Source: Vulcanimicrobiota bacterium (GTDB lineage Bacteria > Vulcanimicrobiota > Vulcanimicrobiia > Vulcanimicrobiales > Vulcanimicrobiaceae). From it: 64,000 nucleotides of DNA. The position numbers and the translations under genes are program-made. The notes beneath the pieces were generated by a model. That model made no database searches, had not been told where the DNA came from, and saw only the letters and a list, made by a program, of their open reading frames with translations. Positions within the stretch are counted from its first letter, which is position 1. Every line of letters starts with the position of its first letter. Below, one piece after another: positions 1 through 64,000 of this stretch. The stretch is taken from assembly GCA_003168375.1 (NCBI GenBank), contig PMSI01000003.1, forward strand, positions 434,001 through 498,000. Reading direction: 5' to 3'.

Positions 1-1368
1 GAGCGCCGCGAGCGCTGGACGTACGTGAACGGATCGCGCCGTCTCCCGGTGCAGGTGACCGTTCGAGGCGCGGACTTCCGCGCCGCGCTCGCGCTCGGGA
101 CGGCCCAGTATTCCGCGGGACGGTCTGACGGCGTGCGCTGGCGCGCCGACGCCAACGGGATCACGCACGCGACGCTCTCCGACGATCAGGGTGATGCGGT
201 GGACCGGTTGCCGCAAAGCATCTTTCCGTTCCCGACAACCGATTGCGAGCTGGCGGGAGAATCGAACCGTTTCGGCGCGGCCTGGGTGCTGGCCGACCGC
301 GCGCCGCGCGACAAGCCCCACTGGTTTTACGTCGACAAAGCGAACGGCACGATCGAACACGAGATCACGCGCGAGGGGGCGCGCACGGTCGTCACCACGT
401 TCGATCGGTTCGAGCCGGTCGGCGGAGCGCGTCGCCCGCAGCATTGGCGCGTCTCCAACGGCGACGCCGCGAACGACCTCGACGTGACGGTCGATTCTAT
501 CGTGCCGGAAGCGCTCGGCGAGGTCGACGTCGCGATCCCGCAGCTGCGGCGGACGTTCGCCGCGATTCCTCTGGAGAGCGGCGCCGTGCGCCTCCCGGCG
601 TTTTTCATGCGGTCGAGAATCGTCGTCGACGTCGACCTCGACGGGCAGCACGCGCCCTTCATCCTCGACACGGGGACCGCGAGCATCACGCTCGACCGCA
701 GGGTAGCGGAGCGTCGCGGCTGGAGTCCGGTGCTGGAACATGCGACCGTCCCGCAGATGAGGGTCGGCGCACTGACGCTCTCCGATGTATCGACGCTCGC
801 GATCCCGATGGGCCCGCCCGGAATTCTCGGCTACGATTTCTTCGCGGGTCACGTCGTGCACATCGACTACGCGCATGGCACGGTCGAAGTCTTGACGCCG
901 GAGGCCGCCCGATCCGCGTTCGCCGACCCGGGAAACGCCGTCATGGCGGCGTACTTCGATGAAGGCATTCCGCTCGTCCGCGCAGCGTTCGGATCGGCCT
1001 CCGGCGACCGGTTCGTGCTCGATTCAGGATCGCCGAGCCTGTACGTGCTGGAACCGTTCGCGCGCAAGTACGCGGGCGAGATCGCCGCGCATTGGAGCCC
1101 CGCCACGTTCCCCGGCGGCCGCACCCAGCTCGAGTCGCAATATCTGGAAGGATCGATCGTCGTCAACGCGCGGCGGGCCGCGCTGTTCGGGTTCGGCCCC
1201 TGGCTATTCGAAAACGTCGTCGTAGGAGTCCAGGATCAGAACTCGCGGCCTGACGGTCTCGACATGCTGTTCGACGGGATCGTCGGGACCGACGAGATGG
1301 CCGCGTTCGAGTGGTGGTTCGACTACGACGGCGGCCGGATCGCGATGCGGCGGAACAGCGTCCGCTAG
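1..1368 (+). CDS. Retropepsin-like aspartyl protease family protein (5' end outside window)
   Basis: The frame is open from the first base, and the first in-window start candidate (GTG at 25) lies inside a continuing frame, so the gene probably begins upstream. The N-terminal ~180 residues resemble a substrate-binding or lipoprotein-carrier-like region. Then come two retropepsin-like halves: ILDTG (Asp codon at 667) and FVLDSG (Asp codon at 1021), each followed by hydrophobic strands and the GILGYDFF and GIVGTDEM turns. Two DTG/DSG motifs in one chain would allow an active site to form without dimerisation. Family activity is peptide hydrolysis; the substrate is unknown. The next gene begins 24 nt downstream. 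Confidence 0.75.
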   Translation, partial: ERRERWTYVNGSRRLPVQVTVRGADFRAALALGTAQYSAGRSDGVRWRADANGITHATLSDDQGDAVDRLPQSIFPFPTTDCELAGESNRFGAAWVLADRAPRDKPHWFYVDKANGTIEHEITREGARTVVTTFDRFEPVGGARRPQHWRVSNGDAANDLDVTVDSIVPEALGEVDVAIPQLRRTFAAIPLESGAVRLPAFFMRSRIVVDVDLDGQHAPFILDTGTASITLDRRVAERRGWSPVLEHATVPQMRVGALTLSDVSTLAIPMGPPGILGYDFFAGHVVHIDYAHGTVEVLTPEAARSAFADPGNAVMAAYFDEGIPLVRAAFGSASGDRFVLDSGSPSLYVLEPFARKYAGEIAAHWSPATFPGGRTQLESQYLEGSIVVNARRAALFGFGPWLFENVVVGVQDQNSRPDGLDMLFDGIVGTDEMAAFEWWFDYDGGRIAMRRNSVR

Positions 1369-1392
1369 TCTCGAAGGACGGGGCGGCCGTGT

Positions 1393-2397
1393 ATGAACGA
1401 ACGCTCTCTCCTCCCACGCAGATTGCTGATCGCGGTGACGCTGCTGATCGCCGTCGTCACCGTCGGAACGATCGGCTACGCCCTGCTCGAGCGATGGTCG
1501 CTGTTCGACGCACTCTACATGACCATCACGACGATCACCACGGTCGGCGGCGGCGAGCCGCCGGGTGCGGTCCTCGACGTTGCCGGCAAGGTGTGGACGA
1601 TCGTCGTCGTCGCGTTCGGGTTCGGCGCGCTGACGTATACCGTGCTGGCCGGCTTCGGATTCATCATCGAGGGGCATCTCGGCGCGGAGTTCCTGCAGCG
1701 CCGCATGCGGACGCGCGTCGCTAGGATGCGCGACCACTTCATCCTGTGCGGGTTCGGCCGCGTCGGCCGCGAGATCGCGCGTGACTTCACGACCGAGAAG
1801 ATCGCGTTCGTCGTGATCGACATCAACCCGGACTCGCTCGACCGCGCGGCCGTCGAAGGCTTCACCGTGGTCTCCGGCAACGCCGCGGACGTCGCGACGC
1901 TCCAGGCGGCCGGGATCGAACGCGCACGCGGTCTGGTGACCGCCGTCGACCACGACGCCGACAACATCTACGTCACGCTTTCTGCGCGGGTGCTGAAACC
2001 CGATCTGTTCATCGTCGCCCGCGCGAACGCGGAGGATGCGGAACGCAAGCTTCGGCTCGCCGGCGCGAACCGCGTCATCTCACCGTACCGGATCGGCGGA
2101 CGCCGGATGGCAAGTCTTGCGACGCGCCCGACCGCCGTGGAGTTCGTCGACACCGTGCTCTCCGCCGACAACGGCCAGTTGCTGCTCGAGGACATTGCGA
2201 TCAAGCCCGGGTCGGCGTGGATCGGCCGCGCATTGGTCGAGCTGTTTCCGGGCGGCGACGAGGCGTTCGTTTTGGCGCTCAAACGCGAAGGCGCGATGCG
2301 CTTTCGCCCCACCCCGGAGACGTTGCTCGCGGCCGGCGACGAGCTGGTTGCCGCCGGACCGCCCGAAGCGATCCGCGCGCTCGAAGAACGGCTGTGA
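1393..2397 (+). CDS. Potassium channel with TrkA-N/TrkA-C (RCK) domains
   Basis: 334 aa. TM1 is near residues 9-30, a pore helix and filter near 38-56, TM2 near 62-90. A Rossmann RCK domain begins at about 116 (CGFGRVGRE) with an acidic strand end (VVIDINPDS), and a TrkA-C domain occupies roughly 245-334. The layout is that of MthK/Kch-type ligand-gated K+ channels of the inner membrane. The filter reads TTVGGGEPPG, with glycine where TVGYG channels have tyrosine, so selectivity should not be assumed. The stop codon overlaps the GTG start of the next small ORF. Confidence 0.88.
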   Translation: MNERSLLPRRLLIAVTLLIAVVTVGTIGYALLERWSLFDALYMTITTITTVGGGEPPGAVLDVAGKVWTIVVVAFGFGALTYTVLAGFGFIIEGHLGAEFLQRRMRTRVARMRDHFILCGFGRVGREIARDFTTEKIAFVVIDINPDSLDRAAVEGFTVVSGNAADVATLQAAGIERARGLVTAVDHDADNIYVTLSARVLKPDLFIVARANAEDAERKLRLAGANRVISPYRIGGRRMASLATRPTAVEFVDTVLSADNGQLLLEDIAIKPGSAWIGRALVELFPGGDEAFVLALKREGAMRFRPTPETLLAAGDELVAAGPPEAIRALEERL

Positions 2398-2624
2398 TCG
2401 TCAGCATCGCCCGCGAGCTCGGTGCGGGCGGCCTGAGCGTCGGGGAAGCGATCGCCGGCGCGCTTGGTGCGCCGCTGCTCGACTTCGACTCCGACGTCTA
2501 TGACAGCCGCCAGTACGACCTGGTACTGAACACCGAATCACTCGGCGTCGATCTGGCGATTTCGGTCGCGAACAGCGTGGCGGCGGCGTTCGCCGCCTGC
2601 GAAGCAGGGACGCGAATCGCTTAG
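2394..2624 (+). CDS. Truncated cytidylate kinase-like protein
   Basis: 76 aa starting at a GTG that overlaps the channel gene's TGA. The first ~28 residues (SIARELGAGGLSVGE..) look like the P-loop end of the cytidylate-kinase-like family. They are followed almost at once by DSRQYDLVLNTESLG, which in that family lies near the C-terminus. The central ~120 residues, including the LID and phosphate-binding arginines, are missing, so kinase activity is unlikely. It may be an internally deleted remnant or a degenerate regulatory module. The family assignment is from memory of the motifs. Confidence 0.6.
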   Translation: MIVSIARELGAGGLSVGEAIAGALGAPLLDFDSDVYDSRQYDLVLNTESLGVDLAISVANSVAAAFAACEAGTRIA

Positions 2625-2634
2625 CGGCGAGATC

Positions 2635-3600
2635 ATGGGCCGGAAGGACGAGACGATGGACGGTACGGTGGAACGCGAGCTGAAGCTCTCGGCACCCGAC
2701 GCCCTGGACGAACTCGACGCGCCGCAGCTCGACGAGAACTCGGGAATCGACGTTGTCGTCCGCGCCGCGTTTGCAGCGTCGGTCGAGGTGCTGGTCCGCG
2801 AAGATGCGATGCTGCGCCTCCATGCTGAAGAGGAAGCGGTGCACCGCGCGCGCGTCTCCGTCCGCCGGCTGCGGAGCGATCTGCGCACGTTCTTACCGCT
2901 GCTCGATGAGGCGTGGGCGTGCGGGCTGCGCGAGCGGAGCCGCTGGCTCCAGGACGGATTCTCCGCGGCCCGCGACGCCGACGTGCTTCTGGCGCGATTG
3001 CGCCGGCAATCCGCGGCGCTGCCGGAGCCCGACCGCGTGCCTGCGGAGGAGGCGTTGGCGCCGCTGCGGGCGGCGCGGGAGGAGGCGTATCAGCGTCTTG
3101 CGGCGATGCTTCGGGAACCGCGCTATGCCGCGCTGCTGCAGGATCTGGTCGACGCCGCGAAACGTCCGCGGTTCAACGCAAGAGCAAGCGATGCCGCGCG
3201 CGACCTCATCCCGGAGATCGTCGCGGATGCATGGTCGACGCTCCGCAAACGGGTACGCGCGCGCTCGCAGCCGCCGGCAGATCGCGAACTCCACGGGATC
3301 CGGATCGCCGCAAAGCGTGTGCGCTACGCCGTTGAAGCGGTCGCGCCGGTCGCCGGCCGCCGCGCACGGCAACTCGCGCGCGCGGTGGAGCGGTTGCAGA
3401 CGATCCTCGGCGACCAGCACGATGCAGTTGCGGCTTGCGAACGGCTCCGTGTGCTGAGCGAAGACGACCGCGGCAGCGCGTTCGTCGCAGGTGCGCTCGC
3501 GGCACTCGAGCATCGCGCCGCGTGCGACGGGCGCGAGACGTGGCTCCGGGCGTGGCGCGAGGCGCGGCGGGAGCATCGTCGGTTCCGGCGCTCGATGTGA
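2635..3600 (+). CDS. CHAD domain protein with an N-terminal CYTH stub
   Basis: 321 aa, or 314 if ATG 2656 is the start. The bulk (about residues 60-315) is a helical CHAD domain with conserved basic and histidine positions (AVHRARVSVRRLRSDLRTF, HGIRIAAKRVRYAVE, LGDQHDA). CHAD domains bind polyphosphate through such residues. The N-terminus has VERELKL, which fits the ExExK hallmark of CYTH/triphosphate-tunnel enzymes, but only ~20 residues separate it from the CHAD region, so the catalytic tunnel is absent. CYTH-CHAD fusions are usually about 500 aa. Confidence 0.8.
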   Translation: MGRKDETMDGTVERELKLSAPDALDELDAPQLDENSGIDVVVRAAFAASVEVLVREDAMLRLHAEEEAVHRARVSVRRLRSDLRTFLPLLDEAWACGLRERSRWLQDGFSAARDADVLLARLRRQSAALPEPDRVPAEEALAPLRAAREEAYQRLAAMLREPRYAALLQDLVDAAKRPRFNARASDAARDLIPEIVADAWSTLRKRVRARSQPPADRELHGIRIAAKRVRYAVEAVAPVAGRRARQLARAVERLQTILGDQHDAVAACERLRVLSEDDRGSAFVAGALAALEHRAACDGRETWLRAWREARREHRRFRRSM

Positions 3601-3650
3601 CGACGCGATCTATCCGGCGCTCACGGCGCCGGTGCGAATGGTGTCGCCAT

Positions 3651-4220
3651 TCAAGGAGAGATGAGACGCGTCGCAGCCGAAGGCGAAGGAGATGGAGCGG
3701 GAGACGGAGCGGCCAGCCGTAGGTACGAGATGCGAATCGAGGGAAATGCGCACGCGGTGAAGGTCGTCGTTGCGCTCACCGGCGTGAGCTGCGGTGCGAG
3801 GTACACCTCGATGCGCGCACTGGTCACGCATTGTGCCGTCCCGAGTCGTCCGTACGTGACGGTGAACGACGCTTCGTCGCCCGCCGCGAGGGTCAGCAGC
3901 ATCGGCATCGCGCTGTTCGGTCCGAAGCGCAGCGAAATCGGCTTGCCCTGCGCGTCGAACAAGCGGATGCCGATGCTGCCCGAGATGCGGCACCCGGCGG
4001 CGCCGCGGTTGCGGAGCGCGTAGACCGCTTCGGGCAGTGCCCCGCCGGTCGCGCTGACCTCGCGCAAGGTTAGGTCCGAGGACGCGCACGGCTGGGTCGC
4101 CGCCGCCGGCGCTGCGGCGGCGGTCGGCGTGGGGTCGGCCGCTGCGGGTGCGCCAAGGCCGGCCAGGACGCCGGCAGCCGCCGCGATGACAGCGAGCACT
4201 CGCAAGTCCGGTAGTCTCAC
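3651..4220 (-). CDS. DUF4232-type secreted protein
   Basis: 189 aa from a GTG start. A signal peptide (VLAVIAAAAGVLAGLGAPAAA) is followed by an Ala/Pro/Thr-rich linker and a beta-sandwich-like domain: CASSDLTLREVSATGGA, the ALRNRGAAGCRISG segment, and a later pair of cysteines (QCVTSARIEVYLAP, TACAFPSI). Cys spacing and the xLRNxGxxxC core are typical of DUF4232, whose function is not established. The C-terminus is a Pro/Ser tail. Transcribed divergently from korA, so the 4221-4317 gap should contain both promoters. Confidence 0.75.
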   Translation of the reverse strand: MRLPDLRVLAVIAAAAGVLAGLGAPAAADPTPTAAAAPAAATQPCASSDLTLREVSATGGALPEAVYALRNRGAAGCRISGSIGIRLFDAQGKPISLRFGPNSAMPMLLTLAAGDEASFTVTYGRLGTAQCVTSARIEVYLAPQLTPVSATTTFTACAFPSIRISYLRLAAPSPAPSPSPSAATRLISP

Positions 4221-4317
4221 GGCGATGGAACGCGAGACAGGGCAGTACCGTCACCGCTCGGAACTACTACAACCAACGAGCGCCGAGGTTCGGCGCCTGG
4301 ACCGCGAGGTGTCCCGA

Positions 4318-6090
4318 GTGATCGTCAATTGCGTCGAAGTGATGTTCGGCGGACAGGCCGGAGACGGGAGCTTGACGACCGGCGATTTGATCGCCGGCGT
4401 ATTCAAGCGCATGGGACTGGAAGTCTACACCTACAAAGACTTCCCGTCCCGAATCCGCGGCGGCCACACCAACTACGTCATTCGCGCCGGCGAGCATCAC
4501 GATTACGGGATGGCGGATGCGGTCGACGGGCTTGTCGCGTTCGACCTGGAAGCCGTCGAGGCGCACATCGACGAGATGCGGCCCGGCGGTTTCGTCATTT
4601 TCGACAACACCTCCGAGACGATCCCCGACGAGGTGCGTCGCGCCGACGTCACCTGGTATGAGGTTCCCCTCGGGAAGATGGCCAAGGTGGATCTCGGGCT
4701 CGAGCTCGTGCGCAACACGATCTCGCTCGGCGTGCTCGGCGCGCTGATCGGGATGGATCCCGAGATCATCCGGCACGACGTGCGCGGCGTCTACCAGCGC
4801 AAGGGCGAGAAGGTCGTCGACCTCAACATGCGCGCGATCGAAGCCGGCGAGAACTACGTGCTCGAGCACTTCGGCGACCGCCCGAGCGGATACGGCCTCG
4901 TCGCAGGTGCCGACGGCGACCGGCTCATCATGATGGGCAACGACGCGATCTCGTACGGTGCGCTCGTCGCCGGCTGCCGCTTCATGGCCGGCTACCCGAT
5001 CACGCCCGCGACCGACGTCCTCGAGTGGATGTCGAAGCAGCTGCCGAAGTTCGGCGGCGTCGTCGTGCAGGCCGAGGACGAGCTGGCCGCGATCACGATG
5101 ACGCTCGGCGCGGCGTTCGCCGGCGTGCGCGCGATGACCGCGACGTCGGGACCCGGACAGGCGCTGATGACCGAGGCGATCGGCCTCGCCGGGGTCCTCG
5201 AGATCCCGGTCGTCGTGGTGGAGTGCGCGCGAACCGGACCTTCGACCGGGATGCCGACCAAGACCGAGCAGAGCAATCTGAACCACCTGATCTATTCCGG
5301 TCACGGCGAGATCCCCCGCGTCATCCTCGCTCCCGGTACCGTCCGCGAATCGTTCGAGCTGACCGTGGCCGCGTTCAACTTGGCGGAGCGGTATCAGCTG
5401 CCGGTCTTCGTCCTGACCGAGCAGGCGCTGTGCCAGAGCAAGGCGACGCTCGCGCCGCTCGACATCGACAAGGTGAAGATCGATCGCGGTAAGCTGATCG
5501 ACGACGGCGAGGTCGTCTTCGGCGAGTACAAGCGTTTCGCGTTCACCGCCGACGGCGTCTCGCCGCGCGTGATCCCGGGCGTCCCGGGCGGGATGCACCT
5601 AGCACCGGGCTCCGAGCACAACGACGCCGGCGTCATCACCGAAAATCCGCGCAACCGCGCCCGCATGATGGAAAAGCGGATGGGCAAGCTCGAGTCGATG
5701 CGCCCCGAGCTGCCGCGAGCGGTGCTGCACGGAATCGCCGACGCCGACATCGGGATCATCGGCTACGGCGCGAACCGCGGGCCGATCGCCGAGGCGGTAC
5801 AGCGCCTCGCGGCGGGCGGCGTGCTGACGCGTTTCCTGCAGCTGCGCACGCTCTGGCCGTTCCCGGACGACGATATCAAAGAGTTCGTACGCGGCGCGCA
5901 GCACGTCTTCGTGGTCGAGAACAACTACACGGGCCAGCTGATGCAGCTGATTCGCGCGGTCGTCGGACCGCTCGACGCGCTGCACGGCCTGCGGAAATAC
6001 GACGGGCGGCCGTTCCGGCCGATCGAGATCATCGAACCGATCCGGCAGATGGCCGAGGTCGCTCAGGATGACACGGCGGAGGTGATCTGA
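4318..6090 (+). CDS. korA: 2-oxoacid:ferredoxin oxidoreductase, fused gamma-alpha subunit (2-oxoglutarate type)
   Basis: 590 aa from GTG 4318, chosen because GAGGTG lies 8 nt upstream and the conserved FGGQAGDGS gamma-domain motif follows directly; ATG 4225 is in frame but lacks a ribosome site. The gamma domain occupies residues 1-~190. The pyrimidine-binding alpha domain follows with GYPITPATD near 226 and the SGPGQALMTEAIGLAG stretch. With KorB it oxidatively decarboxylates a 2-oxoacid, probably 2-oxoglutarate, to acyl-CoA and passes electrons to ferredoxin. One base separates it from korB. Substrate is inferred from resemblance to two-subunit actinobacterial KorAB. Confidence 0.9.
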   Translation: MIVNCVEVMFGGQAGDGSLTTGDLIAGVFKRMGLEVYTYKDFPSRIRGGHTNYVIRAGEHHDYGMADAVDGLVAFDLEAVEAHIDEMRPGGFVIFDNTSETIPDEVRRADVTWYEVPLGKMAKVDLGLELVRNTISLGVLGALIGMDPEIIRHDVRGVYQRKGEKVVDLNMRAIEAGENYVLEHFGDRPSGYGLVAGADGDRLIMMGNDAISYGALVAGCRFMAGYPITPATDVLEWMSKQLPKFGGVVVQAEDELAAITMTLGAAFAGVRAMTATSGPGQALMTEAIGLAGVLEIPVVVVECARTGPSTGMPTKTEQSNLNHLIYSGHGEIPRVILAPGTVRESFELTVAAFNLAERYQLPVFVLTEQALCQSKATLAPLDIDKVKIDRGKLIDDGEVVFGEYKRFAFTADGVSPRVIPGVPGGMHLAPGSEHNDAGVITENPRNRARMMEKRMGKLESMRPELPRAVLHGIADADIGIIGYGANRGPIAEAVQRLAAGGVLTRFLQLRTLWPFPDDDIKEFVRGAQHVFVVENNYTGQLMQLIRAVVGPLDALHGLRKYDGRPFRPIEIIEPIRQMAEVAQDDTAEVI

Positions 6091-6091
6091 C

Positions 6092-6961
6092 ATGTCGGTG
6101 ACGATGAGCCCGAAAGACTTCGCCACCGCGACGCCGTCGTGGTGGTGCCCCGGCTGCGGCGACTTCGGCGTCCTCTCCGCGCTCAAACAGGCGCTGGCGG
6201 AGCTCGGCAAGCAGCCGAAGGACGTCGCGTTCATCTCGGGGATCGGCTGCTCGGGGAAGATCTCCGGCTACATCCACAGCTACGCGTTCCACGGCGTGCA
6301 CGGGCGCGCGCTCCCGGTCGCGACGGCGGTGAAGCTCGCCAACCGGGATCTCACCGTGATCGCCGCCGGCGGGGACGGCGACGGGTACGCGATCGGCGCC
6401 GGTCACTTCGTGCACGCGGTGCGCCGCAATCCCGACGTCACCTATATCGTGATGGACAACCAGACCTACGGCCTGACGAAGGGCCAGTCGTCGCCGACCA
6501 GCGCGACAGGCTACGTCGCCTCGGTGAGCCCGGACGGGAACCCCGATACGCCGTTGAACGGCCTCGCGCTCGCGCTTGCGGCAGGAGCGACGTTCCTCGC
6601 GCGCGGGTTCTCGGCGCAGCCGAAGCAGATGGTCGCGATGATCAAGGCGGCGATCGAACACCGCGGCTTCTCGATCGTCGAGGTCATGTCGCCGTGCGTC
6701 ACCTACAACAAGATCAACACGTACGCGTGGTTCAAGGAGAACACCGAGGACCTCACCGTTCACGACGGATACGCACCGAACGACAAGCTGGCGGCGTTCG
6801 ACGCCCTCACGCGCGAAGGCGATATCCCGCTCGGGATCATCTACAAAGAAGAGCGGCCCACGTTCGAAGACCGGACCGGTCTACCTGAAGCCCCGATCGC
6901 GCGGCTGGACCTGCATCCCCCGCGCGAGGAGTTCGCGTCGATTCAGGCGGCGTACCGCTGA
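6092..6961 (+). CDS. korB: 2-oxoacid:ferredoxin oxidoreductase beta subunit
   Basis: 289 aa. It binds thiamine diphosphate and one [4Fe-4S] cluster: WWCPGCGD supplies Cys19 and Cys22, GIGCSGK supplies Cys53, and SPCVTYNK supplies Cys202. The ThDP/Mg motif is GGDGDGYAIGAGHF with NQTYGLTKGQ downstream. Length and Cys pattern match KorB/PorB beta subunits. It follows korA after one base and must form the heterodimer with it. No ferredoxin gene is adjacent. Confidence 0.92.
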   Translation: MSVTMSPKDFATATPSWWCPGCGDFGVLSALKQALAELGKQPKDVAFISGIGCSGKISGYIHSYAFHGVHGRALPVATAVKLANRDLTVIAAGGDGDGYAIGAGHFVHAVRRNPDVTYIVMDNQTYGLTKGQSSPTSATGYVASVSPDGNPDTPLNGLALALAAGATFLARGFSAQPKQMVAMIKAAIEHRGFSIVEVMSPCVTYNKINTYAWFKENTEDLTVHDGYAPNDKLAAFDALTREGDIPLGIIYKEERPTFEDRTGLPEAPIARLDLHPPREEFASIQAAYR

Positions 6962-6974
6962 CCGGCGCGCCGCT

Positions 6975-7202
6975 TTAGCAGGACGGTTCGATCGCGCCGC
7001 TGACGAGCGCGGCGTGTTCGGTCAGCAATGCGTCGCGGCGGCGGCGCCACGACATGGCGCAATGTTCCGCGATCGCATCATCGCTCGCGCGGCGATCCGC
7101 GTCGGCGATCATCGCATCGATGGCATCGACGAGGCGGACGATCGAGGTCGCCTCGAGGAGTGCGCGGGCTTCCAGTGTCCGCACGAAAGTCATGGTCTCC
7201 AT
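6975..7202 (-). CDS. Small hypothetical protein
   Basis: 75 aa from ATG 7202, preferred over an upstream in-frame start at 7259 because GAGAAGGGG lies just before it. The product is charged and predicted helical (VRTLEARALLEATSIVRLVDAIDAMIADADRR, broken here into helix-like runs) and ends ALVSGAIEPSC. No recognised domain. It lies downstream of the metallo-hydrolase gene on the same strand, separated by 148 bp containing 27-bp tandem repeats. Confidence 0.4.
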   Translation of the reverse strand: METMTFVRTLEARALLEATSIVRLVDAIDAMIADADRRASDDAIAEHCAMSWRRRRDALLTEHAALVSGAIEPSC

Positions 7203-7289
7203 ACCGCTACCCCTTCTCAACTGGCATCCTGCCGAGGTATTCATCTTTTTCATCGGCACGCCGAGGAAAGGGATGAAGGGGCATCCGGG

Positions 7290-7360
7290 CCCCGGCTATT
7301 GGGACCTTCGCCCCATCCCCGGATCATCGGGCGCGCGTCCCATACCGGAATTATCGGGCG
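7290..7360. repeat. Imperfect 27-bp tandem repeat, about 2.6 units
   Basis: Units begin at about 7290, 7317 and 7344. Each opens with CCGG, a 3-nt variable stretch, then ATTGGG/ATCGGG (ccccggctattgggac, ccccggatcatcgggcg, taccggaattatcgggcg) and the first two end CCCCAT/TCCCAT. The array sits between the stop of the metallo-hydrolase and the start of a small gene on the same strand and runs into the stop region. Possible operator array or processing signal; function unknown. Confidence 0.55.
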
Positions 7361-8274
7361 GCCGTTGCTACGCGAAGCGTCGTCGGCTCGCCCGGACGCA
7401 ACAATGTGACGGTCGTCCGCGGAGCGATGCGCGAGACCGCCGCACGGAACAGGTCTCCGCATTGGGGTCCGACGACCAGCGGGTTGTGCGCGTAGTGGAC
7501 CGGCACAGCGTGACCCGCGCCGAGCAGCTGCACGGCGGAGGCTGCGTCGTCGGGTCCCATCGTGAACGCGCCGTTTCCGGTGCAGATGACGGCCAGGTCC
7601 GGCGCGTAGCGCGAGCCGATCAGCCCCATGTCGCCGTACAAGTCGGTGTCGCCAGATGCGTAGACACGCACCCCGCCGATGTCGATGATGAAACCCGCCG
7701 CGGGGAAGCCGGAGGCGGTCGAATGCACCGCCGGGACGAGCCGGAACCGGAGGTCCTTGTACGTGGCGCTGCCGCCCATGTTGATCCCGGCGCCGTTGTT
7801 CAGCACCAGCACCGTGTTGTCGAGGTTGGCGGCTTTGAAGCGGGGGAGCAGCCCGACGCGCATGAGGTCGCTCTGTCCGACGGTCTTCACGTCGACGCCG
7901 GCGTCGACCAGCGCGCGCAGCAGATCGAAATAGTCGCCCATGTGGTCGCCGTGATCGTGCGTCAGCGCGACGACGAAGGCGCTCGGTCCCCGGCTCTTGA
8001 CGTGCGCCGCGTACGCCGCCGCGCTCGCGAATTCGGCCGGCTTGTCGATGTTGAACGCCTTGAACCCGGTGTTGCTCCAGATCCACGCATCGACCAGCAC
8101 GATGTTCTTGTCGTCCGGCGTCGCCAGCTCGTACACCCCGCCGCCGTACCACCGGATCTTGAGCTGCGCCGTCCCGCCGCCCGTCGCGGCGAACGTGCTG
8201 GGAGCCGCGGCGCCGGCGGCGCCGGCCGCGGCGCTGACCTGGAAGAACTCGCCGCGCGAGAGCGGATCGCTCAT
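7351..8274 (-). CDS. Metallo-beta-lactamase-fold hydrolase (UlaG/UPF0173-like)
   Basis: 307 aa. ATG 8274 is preceded by GAGGAG and overlaps the stop of the MFS gene (ATGA), so the two are translationally coupled. The metal site THDHGDH lies near residues 105-111, followed by VPAVHSTASG, YASGDTDLYGDM and the late HYAHNP histidine. A hydrophobic Ala-rich N-terminus (FFQVSAAAGAAGAAAP) suggests export, though no clean twin-arginine pair is present. Family members hydrolyse lactones or phosphoesters. The substrate may be what the upstream transporter moves; this is inference. Confidence 0.8.
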   Translation of the reverse strand: MSDPLSRGEFFQVSAAAGAAGAAAPSTFAATGGGTAQLKIRWYGGGVYELATPDDKNIVLVDAWIWSNTGFKAFNIDKPAEFASAAAYAAHVKSRGPSAFVVALTHDHGDHMGDYFDLLRALVDAGVDVKTVGQSDLMRVGLLPRFKAANLDNTVLVLNNGAGINMGGSATYKDLRFRLVPAVHSTASGFPAAGFIIDIGGVRVYASGDTDLYGDMGLIGSRYAPDLAVICTGNGAFTMGPDDAASAVQLLGAGHAVPVHYAHNPLVVGPQCGDLFRAAVSRIAPRTTVTLLRPGEPTTLRVATAAR

Positions 8275-9539
8275 GGTGACTCCTCGATAGGCGTATGCGT
8301 AGAGGCTCGATACGCGGCCCGTTCGGCAAGCCCTCGCGCGGGGCGGACCGGGAGCGCCATCACGACGGCGGCGGCGACCAGCGCCGCGATGCAGCACTCA
8401 AACGCGGCGCCGAACCCCAGCGTGTCGATCAGCCGGCCGACGGCGAGCGGGCCGAGCGCGGAGCCGATCCCGACCGGGACCCCCTGGACGGCCAGGATCG
8501 AGCCGTAGGACCGCCGCCCGAACCGCTGCGCCATGATCGCGCCGCGCAGCGGAAACGTCGCACCGTAGGCCGCGCCGAACGTGCAGACGTACGCCACGAC
8601 GACCCACGGCGAGGGACGGATCGCGAGTACCGCGATCCCGAGCGCCTCGATACCGAACGCCGCGGCGAACAGAATCGCCAGCGACATGCGCTCTCCGGCC
8701 CACGCCACGAAAAAGCGCCCGGGCAGGTAGGCGATCCCGAACAGCCCGAGGAGCATCGCCGCGTAGGCGGGCGTGTACCCGCGCGCGATCAGATACGCCA
8801 CGTGGATCAGCAAGATCGCCGTACTGGCGAAATACGCCAGCGCGAGCGCGACCGTCGGAAACCAGAATGCCGCGCTCCGGATCGCCGCCGCGAACGCGAC
8901 GCCGCTTTCGGGCGTCGACCCACCCGCGGTCGCGGCGCCGTCGGGATGGAGACCGACGTCTTCGGGATGGCGTCGCACGATCAGCGCGTGCAGCGGGAAC
9001 GCAACCAGCAATTGCACCGCGCCCAGGATCGCGACGGCGTCGCGCCATCCGAAGCGTGCGATCAACAGGCCGGCGATCGGATAGGTGAGCGTCGAGGAGA
9101 ACGCGCCCATGAACGTGAGCAGCGCGAGCGCGCGCATCCGCCGGCGGTCGAACCAGTTGGCGACGACGGTCATCGTGACCGGATAGAGGGTCAGCGCGGA
9201 GCCGAGCCCGATCCCGGCGGTCCACACCACGTCGAACAGCGCCAGGGAGTGAACGCGCGCGAGGAGCAGCAGCGAAACGCCGGTGACCAGCGAGCCGAGC
9301 GAGAGCAGCAGCCGCGCCCCCAAACGGTCGAGCACGCGCCCGAGCGCGAGCCCGCCCAGGCCCGAGACGAGCACGACGCCCGAGTACGCCAGCCCGATCG
9401 ATGCCGTGTCCCAGCCGAGCTCACGCGACACCGGATCGACGAGTAGACCGAACAGATACTGGTTCGTTCCGTACGAGATGATCGTCGTCACGCCGAGGGC
9501 GACGACGATCGTCCAGCCGTAAAAGAACCGCTTGGTCAA
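8271..9539 (-). CDS. MFS transporter (oxalate:formate antiporter-like topology)
   Basis: 422 aa, TTG start, about 12 membrane segments in two six-helix halves. MFS signatures are visible: GRVLDRLGAR between TM2 and TM3, WFDRRRMRALAL before TM5, and AWAGERM in the second half. FYGWTIV at the N-terminus is common in monocarboxylate and oxalate/formate-type MFS carriers. Located in the inner membrane; substrate unknown. It begins 7 nt after the chemoreceptor stop and overlaps the metallo-hydrolase start, so receptor, transporter and enzyme form one transcription unit. Confidence 0.85.
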   Translation of the reverse strand: MTKRFFYGWTIVVALGVTTIISYGTNQYLFGLLVDPVSRELGWDTASIGLAYSGVVLVSGLGGLALGRVLDRLGARLLLSLGSLVTGVSLLLLARVHSLALFDVVWTAGIGLGSALTLYPVTMTVVANWFDRRRMRALALLTFMGAFSSTLTYPIAGLLIARFGWRDAVAILGAVQLLVAFPLHALIVRRHPEDVGLHPDGAATAGGSTPESGVAFAAAIRSAAFWFPTVALALAYFASTAILLIHVAYLIARGYTPAYAAMLLGLFGIAYLPGRFFVAWAGERMSLAILFAAAFGIEALGIAVLAIRPSPWVVVAYVCTFGAAYGATFPLRGAIMAQRFGRRSYGSILAVQGVPVGIGSALGPLAVGRLIDTLGFGAAFECCIAALVAAAVVMALPVRPARGLAERAAYRASTHTPIEESP

Positions 9540-9546
9540 GCCGTCG

Positions 9547-12147
9547 CTATACGACGTCGGCGTCGTAAATGATGCGGATCGTGCCGACGCGCCGGGCGCG
9601 TGCGAACAGCGCGACCGAGAGGTCGTTGTAGACGACCCCCGTGTCGCGCGCGTACGTGTAGATCGCCCATTCGCGCTCGGCGCCGGCGTCGAGCGTGCAG
9701 CCTGCCTCGCCGTAGCGCGCGTAGGACGTGCGCGCCGGCAGCCGGTCCGAGGCCTCGCCGAGCCCGACGCGCGAGCAGCGCAGGCTCAGCCCGTCTTCGA
9801 AGAAGCGCTTGATCCGGTTGTTTTCCAGGTCGGTCGCGGAGCCGGTCCAGTCCTGGCGGCATTCGCGGTAGTGGGCGAAGCAGAAGCCGTTGAGATCGAC
9901 CGCGAACATCGCCTTGATCGCGGTATGCTTCGGGACGTTCTCGTCGATCAGCCGGTTGCAGCCGTCCTCGACCGCGCGGTCGTAGCGCGTCTCGTACTTC
10001 GGCGGATCGAAACCGCGCTCCGGAACGCGCGAGACGTCGAAGAGCCGGCCGAGGCGTGCGATCGCCGCGCCCGCGATCTCGACGTAGTCGGTGTCGAAGC
10101 AGTCGGCGTGCCGCAGGCCGCCGCGCTCGATCGCCGCGTCGAAAACGCGATCCATCTCGGCGGCGACGGCGAAGCCGATCTCGCGCACCCGCTCGGCGAC
10201 GGTTCCGAGCGGCCGCCGCGCGGCGAGCGCGTGTGCGCGCATCCCCAGCATCGCGAGCTCGAGCCGGCGGTCGTCGGTGGCCGCGCCCGCGTCGCTCTCG
10301 ACGCGTTTCACGGCGATCTCGGTCGCGCGGCGGACGTCGGCGAGCGCGGACAGCTGCTGTTCGACGATCCCTGCGACCTCGGTCGCGCGGTCGAGCGTGC
10401 CGTCGAGCTTGGTGCGCAGCTCGCCGATCGCGCTCTGCATCCCCGTCGTCTGCTCGTGCACGCCGGCGGTCTGGGCGACCGCGTGCGCGGTCGTCTGAGC
10501 CATCGACGCGCTGGCGTCGGAGACGCCGGCGATGACGCCCGCGATCTGCTGGGTCGCGTGCGAGGTGGTCTCCGCCAGCGCGCGGATCTCGTCGGCGATC
10601 ACGCCGAAGCCGCTGCCGGCGGCACCGGCGTGCGCCGCTTCGATCGCGGCGTTCAGCGAGAGCAGCGTCGTCTCGCTGGAGATCGTGTCGATCAGGTCGA
10701 GGATCGCCGCGGCGCGTTCGCTGGCGGTCGTGGTGGCGGCGACGTACGACTCGGCATGGCGGACGTCGTCGCGCACGCGCACCGCGCGGTCCAGCGCGCG
10801 CTGCAGGTCGTCGACCGCGGCGGCGAAGCCGGCACGCATCTCGTCGAGTGAGACGCGCATCCGCTGCGAGGCCTGCGCGGCGACGGCGGCGCCGGCGGCG
10901 GTCTCGTCGATCGCATGCGTCGTGCTGCCGAGTTCGGCGTGGAGCGAGCCGAGCGCGTCGGCGATCGCCCGCCACTCGTAGCTGTTGCGCGCGATCGAGA
11001 CGGCGATCGCGGTGACCAGCGCCAGGATCTCGCGCTGGTCGAAGTCGAGCCGCTCGCGCAGCGCTTCCGCAGCCGCGCGAATCTCCGGCGGGAGCGCGCT
11101 CAGGTCGATCGATCCGGGGATCCGCGCCGAGCGACGGTCGCCGAGGTGATAGTTCGCGATCGTGCTTTGCAGCCGCTCGAGGGCGTTGGCGATCGCGAGC
11201 TTCCCGGCGCGCTGCGCGGCGCTGGCGACGTCCTGCGCGTGGCGCGACATCTGCTCGACCCCGTCGGCGATCGCTGAGACGCTGGCGCTCTGCTGGCCGG
11301 TGATCGCGGCCAGGTCGGCGATCGCGCCGTCGAGCTGTTGGACCTGTTCGCGGGTCTCGGCAGACCGCTCGCGTGCCGCGTGCAGGTCGGCGGCGAGCCC
11401 GCGGACGAGCCCGGCCGACTCGCCGATCGCCGTTTCGACCTGGCGGCTCGCTTCGTGCAGTTGCCGCTCGATCTGGCCGACGTTCGCGGCCGATTCGGCG
11501 GTGGAGCCGGCGAGTTGCTTCACCTCGGCGGCGACGATCACGAAGCCGCGGCCGCTCTCGCCCAGGTGCGCTGCTTCGATCGCGGCGTTGATGGCGAGCA
11601 GGCGCGCCTGGCGTGCGATGCGCCGCAGTTGTTCGAGGAACGCCCGAATCTCGGTCGAGCCGGATTCCATTGCGGTCGCGAACTCCGCGGCGGCTTCGAC
11701 CGTCGAGACGAGGTTCTTCAGCGCCGCCAGCACGGACTCGGTCCCGCTGTCGTACTGCATGGTGGACTCCGCGAGCGCGCCGGTCAGCGTGCGCAGATCG
11801 TCGGTCATGCGGGCGACGTGGGCCGCGCCTTGGTCGATCTCGGTGATCGCCGCCGCGGTGCGTTCGACGACCGAACTCTGTTCGGCGGTGTTCGCCGCGA
11901 TGCGGTCGAGCTGGCTCGCGTTGAGCGCCGCCACCTCGGCGGCGGCTTCGACGATCTGCCGGAGATCGAGCATCTCCGCCCGCAGGCCGTCGACGTAGTC
12001 CCGCAGCGTCCGGGCTTGGGGGAACGCGGCTTCGTCGACGCCGTGTAACGGCGTCGTGAGGTTCCGGCTGCGCTCGAGTTCCCGCAGCCATTCCGCGCAG
12101 TGCTCGACGGTCGCGTCGAGCGCGCGCGCCTGCGTTTCCTCAACCAT
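9547..12147 (-). CDS. Soluble chemoreceptor with two tandem MCP signalling domains and a C-terminal sensor domain
   Basis: 866 aa from ATG 12147 (GAAGA just upstream). No membrane segment, so cytoplasmic. Residues ~60-320 form one MCP coiled coil with the hairpin tip AINAAIEAAHLGESGRGF (183-202). A second complete coiled coil follows with SLNAAIEAAHAGAAGSGF (about 497-514). The C-terminal ~175 residues (from PKYETRYDRAVEDG) contain FAVDLNGFCFAHYREC, NRIKRFFEDG, Y.RDTGVVYNDLSVALFARARRVG, a ligand-binding-like domain seen at the C-terminus of some alphaproteobacterial MCPs. Two hairpins in one chain is rare. No che genes are nearby. Confidence 0.85.
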   Translation of the reverse strand: MVEETQARALDATVEHCAEWLRELERSRNLTTPLHGVDEAAFPQARTLRDYVDGLRAEMLDLRQIVEAAAEVAALNASQLDRIAANTAEQSSVVERTAAAITEIDQGAAHVARMTDDLRTLTGALAESTMQYDSGTESVLAALKNLVSTVEAAAEFATAMESGSTEIRAFLEQLRRIARQARLLAINAAIEAAHLGESGRGFVIVAAEVKQLAGSTAESAANVGQIERQLHEASRQVETAIGESAGLVRGLAADLHAARERSAETREQVQQLDGAIADLAAITGQQSASVSAIADGVEQMSRHAQDVASAAQRAGKLAIANALERLQSTIANYHLGDRRSARIPGSIDLSALPPEIRAAAEALRERLDFDQREILALVTAIAVSIARNSYEWRAIADALGSLHAELGSTTHAIDETAAGAAVAAQASQRMRVSLDEMRAGFAAAVDDLQRALDRAVRVRDDVRHAESYVAATTTASERAAAILDLIDTISSETTLLSLNAAIEAAHAGAAGSGFGVIADEIRALAETTSHATQQIAGVIAGVSDASASMAQTTAHAVAQTAGVHEQTTGMQSAIGELRTKLDGTLDRATEVAGIVEQQLSALADVRRATEIAVKRVESDAGAATDDRRLELAMLGMRAHALAARRPLGTVAERVREIGFAVAAEMDRVFDAAIERGGLRHADCFDTDYVEIAGAAIARLGRLFDVSRVPERGFDPPKYETRYDRAVEDGCNRLIDENVPKHTAIKAMFAVDLNGFCFAHYRECRQDWTGSATDLENNRIKRFFEDGLSLRCSRVGLGEASDRLPARTSYARYGEAGCTLDAGAEREWAIYTYARDTGVVYNDLSVALFARARRVGTIRIIYDADVV

Positions 12148-12217
12148 TATTCTTCGTATCGGCCGAACCACGGGAAAAATCTCCGTGGATCCGCGGAACC
12201 GGGCGAGGGAGCGCTCG

Positions 12218-12613
12218 CTAAAACGACGGCGATCGGCCGCCGTAGCGGGCGAGGGCGGTCAGGACGGCGCGCGAGGCGCCAGTGAAGCGCGCGATGCCGA
12301 AGCTCGCCTTGAGCCGGACGCGGAGCCCCATCGGCGGGAGCGACGGATCGGTGGATGCACTCGCATAGTGCGTGGCCGGGCGTCCGAGGCGAGATCGTAG
12401 ACGGCGCCGGAGCCGGCGTGCCAGCCCGGACCGACGTACTGGGCAGCGTACATCTCGTACAGCTTGCACGGTTGCGGTCGGCGACGGCGTCGCGGTGGTG
12501 ACGGAGACCGGCGCTCCGCCGGACGGCGCGGCACTGGTGCCGCCGCCGCCCGAGCAGGCGGCCGATAGCACGAGGATCGATGCGACGACGACACCGCCCG
12601 GGAGAGCGCGCAT
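12218..12613 (-). pseudogene. Putative lipoprotein interrupted by two compensating frameshifts
   Basis: Starts ATG 12613 with a signal peptide and lipobox LSAACSGGGG, then a Ser/Thr/Ala linker. After TPSPTATV (about 12468) the natural-looking reading moves to another frame (PCKLYEMYAAQYVGPGWH..GAVYDLASDARP) and returns near 12378 to the first frame (THYASASTDPSLPPMGL..FTGASRAVLTALARYGG). The literal frame through the middle is arginine-rich nonsense. Either two opposite indels are real (pseudogene or altered protein) or they are assembly errors. No family recognised. Confidence 0.55.
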
Positions 12614-12671
12614 TGCTCGTGCCGTTGCGCCGCAGCGCGCACGCGCCCTGCGCGCCGCCGTGCACCGTGAG

Positions 12672-13445
12672 CTACCGCACGTACGAACCGCCGTTGACGT
12701 CGATGGTCGAACCGTTGAGGTGGCGCGCGAGCGGCGTGCACAGGAACGCGACGACGTGCGCTACCTCGTCCGCGCTCGCGACGCGGCCGATCGGGATCTC
12801 CGCCGCGATCTCATCACCGCGCGCCGAGAGGTCGGCGGCGGCCATCTCGGTCGCGACGAATCCCGGCGCGACGGCGATCGCGACGATCCCGTCGCGCGCG
12901 CAGCTCCGCGCGATCGACTTGGTGAGGTTCACCAGCGCGGCTTTCGAGGCGCCGTAGTCGGCGAAGCTGAGCTCGCCGCGGTGCGCCGCGCGCGAGGCGA
13001 TGTTGACGATCGCGCCCTCGCCGCGCGCGCGCATTGCGCGCATCGCAAGCCAGGCGAGGTCGGCGGCGCCGAACAGGTTCACCTCGAAGGTGCGGCGCCA
13101 GCCGGCTCGCCACGCCGAGTAGTCGTCGCCGTCGAACGCGTTCTCGGCGAAGATCGCTGCGTTGTTGACGAGCACGTCGAGCGCGCCGAAGCGCGCTATG
13201 CACGCCTCCACGGCGGCGGGCAGCGCAGCCCCGTCGGCGACGTCGAGCCGGTAGGCCTCGACGTTCTCGCCGAGTTCGCTCCGCAGCGCCTCCGCCTCGG
13301 CCTCGCGCTCGCGGTACGTGAAGAAGACCCGCGCGCCGGCGCGATCGAGCGCGCGCACGCAGGCCGCCCCGATCCCCCGGCTGCCGCCCGTCACAAGGAC
13401 GACGCGGCCGCTCAGGTCCACGACGCCCGCTTCCATGCTGCTCAT
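12672..13445 (-). CDS. SDR-family oxidoreductase (FabG-like)
   Basis: 257 aa classical short-chain dehydrogenase. NAD(P)-binding TGGSRGIG is near residues 20-27, NNAA near 93, catalytic Ser in IVNIASR and YGASKAAL providing Tyr-x3-Lys near 165-169, and a C-terminal VNGGSYVR typical of FabG-like enzymes. It reduces or oxidises a keto/hydroxy group with NAD(P)H; the specific substrate cannot be told. It is transcribed divergently from the DUF202 gene. M1 and M4 are both possible starts. Confidence 0.88.
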
Positions 13446-13486
13446 CGCGCGCAGTGTACGACGGGTCGGGGGCGAAGGCCCGGCAG

Positions 13487-13836
13487 ATGGAAGAGAAGCT
13501 GCGCGAGATCCACGTCGAAGCCACCGTGCGCGATCATCTCGCCAACGAGCGGACGTTTCTGGCCTACGTCCGGACCTCGCTCGCGCTGGTCGGCTTCGGT
13601 TTCGTCATCGCGCGGCTCGGCCCCGGCTCGACGATCTCGCTCGCGTCCGGCATCGTCATGGTCCTCGGCGGGATCGTGATGTCTTCGGCACCTACCGCTA
13701 TGTCGACGAGCGCCGGGCGCTAATCGACCACCGCACGCGAACCCTCGGCGTCTCGGCCGCCGTCGCGATCGCCGCTTCCGCCGGCGCCTTCGGCCTGCTG
13801 GCGGTGTACGCGTTGCTTCGACTCGGTATCCGCTAG
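13487..13836 (+). pseudogene. DUF202 membrane protein, single frameshift
   Basis: From ATG 13487 the product begins [29 protein letters not shown], the hallmark of DUF202 ([13 protein letters not shown]), with TM1 and TM2 ([24 protein letters not shown]). At about 13680 the frame breaks: literal reading ends at 13723, but a shifted frame continues [15 protein letters not shown] and TM3 to TAG 13834. One missing G in gtgat(g)gtcttc would restore a ~117-aa protein. True pseudogene or sequencing error cannot be separated here. The end overlaps the convergent pilQ stop by 4 nt. Confidence 0.75.
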
Positions 13837-15203
13837 TCGGGCGTCTCGCTGGGGAGGACGTGCGGGGTGATGAAGAAGACGACTTCGTCTTTGTTGTGGG
13901 TCGTCTGGCGGTTGCGGAAGAAGCCGCCCAGCACCGGCAGGTCGCCCAGGATCGGGAACTTGGTGACGGTCTCGGAGTCGACGTCTTGGAACAGGCCGCC
14001 CAGCACGATCGTCTCGCCGTCGCGTACGCGCAGCGTCGCGTCGACTTTGCGGTTCGCCACGATCGGGAAGTTCGCGTTGAACCCGATGATCTGACTGTAC
14101 TCGGGATGGAGGTCGGCGGTGATCGATCCGTCGGCGCCGATGGTGGGCGTCAGCCGCAGCCGCACGCCGACGTCGATCGTCTGCACGCTCGGAAAGCCGG
14201 TCTGCTGGTTCACCGTCACGACCGGGTATTGCTCGCCGACCAGCAGCGAGGCTTCGCGGTTGTTGAGCGTCGCGATGCGCGGCTGGGCGAGGATCGAGGC
14301 GCGTCCGCGCTGCACGAGCATGTCGATCTGGGCGTTGACGGCGATCGAACTCTTCGTCAGCGTGTACGGAAACTGGGCCAATGCGCCCGACCCGAAGCCG
14401 GCACCGCCGAACTGCACGCCGACGTTCGTCGTGTCGTTGATCGGTTGCACGTCGGCGACACGCACTTCGATCATCACCTGGCGGCCCGGCGCGTCGAGAT
14501 CGTGCAACAGGGCGCGCACCGTCGCGTGCAGTTCGCCGTTGCCGCTGACGATGACCGCGTTGCGGCGCTCCTCGGCGAGCAGCGTACCGTCGGGGACCAC
14601 CGACCGCAGCGCCTTGACCGCCTCGCTCGCACGCAGATTCCGAAGCGGGATCGACTCGGTCGGCGGCGTCCCCGCGACAGCGTAGACCGGTGCGTCGAAC
14701 GTCTCGACGAGCCGGCGCGCGCGCGAGAGCGTCGACGCGCTGCCGGTGACGACGACCAGGCCCGTGCGTTTGTCGCCGACGACCACCGTGCCGGGCGGAA
14801 GCGCAATCTGCAGCGGCGCGAGCAGATCGTCCGGCCGCGCGTGGTGCAGCGCGAAGACCTGGGTCTGCGTGCCACCCGCCGCCGGATCGTCCGGGAAGCG
14901 GCGGTTCATCGACGCAGCGTCGCCGACCAGCACGATCCGCCCGTCGCGATGCGTCTGCAGTCCGTACGCCCCGGCCAGCGTCAACAGTGCTTCCTCGAAG
15001 GTGACCTCGCGGAGGCGCAGCGTGACGCGCTGCGGTTTGACCGATCCGTCGGCAACGACGTTCTGCCCGGACCGCGCCCCGAGCAGCCGGATCACGTCGG
15101 CGAGCTCGACGTCGCGCGCATCCAGCGTGAAGCGCTCGCCGTGCGCGACGGCGGGCGCGGCGGCCAGGAGCACGGCGATCAGGATGCTTGCGAGAGGTCT
15201 CAT
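13833..15203 (-). CDS. pilQ: Type IV pilus secretin (PilQ-like)
   Basis: 456 aa with signal peptide (LASILIAVLLAAAPAVAHG). N-terminal STN/AMIN-like module at residues 24-90 (DARDVELADVIRLLGARSG), N-domains to ~235, then a C-terminal secretin beta domain (VMIEVRVADVQ, ILAQPRIATLNN, GVRLRLTPTIG, VLGGLFQD, LGDLPVLGGFFR). It forms the outer-membrane channel of the pilus. Shorter than proteobacterial PilQ (~700 aa) because peptidoglycan-binding repeats are missing. Start overlaps the PilP-like stop (ATGA). Last gene of the pilus operon. Confidence 0.9.
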   Translation of the reverse strand: MRPLASILIAVLLAAAPAVAHGERFTLDARDVELADVIRLLGARSGQNVVADGSVKPQRVTLRLREVTFEEALLTLAGAYGLQTHRDGRIVLVGDAASMNRRFPDDPAAGGTQTQVFALHHARPDDLLAPLQIALPPGTVVVGDKRTGLVVVTGSASTLSRARRLVETFDAPVYAVAGTPPTESIPLRNLRASEAVKALRSVVPDGTLLAEERRNAVIVSGNGELHATVRALLHDLDAPGRQVMIEVRVADVQPINDTTNVGVQFGGAGFGSGALAQFPYTLTKSSIAVNAQIDMLVQRGRASILAQPRIATLNNREASLLVGEQYPVVTVNQQTGFPSVQTIDVGVRLRLTPTIGADGSITADLHPEYSQIIGFNANFPIVANRKVDATLRVRDGETIVLGGLFQDVDSETVTKFPILGDLPVLGGFFRNRQTTHNKDEVVFFITPHVLPSETPD

Positions 15204-15766
15204 TGCGGGTGTCCTCCGGAACCGGCTGGGAACGCAGGTGCGGCGGGCGCGACGCCGATCGTCCGGCCGTGCGCGAGGCGCACGCCATCGGCGGTGATCG
15301 CCGCGATGGTGTCGCCGGCGACGCCGTCGCCGAGCGTGACGAGCCGCGTCGTGCCGGCGTCCTCGACGAGTGCGAACGGCCGCGCGCCGGTAATGACGGC
15401 CCGCACGTGAACGCTTTCGGCGGGGAACGGGAAGGGTGCGCTCCCGGCGCCGGCGTTCGGCGGCAGCGGACCGAGCGCGGCCGGTATCGGCAACCCCGGT
15501 ACGAGGGCCGGCGAAATCGCGGGCGCGCCGGCGATCGGCGGCGACGCGCTCGCACGCGCCGGCGCTTCTCCGCCTGCGAACGGATCGCGGCGCGGCAGAA
15601 CGACGGCGATCGGAGTCGGGCGGCGCGCGGCGAACGGCGGCGGCGTCGCGGGGACGATCCCGGCCGCACCGCGCGCCCCAAGCGGGACGCCGACGAAGGC
15701 GCCGGCGAACGCGACGAACGCCGACGCCGCGAGCATCGCGCGGGGGGCGCTACCGAGCACGCGCAC
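15200..15766 (-). CDS. PilP-like pilus assembly protein
   Basis: 188 aa from GTG 15766, chosen for GGAGG a few bases upstream and overlap with the PilO-like stop; GTG 15760 and ATG 15736 are alternatives. A single N-terminal hydrophobic segment (AMLAASAFVAFAGAFVG) is followed by a Pro/Ala-rich linker containing RRDPFAGG, like the DPF motif of PilP/GspC proteins. The C-terminal beta domain (VRAVITGARPFALVEDAG, VTLGDGVAGDTIAAITADGV) resembles PilP/HR domains that dock inner-membrane PilNO to secretin. Confidence 0.75.
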   Translation of the reverse strand: MRVLGSAPRAMLAASAFVAFAGAFVGVPLGARGAAGIVPATPPPFAARRPTPIAVVLPRRDPFAGGEAPARASASPPIAGAPAISPALVPGLPIPAALGPLPPNAGAGSAPFPFPAESVHVRAVITGARPFALVEDAGTTRLVTLGDGVAGDTIAAITADGVRLAHGRTIGVAPAAPAFPAGSGGHPQ

Positions 15767-16346
15767 CGGCAGCCTCCGCAGCCGGAAGAGGTGCGAGGCG
15801 TTCGAGCGCGACGTGCAGCACCGCGCTGACCGTCGCGTCCGGCGCGTTCGCGTTCTTGCGCGCGATCGACGCGATGTCCACCGCCGCGAGCACCCGCGAC
15901 GCCGAGAGCGCGCGTATCGTCGAGAGGACGTCGGCATAGCGGCCTTCGACGGTCGTCTCGAGCGCGATCGCTTCGAACGGCTCGTCCGCGGGCTGCACCG
16001 GAATCGCTGTCGCCACAGATATCTGCGGACCGCTCGCCGCGATCGCGACGATCGCGCAGCGCCGTGCGCCCGCGAGCGCGGCCGCGTCGCGGACGTAGCG
16101 TGCGACGAGCTCGCCGCGGCTGCTCGCGAGGTCGGCGACGCGGAGTTGCGCGCGAAGGCGCGTACGTTCCCGTTCGAGCGCGTCCCGCGCCGCCAGCGCA
16201 CGTTCGCCGGCAGCGAGCCGTTCGGCGGCGCGCGCGTTCTCCGCCGCCTGCGTGCCGATGCGTGCTTCGCCGCTCCGGAAGACGAACGCATAGCCCGCCA
16301 GCACGACGAGCACCGCGGCGAAGCGCACCACCTTGGCGTCCGTCAT
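15750..16346 (-). CDS. PilO-like pilus assembly protein
   Basis: 198 aa. One N-terminal TM (VRFAAVLVVLAGYAFVF), then a coiled coil rich in Ala/Arg/Glu (residues ~35-75) and an alpha/beta C-terminal domain (ETTVEGRYADVLSTIRALSAS, TVSAVLHVALERL), the layout of PilO. Start overlaps the PilN stop by 4 nt and its end overlaps the PilP start. Sequence is weakly conserved in this family, so the name rests on topology and operon position. Confidence 0.75.
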   Translation of the reverse strand: MTDAKVVRFAAVLVVLAGYAFVFRSGEARIGTQAAENARAAERLAAGERALAARDALERERTRLRAQLRVADLASSRGELVARYVRDAAALAGARRCAIVAIAASGPQISVATAIPVQPADEPFEAIALETTVEGRYADVLSTIRALSASRVLAAVDIASIARKNANAPDATVSAVLHVALERLAPLPAAEAAGARAR

Positions 16347-16888
16347 CGTCGCGCGTCCAAGGCGAGCGCGTAACTGACGCCGCGCCCGGCCGGATCTTCG
16401 CGGACGGAGAGCAGGCGCACCCCGCCGTACGAGGGCAACTGCGTCAGTCCGGCAACCGCGGCCGCGACGGCCTCGATTCGGGCCCCGCGGCCTTCGAGCG
16501 CGAGCGCGGCCCTGTCGGCGTGCAGTGACGTCAGCCATGCCCCGGCCGGAAGCCGATCGCCGAGCGCCGCGATCTCGCCGGCGCGCAGCGGCCCCGAGCG
16601 CCGTATCGTATCGATGCGCTCGCCGAGCCGGCGGAGCCGCGCGAGGTCGCCCTCGATGGCGCGTACGCGCCCGAGATCGACGTCGGTCGCGGCGAGCCGG
16701 CGCGCGTAGTCCGCTCCGCGGCTCTCCAGCGACGCGAGGCGCGCGTGCTGAACCGTCCACACGACAACCACCAGCGCGAGCGCGCAGCCGAACACGCCGA
16801 GCGGTACGCGCAGCGCCGGTGCGAACGCGGGCAGCGCGATCCCGGCGTGCCGTTCGCTCCAGCTGAGGAGATAGTTTATGCGGGTCAT
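16343..16888 (-). CDS. PilN-like pilus assembly protein
   Basis: 181 aa beginning MTRINYLLS, close to the (M)xxINLLP start of PilN that binds PilM. TM at about residues 29-46 (VFGCALALVVVVWTV), then coiled coil and a ferredoxin-like fold (GAWLTSLHADRAALALEGRG, VRLLSVREDPAGRGVSYALAL). Overlaps PilM and PilO by 4 nt each. Expected to form the PilNO inner-membrane clamp. Confidence 0.8.
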   Translation of the reverse strand: MTRINYLLSWSERHAGIALPAFAPALRVPLGVFGCALALVVVVWTVQHARLASLESRGADYARRLAATDVDLGRVRAIEGDLARLRRLGERIDTIRRSGPLRAGEIAALGDRLPAGAWLTSLHADRAALALEGRGARIEAVAAAVAGLTQLPSYGGVRLLSVREDPAGRGVSYALALDARR

Positions 16889-17820
16889 GCCGCGTCGTCC
16901 CAGAGCGCGAGTCCGAACGCGAGACCCCAGTCCGGCGATGCGGCGCGCACCACGTCGGGAGCAAGGCCGTCGGATGCGCCGGCCACGAGCGCGCCGAGCC
17001 GTACCGGGATCGCGACCGCGGCCTCGAGCGCTTCGGCAAGACCGGCCAGGCGCGCGCCGTTCCCTGCGAGCGCGATGCTGCGAATCTCGGTGCGCGCGCC
17101 CGCGCGGTGGTCGGCGAACGCCGCGGCCAGTTCGTCGACCAGCGAATCGCGCACGTGCTCGCCGGCGCCGGCAAGGCCGATGCTGCGCTTGCGGTGCTCG
17201 GCGGCGGCGTCGTCGAGTCCGAGCGACGCCACGATCGCCGCCGTGAACGCACGGCCGCCGATCGCGAGGCTTCTGACGGCGGGGACCGGCAGGCCCGGTA
17301 CGACCAACAGCGTCGCACGCTCTCCGACGTCGACGATCGCATCGGCGTACGGAAACGCGCGGCCCAGCGCGAACGCGACGTCGTCGACGGCGATCGGCCG
17401 CAGACCCGCACGTTTCGCGGCAGCGGTGCGGGCGTCGAGCGCCGATCGGCGCGCGATCCCGATCGCGTACCGGCCCTCGCCGGACGCGGCAAGGCGGACC
17501 GCCGCTTCGTGCGGCGGATACGAGACGAAACGGGCGGCCTCGAAGCGCGCGGCGCGAGCGCGCTCCGTGCGGCGCATCGTCGGAAACGACGCGACCCGCA
17601 GCAACGCATCCGGCGCGCCGAGCGCCAGGACACAGCGACGTTCGCCCGTGCGCAACTCGGCCCGCGCTTCGGCGATCGCGAGCGCCGCGTCCTCGCCGGT
17701 CGCACGCGCCGCCACCGCTACGAGGCGGGGCCGGCCGTCGGCATCGCGCTCGGCGAGTGCGACCCGGGTTCGCGCGGCGCCGACGTCGATCCCGAGCGGC
17801 AGCGTTTGGGAGCGCTTCAT
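16885..17820 (-). CDS. pilM: PilM-like actin-fold pilus assembly ATPase
   Basis: 311 aa, cytoplasmic. Phosphate-1 motif LGIDVGAARTRVAL at residues 9-22, second nucleotide loop AIVDVGERATLLV, and adenosine motif SIALAGNGARLAGL. It belongs to the PilM/FtsA actin-like family and would bind the N-terminal peptide of PilN. ATG 17820 overlaps the prepilin-peptidase stop. Shorter than PilM of Pseudomonas (354 aa), which may reflect loss of part of subdomain 1C. Confidence 0.8.
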   Translation of the reverse strand: MKRSQTLPLGIDVGAARTRVALAERDADGRPRLVAVAARATGEDAALAIAEARAELRTGERRCVLALGAPDALLRVASFPTMRRTERARAARFEAARFVSYPPHEAAVRLAASGEGRYAIGIARRSALDARTAAAKRAGLRPIAVDDVAFALGRAFPYADAIVDVGERATLLVVPGLPVPAVRSLAIGGRAFTAAIVASLGLDDAAAEHRKRSIGLAGAGEHVRDSLVDELAAAFADHRAGARTEIRSIALAGNGARLAGLAEALEAAVAIPVRLGALVAGASDGLAPDVVRAASPDWGLAFGLALWDDAA

Positions 17821-18257
17821 CGCAGCGCACGCAGCGAGAGGATCGCAGCCGTCAGCGTGCCGGCCGCCAGAAACGGCCCGAACGGGATCGTGTCCCGGCG
17901 CCGTGCGCGGCGCGTCGCGAGGAGCCAGGCCGCGTATGCGGCGCCGGCGACGAACGCGACGCCGAGCGCAGCGATGCCCGCCGTAACGCCGAAACCCGCG
18001 CCGATCGCCGTGCCGAGCTTGACGTCGCCGAGCCCGAGCCCGCGGCCGCGCGAGAGCAGATGAAGCGCCAGCAGGGCCCCGCCGACCGCGCACGCGCCGG
18101 TGCAGGCGGCCGGCGCCGTGCCGGTCGATGCGGCAAGTCCGAGTGCGAGCAGCGTGGTCGTGCGCGTGAGCCGATCGGGGATGAGGCCCGTTCGAGCGTC
18201 GATGACCGCCGCCGCGCACGTGCCGCAGAGCGCTGCGATCGCCGGTAGCGCGCTCAA
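17817..18257 (-). CDS. Minimal type IV prepilin peptidase (A24 family)
   Basis: 146 aa from TTG 18257, overlapping the TPR gene's TGA. It contains only the membrane aspartyl-protease core: first Asp in VIDARTGLIPDRLT and second in the GxGD-type GLGLGDVKLGTAIG, with about 5 hydrophobic segments. The N-terminal methyltransferase domain with Cys clusters found in PilD is absent, as in archaeal or TadV-like enzymes. It should cleave pilin at G/F. Confidence 0.85.
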   Translation of the reverse strand: MSALPAIAALCGTCAAAVIDARTGLIPDRLTRTTTLLALGLAASTGTAPAACTGACAVGGALLALHLLSRGRGLGLGDVKLGTAIGAGFGVTAGIAALGVAFVAGAAYAAWLLATRRARRRDTIPFGPFLAAGTLTAAILSLRALR

Positions 18258-18790
18258 CGCCCGAGCCTCGTCAGCAGCGCGCGCGCCGGTGCGTAGCCGC
18301 GGTCGAGCGCGAGCGCGGCGAGCAGGTGCTCGCGCGCCGCCCGCACGTCGTGCACGCGCTGCGCCATCCGCGCGGCGAGATGCGCGTAGCGCGGATCGCG
18401 AGCGGTTCCCGCAGCCACCGAGAAGTCGCGTTCCGCCGAGCGCCAGCGTCCGAGCCGCCGTGCGGCGAAAGCACGGTCGGCCAACAGCGCCGGGTTGCCG
18501 GGGTTCGTGCGCAACGCCGCGTCGGCGGCGACGAACGCGCTGCCGGCGTCGCCCGCGCCGCGCCGCATCAGCAGCGCGAACGCGAGCCGATCGGCGGCGA
18601 TCGCGGAACGTTCGTCGAGCCAAGCCGCGCGTCCGTAGGAGCGTACCGCGCCGGCCGCATCGCCGGCGCGAAGCAGATCGTCGCCGCGCGTCACCAGCGC
18701 TGCGGCGACGTTCGCGCGGAACAGCACCGCTGCGCAGGCGACGCTCGCGAACGCAAGCGCGAAACGGCGAGCCGGCGGGATCCGGGTCAT
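18254..18790 (-). CDS. TPR-repeat membrane-anchored protein of the pilus operon
   Basis: 178 aa. One N-terminal hydrophobic segment (FALAFASVACAAVLF), then about four helical TPR-like repeats (LVTRGDDLLRAGDAAGAVRSY, ALRTNPGNPALLADRAFAARRLG, AREHLLAALALDRGYAPAR). It overlaps both neighbours by 4 nt. TPR proteins such as PilF/PilW serve as secretin pilotins; no lipobox is seen here, so a scaffold role is the safer reading. Confidence 0.65.
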   Translation of the reverse strand: MTRIPPARRFALAFASVACAAVLFRANVAAALVTRGDDLLRAGDAAGAVRSYGRAAWLDERSAIAADRLAFALLMRRGAGDAGSAFVAADAALRTNPGNPALLADRAFAARRLGRWRSAERDFSVAAGTARDPRYAHLAARMAQRVHDVRAAREHLLAALALDRGYAPARALLTRLGR

Positions 18791-19461
18791 GCGAGGACGC
18801 CGTAGTAGGCCGCGAGCGCGAGCATCAGCCCACCGGCGACGACCGCCGGGGCACCGGACGCGGAGAACGGCCGCAGCGCGACGGAAAGCCGCGCTCCGAT
18901 CGCGCCGGTGAGGAGAACCGGCAGGGCGTGACCGCAGCCGAACGCCGCCAGCAGAGCCCCGCCGTCGACGACGCGACCGCTCGCAACGGTGAGCCCGGCG
19001 ATCCCCGCGAGCACCGGCGTACAGCACGGCGCGACGACGAACGCGCTCGACGCGCCGAGCAGAAGTACGCCTCCGAAGCTCGCTCGACCGGGGATCTCAG
19101 CGCTGCGCGATCCGACGCAGGACACGTGCGTGCCGTGACCGCCGCGCAGCAGCGTCGCGATCGCGCTCGCCGCAAGCGCGACCGCGAGCGCGAGGTAGAT
19201 CGTCCGTGAAGCCGACCACAGCGTGCCGAGCGTTCCGGCGGCGAAACCGAGCGCGACGTATGCGCCGGCAACGCCGGCACCGAACACGGCGACGACGGCC
19301 CAGGGCCGGCGCGCGGCACCGGCGAGCGCCGCGACGGCGACGTAGCGCGGCGCGGCGCACGGCCCGACGCCGGTGACGGCGCCGGCAGCAAAGATCATCG
19401 GATAAGCGATCGCCGAATGCGTTGCTACCGCATGCAGCCCTTCGCCGAGCAGATCGGTCAC
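18787..19461 (-). CDS. CcdA/DsbD-like thiol-disulfide transmembrane protein
   Basis: 224 aa, GTG start overlapping the pilin stop (GTGA). Six hydrophobic segments. The two Cys-Pro type motifs expected of CcdA are TGVGPCAAPRY (Cys ~35) and VVAPCCTPVLAG (~144), in positions TM1 and TM4. CcdA-family proteins pass reducing equivalents from cytoplasmic thioredoxin to the periplasm. A CcdA-type gene between pilin and pilus-machine genes is unusual; since the pilin has several cysteines, a disulfide-handling role is plausible. Confidence 0.75.
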   Translation of the reverse strand: MTDLLGEGLHAVATHSAIAYPMIFAAGAVTGVGPCAAPRYVAVAALAGAARRPWAVVAVFGAGVAGAYVALGFAAGTLGTLWSASRTIYLALAVALAASAIATLLRGGHGTHVSCVGSRSAEIPGRASFGGVLLLGASSAFVVAPCCTPVLAGIAGLTVASGRVVDGGALLAAFGCGHALPVLLTGAIGARLSVALRPFSASGAPAVVAGGLMLALAAYYGVLA

Positions 19462-19967
19462 GGCGCCACCTGCAGACCCTGACCGGCGGTATACTCGAGC
19501 TTCGTCGCCGTGCAGCTCGGACCGCAGACCGTCCCGCTGGTCCCGCCGGCGAGCGGGATTTTCGTCAGCGTCGAGCCCACGTGCACGCCGGGACAGACGA
19601 TGGTGTAGCTCGCGGCGCTCCCGCCGGTCGCTTGCGTCGTCGTCAGCACGTACGTCGCGGCGGCGCTCTGCGCGGCGGGATCCTTCGGCGTGTTGTTCAG
19701 ATATGCGACCCCGTTCGCGGTGAGCAGCGCGGGCTGCACCGCGGCGCCGGCGGCGGTCGGATACACCTGATTGTCGGCGTAGTACAGCTCAAGCGCGGTC
19801 GCGATCGCGCGCAAGTTCGATTCGCAGGCCGCGGTCTGCGCTTGCGAGCGTGCGTTGACGAAGTTCGGGATCAGGATCCCGGCCAGAATGGCGATGATCG
19901 CAACGACGATCATCAGCTCGATCAGCGTGAAGCCGCGTTCGGCCTCACGCGGTGCGGTGTTCGGCAC
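19458..19967 (-). CDS. Type IV major pilin-like protein
   Basis: 169 aa, GTG start with GGAGGAG upstream. Class III signal: short basic leader, then RG|FTLIELMIVVAIIAILAGIL with cleavage after Gly12 and conserved Glu5 of the mature chain. Mature domain has cysteines in TAACESN, TIVCPG and TVCGPSC, enough for two disulfides. First gene of a nine-gene overlapped operon. A truncated homologous copy lies at 21810-22022. Confidence 0.92.
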   Translation of the reverse strand: MPNTAPREAERGFTLIELMIVVAIIAILAGILIPNFVNARSQAQTAACESNLRAIATALELYYADNQVYPTAAGAAVQPALLTANGVAYLNNTPKDPAAQSAAATYVLTTTQATGGSAASYTIVCPGVHVGSTLTKIPLAGGTSGTVCGPSCTATKLEYTAGQGLQVAP

Positions 19968-20129
19968 GGAGCTCCTCCGAATGGTGCTACGAACCGTCCG
20001 GTGCCCCGCCTCTAGCGCGCCTATGCTGCCTCGCCGCTGATGCCGGGCGCTGCGCCTCGTAGGCTATCAGCGCGGCCCGTCAAGTTCGCCGTTCATCCGA
20101 TCGGAGGCGGACGAGAAGGAGCAGCGTTG

Positions 20130-21341
20130 TCACTCGACGATGATCGGTGACTTGCCACGGTCTCGTAGGGCCCGGTAGAGAAAAGCCGCAACTGTCACAA
20201 TGGTGGTAAGAATGCCGAGCCACTTCGAAAGTTGGTCGCCGTCTAAGAGCGTTCCCTGCACTTTGATCGGCACTTCCAATGTCGCCACGTACGTTTGCCT
20301 GTCCGGATGACCCACATCCTTCGGATCGCTGACACGGTATAGCACGAGGAAGATCGTCCTGGCACCGGATTCTCTACTTGTCGCCGACCAACGCCAAGCC
20401 GCCGAAGAAACGACGGTGACCTTTTGCATTACGACCGCCAATCTATCGCGAAGCGGGTTGGAGCCTCTGAGGCTGTGGAGTCCATGCGGGTTTGGCAGGT
20501 CGCCGTAGCATGCCAGCTCGGGCGCGTCGACGGCTCCAACATTGATCTGCAGCGTCTTTTCGAGGATGTCTTGTTCGGTAGGCTTTGTCTTAGGGGCGTA
20601 GCTCTTGAGAAACGTTGAACTAACGGCCAAGGGGCTATCATTGATTACATCCACGTCAAACCCCCGCGCCACGAGACGCGGTACCACGTACGTCTCGCGC
20701 GGGATGGCGCGGCGGTAGTCGTTTGAATAAGGGTACGCGCCGAGCGAGTCCATTAGCGTTTGATACGTCATTTGCCGCGATCCAAAAAATGGATTTCGCG
20801 CGACATAAACGCACGTTGTAATGCTGCGCTCAGCACCCAACGTCCACTTCTGTTGGGTGATGGCTTTGAGGCCGATTTCGAGCTCTTCGTTATCGCCTAC
20901 ATTCAACACGACCGCGTCGACGGCGCGTTGCGGCTGCGGTAGCAAGAGGGATACGATGAAAAAAGCGCCCAGAGCCGTGATCACATAGCTGGTTGCTAGA
21001 TAACCCGGATTCCGATAGTGCACCCAAGGGGTACGCTTAGCTGCGAGTCGAACCAGCTGGAGGCTGACTGCTGCCGTCACCGAGCCGACGGTTATCACTA
21101 ACCACAGATGATCGCTTCCTTCCGTCGACAGGCGGTCGTTGAACGCGAAATAGAACGCGCTCAGGGCAACGCCGTAGAGAACGGCGACGTCTATGTACCT
21201 AGAGCGCTTTTTCGCAACGCGCGCGCGCTTTTCGAGTCGATTGAGGCCAGTCGCAAATGATAACGCTACGTTCGTTGCTGAAATCGGCAGGGAGAGTAGC
21301 ACGAGAATCATGGCGAGCTCCCAGGCCCAATCTTGCCACAT
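20130..21341 (-). CDS. Hypothetical multi-pass membrane protein on a lower-GC segment
   Basis: 403 aa, not recognised. N-terminal half has four hydrophobic segments (MILVLLSLPISATNVALSF, IDVAVLYGVALSAFYFAF, LWLVITVGSVTAAVSL, YVITALGAFFIVSLLL). A soluble, probably extracytoplasmic domain of ~220 residues follows, then a C-terminal TM (LGILTTIVTVAAFLYRAL) and a basic tail. Base composition is clearly below the neighbours (near 53% by eye) and codon use is different, which suggests transfer. No partner gene or integrase is next to it. Confidence 0.55.
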   Translation of the reverse strand: MWQDWAWELAMILVLLSLPISATNVALSFATGLNRLEKRARVAKKRSRYIDVAVLYGVALSAFYFAFNDRLSTEGSDHLWLVITVGSVTAAVSLQLVRLAAKRTPWVHYRNPGYLATSYVITALGAFFIVSLLLPQPQRAVDAVVLNVGDNEELEIGLKAITQQKWTLGAERSITTCVYVARNPFFGSRQMTYQTLMDSLGAYPYSNDYRRAIPRETYVVPRLVARGFDVDVINDSPLAVSSTFLKSYAPKTKPTEQDILEKTLQINVGAVDAPELACYGDLPNPHGLHSLRGSNPLRDRLAVVMQKVTVVSSAAWRWSATSRESGARTIFLVLYRVSDPKDVGHPDRQTYVATLEVPIKVQGTLLDGDQLSKWLGILTTIVTVAAFLYRALRDRGKSPIIVE

Positions 21342-21809
21342 GCGATAGCCTCACGGACGACGACGATGTGTGTCCAGTATAGAACTCACAGTTACGCCAG
21401 GTCGTCGTGCCTTGGCCGCCGGGCAATGGCGTGCGGTCTGACCGGGCGCCCAGTCGACTTTCCGGTACGCTTGGTTACTTCTTGCTCGCCGCGCCGTCGT
21501 CGGCGCCCGGCGTAGAACGCGCCCTCGGGGAGCCGTCGGTGTCGACCGCCGGTTTGGGACCGGCTTCGGCACCTATTAAGGAGCCGCTTTCTAGGTTCAG
21601 AGTGCCCTCCTTTTTTGCCTTGGGGCGATGTCAGACGTCGCGATGTATCCCGTTGCTTGGACACCACGTGCGACGGGTGTTGGCTCGCGGCCGTCGCGTC
21701 CATCACGGCCTTCCTGTCCTCGACACCGACAGGGGTTACCATAGCTTGCGGCGGTTCATTTTAATTGAAGAAGATGAAGACGAGTAGCAGTCATCTGAAA
21801 TGCGCTTTC
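21342..21809. other. Non-coding stretch with GH15 scrap
   Basis: No gene seen. Composition is mixed. Around 21503-21550 the plus strand (ggcgtagaacgcgccctcgg.. gtcggtgtcga) resembles the 3' part of the GH15 gene at 22277-22330; translated on the minus strand the scrap reads RHRRLPEGAFYAG against DTDGLPPGEGAFYACG in the intact gene. Short ORFs here have no coding character. Confidence 0.5.
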
Positions 21810-22022
21810 TGGTCGTCGTCTAGCTAAGCGACGTCGTTCGCGGTAAGGAGTCGGGCTTTGAAGCCGGCCCGCGGCGGTCAGATAAGACTTGATGTCGGCA
21901 TAGTAGGGCTCAAACGCGGTCGCGATCGCGTGCAGAGGTGGATTCTTAGGCGGTGGCCTGCGACTGTGCGCGCGCGTTTTTGACGAAGATCGGGATCAGG
22001 ATCCCCGCCAGAACGGCTATGC
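21810..22022 (-). pseudogene. Truncated, frameshifted pilin copy
   Basis: About 210 bp align with 19690-19905 of the intact pilin. On the minus strand: IAVLAGILIPIFVKNARAQSQATA then a stop/frameshift, continuing HAIATAFEPYYADIKSYLTAAG against AILAGILIPNFVNARSQAQTAA.. RAIATALELYYADNQVYPTAAG. Both the prepilin leader and the C-terminal half are missing. The 5' break abuts the GH15 stop codon. Confidence 0.75.
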
Positions 22023-23834
22023 CGGCTTCGGCATGTCCGCGTCGCCGCGCCGCTGGTCGGCGGGCTTCGAGTCGCCGGCCAAATTGAACGCGGTGTTGAC
22101 CAGACCGACGTGCGAAAACGCCTGCGGAAAGTTGCCGACGAGGCATTTGCGTTCGAGGTCGTACTCTTCGGAGAGCAGGCCGACGTCGTTCGCGGTCCCG
22201 ATCAGCCGCTCGAAGAGTTTCGCCGCGTCCTTGCGACGGTTCTGCAGCACGTAGTTGTCGGCGAGCCAGAACCCGCAGGCGTAAAACGCGCCTTCGCCGG
22301 GCGGAAGCCCGTCGGTGTCGAGCGACGGCTGCGTGTAGCGCTTCACGAAGCCGTCGACGAGCAGCTCGCGCTCGACCGCGCGCACGGTGCCCTTCACGCG
22401 CGGATCGTCCGGCGGCAGGAAGCCGACCAGCGGGATCAGCAGCGTCGCCGCATCGATCTCTGCGGAGCCGTACGACTGGGTGAAGGTCTCGCGCTTCGGA
22501 TCGTAGCCGTTCGCGCAGACTTCGTCGTGGATCTGCGCGCGCAGCGCGCGCCAGCGGTCGATCGGGCCTTCCATGCCGAAGCGTTCGATCGTGCAGATCG
22601 CGCGGTCGAGCGCGACCCACGCGAGCACTTTCGAGTGTACGAACGGCCGCGCCGCGCCGCGCACTTCCCAGAGCCCGCGGTCCGGCTCGGACCAGTGTTT
22701 CTCCACCGCCTCGACGACGGCGGTCGCCAGCGCCCACTCGTCGGTGTCCGGCGCGAGCCCGGCGCGGTGCGCTTGGTACATCACGTCGGCGACCTCGCCG
22801 TAGACGTCGAGCTGCACTTGCTGCGCGGCGGCGTTCCCGATCCGCACCGGCCGCGAGTCGGCGTAGCCGCGCAGCCACGGCACCTCGAACTCGGGGATCC
22901 GCCGCTCGCCGCGCAGGCCGTAGAGGATCTGGAGCTGGTCGGGATTGCCGGCGACCGCGCGGAGCAGCCAGCCGCGCCACGCGAACGCCTCTTCCTCATA
23001 GCCTGCGTTCAGCAGCGCCACCAGCACGAACGTCGCGTCGCGCAGCCAGCAGTAGCGGTAGTCCCAGTTGCGCACGCCGCCGATGCGCTCCGGGAGCGAG
23101 GTGGTCGGCGCCGCCAGGACCGCGCCGGTCCGTGCGTCGGTCAGCGCCTTGAGGGTGAGCAGCGAGCGCACCACCATGTCGCGGTATGGGCCCTCGTAGC
23201 GGCACGTCCGCGCCCATTCACGCCAGTACACGTCGGTATGGCGCAGGGCGGTCATGACGTCGGAGGGACCCGGCTGCTGACGGTACGAGGCGAAGTACGC
23301 CGCCTCGAAGCCGACCCGCTCGCCGGGGCCGACCCAGAACTCGGCGACCGTCGAGAGCTCTTCCCCACGGAGCGGCACGTCCGCGTAGAGCGCGAGCGCG
23401 TCCGGACCGGCGACCGCGACGACGGTCCCCGAGGCGCGGTGGATCCACGGAACGACCTGACCGTAGTCGAACCGAATGCGCATCTGCGAGCGCACCGCGA
23501 CGCGTCCCGCCTCGCCGACCACCAGACGTACCACGCGCGGGACGTCGCTCCCCGGCAGCATCGCGTCGACGATCCGCACCCGTCCGCCGTCCTCGAGCTC
23601 GTAGGTCGTCTCGAGGACCATGCTGTCCTCGCGATACGCTCGCCGAATCGCGGTGGCGTGGCCTTTCGGCGTCAGCGTCCACGAGCCGTTCTCGGCGTCC
23701 CCGACGAGCGCCGCGAAGCACGCGCCCGAATCGAACCGTGGCAGGCAGAGCCAGTCGATCGAGCCGTCGCGGCACACCAGGGCCGCCGTCCGCGTGTCGC
23801 CGATCAGCGCGTAGTCTTCGATCGGTCGCGTCAT
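22017..23834 (-). CDS. GH15-family glycoside hydrolase (glucoamylase/trehalase-like)
   Basis: 605 aa. N-terminal beta-sandwich starts IEDYALIGDTRTAALVCRDGSIDWLCLPRFDS, typical of bacterial GH15 proteins. The (alpha/alpha)6 barrel follows with RNWDYRYCWLRDATF near 255 and a late GEGAFYACGFWLADNY motif (near 518), where a catalytic glutamate is expected. Such enzymes hydrolyse alpha-glucosides, often trehalose. No signal peptide, so cytoplasmic. The stop lies next to pilin-derived sequence. Confidence 0.9.
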   Translation of the reverse strand: MTRPIEDYALIGDTRTAALVCRDGSIDWLCLPRFDSGACFAALVGDAENGSWTLTPKGHATAIRRAYREDSMVLETTYELEDGGRVRIVDAMLPGSDVPRVVRLVVGEAGRVAVRSQMRIRFDYGQVVPWIHRASGTVVAVAGPDALALYADVPLRGEELSTVAEFWVGPGERVGFEAAYFASYRQQPGPSDVMTALRHTDVYWREWARTCRYEGPYRDMVVRSLLTLKALTDARTGAVLAAPTTSLPERIGGVRNWDYRYCWLRDATFVLVALLNAGYEEEAFAWRGWLLRAVAGNPDQLQILYGLRGERRIPEFEVPWLRGYADSRPVRIGNAAAQQVQLDVYGEVADVMYQAHRAGLAPDTDEWALATAVVEAVEKHWSEPDRGLWEVRGAARPFVHSKVLAWVALDRAICTIERFGMEGPIDRWRALRAQIHDEVCANGYDPKRETFTQSYGSAEIDAATLLIPLVGFLPPDDPRVKGTVRAVERELLVDGFVKRYTQPSLDTDGLPPGEGAFYACGFWLADNYVLQNRRKDAAKLFERLIGTANDVGLLSEEYDLERKCLVGNFPQAFSHVGLVNTAFNLAGDSKPADQRRGDADMPKPA

Positions 23835-23946
23835 CAGCGAGTTCGTTCCCCGGAAAGCGCGATTCGTTCGGTCCGCCGGAGGAAGGTTGCCTGCGATGGG
23901 TAACGTCCGGGCAACTCGTCACCCCCCCGACTTCGAGGTTGGTCCG

Positions 23947-25167
23947 ATGCGCGTTTCCCGTACTCTTCCGGCTGCGCTGGCGCTCGCGTTGCTCGTTTCT
24001 TCGTTCCCTGCGCCGCCCGCTCGCGCCGCCGACACCGGCCCGATCAAGATCGCGGTCATCACCGACATGTCGGGCGTCTACGCGGCGCTCGCCGGGCCCG
24101 GCGCGGTCGAGGCGACCAAGATGGCCGTCGAAGACTTCGGCGGGAAGGTTCTCGGCCGGACCGTCGAGGTGGTCGGGATCGACCACCGCAACAACGGCCC
24201 CGACGCCGCGATCAAGGCGCGCGAAGCCTACGACAGCGGTGCCGAGCTCGCGCTCGACATGACGAACTCCGCGGTCGCGCTGGCCGTCTCTGCGGTCGCG
24301 AAGGAAAAGAAGAAGCTCGCGATCGTCACCGGTGGAGCCTCGTCGGCCCTGACGGGCGCGGCGTGCAACCGCTACACGTATCATTACGCGTACGACACGT
24401 ACGCGCTCGCGGCGTCGACCGGCGCGAACATCGCCGCCGGCTCGGGCGGCAAGACCTGGTACGCGCTGGTCCCGAACTACGCGTTCGGGCAGCAGATGCT
24501 CGCCGACTTCACCGCGGCGATAGCGCGCAAAGACGGCAAGGTCATCGCGTCCGATCTCTACCCGTTCGGACCGACGACGGACTTTTCGTCGTACCTGCTC
24601 AAAGCGAAGAATTCCGGCGCGCAAGTGCTCGGGCTGTTCAACGCCGGGGCCGACACGGTCAACTCGATGAAGCAAGTGAAACAGTTCGGGATCGACAAGG
24701 TGATGAAGGTCGCGGTCGGCCTGCTGTTCCTCAGCGACGTCGACGCGCTCCCCGACGTGTTCGCCGGCTCGCGCATCACGACGTCTTGGTACTGGAACGA
24801 GGACAAGCAGGCGCGCGCGTGGGCCGACAAATACGCGAAGCGCATGCACGGACTCCGCCCGACCGATATCCAGGCCTCGGACTACTCGGCAACGACGCAG
24901 TGGCTCAACGCGGTGAAAGCGGTGGGAACGACCGACGCCGACAAGATCCAAGGGTACCTCGACGGTCGCCAGTTCTCCGACTTCTATGCCAAGGGCGGCG
25001 AGTGGCGCGCTCGCGACCACCGCGTGCTCCACGAGATGTACGTCGTCGACGTGCTCCCCAAGGAACAAGTGAAGGAGCCGCACGCGTGGTTCAAGATCGT
25101 GCAGACGATTCCGCCGAGTCGCGCGTTCCGCCCGGAGTCGGCCTCGGTGTGCAAGAAGGACTGGTAG
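23947..25167 (+). CDS. livK: Branched-chain amino acid-type ABC transporter substrate-binding protein
   Basis: 406 aa from ATG 23947, which directly precedes the signal peptide (LPAALALALLVSSFPAPPARA). Periplasmic binding protein type I fold: IKIAVITDMSGVYAALAGPGAVEATKMAVEDFGG broken at the usual hinge, CNRYTYHYAYDTYALAAS, YPFGPTTDFSSYLLKAK. Ligand is likely an amino acid or small organic acid; Liv-type receptors are promiscuous. First gene of the livK-H-M unit. Confidence 0.88.
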   Translation: MRVSRTLPAALALALLVSSFPAPPARAADTGPIKIAVITDMSGVYAALAGPGAVEATKMAVEDFGGKVLGRTVEVVGIDHRNNGPDAAIKAREAYDSGAELALDMTNSAVALAVSAVAKEKKKLAIVTGGASSALTGAACNRYTYHYAYDTYALAASTGANIAAGSGGKTWYALVPNYAFGQQMLADFTAAIARKDGKVIASDLYPFGPTTDFSSYLLKAKNSGAQVLGLFNAGADTVNSMKQVKQFGIDKVMKVAVGLLFLSDVDALPDVFAGSRITTSWYWNEDKQARAWADKYAKRMHGLRPTDIQASDYSATTQWLNAVKAVGTTDADKIQGYLDGRQFSDFYAKGGEWRARDHRVLHEMYVVDVLPKEQVKEPHAWFKIVQTIPPSRAFRPESASVCKKDW

Positions 25168-25168
25168 C

Positions 25169-26047
25169 CTGAGCCCGGACTACCTCCTCACCCAGGCTTT
25201 CAACGGCCTCGTCAACGGGGCGTACTTCGCCCTGTTGGCGCTCGGTCTGTCCGTCATCTTCGGAATGCTCCGCATCGTGAACTTCGCCCACGGCGCGATG
25301 TTCATGCTCGGAGCATTTGTCGCGTACTACGGGCTGGCGCTGTTTCACCTGCCGTTCTTCGCGGCGCTGATCGTGGCGCCGCTCGTCGTCGGGCTCTTCG
25401 GCGCGCTGATCGAGGTGCTGTGCCTGCGCCGTCTGTACGGTCTCGATCCGCTCTACGGTCTGCTGTTCACGTTCGCGCTCGTGCTGATCATCGAGGACGC
25501 GATGCGGATCGCCGCCGGCGCGCTCGGTTCACCCTATTCTGCTCCGGATATCCTCAACGGCGTGACGAATCTCGGCTTCACGGTGTTCCCGACCTACCGT
25601 CTGTTCGTCATCGGCGCCGCCATCCTCGTGTGCATCATGGTATGGTTCGTGCTCGAGCGGACGCCGATCGGCGCACGCATCCGAGCCGCGACCGAGTCAC
25701 CCGTGCTGGTCCGCGCGCTCGGCATCGACACGCAGAGACTGGTCTCGATCACCTTCGCAGTGGGCGTCGGGCTCGCCGCGCTCGGCGGCGTGCTGGCGGC
25801 ACCCAATCAGAACGTCGAGCCGACGATGGGTGACAAGGTCATCATCAACACGTTCGCGATCGTCGTGATCGGCGGGCTCGGATCGATCGGCGGATCGATC
25901 GTCACCGGGTTTGCGCTCGGGCTGCTGCAGACGCTCGGCGCCGTGATCTTCCCGGCGTTCAACGACACGCTGATCTTCCTCGTGATGATCGTCGTGCTGC
26001 TCGTCCGCCCGAGCGGCCTCTTCGGTACGCCGGTAAGCGCGAAATGA
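25169..26047 (+). CDS. livH: Branched-chain amino acid-type ABC permease LivH, probable CTG start
   Basis: 292 aa if translation starts at CTG 25169. Residues SPDYLLTQAFNGLVNGAYF, upstream of the first canonical start (TTG 25235), match the LivH N-terminus that forms the first membrane helix. AAGAAGGA lies about 8 nt before the CTG, and there is no ATG, GTG or TTG between. Eight or so TM segments; INxxNFAHG-like RIVNFAHGAM and the GGLGSIGGSI loop are LivH hallmarks. Ends overlapping livM (ATGA). Confidence 0.85.
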   Translation: MSPDYLLTQAFNGLVNGAYFALLALGLSVIFGMLRIVNFAHGAMFMLGAFVAYYGLALFHLPFFAALIVAPLVVGLFGALIEVLCLRRLYGLDPLYGLLFTFALVLIIEDAMRIAAGALGSPYSAPDILNGVTNLGFTVFPTYRLFVIGAAILVCIMVWFVLERTPIGARIRAATESPVLVRALGIDTQRLVSITFAVGVGLAALGGVLAAPNQNVEPTMGDKVIINTFAIVVIGGLGSIGGSIVTGFALGLLQTLGAVIFPAFNDTLIFLVMIVVLLVRPSGLFGTPVSAK

Positions 26048-27024
26048 CGACCGCGCTGCTCGGCAGCAGGCGTGGCGTGATCGTCGCCGTCCTGCTCGCG
26101 GCGGCGGGCGTGCTTCTCCCGTGGATCGTCTACCCGGTACTGGCCATCGACATCGTCGCGTTCGCGCTCTTCGCCGTGGCGTTCGATCTGCTGCTCGGCT
26201 TCACCGGACTGCTCTCGTTCGGTCATGCGATGTTCTGGGGTGGCGCCGGATACGTCTCGACGATCCTGCTCGCGAAGGCGCACGCTCCATTCCCCGTGGC
26301 CGTCCTCGCCGCTCTCGTCTACGCGACGCTCCTCGCGCTGATCGTCGGCGCGATTGCGATCCGGCGGCAGGGCATCTACTTCGCCATGATCACCCTGGCC
26401 CTCGCCCAGCTGCAGTACTTCTTCGCGTATCAACTCGAGCAGTTCACGGGCGGTGAGAACGGGGTGCAGGTGAGCAGCCGCGGCAATCTGTTCGGCATCG
26501 GGCTCGACAACGACAAGGGTTTCTACTACGCGGTGCTGATCGTGACCGCGCTCGGCGTGTGGCTGGTCGTTCGTGTTGTTCGCTCACCGTTCGGCGCGGT
26601 GCTGAACGCGATGCGCGAGAACGAGCAGCGGGCGATCGCGCTCGGCTTTCGGGTCGACCGGTACAAACTGATCGCGTTCGTCATCTCGGGGACGCTGGCC
26701 GGGTTGGCCGGTGTGCTGTTCGCCGTCGGCAACCGGCTCTCGGGGCTGGACGGCGTCGACTGGCATACGAGCGGCACGGTCGTCATGATGTCGATCCTGG
26801 GTGGAATCGGGACCGTCTTCGGCCCCATCGTCGGCGCCGCGATCTTCGAGTCGCTCGACCACTTCCTGCCGACGGTCCACCTCTCGTTCTTCGGCCTCGT
26901 GATCGAGGTCGGGGACAAGACGAACATCGTGATGGGAGCGATCTTCGCGCTGTGCGTGCTCCTCTTCCGTCGCGGGATCGTCGGCGAACTCCTCGCCGCG
27001 CGCGCGAAGCGGGCGAAGCCCTAG
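26044..27024 (+). CDS. livM: Branched-chain amino acid-type ABC permease LivM
   Basis: 326 aa, ATG overlapping livH TGA. About nine TM segments; LLGFTGLLSFGHAMFWGGAGY, RRQGIYFAMITLALAQ and LSGLAGVLFA-like TLAGLAGVLFAVGNRLSG segments plus GGIGTVFGPIVGA are diagnostic. Forms the inner-membrane channel with LivH. The ATPase genes that would normally follow are instead at 29.6-31.1 kb on the other strand. Confidence 0.9.
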   Translation: MTTALLGSRRGVIVAVLLAAAGVLLPWIVYPVLAIDIVAFALFAVAFDLLLGFTGLLSFGHAMFWGGAGYVSTILLAKAHAPFPVAVLAALVYATLLALIVGAIAIRRQGIYFAMITLALAQLQYFFAYQLEQFTGGENGVQVSSRGNLFGIGLDNDKGFYYAVLIVTALGVWLVVRVVRSPFGAVLNAMRENEQRAIALGFRVDRYKLIAFVISGTLAGLAGVLFAVGNRLSGLDGVDWHTSGTVVMMSILGGIGTVFGPIVGAAIFESLDHFLPTVHLSFFGLVIEVGDKTNIVMGAIFALCVLLFRRGIVGELLAARAKRAKP

Positions 27025-27039
27025 CGGACGGAGGGACGC

Positions 27040-27873
27040 ATGTTCCTCGAGGCCTTTCGCCGGCGTCGCGGTGCGCGCATCGACGACGCGTTCCCCTGGA
27101 CGGTCCCGGCGTTGCGCGGCCTGCGCGAGCTGCGCTTCACTGCGCCGGTAACCTTTCTGATGGGCGAGAACGGCTGCGGCAAGTCGACGCTGCTCGAGGC
27201 GCTCGCCGTCGCGGTGGACGCCGGGGCCGCCGGAGCCGAGGGTGTGGACGTCGACGAGACGCTGTCCGGATCGCGCCGTCTGACCGCGGCGTTCGAGACC
27301 GTCGAGCGCGGGCGGCCGCGTATGCGCACGTTCTTTCGCGCCGAGGACGCCTTCGGCTTCACCAAGCGCATCGCGGGTGAGATCAAGGAGATCGAAGCGG
27401 AAGCGGATGCCATGCTGCACGACGACCCCGCCAGCCCGTTTCGCCGCGGCCTCGGCGCCCACATCACGCGCAGCTCCCGCGACGTCCTCGTGCGCCAGTA
27501 CGGCGCCGACCCGCACGCGCGCTCGCACGGCGAGACGTTTCTCGGCATCGTTCGGGCGCAGCTGGTATCGAAGGGTTTGTACCTGCTCGACGAACCCGAA
27601 ACGCCGCTCTCGCCGACGCGCGTCCTCACGCTGCTCGCGATCCTGCTAGACGCAGTGGCCGGCGGGTCGCAGTTCGTGATCGCCACGCACTCGCCGATCC
27701 TCGCCGCATTTCCGGGAGCATCGATCCGCGTGTTCGACGGCGATAGCATCGTCGAGACGCCCTATGACGACCTCGAGCAAGTCCGCGTGACGCGCGATTT
27801 CCTGAACGCTCCGCAGCGGTATCTGCGCTACCTCACCCTGCCGGAGAATCAGGATCAGTCGACGCCGGAGTAG
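27040..27873 (+). CDS. AAA ATPase of the AAA_21/ABC-like type
   Basis: 277 aa. Walker A FLMGENGCGKST near residues 41-52, Walker B LYLLDEPETPLSP near 184-196, and a His switch FVIATHSPILAAF. The inter-Walker region is short and helical (EIKEIEAEADAML) with SHGETFL as signature-like motif. Proteins of this type are stand-alone ABC-like ATPases of unclear role. It starts 15 nt after livM, so it is probably co-transcribed, and its 3' end overlaps the convergent small gene by 19 nt. Confidence 0.8.
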   Translation: MFLEAFRRRRGARIDDAFPWTVPALRGLRELRFTAPVTFLMGENGCGKSTLLEALAVAVDAGAAGAEGVDVDETLSGSRRLTAAFETVERGRPRMRTFFRAEDAFGFTKRIAGEIKEIEAEADAMLHDDPASPFRRGLGAHITRSSRDVLVRQYGADPHARSHGETFLGIVRAQLVSKGLYLLDEPETPLSPTRVLTLLAILLDAVAGGSQFVIATHSPILAAFPGASIRVFDGDSIVETPYDDLEQVRVTRDFLNAPQRYLRYLTLPENQDQSTPE

Positions 27874-28073
27874 GTGATCCGTTGTTCCTGCGCCTCGCTC
27901 GCGCGCAGCGCGCGAGAGACGAGCGTCTGGACGCGTTCGTTCACCGAGGGCTCCAGCACGGTAGCGCTCTCCTCGTCCGCGGTGACGACGATCGCCGGGA
28001 TGCCGTCGACCGTGACCGTGCGGCCGGTCGGCGAATAGCTACGAGAGACCTCGACGGACCGTTTCTTCGTCAT
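27855..28073 (-). CDS. Small protein of unknown family, copy B
   Basis: 72 aa. MTKKRSVEVSRSYSP..VTVDGIPAIVV, an acidic stretch, then NERVQTLVSRALRASEA..RITYSGVD. It is a paralogue of the protein encoded immediately upstream (TKRAVEISQTYSPRG, ITVDGIPATEITV, SERIQTLVQQALRSND, HIAYRAVD). No known domain recognised. Two nt separate the upstream stop from its ATG. Likely a two-part fold: N-terminal beta hairpin and C-terminal helix. Confidence 0.6.
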   Translation of the reverse strand: MTKKRSVEVSRSYSPTGRTVTVDGIPAIVVTADEESATVLEPSVNERVQTLVSRALRASEAQEQRITYSGVD

Positions 28074-28075
28074 GC

Positions 28076-28342
28076 TTAACTCGCTGCGTAACCTCGGCCC
28101 TGATCCGTGGGCGACTTCTGATCCACGGCGCGGTAAGCGATGTGCTGATCGACGGAATCGTTCGAACGCAGAGCCTGTTGGACCAAGGTTTGAATCCGTT
28201 CGCTCACGGCGAGATCCAGGACGACATCGCAGTCGTCGCCGACCGTAATCTCAGTCGCCGGAATACCGTCCACCGTAATTTGTCGGCCGTGCCCTCTTGG
28301 CGAGTAGGTTTGACTAATCTCCACGGCCCGTTTCGTGATCAT
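28076..28342 (-). CDS. Small protein of unknown family, copy A
   Basis: 88 aa from ATG 28342, preferred over 28363 because GGGGGCGAA lies directly upstream. Paralogous to the next gene, with a 15-residue C-terminal extension (QKSPTDQGRGYAAS). Shared blocks are TYSPRG, VDGIPA, SERIQTLV and the terminal YRAVD. GC content is lower than the flanks. The arrangement suggests a tandem duplication. Confidence 0.6.
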   Translation of the reverse strand: MITKRAVEISQTYSPRGHGRQITVDGIPATEITVGDDCDVVLDLAVSERIQTLVQQALRSNDSVDQHIAYRAVDQKSPTDQGRGYAAS

Positions 28343-28352
28343 TTCGCCCCCA

Positions 28353-28706
28353 TCATACCGCATGGACGGTCACCAGCACATACCCGCCCCACCACGAGAC
28401 TTTGAGTCGTATTCGCCGCCCGCCGGAGATCTTGCCTTCGAAGTTGATGCCGACGTGGCGTCCGGAGAACGTCCCGACGTCCTTGGAGCGTGCGACTCCC
28501 CGCCGGATCACCCGGCACATCTCGTCTATTGGTATCGCTTCGTCCAAGGCGGCTTGGTCGCAATGCCGAGTAACCGTGATCAGGCCAAGGTCCAGCGCCA
28601 TCCAGATGAGTTCGAGTTCCCACTGCTGCACCGCCGTCGTCGTAAGGTCGAAAGCGTCGGCTAAGCGCGTGACCTCTCGCGGATCCGAGCAAGGCATCGC
28701 CGCCAT
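28353..28706 (-). CDS. Small unknown protein, possibly DUF4258-like
   Basis: About 117 aa; starts at TTG 28715, ATG 28706 or ATG 28697 are all possible. N-terminal helical part (DPREVTRLADAFDLTTTAVQQWELELIWM) and C-terminal beta-rich part (GRHVGINFEGKISGGRRIRLKVSWWGGYVLVTVHAV, described here in pieces: FEGKISGGRRIRL, KVSWWGGYVLVTVHAV). The end recalls DUF4258/RelE-like hairpins, a weak resemblance only. First gene of a three-gene unit with two paralogous small proteins 11 nt downstream; a toxin/antitoxin-like role is a guess. Confidence 0.5.
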   Translation of the reverse strand: MAAMPCSDPREVTRLADAFDLTTTAVQQWELELIWMALDLGLITVTRHCDQAALDEAIPIDEMCRVIRRGVARSKDVGTFSGRHVGINFEGKISGGRRIRLKVSWWGGYVLVTVHAV

Positions 28707-28859
28707 GGGGCGCAACGTGCCGAACAGACGTCCAGCGCGAAGCGGTGAGCTGGTGCCCCGAACCGCTCGAAGGCCGATCCCACGTTGTCAGAGGCGCGTC
28801 TAGTACTCAGCGACCTTGGTAGCGAGCCCGAGCCGGTCGGTCGATCGCTAAGACCGCTG

Positions 28860-29618
28860 CTATTTCACGCCGTCCAGCGGCCAGAAGCCGAAGATCGCGC
28901 GTCCGGGTTCGAGGTCCCAGAAGCGCGTCGCGTTGTCGCTGACGCCGTAGACGACGGCATACGGTACGTCGCGCGCGAGGATCGCGCGAACGAGGCGCGC
29001 GAAGTCGCGTTGCGACATCCAGGTGGCGGCGTAGCGCGCGAATTTCTGCTCGGCGGTGAGCGGCAGCCAACCGGAGCTCGCGGCGACGCTCGGATCGCGC
29101 GGGTCGTCCTGGGGCGTGATCGAGCCGATCCGGACGCACGTCACCTGCAGCCCGTAGTTGTCGCTGTAGAAACGGCCGAGCGTCTCCCCGAACGCCTTCC
29201 ACACGCCGTACAGCGAGTCGGGACGATAGAGCGAGTCCGTTCGCACGACGAGCCCGAACCCGGGCTCGTAGATCGCCGGCAGGTTGTCGACCTCGTGCAT
29301 CCCGACCGCGTGATTCGAGCTGGCGAAGATCACGCGCTTGACGCCCGCGCGCCGCGCCGCCTCGAACGCGTTGTACGTCCCGCCGATGTTCGGCCCGGCG
29401 ACGTCCTCCCACGACGCTTCGACGCGCACGACGCCGGCGAGATGGATCATCGTCTCGCACCCGGCGAACGCGCGCTCGAGCGCGGCAAGATCCTGGACGT
29501 CGGCGATCACGTCGGCGTCGTGCAGGTCGATGCGAACGACATCGTTGTCGCGTTCGAGATCCCGGCACAGTCGGCTGCCGATCGTCCCGGCCGCCCCGGT
29601 GACGGCGATCTTCGCCAT
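28860..29618 (-). CDS. NAD(P)-dependent epimerase/dehydrogenase (extended SDR, uronate dehydrogenase-like)
   Basis: 252 aa. GAAGTIGS nucleotide loop at residues 8-15, IHLAGVV, catalytic Ser in FASSNHAVG, and YGVWKAFGE providing Tyr-x3-Lys near 136-140. Size and the SSNHAVG motif resemble uronate dehydrogenases and similar sugar-acid oxidoreductases. It lies 3 nt downstream of livF in the livG-livF direction, so it may act on what the importer brings in. Confidence 0.8.
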   Translation of the reverse strand: MAKIAVTGAAGTIGSRLCRDLERDNDVVRIDLHDADVIADVQDLAALERAFAGCETMIHLAGVVRVEASWEDVAGPNIGGTYNAFEAARRAGVKRVIFASSNHAVGMHEVDNLPAIYEPGFGLVVRTDSLYRPDSLYGVWKAFGETLGRFYSDNYGLQVTCVRIGSITPQDDPRDPSVAASSGWLPLTAEQKFARYAATWMSQRDFARLVRAILARDVPYAVVYGVSDNATRFWDLEPGRAIFGFWPLDGVK

Positions 29619-29621
29619 GTA

Positions 29622-30314
29622 TCAGACCCCGAGCAGGTCGAGGAGCTCTTTCTCGCGCGCGATCACTTCGCGGTTCTCGAGGGTCTGCTCGACATGGCCG
29701 TGGACGATGACGTGATGGCGGTCGGCGACGTCGGTTGCGAAGCGCACGTTCTGCTCGACCAGCAGCACCGTGATCCCGTCGGCTTTCATCGCCCGGATCA
29801 GCTCGCCGATGCGCTCCACGATGACCGGCGCGAGGCCCTCCGTCGGCTCGTCGAGCAGCACCGTGCGCGCGCCGGAGCGCAGGACGCGCGCGATTGCCAG
29901 CATCTGCTGCTCGCCGCCGGAGAGCGTCGTCCCGCCCGCTTTCGCGCGCTCCTTGAGGTTGGGGAACGCGTCGAAGATGCGCTCGACGGTCCAGCCGCTC
30001 TTGCCGATGATCGGCGCCAGCGTCAGATTCTCGTAGACGCTCAGCGTGGAGAGGATTCCGCGCTCTTCGGGGACGTAGCCCAGGCCGCGGCGCGCGATGC
30101 GGTCGGACGGTATTCCGACGATCGAGCTGCCGTTGAGCTCGATCTGTCCTTGCCGAGCCGGCAGGATCCCCATGATCGTGCGCAACGTCGTCGTTTTGCC
30201 GACGCCGTTGCGGCCGACCAGCGTCGCGACCTCGCCGGTCTCGACGGTCAGCGTCATACCGTGAAGGATGTGCGACTCGCCGTAGTAGGCGTGAACACCG
30301 CGCAGCGCCAGCAT
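29622..30314 (-). CDS. livF: Branched-chain amino acid-type ABC ATPase LivF
   Basis: 230 aa, ATG overlapping the livG stop by one base. Walker A GRNGVGKTTT near residues 35-44, signature LSGGEQQMLAIAR, Walker B TVLLDEPTEGLAP, His switch LLVEQNV. The short C-terminus is typical for LivF. Works with LivG, LivH and LivM. Confidence 0.93.
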   Translation of the reverse strand: MLALRGVHAYYGESHILHGMTLTVETGEVATLVGRNGVGKTTTLRTIMGILPARQGQIELNGSSIVGIPSDRIARRGLGYVPEERGILSTLSVYENLTLAPIIGKSGWTVERIFDAFPNLKERAKAGGTTLSGGEQQMLAIARVLRSGARTVLLDEPTEGLAPVIVERIGELIRAMKADGITVLLVEQNVRFATDVADRHHVIVHGHVEQTLENREVIAREKELLDLLGV

Positions 30315-31081
30315 CAGTGCGTCCCTCCGCCGAGGTACGCCGTCTGCACGCGAACGTCGTTGCGCACCTCCTCGTACGTTCCTTCGACCAGCACCTTGCC
30401 GCGCGTCATCACGGTCACGCGATCGCAGAGGTCGGCGACGACGCGCAGGTTGTGCTCGACCAGCACGATCGTACGGCCCGGAGCGATCCGCTTCACGAGC
30501 TCGACGACGCGGTCGATGTCCTCGACGCCCATCCCCGCGGTCGGCTCGTCGAGCAGCAGCACGCGCGGATCCTGCGAAAGCGCGATGGCGAGCTCCAGCG
30601 AGCGCTTCTTGCCGTACGGGAGGTTCACCGCGATCCGCGCGCGCTCGTCGTCGAGCCCGACCGCGTCGAGCGCCGCGCGCGCGGGATCGTCGAGAACGGC
30701 GGTCACGCTCGGCGAGGCCAAGAATTTGCGCGAAAGCGGCGTGCGCGCCTGGAGCGCGATCTTCACGTTGTCGAGCACGGTCAGGTGCGGGAAGATGCTG
30801 TTGATCTGAAAGCTTCGGACCATTCCCATCCGCGCGATCCCCGCCGGGTCCAAGTGCGAAATCTCGGTCCCGCCGAAGCAAACGCTGCCGCGCGTCGCGG
30901 GCGCAAACCCTGAGAGCACGTTGAAGAACGTCGTCTTCCCCGCGCCATTCGGTCCGATGATCGCGTGGATCGTCCCCTCGGCGACGTCGAGCGAGACGCC
31001 GTCGAGCGCGGTGAACCCCGCGTAGACTTTGACGACGTCGCGCGTCGAGAGAATCGGCTCGGCCACGCCCGTTCGTTCCAC
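30314..31081 (-). CDS. livG: Branched-chain amino acid-type ABC ATPase LivG
   Basis: 255 aa from GTG 31081 (GTG 31066 is an alternative). Walker A GPNGAGKTTFFN near 43-54, RSFQINSIFPHLTVLDNV Q-loop region, signature replaced by LPYGKKRSLELA as is normal for LivG, Walker B VLLLDEPTAGMG, and LVEHNLRVV. Energises the LivHM channel encoded ~4 kb away. Confidence 0.93.
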   Translation of the reverse strand: MERTGVAEPILSTRDVVKVYAGFTALDGVSLDVAEGTIHAIIGPNGAGKTTFFNVLSGFAPATRGSVCFGGTEISHLDPAGIARMGMVRSFQINSIFPHLTVLDNVKIALQARTPLSRKFLASPSVTAVLDDPARAALDAVGLDDERARIAVNLPYGKKRSLELAIALSQDPRVLLLDEPTAGMGVEDIDRVVELVKRIAPGRTIVLVEHNLRVVADLCDRVTVMTRGKVLVEGTYEEVRNDVRVQTAYLGGGTH

Positions 31082-31164
31082 CCCAGCCCTCCTGCGCCCC
31101 GCAGGGTCAGCTCCGGCGGCCGAGCGGCCCGGACGGGATCACCAGCCCGGTTTGCTGCGCCGGC

Positions 31165-32613
31165 TCAGTACGCGCCGAGCATCTCGAGGCGGAAGCCGCT
31201 CGGGAAGAGCTGGTCGTAGCGCGTGCGGAACTGCGGATACGCGTCACCGTAGACTTGGCTTTCGGAGGCGGCGCTGGTTCGCCATACCGCGTCGTAGCGA
31301 ACGCTCCCCGCGACGACGTACGGCTGTAGGAGTTTCAGGCGCCATCCTTGCTTCCACAGCGCGTCGTACTTCGTGCGGAAGTCCTGATACGTCGAGCGAT
31401 ATACTTGGGTCTCGTTCTCGCTGCTCGGACGCCAGACCGCATCGTAGCGCACGTCGCCGCCAACAACGTACGGCTGCAACAGTTTCAGGCGCCATCCCTT
31501 CCCCCAGAGGTCGTCGTAGCGCTTGCGAAAGTCGGCGTACGCGTAGCCGTAAACCTGGGTCTCGTTCTCGCTGCTCGGACGCCAGACCGCGTCGTACAGA
31601 ACCTGGCCGCCGACGACGTGCGGCTGCAGCATCGCGAGCCGGAGCCCCTGCTGCCACAACGCATCGTACTTCGCGCGGTACGTCGCGTACGGCACGCCGT
31701 AGATCTGCACCTCGGCACCGCCGGCGGGACGCCACACGGCGTTGTAATACACCGTGTCGTTGACGACGTACGGCTGCAGGATGTGCAGGCGCCAGCCGAC
31801 GTTCCAGAGTTCATCGTACCGCGCGCGATAGGAGGCATATGACGCGCCGCTCATTTGGATCTCCGGATCCGCGCTCGTCGTCCACACCGCGGTGAACGAT
31901 CCGGGCGGCGGCGCCGAAGACGTCGTGCTATACCCGGTCGTCGAGCACGAGTGCGTGCTGTTGTCGAACGCGCCCGGGATCGTGCCGAACCAGAGCGGGA
32001 AGCTCGTGCTGCACGGATCGACCGCTTCGCTCCACGCATTGTGCGCCGGCTTGAGGCCGAGCGCCGGGTCGGTCGCGGCTTCGAAGATCTTGTGCGCGCT
32101 GACGAGCAGCCACGGCGAGCAGCCCTGCGTCACGACGGCCCAATACTTGCCGACCGCTTCCGCGGCGTGGTACGCGCAGTGCTCCTTCACGGTCGAGCCG
32201 TTCGGAAGGAGCACCATGATGAGGCGATTTGTCGCGTATGGCGGAAGCTTGCCGGCGTTCTGAGCGGCGTGGATGATGGTGACGAGGCCGGGGCCGTCGG
32301 TGGTGATCGGCGTGGAGGGCGCCGTCTGCAGGACCGCGCTCGCGACGCCGGCCGACGTGACGCCGTATTGCACCAGTGTCGGCTCCGAGTTCGCGGGCGC
32401 GTTCGCTCCGGAGATATACTGCGCCAGCCCGACCAGATATTTCTGATGAGCGTCCACGTCCGCCGGCTTCCAGGGCCCGTAGTAGAAGGGTACGATCTGG
32501 AAGGACTTGAGCACTGGGCCGCCCTGGAACGCGAGATCCGCCTGGGCAGGTTTGGGAACGGCGAGTGCACACGCTGCGATGCACACCGCCGCGATCACCG
32601 GAAAGAGTTTCAT
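31165..32613 (-). CDS. Secreted protein with five C-terminal tandem repeats (BTRD1-type)
   Basis: 482 aa from ATG 32613 (AGGAG upstream). Signal peptide (FPVIAAVCIAACALAVPKPAQA). N-terminal ~220-residue domain with GGPVLKSFQIVPFYYGPW, CAYHAAEAVGKYWAVVTQGC and HKIFEAATDPALG, which may be a peptidase-like or hypothetical domain. Residues ~250-482 hold five ~47-residue repeats of the form YDAVWRP..ETQVYG..Y.DFR.RYD.LW..GWRL..LQPYV, which I associate with Pfam 'bacterial tandem repeat domain 1'. Repeats 3 and 4 are almost identical in DNA. Probably cell-surface or extracellular. Confidence 0.75.
   Translation of the reverse strand: MKLFPVIAAVCIAACALAVPKPAQADLAFQGGPVLKSFQIVPFYYGPWKPADVDAHQKYLVGLAQYISGANAPANSEPTLVQYGVTSAGVASAVLQTAPSTPITTDGPGLVTIIHAAQNAGKLPPYATNRLIMVLLPNGSTVKEHCAYHAAEAVGKYWAVVTQGCSPWLLVSAHKIFEAATDPALGLKPAHNAWSEAVDPCSTSFPLWFGTIPGAFDNSTHSCSTTGYSTTSSAPPPGSFTAVWTTSADPEIQMSGASYASYRARYDELWNVGWRLHILQPYVVNDTVYYNAVWRPAGGAEVQIYGVPYATYRAKYDALWQQGLRLAMLQPHVVGGQVLYDAVWRPSSENETQVYGYAYADFRKRYDDLWGKGWRLKLLQPYVVGGDVRYDAVWRPSSENETQVYRSTYQDFRTKYDALWKQGWRLKLLQPYVVAGSVRYDAVWRTSAASESQVYGDAYPQFRTRYDQLFPSGFRLEMLGAY
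31190..31915 (-). repeat. Five tandem ~141-150-bp coding repeats
   Basis: Each unit encodes a VWRP-(Q)VYG-RYDxLW-GWRLxxLQPYVV block. Segments at 31411-31450 and 31558-31598 share a run starting gtctcgttctcgctgctcgg with one or two differences, which points to recent unit duplication or gene conversion, while the outer units are more diverged. Confidence 0.8.
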
Positions 32614-32663
32614 GTGCTGGCTCCTGTGGAGTCGGTTCGTGGAGGTAGCATGGCGCACCGGCG

Positions 32664-32706
32664 TTACGGGCGGCTTACGTTCGCCCGTCCGTAAGTGGCT
32701 CGTAAG
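32664..32706. promoter_or_regulatory. Regularly spaced TTACG/CGTAA half-sites in a divergent promoter region
   Basis: Four half-sites: TTACG 32664, TTACG 32675, CGTAA 32690, CGTAA 32701. The two on each side repeat with an 11-nt period and the pairs face each other as an inverted repeat. Direct repeats with an 11-nt period are the usual footprint of OmpR/PhoB-type winged-helix regulators. The cluster lies 50-115 bp from both divergent starts (32613 and 32778). Confidence 0.5.
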
Positions 32707-32777
32707 GGCGGCGCCCGGCGGCGGGGACGCTCGCCGAAGAGGAGAGGCGGGATCGTGCGTGAGATTTCCACCGCACG

Positions 32778-34067
32778 ATGCACGACGTCCCGCACGAGCA
32801 CGAATCGATCCTCGAGGTCGAGGCACCCCGGGTGAAGTTCGGGCGCGGTGCGATCGACGAGGTCGGGCCCGAAGCGGCCACGGCCGGGCTGCGGCGCGTC
32901 GCGCTGTTCACCGATCCGCGCCTCGCGAAGCTCGAGTTCGTCGAGCGCGCACGCCGTTCGCTGCGGAACGCGGGCGTCGACGTCGCCGAGTTCGACCGCG
33001 TGCGGATCGAGCCGACCGACGGCTCGTTCCGCGACGCCGCCGCGTTCGCGCAGGATGCGCGCGTCGACGGCTACGTCTCGGTCGGCGGCGGTTCGGTGAT
33101 CGACACAGCCAAGGCGGCGAACCTCTACGCCACCTATCCGGCGCCGTTCGAACGCTACGTCAACGCGCCGCTCGGCGAAGGCGCCGCGGTACCCGGCCCG
33201 TTGGCGCCGCACATCGCGTGCCCGACGACCTCGGGGACCGGGAGCGAGTGCACCGGGATCGCGATCTTCGACTTCGAGGCGCATGAGGTGAAGACCGGGA
33301 TCGCTTCGCGGCGTCTTCGCCCGACGCTCGGGATCGTCGATCCCGACGCGACGCGCACGCTCCCGGCGACGGTCGTCGCGTCGAGCGGGTTCGACGTCCT
33401 CGCGCACGCGCTCGAGTCGTACACGGCGCGGCCGTACACGGACCGGCCGCGTCCGGCAAGCCCGCTGGCGCGCCCGCTCTCGCAGGGGGCGAACCCGTAC
33501 AGCGATCTCGCGTGCGCCGAAGCGCTGCGTCTCCTCGGCGACAATCTCGAACGTGCCGTGCACGATGCCGGCGACGACGAGGCGCGCGAGGCGGTGATGT
33601 ACGCCGCCACGCTGGCGGGGATCGGCTTCGGAAACGCGGGCGTGCACGTGCCGCACGGAATGGCGTACGCCGTCGCCGGGCTCGTGCACGGCTACCGCCC
33701 GCCGGAGTACGACGCGGACCACGCGATGGTGCCGCACGGTATGTCGGTGATCGTCTCCGCGCCGTCGGTCGCGCGGTTCACCGCGTCCGCGGCACCGGAG
33801 AAACACCGCCGCATCGCGATGCTGCTCGGGGCCGAGCGCACCAAGCACGATGACGAGATCGGCGACGCGCTCGCCGTCGCGCTGGGGCGGCTGATGCGCG
33901 CGACGGGGATGCCGAACGGCTTGCGTGCCCTCGGGTACGCGGACGCCGACGTTCCGCGGCTGGTCGCCGGCGCATTCGCGCAGCAGCGGCTGCTCGCGAA
34001 CGCACCGCGACGGGTCGGCGAAGAAGAGCTCGCCGGACTCTTCGCCGGCGCGATGACGGTCTGGTAG
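32778..34067 (+). CDS. Hydroxyacid-oxoacid transhydrogenase (iron-containing alcohol dehydrogenase family)
   Basis: 429 aa. Dinucleotide motif [19 protein letters not shown] near 96-115, [14 protein letters not shown] near 150, and metal ligands in [25 protein letters not shown] and HAMVPHGMS. The insertion [19 protein letters not shown] and the C-terminal [24 protein letters not shown] match the ADHFE1/HOT branch, which transfers hydride between 4-hydroxybutyrate and 2-oxoglutarate. Cytosolic. A link with KorAB through 2-oxoglutarate is possible but not shown. Confidence 0.85.
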
Positions 34068-34080
34068 GGAGCTTGCGCTA

Positions 34081-34659
34081 TCAGCCGGCGATGTGGTTCT
34101 TCGCGCGGCCGGTACGCACCGCGCGGGCGACCGCGATCGCGAGCGCGAGGAAGAGCAACCCGGCGATGATCGCGTACGCCGCAAAGAAGTAGAGCAGCCC
34201 GATCTCGGCGAGGTTCGTCCAGTCGAGCATCACGATCCCGACCCCGCACGACGCGACGCCGATCAGCGCGATCCCCCACGAGAGCGCCGATATCCGCGGG
34301 ATGAAGACGGCCGCGACGAACTCCAGCACCCCGGTCGCGATCGCCCAGAGCGAGACGATCAGGATCAGCAGCGGGATCCCGGGCGCATACGCCACCAGCA
34401 GCACTGCTACGACGAGACCGACGACACCGTCGGCGGCGACCAGCAGCCGGGAGCCGAGCGGGACGTGCAGCCGAGCCGCCAGCACGAGCGCGAGCACGCC
34501 GTCCGCCGCGAAGTACGCCGCCAGCAGCGCCTTGGCGGCGCCGGCCGAGATCTCGAAAGCGGCGATCCCGGCCGCGATCGCAACCACGCCGCGCAGGACC
34601 AGCACGACCCAGCGCCACGAGATGTGGATCCCGGTGACCTCCATGGAAGGAGTATACAC
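34081..34659 (-). CDS. HdeD/DUF308 family membrane protein
   Basis: 192 aa from GTG 34659 (ATG 34644 alternative). Six hydrophobic segments in three similar pairs ([60 protein letters not shown]..). The WxxxLLRGVxAIxxGI start is diagnostic for HdeD-like DUF308 proteins, linked to acid stress in E. coli. Divergent from dtd with an 18-nt gap. Confidence 0.8.
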
Positions 34660-34677
34660 CAGTCGAACTCCGCCCGG

Positions 34678-35127
34678 GTGCGAGCCGTCGTGCAGCGCGT
34701 CACACGCGCCTCGGTCACCGTCGCGGGCGTCGTCAGTGGCGCGATCGAACGCGGCTTCCTGGCGCTGGTCGGCGTCGCCGTCGACGACGGCGAGGGTGAT
34801 GCTACTGCGCTGGCGCAGAAAGTCGCGGGGCTGCGCATCTTCGACGATGAGAACGGCGCGATGAACCTCAGCCTGGCCGATACCGGCGGAGCGGTGCTGC
34901 TCGTCTCGCAGTTCACCCTGCTCGGTGACGTTCGCAAGGGGCGCCGGCCGTCGTTCATCACGGCGGCAAGGGGCGAAGCTGCGCAGCGGCTCTTCGAGCT
35001 GGTCGCGGCGACCTTGCGCGCCGGTGGACTGCAGGTCGAGACCGGAGTCTTCGGGGCCGAGATGGCGGTCGAGCTGGTCAACGACGGTCCGGTGACGATC
35101 CTGATCGACACCAAGCGCGCGTTCTGA
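34678..35127 (+). CDS. dtd: D-aminoacyl-tRNA deacylase
   Basis: 149 aa from GTG 34678, beginning [17 protein letters not shown] as in Dtd. Catalytic-site motifs are present: [11 protein letters not shown] near 77-87 and the Gly-cisPro loop [10 protein letters not shown] near 134-143. Removes D-amino acids (and glycine from tRNA-Ala) from mischarged tRNA in the cytosol. Full family length. Confidence 0.93.
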
Positions 35128-35131
35128 GCGG

Positions 35132-35147
35132 GGTAAGGCGGCTTACC
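35132..35147 (+). terminator. Short hairpin after dtd
   Basis: GGTAAG-GCGG-CTTACC forms a perfect 6-bp stem with a 4-nt loop 5 nt after the dtd stop. There is no U-tract, so termination would have to be of a non-classical kind. Confidence 0.35.
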
Positions 35148-35213
35148 GGTCTCGATCCCCGGCGGCACCGGCGGCGGCGAACCCCGGTCTTGCACGAACC
35201 CTGATGGTTGCAT

Positions 35214-35237
35214 TGTCATCCTGAGCCTGTCGAAGGG
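35214..35237 (-). repeat. Dispersed 24-bp repeat, intergenic copy
   Basis: Reads tgtcatcctgagcctgtcga.. on the plus strand, the reverse complement of the copy inside queA (one mismatch in the core). Lies between dtd and the RcnA-like gene. Confidence 0.8.
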
Positions 35238-35302
35238 CGCAATCCGGCGGACGGTGCGCGCCGTTCAGCGGTCAGTTCCGTCCGACGCCGAAAAGGATCA
35301 CC

Positions 35303-36859
35303 ATGCGACGTCTGCTCCGGTTGGCCGGGGTCGTTGTCGTCGCCGTACTCGCAGTGGCGCGTCCGGCGGCGGCGCATCCGCTCGGGAATTTCACGGTCAA
35401 CCACCTGACGCGCATCACGCTCGACCGTGACGGGCTCCACGTCCGCTACGTCCTCGATCTGGCCGAGATCCCGGCCTTCACGCTGGACCGATCGCTCGAG
35501 CCGCACGGAACGCCCTCGCAGACGACGCTCGACCGGTGGGCGGCCGCGCACGCGCGTGAGATCGCGCCGCAACTCGCGCTGAACGTCGACGGCCGCGACG
35601 TCGCGCTGGTGCCCGTGACATCGACCGTTCGCACCAGGCCCGGTGCCGGCGGTCTGCCGACAGTGTATTTCACGGCCACGTACGCCGCGGCGATCGGCGC
35701 GGGGCTCCATCGCCTGGCGTATCGCGATCGAACCGAAGTGGGGCGACTCGGTTGGAAAGACGTCGTCACCGGAGCGGCGCGCGAACCCACCGACGAACTG
35801 CGTTCGTACCCAAACGCGCTGATCGGCTCGCCGCGGGCGCGCACCGCGCTCGCGGCGCACCTCGATGCCGAGGGCCGCGTGGTCGTCGACACCGCCGCAA
35901 CCGACGCGTCGGATGCCGCGGAGCCGGCGAGCGCTCTGCTCGCACGGTCGAATGCCCTCTCCGACGTCCTCGCCAAAGGCGCGGGCGATCCGCTGGTCGT
36001 CATCGGCGCGCTGCTGCTCGCGATCGCGCTCGGAGCGCTGCATGCGCTCGAGCCCGGTCACGGCAAGACCCTCCTCGCCGTCTCGCTCGTCGGCGCGCGC
36101 GCCACGCCGCGGCAGGCGCTCGTGCTCGCCTCCGCTTTGACGGTCGCCCACACGGCCGGCGTGCTCGCGCTCGGCCTCGTCGTGTTGGCGGCGACGAACT
36201 GGATCCTCCCCGAGCAGGTCTATCCGTGGATCACGCTGGCGTCGGGGGCCGTCGTGACGATCATCGGCGGTCGCGCCCTCGCGCGCGAACTCCGCCGCCG
36301 CCTGCCGTTCGCACACACCCACGAACACGCCCACGCGCTCGCGCACGCCCATGCGCACGATCACGTTCACGAGCAAGGCCACGCTCACGACCACCTCGAC
36401 GACGAGGCGCACGCCCGCGCGCACGCGATCCCGGGGACCGCGCCGCTGACGTTCCGCAGCGCCGTCGTCGCCGCGGCGAGCGGGAACATCGCTCCATGTC
36501 CGGCCGCGCTGGTCGTGCTGCTCGCCGCCATCGCGTTGCACCGCGTCGGCTACGGACTCGCCTTGATCGTCGCGTTCAGCGTCGGGCTCGCCGCAGTTCT
36601 GACCGTACTCGGAATCGCCGTCGTGCGGAGCGCCGCCTGGCTCGTCGCTCGCCCTCAGTTCGACCGCGCGGCGCGCTTCGCGCCGCTGGTCACATCGTTC
36701 GTCATCGCGACGCTCGGGGCGGTGATGGTGGGTCAAGGGTTCGCCGCGCAGGGAATCGGCGTGCCGGTCCCCGCCGTCGCGGGGCTCGTGCTGCTCGCGA
36801 TCGTCGGCTACGCACTCGCCTGGCACCAGCATCAGCGGCCGGCGGAGGTCCACGCGTGA
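35303..36859 (+). CDS. RcnA-like nickel/cobalt transporter with extracytoplasmic N-domain and His-rich loop
   Basis: 518 aa. Signal-like segment, then ~190 residues of soluble domain (HPLGNFTVNHLTRITLDRDGLHVRYVLDLAEIPAF, recognised in pieces such as NFTVNHLTR). The membrane part starts ~225 with GALHALEPGHGKTLLA, a metal-binding HxxxPxHGK motif, followed by AHTAGVLALGL, a loop with about 17 histidines (residues 338-375) and GNIAPCPAALVVLL. Probably exports or imports Ni2+/Co2+ across the inner membrane. Stop overlaps the next transporter's GTG. Confidence 0.85.
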   Translation: MRRLLRLAGVVVVAVLAVARPAAAHPLGNFTVNHLTRITLDRDGLHVRYVLDLAEIPAFTLDRSLEPHGTPSQTTLDRWAAAHAREIAPQLALNVDGRDVALVPVTSTVRTRPGAGGLPTVYFTATYAAAIGAGLHRLAYRDRTEVGRLGWKDVVTGAAREPTDELRSYPNALIGSPRARTALAAHLDAEGRVVVDTAATDASDAAEPASALLARSNALSDVLAKGAGDPLVVIGALLLAIALGALHALEPGHGKTLLAVSLVGARATPRQALVLASALTVAHTAGVLALGLVVLAATNWILPEQVYPWITLASGAVVTIIGGRALARELRRRLPFAHTHEHAHALAHAHAHDHVHEQGHAHDHLDDEAHARAHAIPGTAPLTFRSAVVAAASGNIAPCPAALVVLLAAIALHRVGYGLALIVAFSVGLAAVLTVLGIAVVRSAAWLVARPQFDRAARFAPLVTSFVIATLGAVMVGQGFAAQGIGVPVPAVAGLVLLAIVGYALAWHQHQRPAEVHA

Positions 36860-37662
36860 TCGCCCTCGGCGCGTTCACCGTCTTCGTCCTCGGCATGCGC
36901 CACGGAGCGGATCCCGACCACCTCGCGGCGATCGACAACGTGACGCGAAACGCCTACGTGAAGACGCCGCTGCTCAGCCGCTTCGTCGGCACGTTCTTTG
37001 CCGGCGGGCACACCGTGATGGTCCTCGCGATCTCCGCGCTGGTCGGCTTGCTCGGAACGCGCTTCGCAGCACACGGCGCCGCGATCGAGCTGATCGGCAC
37101 CTGGGTCTCGATCGTCGTGCTGCTGCTCGTCGCCGCGATGAACGTGCGCACGCTGCGAACCGGCGGCACGCGGGTCGCAGGCGCGAAGACGTCGCTGCTG
37201 CCGAAACGTTTGCGCGAGGGGTCGAGCGCACTGCTCGCGATACCGATCGGACTGCTCTTCGGCTTCGGATTCGAGACGTCGAGCCAGATCGCGGCGTACG
37301 CGGCCGCGTTCGGTGCGGGTCACGGGATCGCCGGAGCGTTGATCGTCGGCGGGATGTTCTCGGTGGGAATGATCTGCACGGATACGCTGGACTCGGTCCT
37401 CGTCCACCGGCTGATCTCGTATCGCTCCGACCGCTTGCCCGCGATCATGCGCGTGTGGATCGCCGCCGTCACGGCGCTTGCGGTGATCGTCGCACTCTAC
37501 GAGATCGCGCAAGTGCTCGGCTGGAAGTCGCCGGTCGGCGACCTGACGCTCAGCGCCGCGCTCGTGCTCGCGCTGCTCAGCGTCTTCACGTACCTGTTCT
37601 TCCAAACGCGCCGCCGCGCGCTCGATGCGCCTTCAGGTGCAGCAGCGCCGGTCGATCTCTAA
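36856..37662 (+). CDS. NiCoT-family nickel/cobalt permease (HoxN/NixA-like)
   Basis: 268 aa from GTG 36856. Signature RHGADPDHLAAIDNVTR in TM2 (the Hx4DH metal-recognition motif), FAGGHTVMV, and LFGFGFETSSQIA as the second NiCoT motif. About seven TM segments. It overlaps the RcnA-like gene by 4 nt, so two different Ni/Co transporters are made together; one may feed and one relieve the cell. Confidence 0.88.
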   Translation: MIALGAFTVFVLGMRHGADPDHLAAIDNVTRNAYVKTPLLSRFVGTFFAGGHTVMVLAISALVGLLGTRFAAHGAAIELIGTWVSIVVLLLVAAMNVRTLRTGGTRVAGAKTSLLPKRLREGSSALLAIPIGLLFGFGFETSSQIAAYAAAFGAGHGIAGALIVGGMFSVGMICTDTLDSVLVHRLISYRSDRLPAIMRVWIAAVTALAVIVALYEIAQVLGWKSPVGDLTLSAALVLALLSVFTYLFFQTRRRALDAPSGAAAPVDL

Positions 37663-37690
37663 CTGCGGCAATCCAAAGAACGCGCGCATC

Positions 37691-37707
37691 CGTCTACCGT
37701 GTAGACG
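37691..37707 (+). promoter_or_regulatory. Perfect 7-bp inverted repeat before the DUF4331 gene
   Basis: cgtctac-cgt-gtagacg, 28 nt after the NiCoT stop and about 45 nt before the DUF4331 start. Followed by cacccttt, so it could be a weak terminator or a metal-regulator operator. Confidence 0.35.
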
Positions 37708-37751
37708 CACCCTTTCGAGCGTCTCTCCCGAACCACCGAGGAGATCGCATC

Positions 37752-38525
37752 ATGACATCACGCTCCGGCGCGCTCGGAAGCGGCTTGGCCGCGCTCGCGC
37801 TGGTCCTCACGGCCGTCCTGTACAACGTGCTGCCCGTTCGCGGCTCGGACCATCAGGACTCGCCGACGGTCGTCGCGCGACCCGCGGCCGACATTACCGA
37901 CGTCTTCGTCTATCCCGCCGGCGACAATCCGAGCAACGTCGTGCTGCAGATGGACGTCAGCCCGCTCTTGACGCCCGCCAACGCGTCGCAGGCCGCGCTC
38001 GATCCGGCCGTGCTGTATCAGTTCAAGATCGCGCACGGAACGAGCGCCGGCCAAGAGGACATGGCGATCCAGGTCCAGGCGATCGGCGCCGGACCGACGC
38101 AGACGGTCGCCGTCTACGGACCCTTCGCGCCCGTCCCGGGAACGGTATCCACCGCCGGGCCGCTCTCCGGCACCGTCGCGTTCAACTCGACGAGCGCCGC
38201 CGCGCTCGCGAACGGGATGCGCGTCTTCGCAGGACCGCGCGCCGATCCGTTCTTCTTCGACCTGTTCCAATTCTTCAGTTTCCTGCCCGACCGCAACTAC
38301 CAGACGGCGGGGGCGTCGCCGAAGGCGCCGTTCTCGTTCAAGTTCCCGGCTCCGGCGGGCGCGTTTGCGAGCTGCGTACAGGGGACTCCGAACGACGCGC
38401 TCTCGAGCAACTCGTTCAACGTGCTCTCGATCGTGATCGAGGCTCCGAGGTCGCTGATCGCTCCGGCCTCCGGTTCTCAGGTGATCCATCTCTGGGCGAC
38501 CACCAGCACCGTCAGCGGAACATAG
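37752..38525 (+). CDS. DUF4331 protein, N-terminal half
   Basis: 257 aa, ATG 37752 with GAGGAG upstream. Signal/anchor segment (LGSGLAALALVLTAVLYNVL), then RGSDHQDSPTVVARPAADITDVFVYP, the diagnostic start of DUF4331 (SSHREAP..D.AADITDLYAF), and FAGPRADPFFFDLFQFF. It ends where usual DUF4331 proteins continue with a second domain; that domain is encoded by the next gene. Exported; function not known. Confidence 0.8.
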   Translation: MTSRSGALGSGLAALALVLTAVLYNVLPVRGSDHQDSPTVVARPAADITDVFVYPAGDNPSNVVLQMDVSPLLTPANASQAALDPAVLYQFKIAHGTSAGQEDMAIQVQAIGAGPTQTVAVYGPFAPVPGTVSTAGPLSGTVAFNSTSAAALANGMRVFAGPRADPFFFDLFQFFSFLPDRNYQTAGASPKAPFSFKFPAPAGAFASCVQGTPNDALSSNSFNVLSIVIEAPRSLIAPASGSQVIHLWATTSTVSGT

Positions 38526-38533
38526 GAGAGACC

Positions 38534-39130
38534 ATGCGACAATCCATCCTCAGCTTCGTCGCGGTCTACGCCGTCGTGCTCTGCACGTCGAGCTGCAACG
38601 GCGGTTCGACCTCCGTCCCGAACCTGAACACGGGAAGCCAGGCGCAGTTCAAACAGATCGAACGCCTGGGGCGTCCGGCGGTGAAAGAGCTGTTCCAGCA
38701 GTTCGCCAATCACGACGGAACCAACAAAACCGCGCCCTGGCAGCTGCCGGTCTCCGGACAGACGCTCTATCAAGAGATCGGTTCGTTCACCACCAGCGTC
38801 GCCGGACGCGACGCGGCGCACGCCGCGACGCTGCAGGCGATCCTAATCCCCGACGAGATCGCGGCCGATCTCTCGAAGTCCGGTTCCGCCGCGTATCTCG
38901 GCGTCGAGACCGGTGGCGCTACCGGCGGGACGTTCGGGGGCCGCGGGCTGCCGGACGACGTGATCGACATCTCGCTCGGCGCGGTGTTCGGCAACACACT
39001 CAGCGCGCTCGGCCTCATTCCGGACGACGGCAAGGAGTCGCCGTGCCTGACCACCGACAACGTTTCGCAGAAGAACGCGCAGGACAACGTCACGCCGGCC
39101 GTCTTCCCGTATGGCGGGGCGCCGCACTAA
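38534..39130 (+). CDS. Lipoprotein equivalent to the C-terminal half of DUF4331
   Basis: 198 aa, ATG 38534 with AGGAG. Lipobox LCTSSC|N. Contains RLGRPAVKELFQQF, LIPDEIAADLS, GGRGLPDDVIDISL, which resemble the RxGxPLVNEV, xPDxL and GGRxLxDDVVDxxL blocks in the second half of DUF4331 proteins. So the family domain appears split between a signal-peptide protein and a lipoprotein. Its 3' end overlaps the next start by 20 nt. Confidence 0.75.
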   Translation: MRQSILSFVAVYAVVLCTSSCNGGSTSVPNLNTGSQAQFKQIERLGRPAVKELFQQFANHDGTNKTAPWQLPVSGQTLYQEIGSFTTSVAGRDAAHAATLQAILIPDEIAADLSKSGSAAYLGVETGGATGGTFGGRGLPDDVIDISLGAVFGNTLSALGLIPDDGKESPCLTTDNVSQKNAQDNVTPAVFPYGGAPH

Positions 39131-40334
39131 GCGCCGGCTTTCCGCGGTAACGGTCATCGCCGCGAGCGCGCTGGTCGCGCTCGCGGCCTGGCCGGCATAC
39201 CTGAACGGGAAGGCGCCGGTTGCAGCCGCTGAGGCACCCGCCGCGGCGGTCAAGCCCGACTGGCGCGTCCGCGACGCCAGCATCGCGTTTCTCGAATCGC
39301 GCGCCGGACGCGTGCGGGGCGACATGCTGACGCCGCGCATGCTCTCGGGGGAATACGTGCAGCGCTACCGCGAACGCGGCGACATCGGTGATGTCGTGCG
39401 TGCCGAACAGGCGGCGCGCATCTCACTCGTCGCTCAGCCGCGCGGTAACATCGCCGGCGAGGCCGCGCTGGCCGGCGCGCTGCTCACGTTGCACCGCTTC
39501 CGCGAAGCGAAGGCGGCGATCGCTCGCGCTCGCATCTGGCTGCGCGACGATCCCGGCTTGGCGGCGGAAGAAGCAGCGCTCGACCTGGAGCTGGGCGACG
39601 TCGCGGGCGCACGCCGAATCGCGGGAGCGTATCGCGACGATCCGGCGTTCGACGTCGTCACGGCGCGGCTCGAAGAGGAGACCGGCGGTCTCGCCGATGC
39701 TCGGGCCCACGTCGAACGCGCGATGCGCCGGGCCGATGCGATCTACGACACGCCGGCGGAGCGCCGCGCCTGGCTGCACGCCCGCGCCGCGGAACTCGCG
39801 CTCGAGGCCGGCGACACGGCCGCGGCCGGCCGCGCGACGGACGAGGCGATCGCGATCTTTCCGGCGCACCTGCGCGCGCTCACGATCGCCGTCCGGGTGG
39901 CGCTCGCGAACGGAGATACCGCGACCGCAGAAGCCGCCGCGCAGCGCGCCGTCGCCGTGCAGCCGAACCCCGAGGTGCTCGGACTGCTCGGAGACATCCA
40001 AGCCGCGCGTGGGGAGACCGCCGCCGCCGCGGCGAGCCGTGACGTGCTCCTTGCGGTGGCGCGGATCGGCGACGCGCTGCACGTGAACGATCGCTTGATC
40101 GCGCTCTGGGAGGCCGATCACGGCGTCCGGGTCGACCACGCCTACGGCATCGCCCGGCGCGATCTCGCGGTGCGGGACGACATCTATGCCGAGGACGCCG
40201 TGGCCTGGACGGCTGCGCGTTCCGGCCGGTGGGGAATCGCCCGGCGCGCGATCGCCAAGGCGTTGCGCTACGGGACCCAAGATCCCGCGATCCGCCGGCA
40301 CGCCGCGGCGATCGCGGCCCACCTTGGCGCCTAG
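39111..40334 (+). CDS. TPR-repeat protein with N-terminal membrane anchor
   Basis: 407 aa, starting inside the preceding gene. N-terminal TM/signal (VTVIAASALVALAAWPAYL). Remaining ~350 residues are helical repeats (e.g. GALLTLHRFREAKAAIARARIWL, ARAAELALEAGDTAAAGRATDEAI, RAVAVQPNPEVLGLLGDIQAARG). TPR proteins are often found next to DUF4331 genes, which supports a joint periplasmic complex; details unknown. Confidence 0.75.
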   Translation: MAGRRTKRRLSAVTVIAASALVALAAWPAYLNGKAPVAAAEAPAAAVKPDWRVRDASIAFLESRAGRVRGDMLTPRMLSGEYVQRYRERGDIGDVVRAEQAARISLVAQPRGNIAGEAALAGALLTLHRFREAKAAIARARIWLRDDPGLAAEEAALDLELGDVAGARRIAGAYRDDPAFDVVTARLEEETGGLADARAHVERAMRRADAIYDTPAERRAWLHARAAELALEAGDTAAAGRATDEAIAIFPAHLRALTIAVRVALANGDTATAEAAAQRAVAVQPNPEVLGLLGDIQAARGETAAAAASRDVLLAVARIGDALHVNDRLIALWEADHGVRVDHAYGIARRDLAVRDDIYAEDAVAWTAARSGRWGIARRAIAKALRYGTQDPAIRRHAAAIAAHLGA

Positions 40335-40382
40335 CGGATCTCCGGTACGCGGATTCGCGCGACCGGCCTGGAATGAGGCACC

Positions 40383-40712
40383 ATGCGCCGCCGCATTCTG
40401 AACACGATGAAGCGGCTCGAGATCATCCTCGAGCGCGACCAAGTCGACGCCGTCCGCGGCGTCCTGCAAGAGCACGCGACCGGCTACACGATCATTCCGG
40501 GCTGCACGGGATTCGGCCACCATGGGAAACGCGATGGCGATCTCGCCCTGCTCGTGACCGTGGTGACCCGCGACCACGCCGACCCGATCCTCGACGCGGT
40601 GCTGCCGCTGCTCGACCGCCGCTCCGGGGTCGTGCTGATCACCGAGGTGCAGGTGGTCCGCGGCGAGCACTTCGTCCCCGAGCTGAGGGACAAAGTCGCG
40701 CACCGGCACTGA
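40383..40712 (+). CDS. PII-like regulatory protein
   Basis: 109 aa (101 if ATG 40407 is used). MKRLEIILERDQVDAVRGVLQEHATGYTIIPGCTGFGHHG matches the first half of PII folds in short blocks (KRLEIIL, YTIIPGCTGFG), with LVTVVTRDHADPILDAVLPLL and VLITEVQVVRGEHF following. The T-loop is short and lacks the uridylylated Tyr, placing it among PII-like proteins that sense nucleotides or bicarbonate/metal status next to transporters. Confidence 0.75.
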   Translation: MRRRILNTMKRLEIILERDQVDAVRGVLQEHATGYTIIPGCTGFGHHGKRDGDLALLVTVVTRDHADPILDAVLPLLDRRSGVVLITEVQVVRGEHFVPELRDKVAHRH

Positions 40713-40721
40713 ACTCGTGCG

Positions 40722-41495
40722 CTACTCGCCCGTCCAGTGCGGGCGGCGCTTGTCGAGAAACGCCGTGAGGCCTTCGCGGAAGTCATGGCTTCCGTAACAG
40801 AGCCGGATGAGATCCTCGTCGTCGGGGAGCGGCGTCGCCGACCGCAGCCGGCGAACCATTTCCTTGCTGGCGCGCAGCGTCAGCGGCGCCAGCGTGGCGA
40901 TCGCTTCGGCCTGCTCCTGCGCGCGCGCGTGCAGGCTTGCCGCGTCGGAGACGACTTCGGTGAGAAAACCGAGCCTGTGCGCGTCGTCCGCGTCGAGCAG
41001 CACGCCGCTGAGCAGCAACGCCTTGACCTTGTCGAGACCGATGAGCTCGCCGACGCGCGCGACGTTGCGCAGGGAGATGCAGTTTCCCAGCGTGCGCGCG
41101 ATCGGGACGCCGATGCGCGTGCCGGGTGCGCCGATCCGCAGGTCGCACGCCGCCGCGATGCTGACGCCGCCACCGGTGCATGCCCCCGCGATCGCGGCGA
41201 TCGCCGGGACGGGGAGCGCTTCGAGCGCGTCGACCACGCCGTGCATGCGCGCCTCGTACGCAACGCCGTCGTCGGCGCCGCGGAACGCGCGGAACTCGGC
41301 GATGTCGGTGCCGGCGACGAACGCCGCGTCGCCCGAACCGGTCAACACCACCGCGCGCAGCGAAGGATCGGCCGCGAGCTCGACGGTGATCTCGCGCAGC
41401 CGCTGCCACATCGCGAAGGTCATCGCGTTGCGCGCTTGCGGCCGGTCGAAGACGACCCAGACGATGCCGCGCTCGCGGCGCTCGACGCGGATCAT
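40722..41495 (-). CDS. Enoyl-CoA hydratase/isomerase
   Basis: 257 aa crotonase fold. NAMTFAMW, oxyanion motifs FVAGTDIAEF near 68 and ACTGGGVSIAAACDLRIG near 107-124. The usual acidic pair of hydratases is not obvious: the second position region reads GNCISLRNVARVGE, so isomerase or lyase activity is possible. Overlaps the CoA-transferase stop by 4 nt. Confidence 0.85.
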   Translation of the reverse strand: MIRVERRERGIVWVVFDRPQARNAMTFAMWQRLREITVELAADPSLRAVVLTGSGDAAFVAGTDIAEFRAFRGADDGVAYEARMHGVVDALEALPVPAIAAIAGACTGGGVSIAAACDLRIGAPGTRIGVPIARTLGNCISLRNVARVGELIGLDKVKALLLSGVLLDADDAHRLGFLTEVVSDAASLHARAQEQAEAIATLAPLTLRASKEMVRRLRSATPLPDDEDLIRLCYGSHDFREGLTAFLDKRRPHWTGE

Positions 41496-42694
41496 GCCTG
41501 CACCGCGACGCCGTCGCGGAAGAGTCCGTCGAGCTCCTCGTCCGAGACGCCGATCCCGCGCAGCACCTCCGCGGAATCGCCGCCGAGCAGCGGTCCCGCG
41601 CGCTCGATGCGCGCCGGCGTCGCCGAGAACCGCATCGGCGAACCGACTTGTCGCACTGCGCCGAGCGTCGGGTGCGGTGCGTCGACGAAAAAGTTGCGCG
41701 CGTTCAGATGCGGGTCGTTGAACACGCGATCGAACGTGTGGATCGGCCCGCACGGCAGGCCGGCGGCGCCCAGCCGCTCGGTCCAGTAGGCCGACGGTTC
41801 CCTGGTCGTGACGGCCTCGATGGCGGCGATCAGGGCGTCGCGGTTCTCCAGGCGGCGCTCGTTGGCGGAAAACCGTTCGTCGTGAGTCAGTTCGTCGAGC
41901 CCGAACACCGCGCAGCAGCGGAGCCAATGCGCTTGCGTGTTGGCGCCGAAGGTGAACCAGCCGTCGGCCGAGCGCACGGCCTGGTACGGCGCGATCGCTT
42001 GATGCGCCGAGCCGGACGGCTTCGGAATCTCGCCGGTCGCGAAGTAACGCCCCGCCTCCCAAACCGCGAGCGAGACCGCCGACTCGAGCAGCGAAACGTC
42101 GATGAACTGACCGTGTCCGTCGCGGTCGCGCGCGCGCAGTGCGGCGAGTACCGCGATCGTCGCATAGAGCGCGCAGGTGAGGTCGGCGATCGGGACGCCG
42201 ACCTTCACCGGGGGCGCACCCTGCTCGCCGGTGATGCTCATCAGCCCCGACATCGCCTGCGCGATGATATCGAGCCCCGCCAGGTCCGCGTACGGACCGT
42301 CGTTGCCGAAGCCGGTCGCGGCCAGGTAGATCAGCCGCGGCGACTCCGCCGAGAGCACGCCGTACCCGAGGCCCAATCCGTCCATCGTGCCGGGACGCAG
42401 GTTCTCGATCACGACGTCGGCGCTCGCCGCTAGGCGCCGGAACAGCGCTTTCCCCTCGGGGGCCTTGAGGTCGAGCGCGAGGCTGCGTTTGTTGCGGTTG
42501 AGCCGGATGAAATTCGAGCTCTCGCCACCCAGAAACGGCCCGGCCGCGCGGGTCAGGTCGCCGCCGCTTGGATTCTCGACCTTCACGACCTCGGCGCCCA
42601 GATCGGCGAGCTGCATCCCGCAGAACGGGACGGCCATGAAGTTGCCGACCTCGACGACGCGCACGCCGTGCAGCGGTGGTAGAGCGGAAGCCAT
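41492..42694 (-). CDS. CaiB/BaiF family CoA-transferase
   Basis: 400 aa class III CoA-transferase. LHGVRVVEVGNFMAVPFCGMQLADLGAEVVKVE in blocks (VRVVEVG, LADLGAEVVKVE), RNKRSLALDLK, NLRPGTMDGLG, and the catalytic Asp in AGLDIIAQAMSGLM near 145. C-terminal GDSAEVLRGIGVSDEELDGL is typical. Transfers CoA between carboxylic acids; coupled with the downstream hydratase it suggests degradation of an organic acid. Confidence 0.92.
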   Translation of the reverse strand: MASALPPLHGVRVVEVGNFMAVPFCGMQLADLGAEVVKVENPSGGDLTRAAGPFLGGESSNFIRLNRNKRSLALDLKAPEGKALFRRLAASADVVIENLRPGTMDGLGLGYGVLSAESPRLIYLAATGFGNDGPYADLAGLDIIAQAMSGLMSITGEQGAPPVKVGVPIADLTCALYATIAVLAALRARDRDGHGQFIDVSLLESAVSLAVWEAGRYFATGEIPKPSGSAHQAIAPYQAVRSADGWFTFGANTQAHWLRCCAVFGLDELTHDERFSANERRLENRDALIAAIEAVTTREPSAYWTERLGAAGLPCGPIHTFDRVFNDPHLNARNFFVDAPHPTLGAVRQVGSPMRFSATPARIERAGPLLGGDSAEVLRGIGVSDEELDGLFRDGVAVQA

Positions 42695-42762
42695 CTGAAA
42701 GGATTGCCGACTCGCCGTACGCTACTCCTCGTCAAATGGCTTCATCTGATCCGGAGGCAACC

Positions 42763-43779
42763 ATGATCGGCAAGACGCGCGGTGCGTTCATCTCTGCGTC
42801 CGCTGCGGCGTTCGCGACGATCGGATTCGTCCGCTCGCCGGCGAGGGCGGCCGACTTCAGCGGCAAGGCCGGGACGAATCAGCCGGTCGATCACCCGCTG
42901 AGCATCGCCATGAAAGACCTCTGGGACGCGGTCCGCAAGGATACGAACGGGCGTCTCGACGTGACGGTCTTCCCGAACAACCAGCTCGGCGGCGACACGG
43001 CGATGCTGCAGCAGTTGAGGTCCGGCGCGCTGCAGGTCATGACGCTCGACGGAGGGATCCTCGAAGCGGTCGTACCGGTCGCCGCGATCCAAAGCGTCGG
43101 GTACGCGTTCGCCGATCCAGCGAACGCCTTCCGCGCCTTCGACGGCAAGCTCGGCGCCTACGTTCGCGCCGAGATCGCCACGAAGGGGATCCACGCGTTC
43201 GACAAGATCTGGGAGAACGGGATGCGCCAGATCACGACCAGCACGAAACCGATCAAACAGGCCGGCGATCTCAGCGGATTCAAAATTCGCACGCCGAACA
43301 GCCGGATGGCGCTCGACGTGTTCAAGTCGCTCGGCGCCGCGCCGACCCCGCTGAACTTCAGCGAACTGTACACGGCGCTGCAGACGCGTGTGGTCGACGG
43401 CCAGGAGAATCCCCTGGCGAACATCGAGTTCGCGCGCTTCTTCGAGGTGCAGAAGAACCTCAGCCTGAGCGGCCACATGTGGGGCGGCTACTGGCTGCTG
43501 GCCGAAACCGAGTGGTGGAGCAAGCTCCCGGCCGACGTCCAGGGGATCGTCACCCGGAACGCCTCGACGATCACCGATCGCCAGCGCAAGGACGTGATGA
43601 AGCTCAACGACACGCTGATCGGCAAATTGCAGTCGCAAGGGATGGTGGTGAACACCCTGGGCGCCGCAGACCGCGCCTCGATGCGCGCGAAGCTCCCGGA
43701 CTTCTACAAGCGCTGGAAGGCTGAGTTCGGCGCGACCGCCTGGGACCTGCTGGAGTCGTATACCGGAAAGCTCGCCTAA
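42763..43779 (+). CDS. TRAP transporter solute-binding protein (DctP family), orphan
   Basis: 338 aa, ATG 42763 with GGAGG. Signal peptide with an Ala-rich stretch (FISASAAAFATIGFVRSPARA). DctP motifs: HPLSIAMKDLWDAV, FPNNQLGGDTAMLQQLRSGALQ, GLKIR-like DLSGFKIRTPNSRMALD, TPLNFSELYTALQTRVVDGQENP. The Arg in KIRTPNS should bind the ligand carboxylate. No DctQ or DctM in the window; divergent from the CoA-transferase, so the ligand may be its substrate acid. Confidence 0.9.
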   Translation: MIGKTRGAFISASAAAFATIGFVRSPARAADFSGKAGTNQPVDHPLSIAMKDLWDAVRKDTNGRLDVTVFPNNQLGGDTAMLQQLRSGALQVMTLDGGILEAVVPVAAIQSVGYAFADPANAFRAFDGKLGAYVRAEIATKGIHAFDKIWENGMRQITTSTKPIKQAGDLSGFKIRTPNSRMALDVFKSLGAAPTPLNFSELYTALQTRVVDGQENPLANIEFARFFEVQKNLSLSGHMWGGYWLLAETEWWSKLPADVQGIVTRNASTITDRQRKDVMKLNDTLIGKLQSQGMVVNTLGAADRASMRAKLPDFYKRWKAEFGATAWDLLESYTGKLA

Positions 43780-43812
43780 CGATCGTCACGCGCAGGGTAT
43801 GAGGGCGCTATC

Positions 43813-44547
43813 ATGACGGCCCCGCTGCTGGTCGCGACGGTCGCCGCGGTCGGCGTCCTGCATACCCTCGTCCCCGATCATTGGGCGCCGATCGTCGTCG
43901 TCGGCCGGCAGCAGGGCTGGTCCGTCGTCCGCACGGCACGGACGGCAGCGATTGCCGGTTTTGGCCATGTTGCATCGACGCTGTTTCTTGGGCTCATCCT
44001 CTGGGCAGTCGGTGCCTCGCTGGCCGTCCGCTACGGGCATGCAGTGAACGTGGTCGCCGCGGTCGCACTGATCGCGTTTGGAGCGTGGATCGGCTACTCG
44101 GGCTGGCGCGAGCTGCGCGGGGATCACGATCACGGTCATCCGCACATGGCGCATGCCCACGTCCACCGTCACGCAGACGCGACGCAGCACATCCACTGGC
44201 ACGAGCACCATGTTGAGGACTGGCACGCGGTCGAGGGCGGGGCCGCCGTCCTGCATGAACACGACCATGCTGTAGCCGGAAGGACCGCACTCCTTTTCAT
44301 CCTCGGCTCGTCGCCGATGATCGAGGGGATCCCGGCGTTCTTCGCGGCGTCGACGTACGGACCGGGGCTGATCGGCGTGATGGCCGGCGTCTTCGCGCTC
44401 TCGACCATCGCCACATACGTCGCCGCGTCGTCCTTCGCGATCGCCGGACTGCAGCGCGTCTCGCTCGGACCGCTCGAACGGTACGGCGAGGTCCTGAGCG
44501 GCGCCTTCGTCGCGCTCGTGGGAGTCTACGCCCTGGTCACGGCATGA
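43813..44547 (+). CDS. UreH-like membrane metal transporter with His-rich loop
   Basis: 244 aa, GAGGG 8 nt before ATG. Six hydrophobic segments; VLHTLVPDHWAPIVVVGRQ in TM1 and GFGHVASTLFLGLI in TM2 resemble the HGxDxDH-type metal motifs of UreH/NiCoT relatives. A loop at residues 103-155 contains about 19 His. Likely Ni/Co or similar divalent-metal transport. It is a third transporter of this superfamily in the window. Confidence 0.75.
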   Translation: MTAPLLVATVAAVGVLHTLVPDHWAPIVVVGRQQGWSVVRTARTAAIAGFGHVASTLFLGLILWAVGASLAVRYGHAVNVVAAVALIAFGAWIGYSGWRELRGDHDHGHPHMAHAHVHRHADATQHIHWHEHHVEDWHAVEGGAAVLHEHDHAVAGRTALLFILGSSPMIEGIPAFFAASTYGPGLIGVMAGVFALSTIATYVAASSFAIAGLQRVSLGPLERYGEVLSGAFVALVGVYALVTA

Positions 44548-44612
44548 CCGGCGCGGCCCCGACGCCTTCGCGGTAGCGGGAGCAGACCCGCGCGGCGCCG
44601 TACGCCGGGCCG

Positions 44613-45398
44613 GTGAGCATGCCGATCGTTGCCGAACCAGCGACCAAGAGCGACGCGCGGGCGTACGTGCTCGGCGGCAACGCGAGCACGCTCGCGTTCA
44701 CGTCCAGCCTGGTCCCCGAGAACCGGCAGGTGACCGCGTGGCTCGTTCCGCTGGCCTGGACGCCGATCGGGGTCGTCCTCGGTGAGAACTGGCAGCGTGT
44801 CGGCGTCGCCGCCGACAACCTCGCGGGCTGGACCGATCAGACCTTCGATCCCTCCGACGAGCGGTCGTTCGTGTCGTCGCTGCGCGAACTCGAGCTGCTG
44901 GCCCGGATCGGCTGGTCGGCCCCGGTCCCCGAAGCACTCGGCGACGACACGGTCGTCAATCCGGAAGACCTGCCCGAGGATATCATCGACGCCTTCACGC
45001 ACGCGCCGGAATCCCTGGTGCAGTGCGCGATCTGCCGCCGCAGCTGCGTGCGCGATCACTTCGTCTGGAACGAGCGCCGGCTGTGCGCGTGGGACTATCA
45101 TGCCACCGTGTTCGGGAAGCGCGGCCCGTGGCGCGAAGCGCCGTACGAAGAGCGGTTGTGGGAGACGATCCCCGCGGCCGCGTACGTAGCCGGACCGCTG
45201 CTCGAAGACGTCGCCGTCGACGCGGTGCTCGCGATCGATGGCCTCGAGGACGAGCTCGCGCACCGGCTCCTGAACGAGGCGATCGCCGGCGACCCCGGGC
45301 ACCCGCACCTCGCCGTTCGCACCAGCGGCGGCTACACGCTGCTCCGCGAGCGAAGCGCACCTCCCGCAGCTCCCGCAGCTCCCGCAGCTCCCGAGTGA
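44613..45398 (+). CDS. Hypothetical protein with a Cys cluster
   Basis: 261 aa from GTG 44613 (ATG 44619 alternative). Not recognised. The middle has CAICRRSCVRDHFVWNERRLC, spacing C-x2-C-x3-C...C suited to zinc binding. No signal peptide. The C-terminus ends in a Pro-Ala repeat from a 9-bp microrepeat. The stop overlaps the GTG start of the penicillin-binding protein, so it is made with the cell-wall genes. Confidence 0.6.
   Translation: MSMPIVAEPATKSDARAYVLGGNASTLAFTSSLVPENRQVTAWLVPLAWTPIGVVLGENWQRVGVAADNLAGWTDQTFDPSDERSFVSSLRELELLARIGWSAPVPEALGDDTVVNPEDLPEDIIDAFTHAPESLVQCAICRRSCVRDHFVWNERRLCAWDYHATVFGKRGPWREAPYEERLWETIPAAAYVAGPLLEDVAVDAVLAIDGLEDELAHRLLNEAIAGDPGHPHLAVRTSGGYTLLRERSAPPAAPAAPAAPE
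45361..45394 (+). repeat. 9-bp microrepeat (ctcccgcag)
   Basis: Three full units and a partial fourth at the 3' end of the hypothetical gene, encoding PAAPAAPAAPE. The last unit abuts the overlapping stop/start with the PBP gene, so copy-number changes keep the frame. Confidence 0.7.
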
Positions 45399-46789
45399 CC
45401 GATCGGGCGATCGCACGGCTTGCGGCGATCTTCGTCGTGTTGTTCGCCCTGCTCGCGCTGCGCCAGTTCTGGGTGCAGGTCGTCATCGGACCGAAGCTGG
45501 CGGAAAACCAGTACAATCCACGGCACAGTCAGATCGCTACCGGACGCGGCTCGATCTTGGCCTCGAACGGTACGCCGCTGGCCGTGACGCGCGGCGAGAA
45601 GCGCACGTATCCGCAAGGCGCGCTAGTCGCGCAAGCGATCGGCTACGCATCGTCACGCTACGGAACGTCGGGACTCGAGGACGCGTTCGACCGCGTTCTC
45701 ACCGCGCACACCGACGCGGTCGACCCGCTCACGCAGCTCCGCCAGATCGTCGCCGGGACGCAAGGTGCACCGCGCGGCGCCGACGTGGTCACGACGCTCG
45801 ACCTCACGATTCAGAGCGCGCTGGTCGCAGGTCTCTCGCGCCACGCGCGCGCCGCGGGCATCGTCCTCGACCCGCGGACCGGTGCGGTTCTCGCGCTCGC
45901 GTCGATCCCGAGCTACGACCCCAACCAGCTCGATGCGCGCTGGACGTCACTGCTGAAAGACCCCGCCTCGCCGCTGCTCGACCGCTCGACGGCCGGTCTG
46001 TATCCGCCCGGCTCGACGTTCAAGATCGTGACGGCGGCCGACGCGCTCGACGCCGGGGTCGTCACGCCGCAGTCGACGTTCAGCGACAACGGCGGTCTGA
46101 GGATCGGCAACTTCACCGTGCACAACGACGAAGAGGAGACGACCGGAACGCAAGACCTCGCCGGCGCCTTCGCGCTCAGCTCGAACGTCGACTTCGCGCA
46201 GATCGCACTGAAGATCGGCGTCGACACCTGGTTCGAATACGCCGCCAAATGGGGGCTCGGTCAGCCCGTCGCTTTCGATCTGCCGGTCTCGCGCGATCGC
46301 CTGCCGGCGAAGAAGGACGTCTACGCCGGGATCCTCGCCCAGCTCGGGTTCGGCCAGGCCTCGCTCCTGGTGACGCCGATGCGCATGGCGCTGATCGGTG
46401 CCACGGTCGCGCGCGACGGCACGACCCCGCGGCCGTACTTGGTGCGTCGCATCGCCGGGGGTGAGACCGGGGTCGCGACGCGTCCCGAGACGATCGCGCA
46501 GCCGATCACCGCCGAGACCGCGCACGAGGTTCGCGATCTGATGGTGCAGGTCGTCAAGCGCGGGACGGGGACGGCCGCTCGACTCCCCGGCGTGACCGTC
46601 GCCGGGAAGACCGGGACCGCGACGAACCCGCACGGTCGCTCGCACGCGTGGTTCGTCGCCTTCGCGCCGGCCGAGGCGCCGCGCGTCGTGGTGGCGATCG
46701 TGATCGAGAACGTCGGGTACGGTGGAACGTACGCTGCCCCGATCGCTCGCGACGTCCTGCGGGTCGCCCTCGCCCAATCGCGAAGTTAG
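45395..46789 (+). CDS. Penicillin-binding protein, transpeptidase (PbpA/PBP2-like)
   Basis: 464 aa from GTG 45395. One N-terminal TM (LAAIFVVLFALLALRQFWVQ), a short dimerisation region (RGSILASNGTPLAVT), and a transpeptidase domain with S-x2-K in YPPGSTFKIV near 204-213, SxN in ALSSNVDFAQ and KTGTA in VAGKTGTATN. No glycosyltransferase domain, so a class B PBP of septum or elongation peptidoglycan synthesis. It is followed by the PASTA kinase as in actinobacterial pbpA-pknB, but rodA is not adjacent. Confidence 0.9.
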   Translation: MTDRAIARLAAIFVVLFALLALRQFWVQVVIGPKLAENQYNPRHSQIATGRGSILASNGTPLAVTRGEKRTYPQGALVAQAIGYASSRYGTSGLEDAFDRVLTAHTDAVDPLTQLRQIVAGTQGAPRGADVVTTLDLTIQSALVAGLSRHARAAGIVLDPRTGAVLALASIPSYDPNQLDARWTSLLKDPASPLLDRSTAGLYPPGSTFKIVTAADALDAGVVTPQSTFSDNGGLRIGNFTVHNDEEETTGTQDLAGAFALSSNVDFAQIALKIGVDTWFEYAAKWGLGQPVAFDLPVSRDRLPAKKDVYAGILAQLGFGQASLLVTPMRMALIGATVARDGTTPRPYLVRRIAGGETGVATRPETIAQPITAETAHEVRDLMVQVVKRGTGTAARLPGVTVAGKTGTATNPHGRSHAWFVAFAPAEAPRVVVAIVIENVGYGGTYAAPIARDVLRVALAQSRS

Positions 46790-46796
46790 GAGAACA

Positions 46797-46919
46797 ATGG
46801 CGGCGGAGCGAGCGCAGGAAGATCGCGCCCTGTTCGAAGCGTTGTTGCGAGCTCGGTCCTGGGGGCCCCGCGCGAAGCGTGGGGGGCGCGCAGCCTGGGG
46901 CGGAGCGCCGTCAAAATGA
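46797..46919 (+). CDS. Possible 40-aa peptide between PBP and kinase genes
   Basis: ATG 46797 has TAGGAGA 5 nt upstream and the TGA overlaps the kinase ATG (ATGA). The product is basic and helical at the start (MAAERAQEDRALFEALLRAR), then Gly/Arg-rich (RAKRGGRAAWGGAPSK). The strong ribosome site and coupling fit the operon style; it may be a leader for translation of the kinase instead of a functional peptide. No homology recognised. Confidence 0.4.
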   Translation: MAAERAQEDRALFEALLRARSWGPRAKRGGRAAWGGAPSK

Positions 46920-49009
46920 ATCCCTCGGCCGAGCGCATCTTCAACAACCGGTACCGTGTCGACGGAACCCTCGGCAACGGGGGGATGGCGAACGTCTACG
47001 TCGGTACCGATACGCTGCTGCGCCGACGGGTCGCGATCAAGGTGTTGCGCGAGCAGTACGCGAGCGACGACGATTTCGTCAAGCGGTTCTCGTACGAGGC
47101 GCAGTCGGCGGCGAAGCTCTCCCATCCGAACATCGTCAACGTCTACGACTTCGGGAGCGAAGACCACTCGTACTATATCGTGATGGAGCTGGTCGACGGC
47201 GCGACGCTCGGCGATATCATGCGCGACGAGCGCGTCCTGCCCGAACCGGTCGCCGTCGACTACGCGATTCAGATCGCGAGCGGTCTGGCATACGCGCACC
47301 GCCAGGGGCTGCTGCACCGCGACGTCAAGCCGGCGAACATCCTGGTCACCAAGGACGACGTCGTCAAGCTGAGCGACTTCGGGATCGCGCGCGCCGTCTC
47401 GGAGCATACCCTCGGCGTGACGCAGCCGGGGATGGTGATGGGCAGCGTCGCGTACATCTCGCCCGAGCAGGCGCAAGGGCATGACATCGACGAGCGCAGC
47501 GACCTCTACTCGGTCGGCGTCGTCCTGTACCAGATGCTCACCGGTGCGCTGCCGTTCAGCGGCGAGAACCCGGTCGTCGTCGCGCTCAAGCACGTCTCCG
47601 AAGCGCCCAAACCGATCGATCCCGCAACGACCGGGGTCAGCCCGGCGGTCGCCTCGATCGTCGGGCGGCTCCTGCGCAAGGATCCCACCGAGCGGTTCTC
47701 CTCGGCGACCGAGCTGGCCAGCGCGCTGCGCGAGGCCCGCGAGCGGCCGAACGTCACCCATGGTGCGGACGCCTTCGCCGACGCACCGACCTCCCGGTTC
47801 GGCACGGTCACGGTCCCGAAACCGCCGCCGCGCCGTTCGGTCGCGCCCGACCGCCCGGAGAAGCGGGATTCGTGGGCGGCCGAGCAGATGGACTACGTGC
47901 AGCCCGTACCGGACCGGCGCTGGCTCGCGTATGCGGGGCTCCTGGTCGCTGCGATCCTGATCGGCTTCTTCGCGCTGCGCGGGCTCGGCGGACCGGCCAA
48001 GACGATCGACGTGCCAAATCTCCAAGGGCAGAGCGGGGTCAGAGCGCAGCAGGAGCTCGCGGCGCTCGGGCTGCTTTCAAAGGTCACCTACGAGCCGAAC
48101 GAGGGCGTCCCCCAGGACCAGGTCATCCGGCAGGACCCTCCGGCGGGGACGAAGCTCGCCAAGAACGAGCTCGTGACGCTGGTCGTCTCCGGCGGTCTCC
48201 CGCACGTGAACGTCCCGGACGTCAAGGGCTACAACCGCGACGATGCGCAGCGACGGTTGCAGGACGCGAAGCTGCGCTACAAAGTCGTCGAAGCGTACAG
48301 CGCCAAGGTGCCGGCGAAGCAGGTGATCGACGTCAACCCGGCTGTGGGCACGTCGGTGCGGCAGAACTCGCTGGTCACGCTGACCGTGTCGAAAGGTACG
48401 AAGCCGATCGCGGTCCCCGACGTCGTCACGATGACCGAACAAGATGCGCGCACACGTCTGGCGCCGCTCGGCTTGCGGCTCGTCGTCGCGCAGCGGACCG
48501 AGAGCGATTCGATCCCGGCCGGCGTCGTCGCATCGCAGGATCCGCAACCGGGATCGACGGCCGCGCCCAACTCCGACGTCTCGGTGATCGTCAGCACGGG
48601 CCCATCGACGGTCGAGGTTCCCAACGTGGTCGGCGGCGACGCGGAGAGCGCACAGGCGGGGCTTCAGGCCGCCGGCTTCAACGTCGTGCGCGCGTACACG
48701 GTCGACGCTGCGAACCCGACCGGAAAGATCTCGCTGCAGCAGCCGCCGGCCGGGAACCAGGCGAAGAAGGGTTCACCGGTGACGATCTTCGTCAGCGTCT
48801 CGGGCAGCGTCCCCGACGTCGCCGGAATGTCGCTCGATGAAGCAAAGCGGGTGCTGACGGCGCAGGGCTATCAAATCGGCAACATCGCGTACACTCCGGA
48901 CAGCTCGCTTCAAGACGGCCAAGTCGTGCGCACCGAGCCTGAGGCGAACAGCCAACTGAAACCCGGCGAATCGGTCGTGCTCCACGTCATGCGTTCCGGC
49001 GGACCGTGA
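46916..49009 (+). CDS. pknB: PASTA-domain serine/threonine kinase (PknB/Stk1 family)
   Basis: 697 aa. Kinase domain at ~10-270: GNGGMANVYVG glycine loop, VAIKVLRE lysine, LLHRDVKPANIL catalytic loop, LSDFGIARA. Activation loop ends GMVMGSVAYISPEQ. Juxtamembrane ~270-335, one TM (LAYAGLLVAAILIGFFAL) at ~341-358, then five extracytoplasmic PASTA repeats (starts DVPNLQG, NVPDVKG, AVPDVVT, EVPNVVG, SVPDVAG). Senses muropeptides or lipid II in relatives and controls wall growth. Overlaps ruvC by 4 nt. Confidence 0.95.
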   Translation: MNPSAERIFNNRYRVDGTLGNGGMANVYVGTDTLLRRRVAIKVLREQYASDDDFVKRFSYEAQSAAKLSHPNIVNVYDFGSEDHSYYIVMELVDGATLGDIMRDERVLPEPVAVDYAIQIASGLAYAHRQGLLHRDVKPANILVTKDDVVKLSDFGIARAVSEHTLGVTQPGMVMGSVAYISPEQAQGHDIDERSDLYSVGVVLYQMLTGALPFSGENPVVVALKHVSEAPKPIDPATTGVSPAVASIVGRLLRKDPTERFSSATELASALREARERPNVTHGADAFADAPTSRFGTVTVPKPPPRRSVAPDRPEKRDSWAAEQMDYVQPVPDRRWLAYAGLLVAAILIGFFALRGLGGPAKTIDVPNLQGQSGVRAQQELAALGLLSKVTYEPNEGVPQDQVIRQDPPAGTKLAKNELVTLVVSGGLPHVNVPDVKGYNRDDAQRRLQDAKLRYKVVEAYSAKVPAKQVIDVNPAVGTSVRQNSLVTLTVSKGTKPIAVPDVVTMTEQDARTRLAPLGLRLVVAQRTESDSIPAGVVASQDPQPGSTAAPNSDVSVIVSTGPSTVEVPNVVGGDAESAQAGLQAAGFNVVRAYTVDAANPTGKISLQQPPAGNQAKKGSPVTIFVSVSGSVPDVAGMSLDEAKRVLTAQGYQIGNIAYTPDSSLQDGQVVRTEPEANSQLKPGESVVLHVMRSGGP

Positions 49010-49557
49010 ACGCGCGGCGCATCCTCGGCGTCGACCCGGGCCTGCGCACGACGGGCTACGGCGTCGTCGAGGTGCGTGACGGAGCGCTGCGCTTGATCGA
49101 AGGCGGCGTGCTGCAGCCGAACCCGAAGCACCCGCTCGCGCAGCGGCTGGTGCAGCTGCACGACGCGATGGTGGAGGTCGTCCGCGCGACGCGCCCGGAC
49201 TGCATGGTGGTCGAGGAGCTGTGGACGTCGTACGAGCACCCGCAGACCGCAGTGCTGATGGGCCACGCGCGCGGCGTGATCGCGCTCGCCGCGGGCGCGA
49301 ACGGCGTGACGGTGCACGATCTGGCGCATGCGTCCGTCAAGCGCGCGCTGGCCGGCAGCGGCTCCGCGACGAAGGCGCAGGTGAAGGGGATGGTGGTCCA
49401 GCTGCTCGGCCTGGCCGCCCCGCCGCAGCCCGACGACGTCAGCGACGCGCTCGCGCTGGCAATCGCCTTCGCGAATGTAGAAGCACAACGCGACCGGTTC
49501 GCCGAACTCGGCGTCGTGATCCCGCAGCGCCGCTCGCGCGCCACCCGGCTCGCCTAG
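49006..49557 (+). CDS. ruvC: Holliday junction resolvase RuvC
   Basis: 183 aa from GTG 49006. RNase H-like fold with catalytic acidic residues: Asp10 in ILGVDPGLRTTGYG, Glu in MVVEELW (about 68), and the DDVSDALALAIAF pair near 145-148. Cuts Holliday junctions moved by RuvAB. The kinase-ruvC overlap and the following ruvA-ruvB make one unit. Confidence 0.95.
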   Translation: MNARRILGVDPGLRTTGYGVVEVRDGALRLIEGGVLQPNPKHPLAQRLVQLHDAMVEVVRATRPDCMVVEELWTSYEHPQTAVLMGHARGVIALAAGANGVTVHDLAHASVKRALAGSGSATKAQVKGMVVQLLGLAAPPQPDDVSDALALAIAFANVEAQRDRFAELGVVIPQRRSRATRLA

Positions 49558-50192
49558 TGTTTTCTCGCATTGTCGGGACCGTGCTGGAACGTGCGGGTGA
49601 GACCGTGCGCGTCGAGGCGGGCGGGCTCGCGTACGATGTCGTGCTGCCGCCGAGCATCGCGACCAAGGTTCCCGACAGCGGTGCGCCCGTCACGCTCGAG
49701 ATCTACGCGCACTTCGCGCTCGACGGCAATGCAGGCCGCTACACGTTCTTCGGCTTCACCAACGGCATCGAGCGCGAGTTCTTCGAGGCGTTGCTCTCGG
49801 TAGCGTCGATCGGCCCGAAATCCGCGGCCCGGGCGTTCTCGGCGCCGATGGGCCGCATCGCCCGCGCGATCGACGAGGGCGACCACGCCTTTCTCAAGTC
49901 GCTGCCCGGGATCGGTCAGCAGAAGGCGCGCGACATCGTCGCCAAGCTGCAGGGCAAGGTCGCGCGCTTCTTGCTGATCCAGGATGCGCCGCAGCGCGTG
50001 GTTCCCGACAAACCGCCGATGCCCGAGTTCGCAAGCGAGGCACTCGCGGTGCTGCTGCAGCTCGCGTACAAGCGCGTCGAAGCGGAAACGATGATCGCCG
50101 AGACGCTCGAGCGCGCGCCGGACGTGCGCGACGCGGAGACGCTGCTCTCCGAGATCTACCGCCAGCGCAAAGCGACGGGAACCCCGGCATGA
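49557..50192 (+). CDS. ruvA: Holliday junction branch-migration protein RuvA
   Basis: 211 aa from GTG 49557, which overlaps the last base of the ruvC stop. OB-fold domain I (SRIVGTVLERAGETVRVEAGGLAYDV in short strands), HhH motifs ASIGPKSAARAF and SLPGIGQQKARDIVAKL, and C-terminal domain III (SEALAVLLQLAYKRVEAETMI) that contacts RuvB. Start begins MFSRIVG, close to the usual MIxxIxG. Confidence 0.95.
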   Translation: MFSRIVGTVLERAGETVRVEAGGLAYDVVLPPSIATKVPDSGAPVTLEIYAHFALDGNAGRYTFFGFTNGIEREFFEALLSVASIGPKSAARAFSAPMGRIARAIDEGDHAFLKSLPGIGQQKARDIVAKLQGKVARFLLIQDAPQRVVPDKPPMPEFASEALAVLLQLAYKRVEAETMIAETLERAPDVRDAETLLSEIYRQRKATGTPA

Positions 50193-51265
50193 GTGATTCG
50201 GTCCGCAAGAAGATCGTTGGCCCCGCGGATGCACCGGCTGTCGAAGCCGAGCCGCGGGTGGTCGGGGTGGACGCTTCGCTCGAGGACGAGGTCTACGGCG
50301 CGACGCTGCGCCCGCGCTCGTTCGAAGACTACGTTGGGCAAGAACAGATCGTCGACAACCTGCGCATCGCGATCGATGCCGCCGCGCGGCGCGGCGAGCC
50401 GCTCGAGCACGTGCTCTTCTCGGGGCCGCCGGGGCTCGGTAAGACGACGCTCGCGAACTTGATCGCGCGTGCGACCTCCGGAACGATGCGCCCGACCTCG
50501 GGTCCGACGCTCGAGAAGCCGAAGGACCTGGTCGGGATCCTGACCTCGCTGGAAACCGGCGACGTCCTGTTCATCGACGAGATCCACCGGCTCGGCACGG
50601 TCGTCGAGGAGTACCTCTATCCGGCGATGGAGGACTTCCAGATCGACTTCGTCGTCGACCGCGGCGCGTACGCCAAGACGCTGAAGCTGCCGCTCAAGCG
50701 CTTCACGCTGGTCGGCGCGACGACGCGCGCCGGGATGCTCTCCGCGCCGCTGCGCGACCGGTTCGGGATCGTGCACCACCTTGCGTACTACGAGCCGGCG
50801 GAGCTGCAGCGCATCGTCGAGCGAAGCGCGCGCGTGCTCGAGATCGCGATGGAACCCGACGGGGCGCACACGATCGCGGGGCGCAGCCGCGGGACGCCGC
50901 GCATCGTGAACCGGCTGCTGCGCCGCGTGCGCGACTTCGCCGAGGTCCGCGCCGGGGGCGTGATCACCGCCGAGGTCGCCGACGAAGCGCTGCGGCGCGA
51001 AGGCGTCGACGCGCGCGGGCTCGACCGGCTCGACCGCGCCTATCTCGACACGATCGCCAACCAGTACGGGGGCGGCCCGGTGGGAATCAATGCGATCGCC
51101 GCCACGTTGACCGAGGACGTGGAGACCCTCGAAGACGTGGTCGAGCCGTACCTGCTCAAGATCGGCTTCGTGCAGCGCACCGCGCAAGGCCGCAAGACCA
51201 CCCCCGCCGCGCTCGCCCACCTCGGGCTGCGCGCGCGCGAAGACGCGCAGCAGCGTCTGCTGTGA
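50189..51265 (+). CDS. ruvB: Holliday junction helicase ATPase RuvB
   Basis: 358 aa, ATG overlapping ruvA TGA. AAA+ motor: SFEDYVGQEQIVDNL, Walker A SGPPGLGKTTLAN near 80-92, Walker B VLFIDEIHRL, sensor VGATTRAGMLSAPLRDRFG. C-terminal winged helix ends LKIGFVQRTAQGRKTTPAALAHLG. Has a ~20-residue N-terminal extension. Drives branch migration with RuvA. Confidence 0.96.
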   Translation: MSDSVRKKIVGPADAPAVEAEPRVVGVDASLEDEVYGATLRPRSFEDYVGQEQIVDNLRIAIDAAARRGEPLEHVLFSGPPGLGKTTLANLIARATSGTMRPTSGPTLEKPKDLVGILTSLETGDVLFIDEIHRLGTVVEEYLYPAMEDFQIDFVVDRGAYAKTLKLPLKRFTLVGATTRAGMLSAPLRDRFGIVHHLAYYEPAELQRIVERSARVLEIAMEPDGAHTIAGRSRGTPRIVNRLLRRVRDFAEVRAGGVITAEVADEALRREGVDARGLDRLDRAYLDTIANQYGGGPVGINAIAATLTEDVETLEDVVEPYLLKIGFVQRTAQGRKTTPAALAHLGLRAREDAQQRLL

Positions 51266-52260
51266 TCGCTCGCGCGCTGTTCCTGAAAGGGCTCGGCGCC
51301 GCGGCGACGATCGCGACCGGCGGGATCGACGTGTGGGATCCCCTCTCGCCGCAGATCCGCGTGCTGGTGGCGTACGACACGCGCGGCGAGACGCCGCAGG
51401 TCGCGGCGGACGGAACGTTCTCGTTCGGCGGCAAGCGCTGGCGTGGTGCGCCCTCCACGGTCGGGATGCCCGACGGCAAGATGGCGCTGGTAACGACGAT
51501 CGACGTCGACCTGTACTTGCAGGGCGTGGTACCCCTCGAGTCTCCGCCCACCTGGCCGGCGGCGGCGCTGCAAGCGCAAGCGATCGTCGCGCGCACCTTT
51601 GCTTTGGCGCGCCGGACGCTCTCGCGCGCCTGGGACGTCCGCGCCGACGAATCCGATCAGCGCTGGGGCGGCGTCGAGGCCGAGCACCCGGCGGCGACGG
51701 CGGCGATCCAGGCCAGCCGGGGGCGGACACTGCTCTACGGCGGCGGCCCGGCACAGGTGTTCTACTCATCGTGCTGCGGCGGCCATACCGCCGATTCGGC
51801 GGCCGTGTGGAACGGCGTGCCGCTGCCCTATCTGCACGGGGTCGACGATCCGTACTGCGCGCCGGCGCCCGAGTACCGCTGGTCGCGCACCGTCCCGCTC
51901 GAGCGCGCCGTCGCGGCGTTCGGCTCCCGCACCGGCGGGACGCTCACCGGCACGGCGCTCACCGACCCCGATCCGACCGGCCGTCCGCGCGGCGTCGCCC
52001 TGCTCGGCACGACCGTCGCGACGATCCCCGTCGCCGACTTCCGGCGTGCCCTCGGCAACGACGTCGTGCGGAGTCTCTGGCTGCGCGCGGTCCGGATCGA
52101 CGCGACGCAGGCCGCACCGCGGCTCGTCATCGAAGGGTCGGGCCGTGGTCACGGCGTCGGACTCTGTCAATGGGGCGCGCGATTCTTCGCCTCCACCGGC
52201 GCCTCGGCCGCCGAGATCGTGGCGTTCTACTTCCCCGGGACGTCGCTGACGAATGGCTGA
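51262..52260 (+). CDS. SpoIID/LytB domain protein
   Basis: 332 aa from GTG overlapping ruvB TGA. A hydrophobic start (ARALFLKGLGAAATIATGG) may be a signal. SpoIID core: IRVLVAYDTR, YLQGVVPLESPPTWPAAALQAQAIVARTFAL (in blocks VVPLESPPTWP, LQAQAIVARTFAL), VFYSSCCGGHTADS, GSGRGHGVGLCQWGARF. Relatives cleave glycan strands stripped of stem peptides. Its place after ruvB is common in non-sporulating phyla with lytB-like genes. Confidence 0.88.
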   Translation: MIARALFLKGLGAAATIATGGIDVWDPLSPQIRVLVAYDTRGETPQVAADGTFSFGGKRWRGAPSTVGMPDGKMALVTTIDVDLYLQGVVPLESPPTWPAAALQAQAIVARTFALARRTLSRAWDVRADESDQRWGGVEAEHPAATAAIQASRGRTLLYGGGPAQVFYSSCCGGHTADSAAVWNGVPLPYLHGVDDPYCAPAPEYRWSRTVPLERAVAAFGSRTGGTLTGTALTDPDPTGRPRGVALLGTTVATIPVADFRRALGNDVVRSLWLRAVRIDATQAAPRLVIEGSGRGHGVGLCQWGARFFASTGASAAEIVAFYFPGTSLTNG

Positions 52261-52597
52261 CGAAAAACGCGCCGACGACAGCGTCCGCCTGCGAAAGTTC
52301 ATCGACGTCGTCGTCGAGGACAAGCTCTCGTTCACGCTCTTTCGCGGCGCGATCGCGGACATCAGCGCGACCGGGATGCGGGTGATCTCCGACCAGTACC
52401 TGCCGAAGGGCACGCGCTACACGTTCACGATGAAGCGCGCGCCGCATCTCGTGGCACGCGGCGAGGTGCGCTGGGTCCGCGCCCTGGAGCGCGATACGTT
52501 CCAGGTCGGCGTGCGCTTCGTCGACATGCCGGAGGACGACCGCCGGCGGCTGCAGTCGTATCTCGAGATCGAGCGCCAACGCGTCCCGACGTCGTAG
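52253..52597 (+). CDS. PilZ domain protein
   Basis: 114 aa, starting inside the SpoIID gene (8-nt overlap). Beta barrel with ADISATGMRVISD matching the D/NxSxxG PilZ motif and GVRFVDMPEDDRRRLQSYLE at the end. The upstream Arg pair of the c-di-GMP motif is only partly present (RLRKF), so binding is likely but not certain. Confidence 0.8.
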   Translation: MADEKRADDSVRLRKFIDVVVEDKLSFTLFRGAIADISATGMRVISDQYLPKGTRYTFTMKRAPHLVARGEVRWVRALERDTFQVGVRFVDMPEDDRRRLQSYLEIERQRVPTS

Positions 52598-52602
52598 CGG
52601 CG

Positions 52603-53691
52603 CTGGGCGAACGCGACGACGCGCCGCGCACGACCGCGGCCTATGATTACGCTCTGCCCAAAGCGCTGATCGCGCTCGAGCCCGCGCCGCGGCGCGACGC
52701 AGCGCGGCTGCTCGTCGTCGGGTCCGGCGGCGCGTTCGACCATCGCACGTTCGCGGAGTTTCCCGACCTGCTCCGTGCCGGCGACGTGCTGGTACTCAAC
52801 GAGACGCGCGTCGTGCGGGCGCGGCTCCGGGCGCAGCGCGAAAGCGGCGGCGGCGCGGAGCTGCTGCTGCTGCGACCGCGGGCCCATGCCGCGTTCGATC
52901 CGTCCGCGCGAGAGTGGCTGGCGCTGGTCCGTCCGGGGCGCAAGCTGCGGGCCGGGGCGCGGCTGCGGATCGGCGAGGCCGCTGCGACGATCGTCGAAGT
53001 CCTCCCCGACGGGCCGCGCGTCGTGCGCTTCGACGACGGCGTCGATGTCGGCGCGCTCCTCGACGCACACGGCGAGGTCCCGCTCCCCCCGTACGTGGCC
53101 CTTCGACAAGCTCAGGATGACACGGGCGACGCGGCACGCGGCGAGCGCTATCAAACGGTGTTCGCGCGCGTCCCCGGCAGCGTCGCCGCGCCGACCGCCT
53201 CGCTGCACTTCACCGCGGAAGTGCTGGATGCGCTGCGCGCGCGGGGGGTCGTCACGGCGCCGCTGGTGCTCGACGTCGGGATCGGGACGTTCCGGCCGAT
53301 GAGCGGCGTCACGATCGACGAACACGTGATGCACGCCGAGCGTTACGCGATCCCGGCGGAGACCGCCGCAGCGGTCGCGGCGGCACGGCGCGACGGCCGG
53401 CGGGTGATCGCCGCCGGGACGACGGTGCTGCGCGCGCTCGAAGGTGCGGCGCTGCGCACCGGCGGTGTCGACGCGGGCGAAGGCGAGACGAATCTGTTCG
53501 TCACCCCGGGCTTCCGGTTCGACGTCGTCGACGCGCTCCTGACGAACTTTCACCTGCCGCGTTCGACGCTCTTGGTGCTCGTCGCTGCGTTCGCTGGGTA
53601 CGCCCGCGTACGCTCGGCGTACCGGGAAGCGATCGCGCAGCATTACCGTTTCTTTTCGTTCGGCGACGCGATGTTCGTCGAGCGCACGTAA
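52603..53691 (+). CDS. queA: S-adenosylmethionine:tRNA ribosyltransferase-isomerase, probable non-standard start
   Basis: 362 aa if started at CTG 52603. The frame upstream of the first GTG (52786) encodes YDYALPKALIALEPAPRRDAARLLVV, the conserved QueA N-terminus, and contains no ATG, GTG or TTG. Downstream: LVLNETRVVRARL, YQTVFARVPGSVAAPTASLHF, DVGIGTFRPM, HVMHAERY, AGTTVLRALE, TNFHLPRSTLLVLV. Makes epoxyqueuosine in tRNA wobble position 34. An 8-codon insert (ALRQAQDD) at ~166-173 is a copy of the dispersed repeat. Confidence 0.88.
   Translation: MGERDDAPRTTAAYDYALPKALIALEPAPRRDAARLLVVGSGGAFDHRTFAEFPDLLRAGDVLVLNETRVVRARLRAQRESGGGAELLLLRPRAHAAFDPSAREWLALVRPGRKLRAGARLRIGEAAATIVEVLPDGPRVVRFDDGVDVGALLDAHGEVPLPPYVALRQAQDDTGDAARGERYQTVFARVPGSVAAPTASLHFTAEVLDALRARGVVTAPLVLDVGIGTFRPMSGVTIDEHVMHAERYAIPAETAAAVAAARRDGRRVIAAGTTVLRALEGAALRTGGVDAGEGETNLFVTPGFRFDVVDALLTNFHLPRSTLLVLVAAFAGYARVRSAYREAIAQHYRFFSFGDAMFVERT
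53099..53122 (+). repeat. Dispersed 24-bp repeat, in-frame inside queA
   Basis: cccttcgacaagctcaggat.. exactly 24 bp, inserted where QueA homologues have a short variable loop before ERYQTV. Adds ALRQAQDD without shifting the frame. Confidence 0.85.
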
Positions 53692-53798
53692 AGTTTCGCG
53701 CCCAGCGGGATTCCGGGGGGCCACAGTTACCGATTCTTAGCGCAGAACATGCTATTTCGTACGGGCGTCGGGCGGCTGGGAGAGAAGCCGACAACAGC

Positions 53799-56573
53799 GT
53801 GAACTCTCCGGCCTTCGACCTTGCGACGCTGCCGGCTTCACCGCGACAGCGTCGAGCGGCCCTCATCGCGATCGCATCGCTCGGTGCGCTCGCGGTAGCC
53901 GCGATCCCATTCGCGCGGGTCGTCCCCGGGACGTTCCCGGGATTCATCACGCTCTACGGCGGCGGCGTCCTGATGGGACTCGCGATCACCACCGCGATCC
54001 TGTTCAGCCAGTTCGCGCTCTCGCGCCGGCCCTCGCTGCTCGTCCTCGCATGCGGCACGATGTTCAGCGCGATCGTCTTCGTGCCGTATATCCTGACCCT
54101 TCCCGAGCTCGGCAGCGCGACGCTGCTGGGCGCGCTCCCCGGCACCTCGACCTATCTGTGGGCGGTGTGGCACACCGTGCTCCCGGCCGCGTTCGCGGCG
54201 TATGCGATCCTCGCGCCGCGCGACTGCGGACGGCGCGTGTCGCCGGTGCGCACGGCCACCGCCGTGGTGGGGACGATCGTCGCGGCCTACGCGGCGATCC
54301 ACCTGGTCTTTACCTTCGACGACGTGCTGCCGTTCGTCGGTCCGGACGGCGGCTACCTGATCGGTGTCTACGCCGTGCTCGGCGTGGTCGCGCTGCTCTC
54401 CGGCGGCGCGCTGCTCGTGCTGCTGTACCGGTCCGAGCGCACCGTCTTCGACGCGTGGCTCAGCGTGCCGGCTGCCGCGCTGCTGATCGAGTCGCTGTTG
54501 AACGGTCTCGGCGGCACCCGCTACAGCCTGGGCTGGTATCTCTCGCGGATCGACGTGCTGGTCGCGACGACGTTCCTCGTCATCGCGCTGCTCGCCGAGA
54601 CGAACCGGCTCTCATCCGTGCTCGCGACCAGCGAGCGCCGCTTGCGCGGGATCGTCAACGGCGTCGCCGATGCGCTGATCTCGGTCGACGGACGCGCCGC
54701 GATCGCGTCGGTGAACCCGGCGGCCGCCGCACTCTTCGGATTCGTCGCCGAGGACCTCACCGGAACGCCGATCTCGCGAGTTCTGCCCGACTACGCGGGG
54801 ATCGCCGCGATCGCCGAGGCGAACGTGATCGAAACCGTAGCCCGTGATGCGCGCGGGACGCTGTTCCCCGTCGAGTTCGCATGGCGGCGCGACGTGACGC
54901 ATGCGTTCGGCGAGACGATCATCATCCTGCGCGACATAACGCAGCGGAAGGCGGCCGAGGAGGCGATCCGGGCGGCGCACGATCGTGCGGTCGAAGCGGC
55001 CGGAGTGAAGTCGCAGTTCCTGGCGACGATGAGCCACGAGATCCGCACGCCGATCAACGCGGTCGTCGGGATGTCCGAGCTGATGCTGCAGACGCCGCTC
55101 TCCGACGAAGCGCGCGAGTACGCGACGATCGTGCGCGACTCGGCGGAGTCCCTGCTCGCGATCGTCAACGACATCCTGGACTTCTCCAAGATCGAAGCGG
55201 GTCGCATGGACCTCGAAGCGATCCCGTTCGCGCCGGTCGTCGCGGTGGAGAACGCGACGGATATCCTGGCCGCCGCCGCGCGCAGGAAGGGGCTCTCGCT
55301 CTCGACGTACGTTGCCCCCGACGTCCCGCATCGGGTGCTCGGCGATGCCGACCGGTTGCGCCAGGTCCTCCTGAACTTACTCGGCAACGCGGTGAAGTTC
55401 ACGGCGCAGGGCAGCGTCACGGTACGCGCGGTCGTCGACCGCGTCGATCCGCCCGACGATGCGCAGAACGTCACCCTGCGCTTCTCGGTGACCGATACCG
55501 GGCCGGGGATCGCGAACGAGGCCGCGGAGCAGCTCTTCGAGCCGTTCCGGCAAGCCGATCAGACGACACGCCGGCGTTTCGGCGGTACGGGGCTCGGGCT
55601 CTCGATCTCGCGCCGTATCGTCGAGCTGATGGGCGGGACGATCGGGTTCGACAGCAGCCTCGGGCGCGGGTCGACGTTCTGGTGCTCGATCCCGTTCGAG
55701 CGCGTCGCGGACACGACGGAAACGCAGCGCGGCGACGCGCTGCGGGGGGCGCGCGTTCTCGTCGTCGACCCGGAGGCCGTCGCACGCCAAGTCGTCGACC
55801 AGTATCTGCTCGCCTGGGGCGGGCTAGCGTCCAGCACCGGGAACGCGGCGCACGCGCTCGAGCTCGCGAAGGCGGCCGGCGCACGGCGCGGGCGCGGGGC
55901 GTTCGACGTCGTGATCCTGGACCGAAGCGCCGGCGGCGATGCGTTCGCGCTGGCGGCGCGGCTGCACAACGTCGCCGGGTTCGAGCACGTCCCGATCGTG
56001 CTCGTGACGGGCAACGAAGAGAGCTCGCCCGTCCTCGCCGCGCGCGCCGGGGGATTCGCCGCCGTCGTGCGTAAGCCGATCCGGCAGAACGTTCTCCACG
56101 ATGCGCTCGTCGGCGCGTTGGCGGGAGCCGCTTCACCAGCCGCCGCACCTGTCGCGCCCGCTACCGTCCCCGACGACGACGCGGCCGCGGTATTGGTGCT
56201 GGTCGCCGAGGACAATCCCGTGAACCGCAAGCTCGCGCTGCAGCAGCTCAAGAAGCTCGGCTACCGCGCGCACGCGGTGAACGACGGCCGCGAAGCGATC
56301 GACGCGGTGGCGCACGGAGACTACGCGCTCGTTCTGATGGACTGCCAGATGCCCGAGGTCGACGGCTTCGAAGCGACGCGCGAGATCCGGCGCGCCGAGG
56401 CGGCGCGCGGCGGCCACGTCCCGATCGTCGCGATGACGGCCAACGCGCTCGACGGTGACCGCGAAGCGTGCCTCGCTGCCGGGATGGACGACTACCTCGC
56501 CAAGCCCGTGCAACTGGCGGCACTGCGCGCAGCGATCGAACGCTTTACGAACGGGGTCGGCGTTGCCGGATAG
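53799..56573 (+). CDS. Hybrid histidine kinase: MASE-like sensor, PAS, HK, two receiver domains
   Basis: 924 aa from GTG 53799. N-terminal ~8 TM segments (residues 20-265) resemble a MASE-type sensor. PAS at ~275-395 (RRLRGIVNGVADALISVDG). HisKA with phospho-His412 in ATMSHEIRTPINAVVG. ATPase N-box LLNLLGNAVKFT, GPGIANE, RRFGGTGLGLSISRRIVELMGG. Receiver 1 (~645-770) has ILDRSAGG and RKPI but a degraded acidic pair (VDPEA). Receiver 2 (~797-915) has AEDNPVNR, Asp848 in LMDCQMP and AKPV. Paired with the following Hpt. Confidence 0.93.
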   Translation: MNSPAFDLATLPASPRQRRAALIAIASLGALAVAAIPFARVVPGTFPGFITLYGGGVLMGLAITTAILFSQFALSRRPSLLVLACGTMFSAIVFVPYILTLPELGSATLLGALPGTSTYLWAVWHTVLPAAFAAYAILAPRDCGRRVSPVRTATAVVGTIVAAYAAIHLVFTFDDVLPFVGPDGGYLIGVYAVLGVVALLSGGALLVLLYRSERTVFDAWLSVPAAALLIESLLNGLGGTRYSLGWYLSRIDVLVATTFLVIALLAETNRLSSVLATSERRLRGIVNGVADALISVDGRAAIASVNPAAAALFGFVAEDLTGTPISRVLPDYAGIAAIAEANVIETVARDARGTLFPVEFAWRRDVTHAFGETIIILRDITQRKAAEEAIRAAHDRAVEAAGVKSQFLATMSHEIRTPINAVVGMSELMLQTPLSDEAREYATIVRDSAESLLAIVNDILDFSKIEAGRMDLEAIPFAPVVAVENATDILAAAARRKGLSLSTYVAPDVPHRVLGDADRLRQVLLNLLGNAVKFTAQGSVTVRAVVDRVDPPDDAQNVTLRFSVTDTGPGIANEAAEQLFEPFRQADQTTRRRFGGTGLGLSISRRIVELMGGTIGFDSSLGRGSTFWCSIPFERVADTTETQRGDALRGARVLVVDPEAVARQVVDQYLLAWGGLASSTGNAAHALELAKAAGARRGRGAFDVVILDRSAGGDAFALAARLHNVAGFEHVPIVLVTGNEESSPVLAARAGGFAAVVRKPIRQNVLHDALVGALAGAASPAAAPVAPATVPDDDAAAVLVLVAEDNPVNRKLALQQLKKLGYRAHAVNDGREAIDAVAHGDYALVLMDCQMPEVDGFEATREIRRAEAARGGHVPIVAMTANALDGDREACLAAGMDDYLAKPVQLAALRAAIERFTNGVGVAG

Positions 56574-56919
56574 CGCGATCCTCGATATCTCGCGCCTCGA
56601 AGAGGCGTTCGAAGAGGATGTCGACGGCATCGCCGAGCTGCTCGAGATGGCGCTGGAAACCGGCCGGAAGCATCGCCGTGCACTCGAGGAAGGGCTCGCG
56701 GCGGGCGACGCGGCGATCGTCGCGCGCGCCGCACACGGGATCAAGGGCAGCTCCGGGAACATCGGGGCCAACGTCGTGTACCGGCTGGCGACCGAGCTCG
56801 ACCGGCGCGCGCGGCTGGGTGACCTCGAAGGTGCCCGCGAGGCCGTCGACGCGATCGACGCAGCGTACGCGCGCGTCGCGGACGAGGTGCGCGCCTACCG
56901 CGCGAACCTGCCGACATGA
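56563..56919 (+). CDS. Hpt phosphotransfer protein
   Basis: 118 aa from TTG 56563, 11 nt overlap with the kinase gene. Four-helix Hpt with phospho-acceptor His58 in ARAAHGIKGSSGNIGA (HxxKGxxxxxG). Begins ILDISRLEEAFEEDVDGIAELLEM. It should take phosphate from receiver 2 of the kinase to an unknown output regulator; none is adjacent. Confidence 0.88.
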   Translation: MPDSAILDISRLEEAFEEDVDGIAELLEMALETGRKHRRALEEGLAAGDAAIVARAAHGIKGSSGNIGANVVYRLATELDRRARLGDLEGAREAVDAIDAAYARVADEVRAYRANLPT

Positions 56920-56926
56920 CCGTTCG

Positions 56927-58636
56927 CTAAGAGCTCGGGTGACCGATGCGCGTACGCGCGCTGGTGTACCAGACGAGGCCGGGGCCGGCGTCGCGCTGCT
57001 TGCGAACGAACTTGCGCTCGGTGTAGTCGATCTCGACGCGCGGCGCGTTCTTCGCTTTGCTGTGCGTCGCCGCGAGATCGGCGGCGGCGGCGAGGTCGTC
57101 ATCGTCGAGCGCGCCGCCGGGCGGGGCTTGCAGCACGACGTGCGAGCCCGGGATTCCGCGCGCGTGGAACCACAAGTCGTCGGGCCGCGCGATGCGGAAG
57201 GTGACCTCGGCGTTCTCGCGCGGCGAACGCCCGACGTAGATCCGCGCACCGGACGGGCGATCGAGGCGCAGCGGCGCGCGCCGGCGCACGTTCGACTGGG
57301 GGGCGCGCTGCGGTGGGCGGCCCTCGAGCTCGTCGAGACCGGCTTCGAGCTCGGGCAGCGTCGGCGGATCGGCGCGCTCGGCTTCGAACGCGAAAACATC
57401 GAGCGCGTCACGCCGCGCGCCGAGCACCTTCCGGCGCCGCTCGAGATGCGGCAACGCGTCGGCCGCTTTGCGATAGCGCGCGTAGTAGGCCTGTGCGTTC
57501 CCTTTCGCATCGAGCTGCGGGTCGAGCGGGATGGTGAGCCCGGGGTTTGTCGGCGGCACGTAGTTCACCGCGCCGGGAGGCACCTCGAGCGCGTGCGTGT
57601 AGAGCGCGTCGCCGCTCGCGCGCAAGCGCTCGCGCTCCGCATCATCGGCGGTCCGCGCCGCCACCGCGCTCAGCTCGTCGGCGGTCGCGCGGGCTCGCTT
57701 CGCGATGCGCGTCAGCAGCGTCGCCCGCCGGCGTTCGGTCGCGTCGCCGCGCCGGCTCCGCAGCGTCGCGCTCCGCGCCTCGGCGAAGAGCCCGAGCACG
57801 TCCGGAACCGTGTCGTGCGCGAGCGCGACGTACTGCGCGAGCGGGACGACGTGCGCCGCCGCGATCGCCCCGTCGCCGTCGCGGTAGACGTGGACGGCGT
57901 CGGGCCCGTCGGCGGCGCTCTCGGCGCTCGCCAGCAGGGCGCGTCCCCGCTCGTCGAGCCAAGCGGCGAGCCGCGTCGCCGACTCCCAAGGCGTGGCCTC
58001 GCTCTCCGCCGTGACCGAGGCCGCCAGCAGGCGCGGGAGCTCCGGAAGATAGCCGCCCAGCGCACGCATCCGGTCACGGGGGTCGGCGGCGGCTTCCAGC
58101 GCGCGGCTGAATGCCGCGAAGTCGAGCGTCGCGCGCGGCAGCGGCGGGGCCTCGTACGGAAGGCCGACCTGAACCGAGCGCGCTTCGTTCTCGGCCGGCG
58201 AGAACTGTTTGGCGGCCGCGACGACCACCCGGTCGTGCAGCAGCACGAGGTTGCCATAGCGAGGGACGAGCTCGAGCACGAGCCGCGACTCGCTCTCGAC
58301 CCCGAAGCGCGAGGCCGTCCCGAAGGCGAGCACGAGCACCCGGTCGCCCTGCCGCGCCCGGACGGCGGTCAGCCGCATGCCGCGCAGCGTGGTCCCGGCC
58401 GACCGCAGCCAACCGGGATCGACGCCGATCGCCAGTTCCGCGTCGTCGAGCGTGACGACCGGCGGCGATCCGAAGGCATCGATCGCCAGCGTCGCCGGGC
58501 TGCCCTTACGGAGCCCACCGAAGCGTATGGCGACCCGGCCGTCGTCCAGCAGACCGGCGTCGGAGACGCGTCCGCGTAGCAGCGAGCGCTCCAGCTCGGC
58601 CGCGGCGCGTCGAATCAAGATCCAGTCGGTAACCAT
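56927..58636 (-). CDS. rqcH: RqcH/NFACT ribosome quality-control protein
   Basis: 569 aa from ATG 58636 (AGAGGA directly upstream). NFACT-N domain at 1-~200 (SDAGLLDDGRVAIRFGG, LRLVLELVPRYGNLVL-like block), HhH/coiled-coil middle (~200-430), NFACT-R domain C-terminal (ARIYVGRSPRENAEVTFRIARPDDLWFHARGIPGSHVVL in blocks; HSKAKNAPRVEIDYTERKFVRKQ). Binds stalled 50S subunits and adds alanine tails to nascent chains in bacteria. Confidence 0.9.
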   Translation of the reverse strand: MVTDWILIRRAAAELERSLLRGRVSDAGLLDDGRVAIRFGGLRKGSPATLAIDAFGSPPVVTLDDAELAIGVDPGWLRSAGTTLRGMRLTAVRARQGDRVLVLAFGTASRFGVESESRLVLELVPRYGNLVLLHDRVVVAAAKQFSPAENEARSVQVGLPYEAPPLPRATLDFAAFSRALEAAADPRDRMRALGGYLPELPRLLAASVTAESEATPWESATRLAAWLDERGRALLASAESAADGPDAVHVYRDGDGAIAAAHVVPLAQYVALAHDTVPDVLGLFAEARSATLRSRRGDATERRRATLLTRIAKRARATADELSAVAARTADDAERERLRASGDALYTHALEVPPGAVNYVPPTNPGLTIPLDPQLDAKGNAQAYYARYRKAADALPHLERRRKVLGARRDALDVFAFEAERADPPTLPELEAGLDELEGRPPQRAPQSNVRRRAPLRLDRPSGARIYVGRSPRENAEVTFRIARPDDLWFHARGIPGSHVVLQAPPGGALDDDDLAAAADLAATHSKAKNAPRVEIDYTERKFVRKQRDAGPGLVWYTSARTRIGHPSS

Positions 58637-58651
58637 TTCCTCTGATGCCGT

Positions 58652-58671
58652 AGTCCTGAGCCTGCCGGAGG
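58652..58671 (-). repeat. Degenerate dispersed-repeat copy
   Basis: tcctgagcctgccggaggg, matching the repeat core with several changes, just upstream of the rqcH start. Confidence 0.5.
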
Positions 58672-58708
58672 GAGGTGCTTTCCCGGCGTTTTCGTATTTA
58701 TCCGTGTT

Positions 58709-58731
58709 TGCCCTGAGCCTGTCGAAGGGCG
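58709..58731 (-). repeat. Dispersed repeat, copy before gmk
   Basis: tgccctgagcctgtcgaagg.., intact core. Its right end is 5 nt from the gmk ribosome site GAGGAGG (58736-58742). Confidence 0.75.
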
Positions 58732-58750
58732 TGTCGAGGAGGTTGACGTT

Positions 58751-59368
58751 CTGACCGGGCCCGGTCTGTTGTTCGTCGTGTCGGGCCCGTCGGGCGCGGG
58801 GAAGGACACGTTGGTGGAGGGGCTCAAGGCCCGCCACGAGCGGCTCCTGTACTCCGTGTCGGCGACGACCCGGGCGCCGCGGCCGGGCGAACGCGACGGC
58901 ATCGATTACTTCTTCTTGGAACGCGCCGAGTTCGAGAAGCGGCTGAAGACCGGCGGCTTCCTCGAGTCCCGCGAGTACAACGGACACCTGTACGGAACGC
59001 CGCGCTCGTTCATCGACGAGACGTTGCGTGCCGGGTACGACGTCGTCTCGAAACCTGAGGTCAACGGCGCGCTCGCGATGCAATCGCAGTTCCCCGGCGC
59101 CGTCCTCATCTTCATCGTCCCCGACAAGTTCTCATACCTGCGTTCGCGCCTCGAGGCACGGCGCACCGAAACGAACGAACACATCGCCGCGCGGCTCGAG
59201 ATCGCGCACGACGAGTTCACCTTCGTTCGGCGATTCGATTATCTCGTGATCAACGAGGAAGCGCAGCCGCAGCAAGCGGTCGACGACCTCGAAGCGATCG
59301 TGCGCTCCGAACGGTACCGCATCCATCGCGTCCCCGACACCCGCCTCAAAGAATTGGAAGATAGCTAA
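58751..59368 (+). CDS. gmk: Guanylate kinase, probable CTG start
   Basis: 205 aa from CTG 58751, which has GAGGAGG 8 nt upstream; TTG 58769 gives 199 aa but no spaced ribosome site. P-loop VVSGPSGAGKDTL near 10-22, SVSATTRAPRPGERDGIDY for GMP binding, YNGHLYGTP, and VSKPEVNGA. Lid region SRLEARRTETNEHIAARL. Converts GMP to GDP. Three nt separate it from rpoZ. Confidence 0.93.
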   Translation: MTGPGLLFVVSGPSGAGKDTLVEGLKARHERLLYSVSATTRAPRPGERDGIDYFFLERAEFEKRLKTGGFLESREYNGHLYGTPRSFIDETLRAGYDVVSKPEVNGALAMQSQFPGAVLIFIVPDKFSYLRSRLEARRTETNEHIAARLEIAHDEFTFVRRFDYLVINEEAQPQQAVDDLEAIVRSERYRIHRVPDTRLKELEDS

Positions 59369-59371
59369 ATC

Positions 59372-59590
59372 ATGAGCGACAGCGTATTCGGCGACCTCGA
59401 CGGCTTGCTCAAGCACGTCGATTCGAAATTCTCCCTGGTCAACGTCGTGACCAAGCGCGCCAAGCAGTTGAACAACGGTGCGCCGCCGCTCACCGACCGC
59501 GTGAACCCCAACAAGCCCGTCTCGACGGCGTTCAACGAAGTCCGCTCCGGCAAGATCCCCTACCACCGCACGAAGGAAGGTATAAAGTAA
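59372..59590 (+). CDS. rpoZ: RNA polymerase omega subunit
   Basis: 72 aa. DSKFSLVNVVTKRAKQLNNG at residues ~18-37 matches the omega core (xSKYxLVxxAAKRARQL), followed by NPNKPVSTAFNEVRSGKIPY. gmk-rpoZ adjacency is a widely conserved pair. Helps RNA polymerase assembly. Confidence 0.93.
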   Translation: MSDSVFGDLDGLLKHVDSKFSLVNVVTKRAKQLNNGAPPLTDRVNPNKPVSTAFNEVRSGKIPYHRTKEGIK

Positions 59591-59638
59591 ACTTCCGGTA
59601 GGGGAATCCACGCCTGGCCACGGAGGGTCAATACCACT

Positions 59639-61477
<1,839 letters not shown>

Positions 61478-61549
61478 CCGTTGGTGCACTATTCGCGCGA
61501 CGCTGTCGCCCGGAGTTTTCTCGAGAATCGCGAAGATGGCGGGGTGGTG

Positions 61550-61653
61550 ATGCTGACGTATCGAGCGGTTTACGAGCGCGCAGAAGACGGCACGATCCGG
61601 CGTCCGAGCCGGCACCGCTCGCCGTCGAACTCATCGACGTGCCCGCGCTCTGA
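61550..61653 (+). pseudogene. HicB-like antitoxin remnant
   Basis: From ATG 61550: MLTYRAVYERAEDGTI, like the start of HicB antitoxins. Shifted by one frame the end reads ASEPAPLAVELIDVPAL before TGA 61651, like HicB C-termini. The middle ~45 residues are missing and the frame is broken. No HicA gene is next to it. Confidence 0.4.
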
Positions 61654-61656
61654 TTT

Positions 61657-62430
61657 GTGAATACGATGACGCGCCCGGACGGCCGGGCTTCGGATCAATT
61701 GCGGCCGGTTTCGATCGAGCCGGGGTATCTACAGTTTCCTACCGGGAGCGTGCTGATCTCGGTCGGGAACACGCGGGTGATCTGCGCCGCGACGATCGAG
61801 GATCGGGTGCCACCGTGGATGCGCGGGCGCGGGACGGGCTGGATCACCGCCGAGTACTCGATGCTGCCGAGCGCGACGCCGGAGCGCAGCCAGCGCGAGG
61901 CGGCGAAGGGCCGGCTGGGCGGGCGCACCCACGAGATCCAGCGGCTGATCGGACGCGCGCTGCGGGCGGTGGTCGATCTGGACCGGCTCGGCGAGCGAAC
62001 CGCGATCGTGGACTGTGACGTGATCGGAGCCGACGGCGGGACGCGGACCGCGTCGATCACCGGCGCGTGGGTGGCGCTGGCGCTTGCGCTGCGCAAGCAT
62101 TTCGACCCGGAGAAGAAGCAGAAGTGGCCGCTGATCGGGCAGATCGCGGCCGTCTCGGTCGGGATCGTGGCCGGCGCGCAGGTTCTGGATCTGCCCTACG
62201 CCGAGGACAGCACGGCCGAAGTCGACATGAACGTGGCGATGACCGACGCCGGCGGGTTCGTCGAGCTCCAGGGCACCGCCGAGCGAGAGCCGTTCACCCG
62301 GGCGCAGCTCGACGGGCTGCTCGGCCTCGCCGAAGGCGGGATCCGCGAGCTGTTCGGCCACCAGCTCGACGCCCTTCGTCGTGCTGAGGATGCCCTTCGA
62401 CAAGCTCAGGATGCCGTGGGGAGTGGCTGA
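61657..62430 (+). CDS. rph: Ribonuclease PH
   Basis: 257 aa from GTG 61657 (ATG 61666 alternative). [45 protein letters not shown] (blocks [17 protein letters not shown]), [70 protein letters not shown] in pieces. Trims tRNA 3' ends by phosphorolysis. The last ~18 residues ([14 protein letters not shown]) come from two repeat copies. Confidence 0.95.
62370..62414 (+). repeat. Two tandem dispersed-repeat copies at the rph 3' end
   Basis: cgcccttcgtcgtgctgagg followed immediately by atgcccttcgacaagctcagg; the second matches the queA copy. Both are read in frame as the RNase PH C-terminal tail and also overlap the next gene's alternative starts. Confidence 0.8.
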
Positions 62431-62758
62431 GGCCGATCGGCTGACCGCGCTCGTCGCGGCGGTCGGCGCGTTCCACATCACCGACAAGGCGATGCGCGCC
62501 GCGCAGGAGCGCGTCGAGCGTGCGCGCTCGGCGGGGGACGTCGATGATGCGACGACCGGCGCGTACCTCGCCGCGGTGCGCCGCTATTTCGAGCCCTACG
62601 AGCGCGAAGCGCGGGGGCAACTGGGGCACGTCGACCGCGAGCTCGAGCGGCTCTACCTGGTGCAGTTCAACCTGACCGCGGAGCGCGGCGTCGTCGCCAA
62701 ACGGGTGGAGGCGGTGCGAGGCGTCCTCGATGCGCTCGCTGAACTTCGCGCCGAATGA
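62423..62758 (+). CDS. Small helical hypothetical protein
   Basis: 111 aa from GTG 62423, which overlaps the rph TGA; in-frame ATGs at 62381 and 62411 lie in the repeat. Sequence is almost wholly helical and charged, coiled-coil-like ([64 protein letters not shown]). No domain recognised. It overlaps mlaE by 4 nt, so it may belong to the lipid-transport unit. Confidence 0.55.
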
Positions 62759-63531
62759 AGGTCTTCGACGAGGTCGGGCGAGGCACGACCAACGCCTTCG
62801 CCTACGCCGGAGGCGTCGCCGAACTGCTCGGGGACTCGCTGCGTTTCATCGTCGCGTTCCGGATACGCTTGCGCGAGACGATGGACCAGGCGTATCTGCT
62901 GGGCGTCCAGTCCTGGGCGATCGTGCTGCTGACCTCGCTCTTCACCGGAATGGTGATCTCGCTGGAGAGCGCCGCTCAAGCGGCGTCGTACGGCGTCAGC
63001 AACCTCGTCGGCGGCGCCGTCGCCTTCGCCAGCGCGCGCGAACTCGGACCGATGCTCTCGGCGGTCGTCGTCGCGGGCCGTACCGGCGCCGCGATCGCGG
63101 CCGAGCTGGGCTCGATGGTCGTCACCGAGCAGATCGAGGCGCTCCTCTCGCTCGGCCTCTCGCCGACCCGGATGCTGGTCGTTCCGCGGCTGGTGGCGCT
63201 CGTCGTGATGCTGCCGCTCTTGACGGTGCTCGCGGTCGTCGTCTCGATCCTCGGCGGGATGTGGGTAGCGAACATCTACGCGCACATCTCGACCGAGTCG
63301 TTCATCACCTCGGCGCGCCAGGCGCTGGGGTTCGACGACGTGCTGCGGGGGCTCTTCAAATCGATCGTCTTCGCGGTCATCATCGCGATCATCGGCGCAT
63401 ATCAGGGCCTGCAGACGCGCGGCGGGGCGGCCGGCGTCGGCAAGTCGACGACCGGCGCGGTCGTCACGTCGATCATCCTGATCTTCATCTTCAACTTCGC
63501 CCTTTCGTACATCTTGTTCGGGCACAGCTGA
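62755..63531 (+). CDS. mlaE: MlaE-type ABC permease
   Basis: 258 aa. VLLTSLFTGMVISLESAAQAASYG, ARELGPMLSAVVVAGRTGAAIAAELGSM (blocks ELGPML, AGRTGAAIAAELG), TEQIEALLSLGLSP, FGHS end. Five to six TM segments. Permease of the Mla system moving phospholipids between inner and outer membranes. ATG overlaps the previous stop and its stop shares one base with mlaF. Confidence 0.92.
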   Translation: MKVFDEVGRGTTNAFAYAGGVAELLGDSLRFIVAFRIRLRETMDQAYLLGVQSWAIVLLTSLFTGMVISLESAAQAASYGVSNLVGGAVAFASARELGPMLSAVVVAGRTGAAIAAELGSMVVTEQIEALLSLGLSPTRMLVVPRLVALVVMLPLLTVLAVVVSILGGMWVANIYAHISTESFITSARQALGFDDVLRGLFKSIVFAVIIAIIGAYQGLQTRGGAAGVGKSTTGAVVTSIILIFIFNFALSYILFGHS

Positions 63532-64000
63532 TGGGACTCTGGGCGCGCCTCGACGACGTCTCCGTCCGCTACGGTCCCAAGATCGTGATGCAGAACCTCT
63601 CGCTCGACGTGGTGGAGGGCGCGATCACCTGCATCATCGGGCTCTCGGGCGCCGGGAAGTCCACCATCCTGCGGCTGCTCAACGGGCTGAAGAAGCCCGA
63701 CAGCGGACACGTGTTCGTCCAGGGCCGGGAGATCACCGAGATGCCCGAGCGCGAGTTGATCGACTTGCGCCGCACGATCGGGTTTGCGTTCCAGTTCTCG
63801 GCGCTCTTCGACTCGCTCACGGTCGGTGAGAACGTCGCCCTGCCGCTGCGCGAGCACACCAAGATGCGGGACAAGGAGATCCTCAAGGTCGTCACCGAGA
63901 CGCTCGACTCGGTCGGGCTCGCGCACGTGCTCGACCGTTTCCCCGCGGAGCTCTCGGGCGGGATGGTGAAGCGCGCCGGTTTCGCGCGCGCCGTCGTGAC
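63531..64000 (+). CDS. mlaF: MlaF-type ABC ATPase (3' end outside window)
   Basis: First ~156 residues: MGLWARLDDVSVRYGPKIVM, Walker A IIGLSGAGKSTILRLLNGL near 36-54, Q-loop GFAFQFSALFDSLTVGENVALPL, and signature AELSGGMVKRAGFARA. The FQFSALFDSL segment is typical of MlaF. Continues beyond 64000. Energises MlaE. Confidence 0.92.
   Translation, partial: MGLWARLDDVSVRYGPKIVMQNLSLDVVEGAITCIIGLSGAGKSTILRLLNGLKKPDSGHVFVQGREITEMPERELIDLRRTIGFAFQFSALFDSLTVGENVALPLREHTKMRDKEILKVVTETLDSVGLAHVLDRFPAELSGGMVKRAGFARAVV

Follow-up and report, generated by a model that had tools for sequence, protein, structure and literature searches.

An apparently undescribed bacterial gene set that joins DUF4331 and TPR proteins to nickel/cobalt-type permeases and probably captures metal in the envelope

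What might a bacterium do with six closely packed genes that encode two nickel/cobalt-type permeases, a DUF4331 protein in two pieces, a TPR protein and a PII-like protein? DUF4331 is annotated in many bacteria without a function. The genes in question lie in a stretch of 64,000 nucleotides (hereafter the window; contig PMSI01000003.1, positions 434,001 to 498,000) from a Vulcanimicrobiota bacterium whose relatives carry the label Candidatus Eremiobacterota (WPS-2). A preliminary description of the window had read positions 35303-40712 as six same-strand genes with overlaps or short gaps, and had taken their context to suggest an envelope system, or one that handles metal in the periplasm, under the control of a PII-type signal. 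The gene calls themselves hold: an ORF check finds six intact reading frames in the same direction on the + strand, with a third-position GC of 0.85-0.90 and gaps of -4, +89, +8, -20 and +48 bases between consecutive genes, and the Pfam labels agree. The features are as follows.

35303-36859, + strand: RcnA-like NicO permease with an N-terminal periplasmic domain (518 aa; Pfam NicO, E 1.2e-8)
35375-35923, + strand: anglerase-like N-terminal domain of that permease (predicted mature start HPLGNFTVNH, His1 codon at 35375-35377; Foldseek match to 9gce)
36305-36427, + strand: His-rich loop between transmembrane segments of the RcnA-like permease (14 His in 41 residues)
36856-37662, + strand: second permease, NiCoT-type (268 aa; Pfam NicO, E 1.6e-18)
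36901-36921, + strand: NiCoT signature HX4DH (HGADPDH) of the second permease, read from the sequence
37752-38525, + strand: DUF4331 N-half, predicted secreted (257 aa; PF14224, E 2.4e-25; 21 split homologues)
37845-37853, + strand: Ser-Asp-His, predicted mature N-terminus of DUF4331 and ATCUN-type site (motif-based)
38534-39130, + strand: DUF4331 C-half, predicted lipoprotein (198 aa; PF14224, E 5.1e-13, profile positions 245-421)
38594-38596, + strand: lipobox cysteine, Cys21, of the DUF4331 C-half (invariant in 22 homologues)
39111-40334, + strand: membrane-anchored TPR protein (407 aa; Pfam TPR_19, E 4e-6)
40383-40712, + strand: PII-like protein, a genus-level neighbour outside the conserved core (109 aa; P-II, E 2.7e-12)

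To what extent do these genes stay together in other genomes? Among the 20 related loci scanned, the order RcnA-like permease, NiCoT-type permease, DUF4331 N-half, DUF4331 C-half, TPR protein is kept at identities down to about 40%, with departures in which the TPR gene precedes the DUF4331 pair (L049), the permeases lie on the opposite strand (L055), or the second permease is different or missing. The RcnA-like permease could be aligned with 16 homologues from the class, with further homologues in cyanobacteria and Streptomyces, and the TPR protein with 18 at 57% mean column identity. In the window genome and 40 relatives, searched genome-wide, a NicO gene lies within 5 kb of DUF4331 in 27 of 51 loci, where 0.29 would be expected, and 34 of 35 TPR genes have DUF4331 as a neighbour; this clustering is far above chance. 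By our own count in an 80-locus scan, a strong RcnA-like match is found nearby in 53 loci. Several DUF4331 loci with no NicO gene nearby sit at contig edges, and most of the others hold fused paralogues, often with a TPR gene alone. The window genome itself (G000) also carries a full-length, fused paralogue of DUF4331 that is paired with a TPR gene of its own and lacks a NicO neighbour (L004, G000:C7, ~145400-147904). In two Antarctic metagenome bins assigned to different families the entire cassette is nearly identical (L044, G032:C2, and L045, G014:C39), which suggests recent transfer or cross-binning.

The first five genes are a conserved core, and the PII-like gene is left out of it. Its product is closest, among solved chains, to 5d4n (E 4.4e-8). 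The gene adjoins the cassette in L037, L040 and L042 and not in L036, L038, L039 and L041 (three of the seven other loci of the genus with readable downstream sequence), and none of the 20 loci scanned shows it with the cassette outside the genus. The proposed control by a PII-type signal is therefore not supported.

The preliminary description had also named a way in which it could fail, namely DUF4331 genes elsewhere that show no association with metal transporters. The association is upheld in most lineages; it breaks down in roseobacters and in many fused Eremiobacterota paralogues. A scan of genomes and plasmids recovers the trio of DUF4331, TPR protein and permease in Cyanobacteria, Actinomycetota and Pseudomonadota. 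Nostoc, Fortiea, Phormidesmis and other cyanobacteria carry a fused DUF4331, a TPR protein and a NicO permease with the same N-domain; Streptomycetaceae have DUF4331, TPR and a "nickel transporter" (NicO), with sortases close by; and in alpha-, beta- and gammaproteobacteria DUF4331 is accompanied by a TPR-matching protein (the match is weak in the alphaproteobacterium) and by a HupE/UreJ-2 protein that bears a predicted N-terminal His. Armatimonadetes loci start alike, with a split DUF4331 and a TPR gene, and continue with CbiM-CbiQ and an ABC ATPase (L108, a single locus), with HupE/UreJ-2 (L081) or with NicO (L093). A canonical NiCoT stands beside DUF4331 in L086, and in L127, from a bin whose label "Gemmatimonadetes" is, like other such labels, the depositors' own, split DUF4331 and TPR are followed by DUF6702. 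No transporter is listed near the DUF4331-TPR pairs of Bacteroidota (L143) and Miltoncostaea (L135). In roseobacters, where DUF4331 adjoins type II secretion genes (plasmid loci L140, L141, L142 and L145 carry it beside a type II secretion gene set), no transporter neighbour was found, and the protein may be secreted out of the cell. That different nickel/cobalt transporter families occupy the same place beside DUF4331 speaks for a metal role more strongly than anything else in the gene context.

Why should DUF4331 come in two pieces? The pair had been recognised as an N-half and a lipoprotein with the C-half; Pfam confirms both (90.1 and 49.5 bits, above the gathering cut-off of 27), and other members of the class have the same two-gene arrangement. 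A frameshift or assembly error is ruled out by this recurrence, by the start and lipobox that the C-half has of its own and by the existence of two different break points. A ribosome-binding-like sequence of its own precedes the C-half gene, which encodes a signal peptide and a Cys kept without exception in 22 homologues. Mapped onto the confident model of a fused homologue (pLDDT 89.2, pTM 0.87), the late break point of Eremiobacterota, part of Armatimonadetes and L127 lies between strands 247-257 and 267-273, in the linker. The Fimbriimonadia-type set must be broken ahead of strand 247-257, since its C-half bears the "GVWxTTS" strand. Placing split and fused states on a tree takes at least four to five changes, and the C-half carries a lipoprotein signal in both split types. 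We infer that the two halves work together in a single complex, which the C-half ties to a membrane.

What metal might be involved? There are two clues: an anglerase-like fold of the permease N-domain and the histidine at position 3 of DUF4331. The RcnA-like label of the first permease stands with its NicO match, but the count of about 17 histidines does not, since there are 28, including the 14 of the loop. The closest curated model is NF007454, the RcnA-type nickel/cobalt efflux family (E 1.4e-34; 119.7 bits, below its cut-off of 195). The second permease carries HX4DH in TM2 and scores 76.3 bits against TIGR00802, whose cut-off is 333; several relatives have a canonical NiCoT as a separate gene. 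All 56 unique permease N-termini show HPLGNF with Ala at -1, a motif-based fit to signal peptidase I cleavage, and a 27-sequence alignment of the N-domain shows His1, Asn5, Asn9, Asp28 and Glu31 to be invariant. No Pfam family matches this domain, and sequence searches found no solved relative. The AlphaFold model of the entire permease is of moderate quality (pLDDT 69.6), with the N-domain mostly above 80, and the top Foldseek match of the N-domain model is 9gce (probability 1.00, TM-score by target 0.43, at a borderline E of 1.2e-3). Judging from the model, the two domains are likely to be related. 9GCE shows the Ang-1 domain of a HupE/UreJ-2 protein with copper bound, held in the crystal by His1 (PMC12537917). 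Published affinities are 74 nM for Cu and 220 nM for Ni, with both Ang-1 and Ang-2 preferring Cu, and the second ligand is Asn41 or Asp33 (PMC12537917); in the permease N-domain, the invariant Asp28 and Glu31 and the near-invariant His10 are candidates for that part.

The second clue lies at the start of DUF4331. With cleavage sites here and in the permease placed by motif and not by a predictor, the mature protein is predicted to begin with SDH in 86 of 96 unique N-termini, the -1 residue being Ala, Gly or Ser in nearly all, which again fits signal peptidase I; Ser-Ser-His takes its place in Pseudomonadota, Actinomycetota and Bacteroidota. Two divergent copies with no signal peptide have the motif straight after the start codon, as Ser-Asp-His in Rhizobium and, after a GTG start, as Ser-Asn-His in Streptomyces, so that removal of the initiator Met would yield the same X-X-His terminus. 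A minority subgroup lacks His3 and has FDL, FDI or FNV, and one such copy (L049) lies beside both permeases. NH2-X-X-His at a free terminus constitutes the ATCUN motif for Cu(II) and Ni(II) (PMC12509749). The predicted mature terminus of DUF4331 has this form, with no Pro at positions 1-2, and His3 is accordingly predicted, from sequence, to be an ATCUN-type Ni/Cu site. Sequence searches found no solved relative of DUF4331 and its model has no structural match in the PDB at E <1e-3, so the case for a metal role draws on the N-terminus and on context.

Our preferred explanation, to which we give a probability of roughly 55%, is that the five-gene core is an envelope module for metal capture and uptake. 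It builds on established gene content, order, recurrence, conserved N-termini and predicted folds, and from these infers metal binding, contacts between the proteins, relay, uptake direction and nickel as the main metal. DUF4331 would be exported and, once its signal peptide is cleaved, Ser-Asp-His would form an ATCUN site that chelates Ni(II) or Cu(II). The protein being divided at an inter-domain linker, the exported N-half would bear the metal-binding N-terminus and the lipoprotein C-half would anchor the pair to a membrane; the TPR protein would serve as a membrane-tethered scaffold. The domain with the N-terminal His would take the metal and hand it to the NicO channel of its own RcnA-like permease, and the NiCoT-type permease would provide a second route through the inner membrane. 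The idea of a periplasmic metal-handling or envelope system is well supported by neighbourhoods in several phyla, interchangeable Ni/Co transporters and predicted N-terminal metal sites on two proteins. A wider proposal, on balance doubtful, is that DUF4331 is a widespread metal-catcher, be it secreted, lipid-anchored or sortase-anchored: its X-X-His would chelate Ni or Cu on the outer side of the inner membrane, and DUF4331, with its TPR partner, would pass the metal to a permease of anglerase type at the permease's own N-terminal His. If true, several phyla would share a two-step relay of metal from N-terminus to N-terminus, and Eremiobacterota and Armatimonadota would have it split over two proteins.

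The direction of transport can be read in two ways. RcnA proteins are Ni/Co exporters; HupE/UreJ-2 and CbiM are importer families. Likeness to RcnA suggests export, while the NiCoT, HupE and CbiM partners suggest import. One might therefore imagine that the RcnA-like permease expels excess Ni or Co to the periplasm, where DUF4331 binds it or carries it outwards and so protects the cell. An anchored or secreted DUF4331 could serve as a sponge, the loop is His-rich as in RcnA, and the closest curated model is, as noted, an efflux family. However, the neighbouring permease bears the NiCoT uptake signature, the replacement partners are importers, and no gene for a metal-sensing repressor is recognised beside the cassette in the window. 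We consider import considerably more probable than export, and efflux with sequestration unlikely, albeit the likeliest of the alternatives.

Slightly further down the scale of probability comes copper acquisition, in which the module would supply envelope or cytoplasmic cuproenzymes and NicO and HupE-like permeases would carry copper. Ni (or Co) is what the transporter families suggest; the anglerase structure puts Cu first and Ni second. For copper, the matching crystal holds Cu, Ang-1 and Ang-2 prefer Cu, ATCUN sites bind Cu(II) tightly, and urease and NiFe hydrogenase are missing from many cassette genomes. Yet every permease type beside DUF4331 belongs to a Ni/Co family, CbiM-CbiQ included, and no copper-specific neighbour was seen. 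Our best reading is that nickel is more likely than copper to be the module's metal. Least probable of all is an enzymatic, adhesive or structural role of DUF4331 at the surface, with the transporters nearby for another need such as a metal cofactor: it would suit the links to type II secretion in roseobacters and to sortases in Streptomyces, and the lack of a fold match to known metal carriers, but leaves aside that N-terminal X-X-His is conserved even where there is no signal peptide and that the metal permeases are exchangeable.

Is there an enzyme that the uptake module would serve? Under our own classification 24 genomes are cassette-positive; urease or a true NiFe hydrogenase occurs in 11 of them, and the other 13 lack both (Fisher p 0.096), so no known nickel enzyme explains the module. 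Nickel supply to hydrogenase fails in the window genome, which has no true NiFe hydrogenase and shows just a weak match to the first 67 positions; urease is present there but absent from many genomes with the cassette. A supply of cobalt for B12 can be set aside, CobN being missing from the window genome and most relatives. LarA has no match in the window genome and no pattern among genomes, and Ni-SOD has none in any genome searched, the controls likewise giving no match. As for control, no Rfam riboswitch matches the window or seven homologous loci, a lax search giving weak matches at chance level, and no regulator of the cassette was found. In Pseudoalteromonas (L139, 4597-5813) a sigma-70 family (ECF-like) sigma factor and an anti-sigma gene lie directly upstream of DUF4331-TPR-HupE, and are a possible regulator of it.

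How does the gene set compare with known systems? Anglerase domains have been proposed to feed metal to their permease (Franco Cairo et al. 2025, PMC12537917). The window permease resembles Ang-1 and Ang-2 (PMC12537917; PDB 9GCE) in its export signal, in an invariant His at the predicted mature N-terminus, in being a Ni-type permease with a fused N-domain and probably in its fold, an Ig-like beta-sandwich in which helices are predicted between strands 2 and 3. The two anglerases are, however, fused to HupE/UreJ-2 (PF13795), whereas the window permease is NicO/RcnA-like, with an N-domain that has no Pfam family and finds 9GCE by fold only; HupE/UreJ-2 is seen only in homologous clusters of other phyla. 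Since this fusion is a published defining feature, we say that the window system works like an anglerase and do not class it as one. The second permease has HX4DH and a NicO match in common with NiCoT (HoxN-NixA) but is far under the TIGR00802 cut-off; the first shares the NicO core and the His-rich loop with RcnA but stays under the model cut-off, has an extra N-domain of 180 residues and no recognised neighbouring RcnR. DUF6702, a published Ni sequesterase, and DUF4198 (PMC12537917) are likewise secreted binders, encoded near metal genes and with a chelating site predicted at the N-terminus, yet with His at position 1, whereas DUF4331 has it at position 3 and a model with no significant PDB match. 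With the ATCUN motif DUF4331 shares NH2-X-X-His, in its case as a sequence prediction.

Literature searches that find DUF4198 and DUF6702 (subscription literature being outside their reach) returned no paper naming DUF4331 or PF14224, and the main text of the anglerase paper (PMC12537917) does not mention DUF4331. The anglerase idea dates from a 2025 publication; in the searchable literature, neither the NicO fusion nor the partnership of DUF4331 with TPR appears to have been described. In the window lies one version of a gene set that is widespread among bacteria, apparently undescribed, and probably serves to capture nickel (or copper) in the envelope and deliver it to a transporter in the membrane. 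DUF4331 gains its first strong functional clue, the link that several phyla show to a TPR protein and to exchangeable Ni/Co permeases, along with an exact predicted metal site, His3 of the mature protein; the anglerase idea is extended to NicO permeases, and anglerases gain candidate upstream partners.

Several other features of the window deserve a note. A third, weaker NicO-like gene, His-rich (21 His) and with no Pfam match, lies 3.1 kb downstream at 43813-44547 (+); a relative in G007 gives a weak NicO score, and L039 and L042 hold homologues. At 41713-41788 (-) ARAGORN places a tRNA-Gly(gcc) within the reading frame of a CoA-transferase family III gene on the same strand (41492-42694), probably a false call or an overlap. 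The gene at 31165-32826 (-) encodes a protein with four BTRD1 (polyglycine hydrolase-like) repeats, and G+C falls to 0.587 at 20001-22000, compared with about 0.69 around it.
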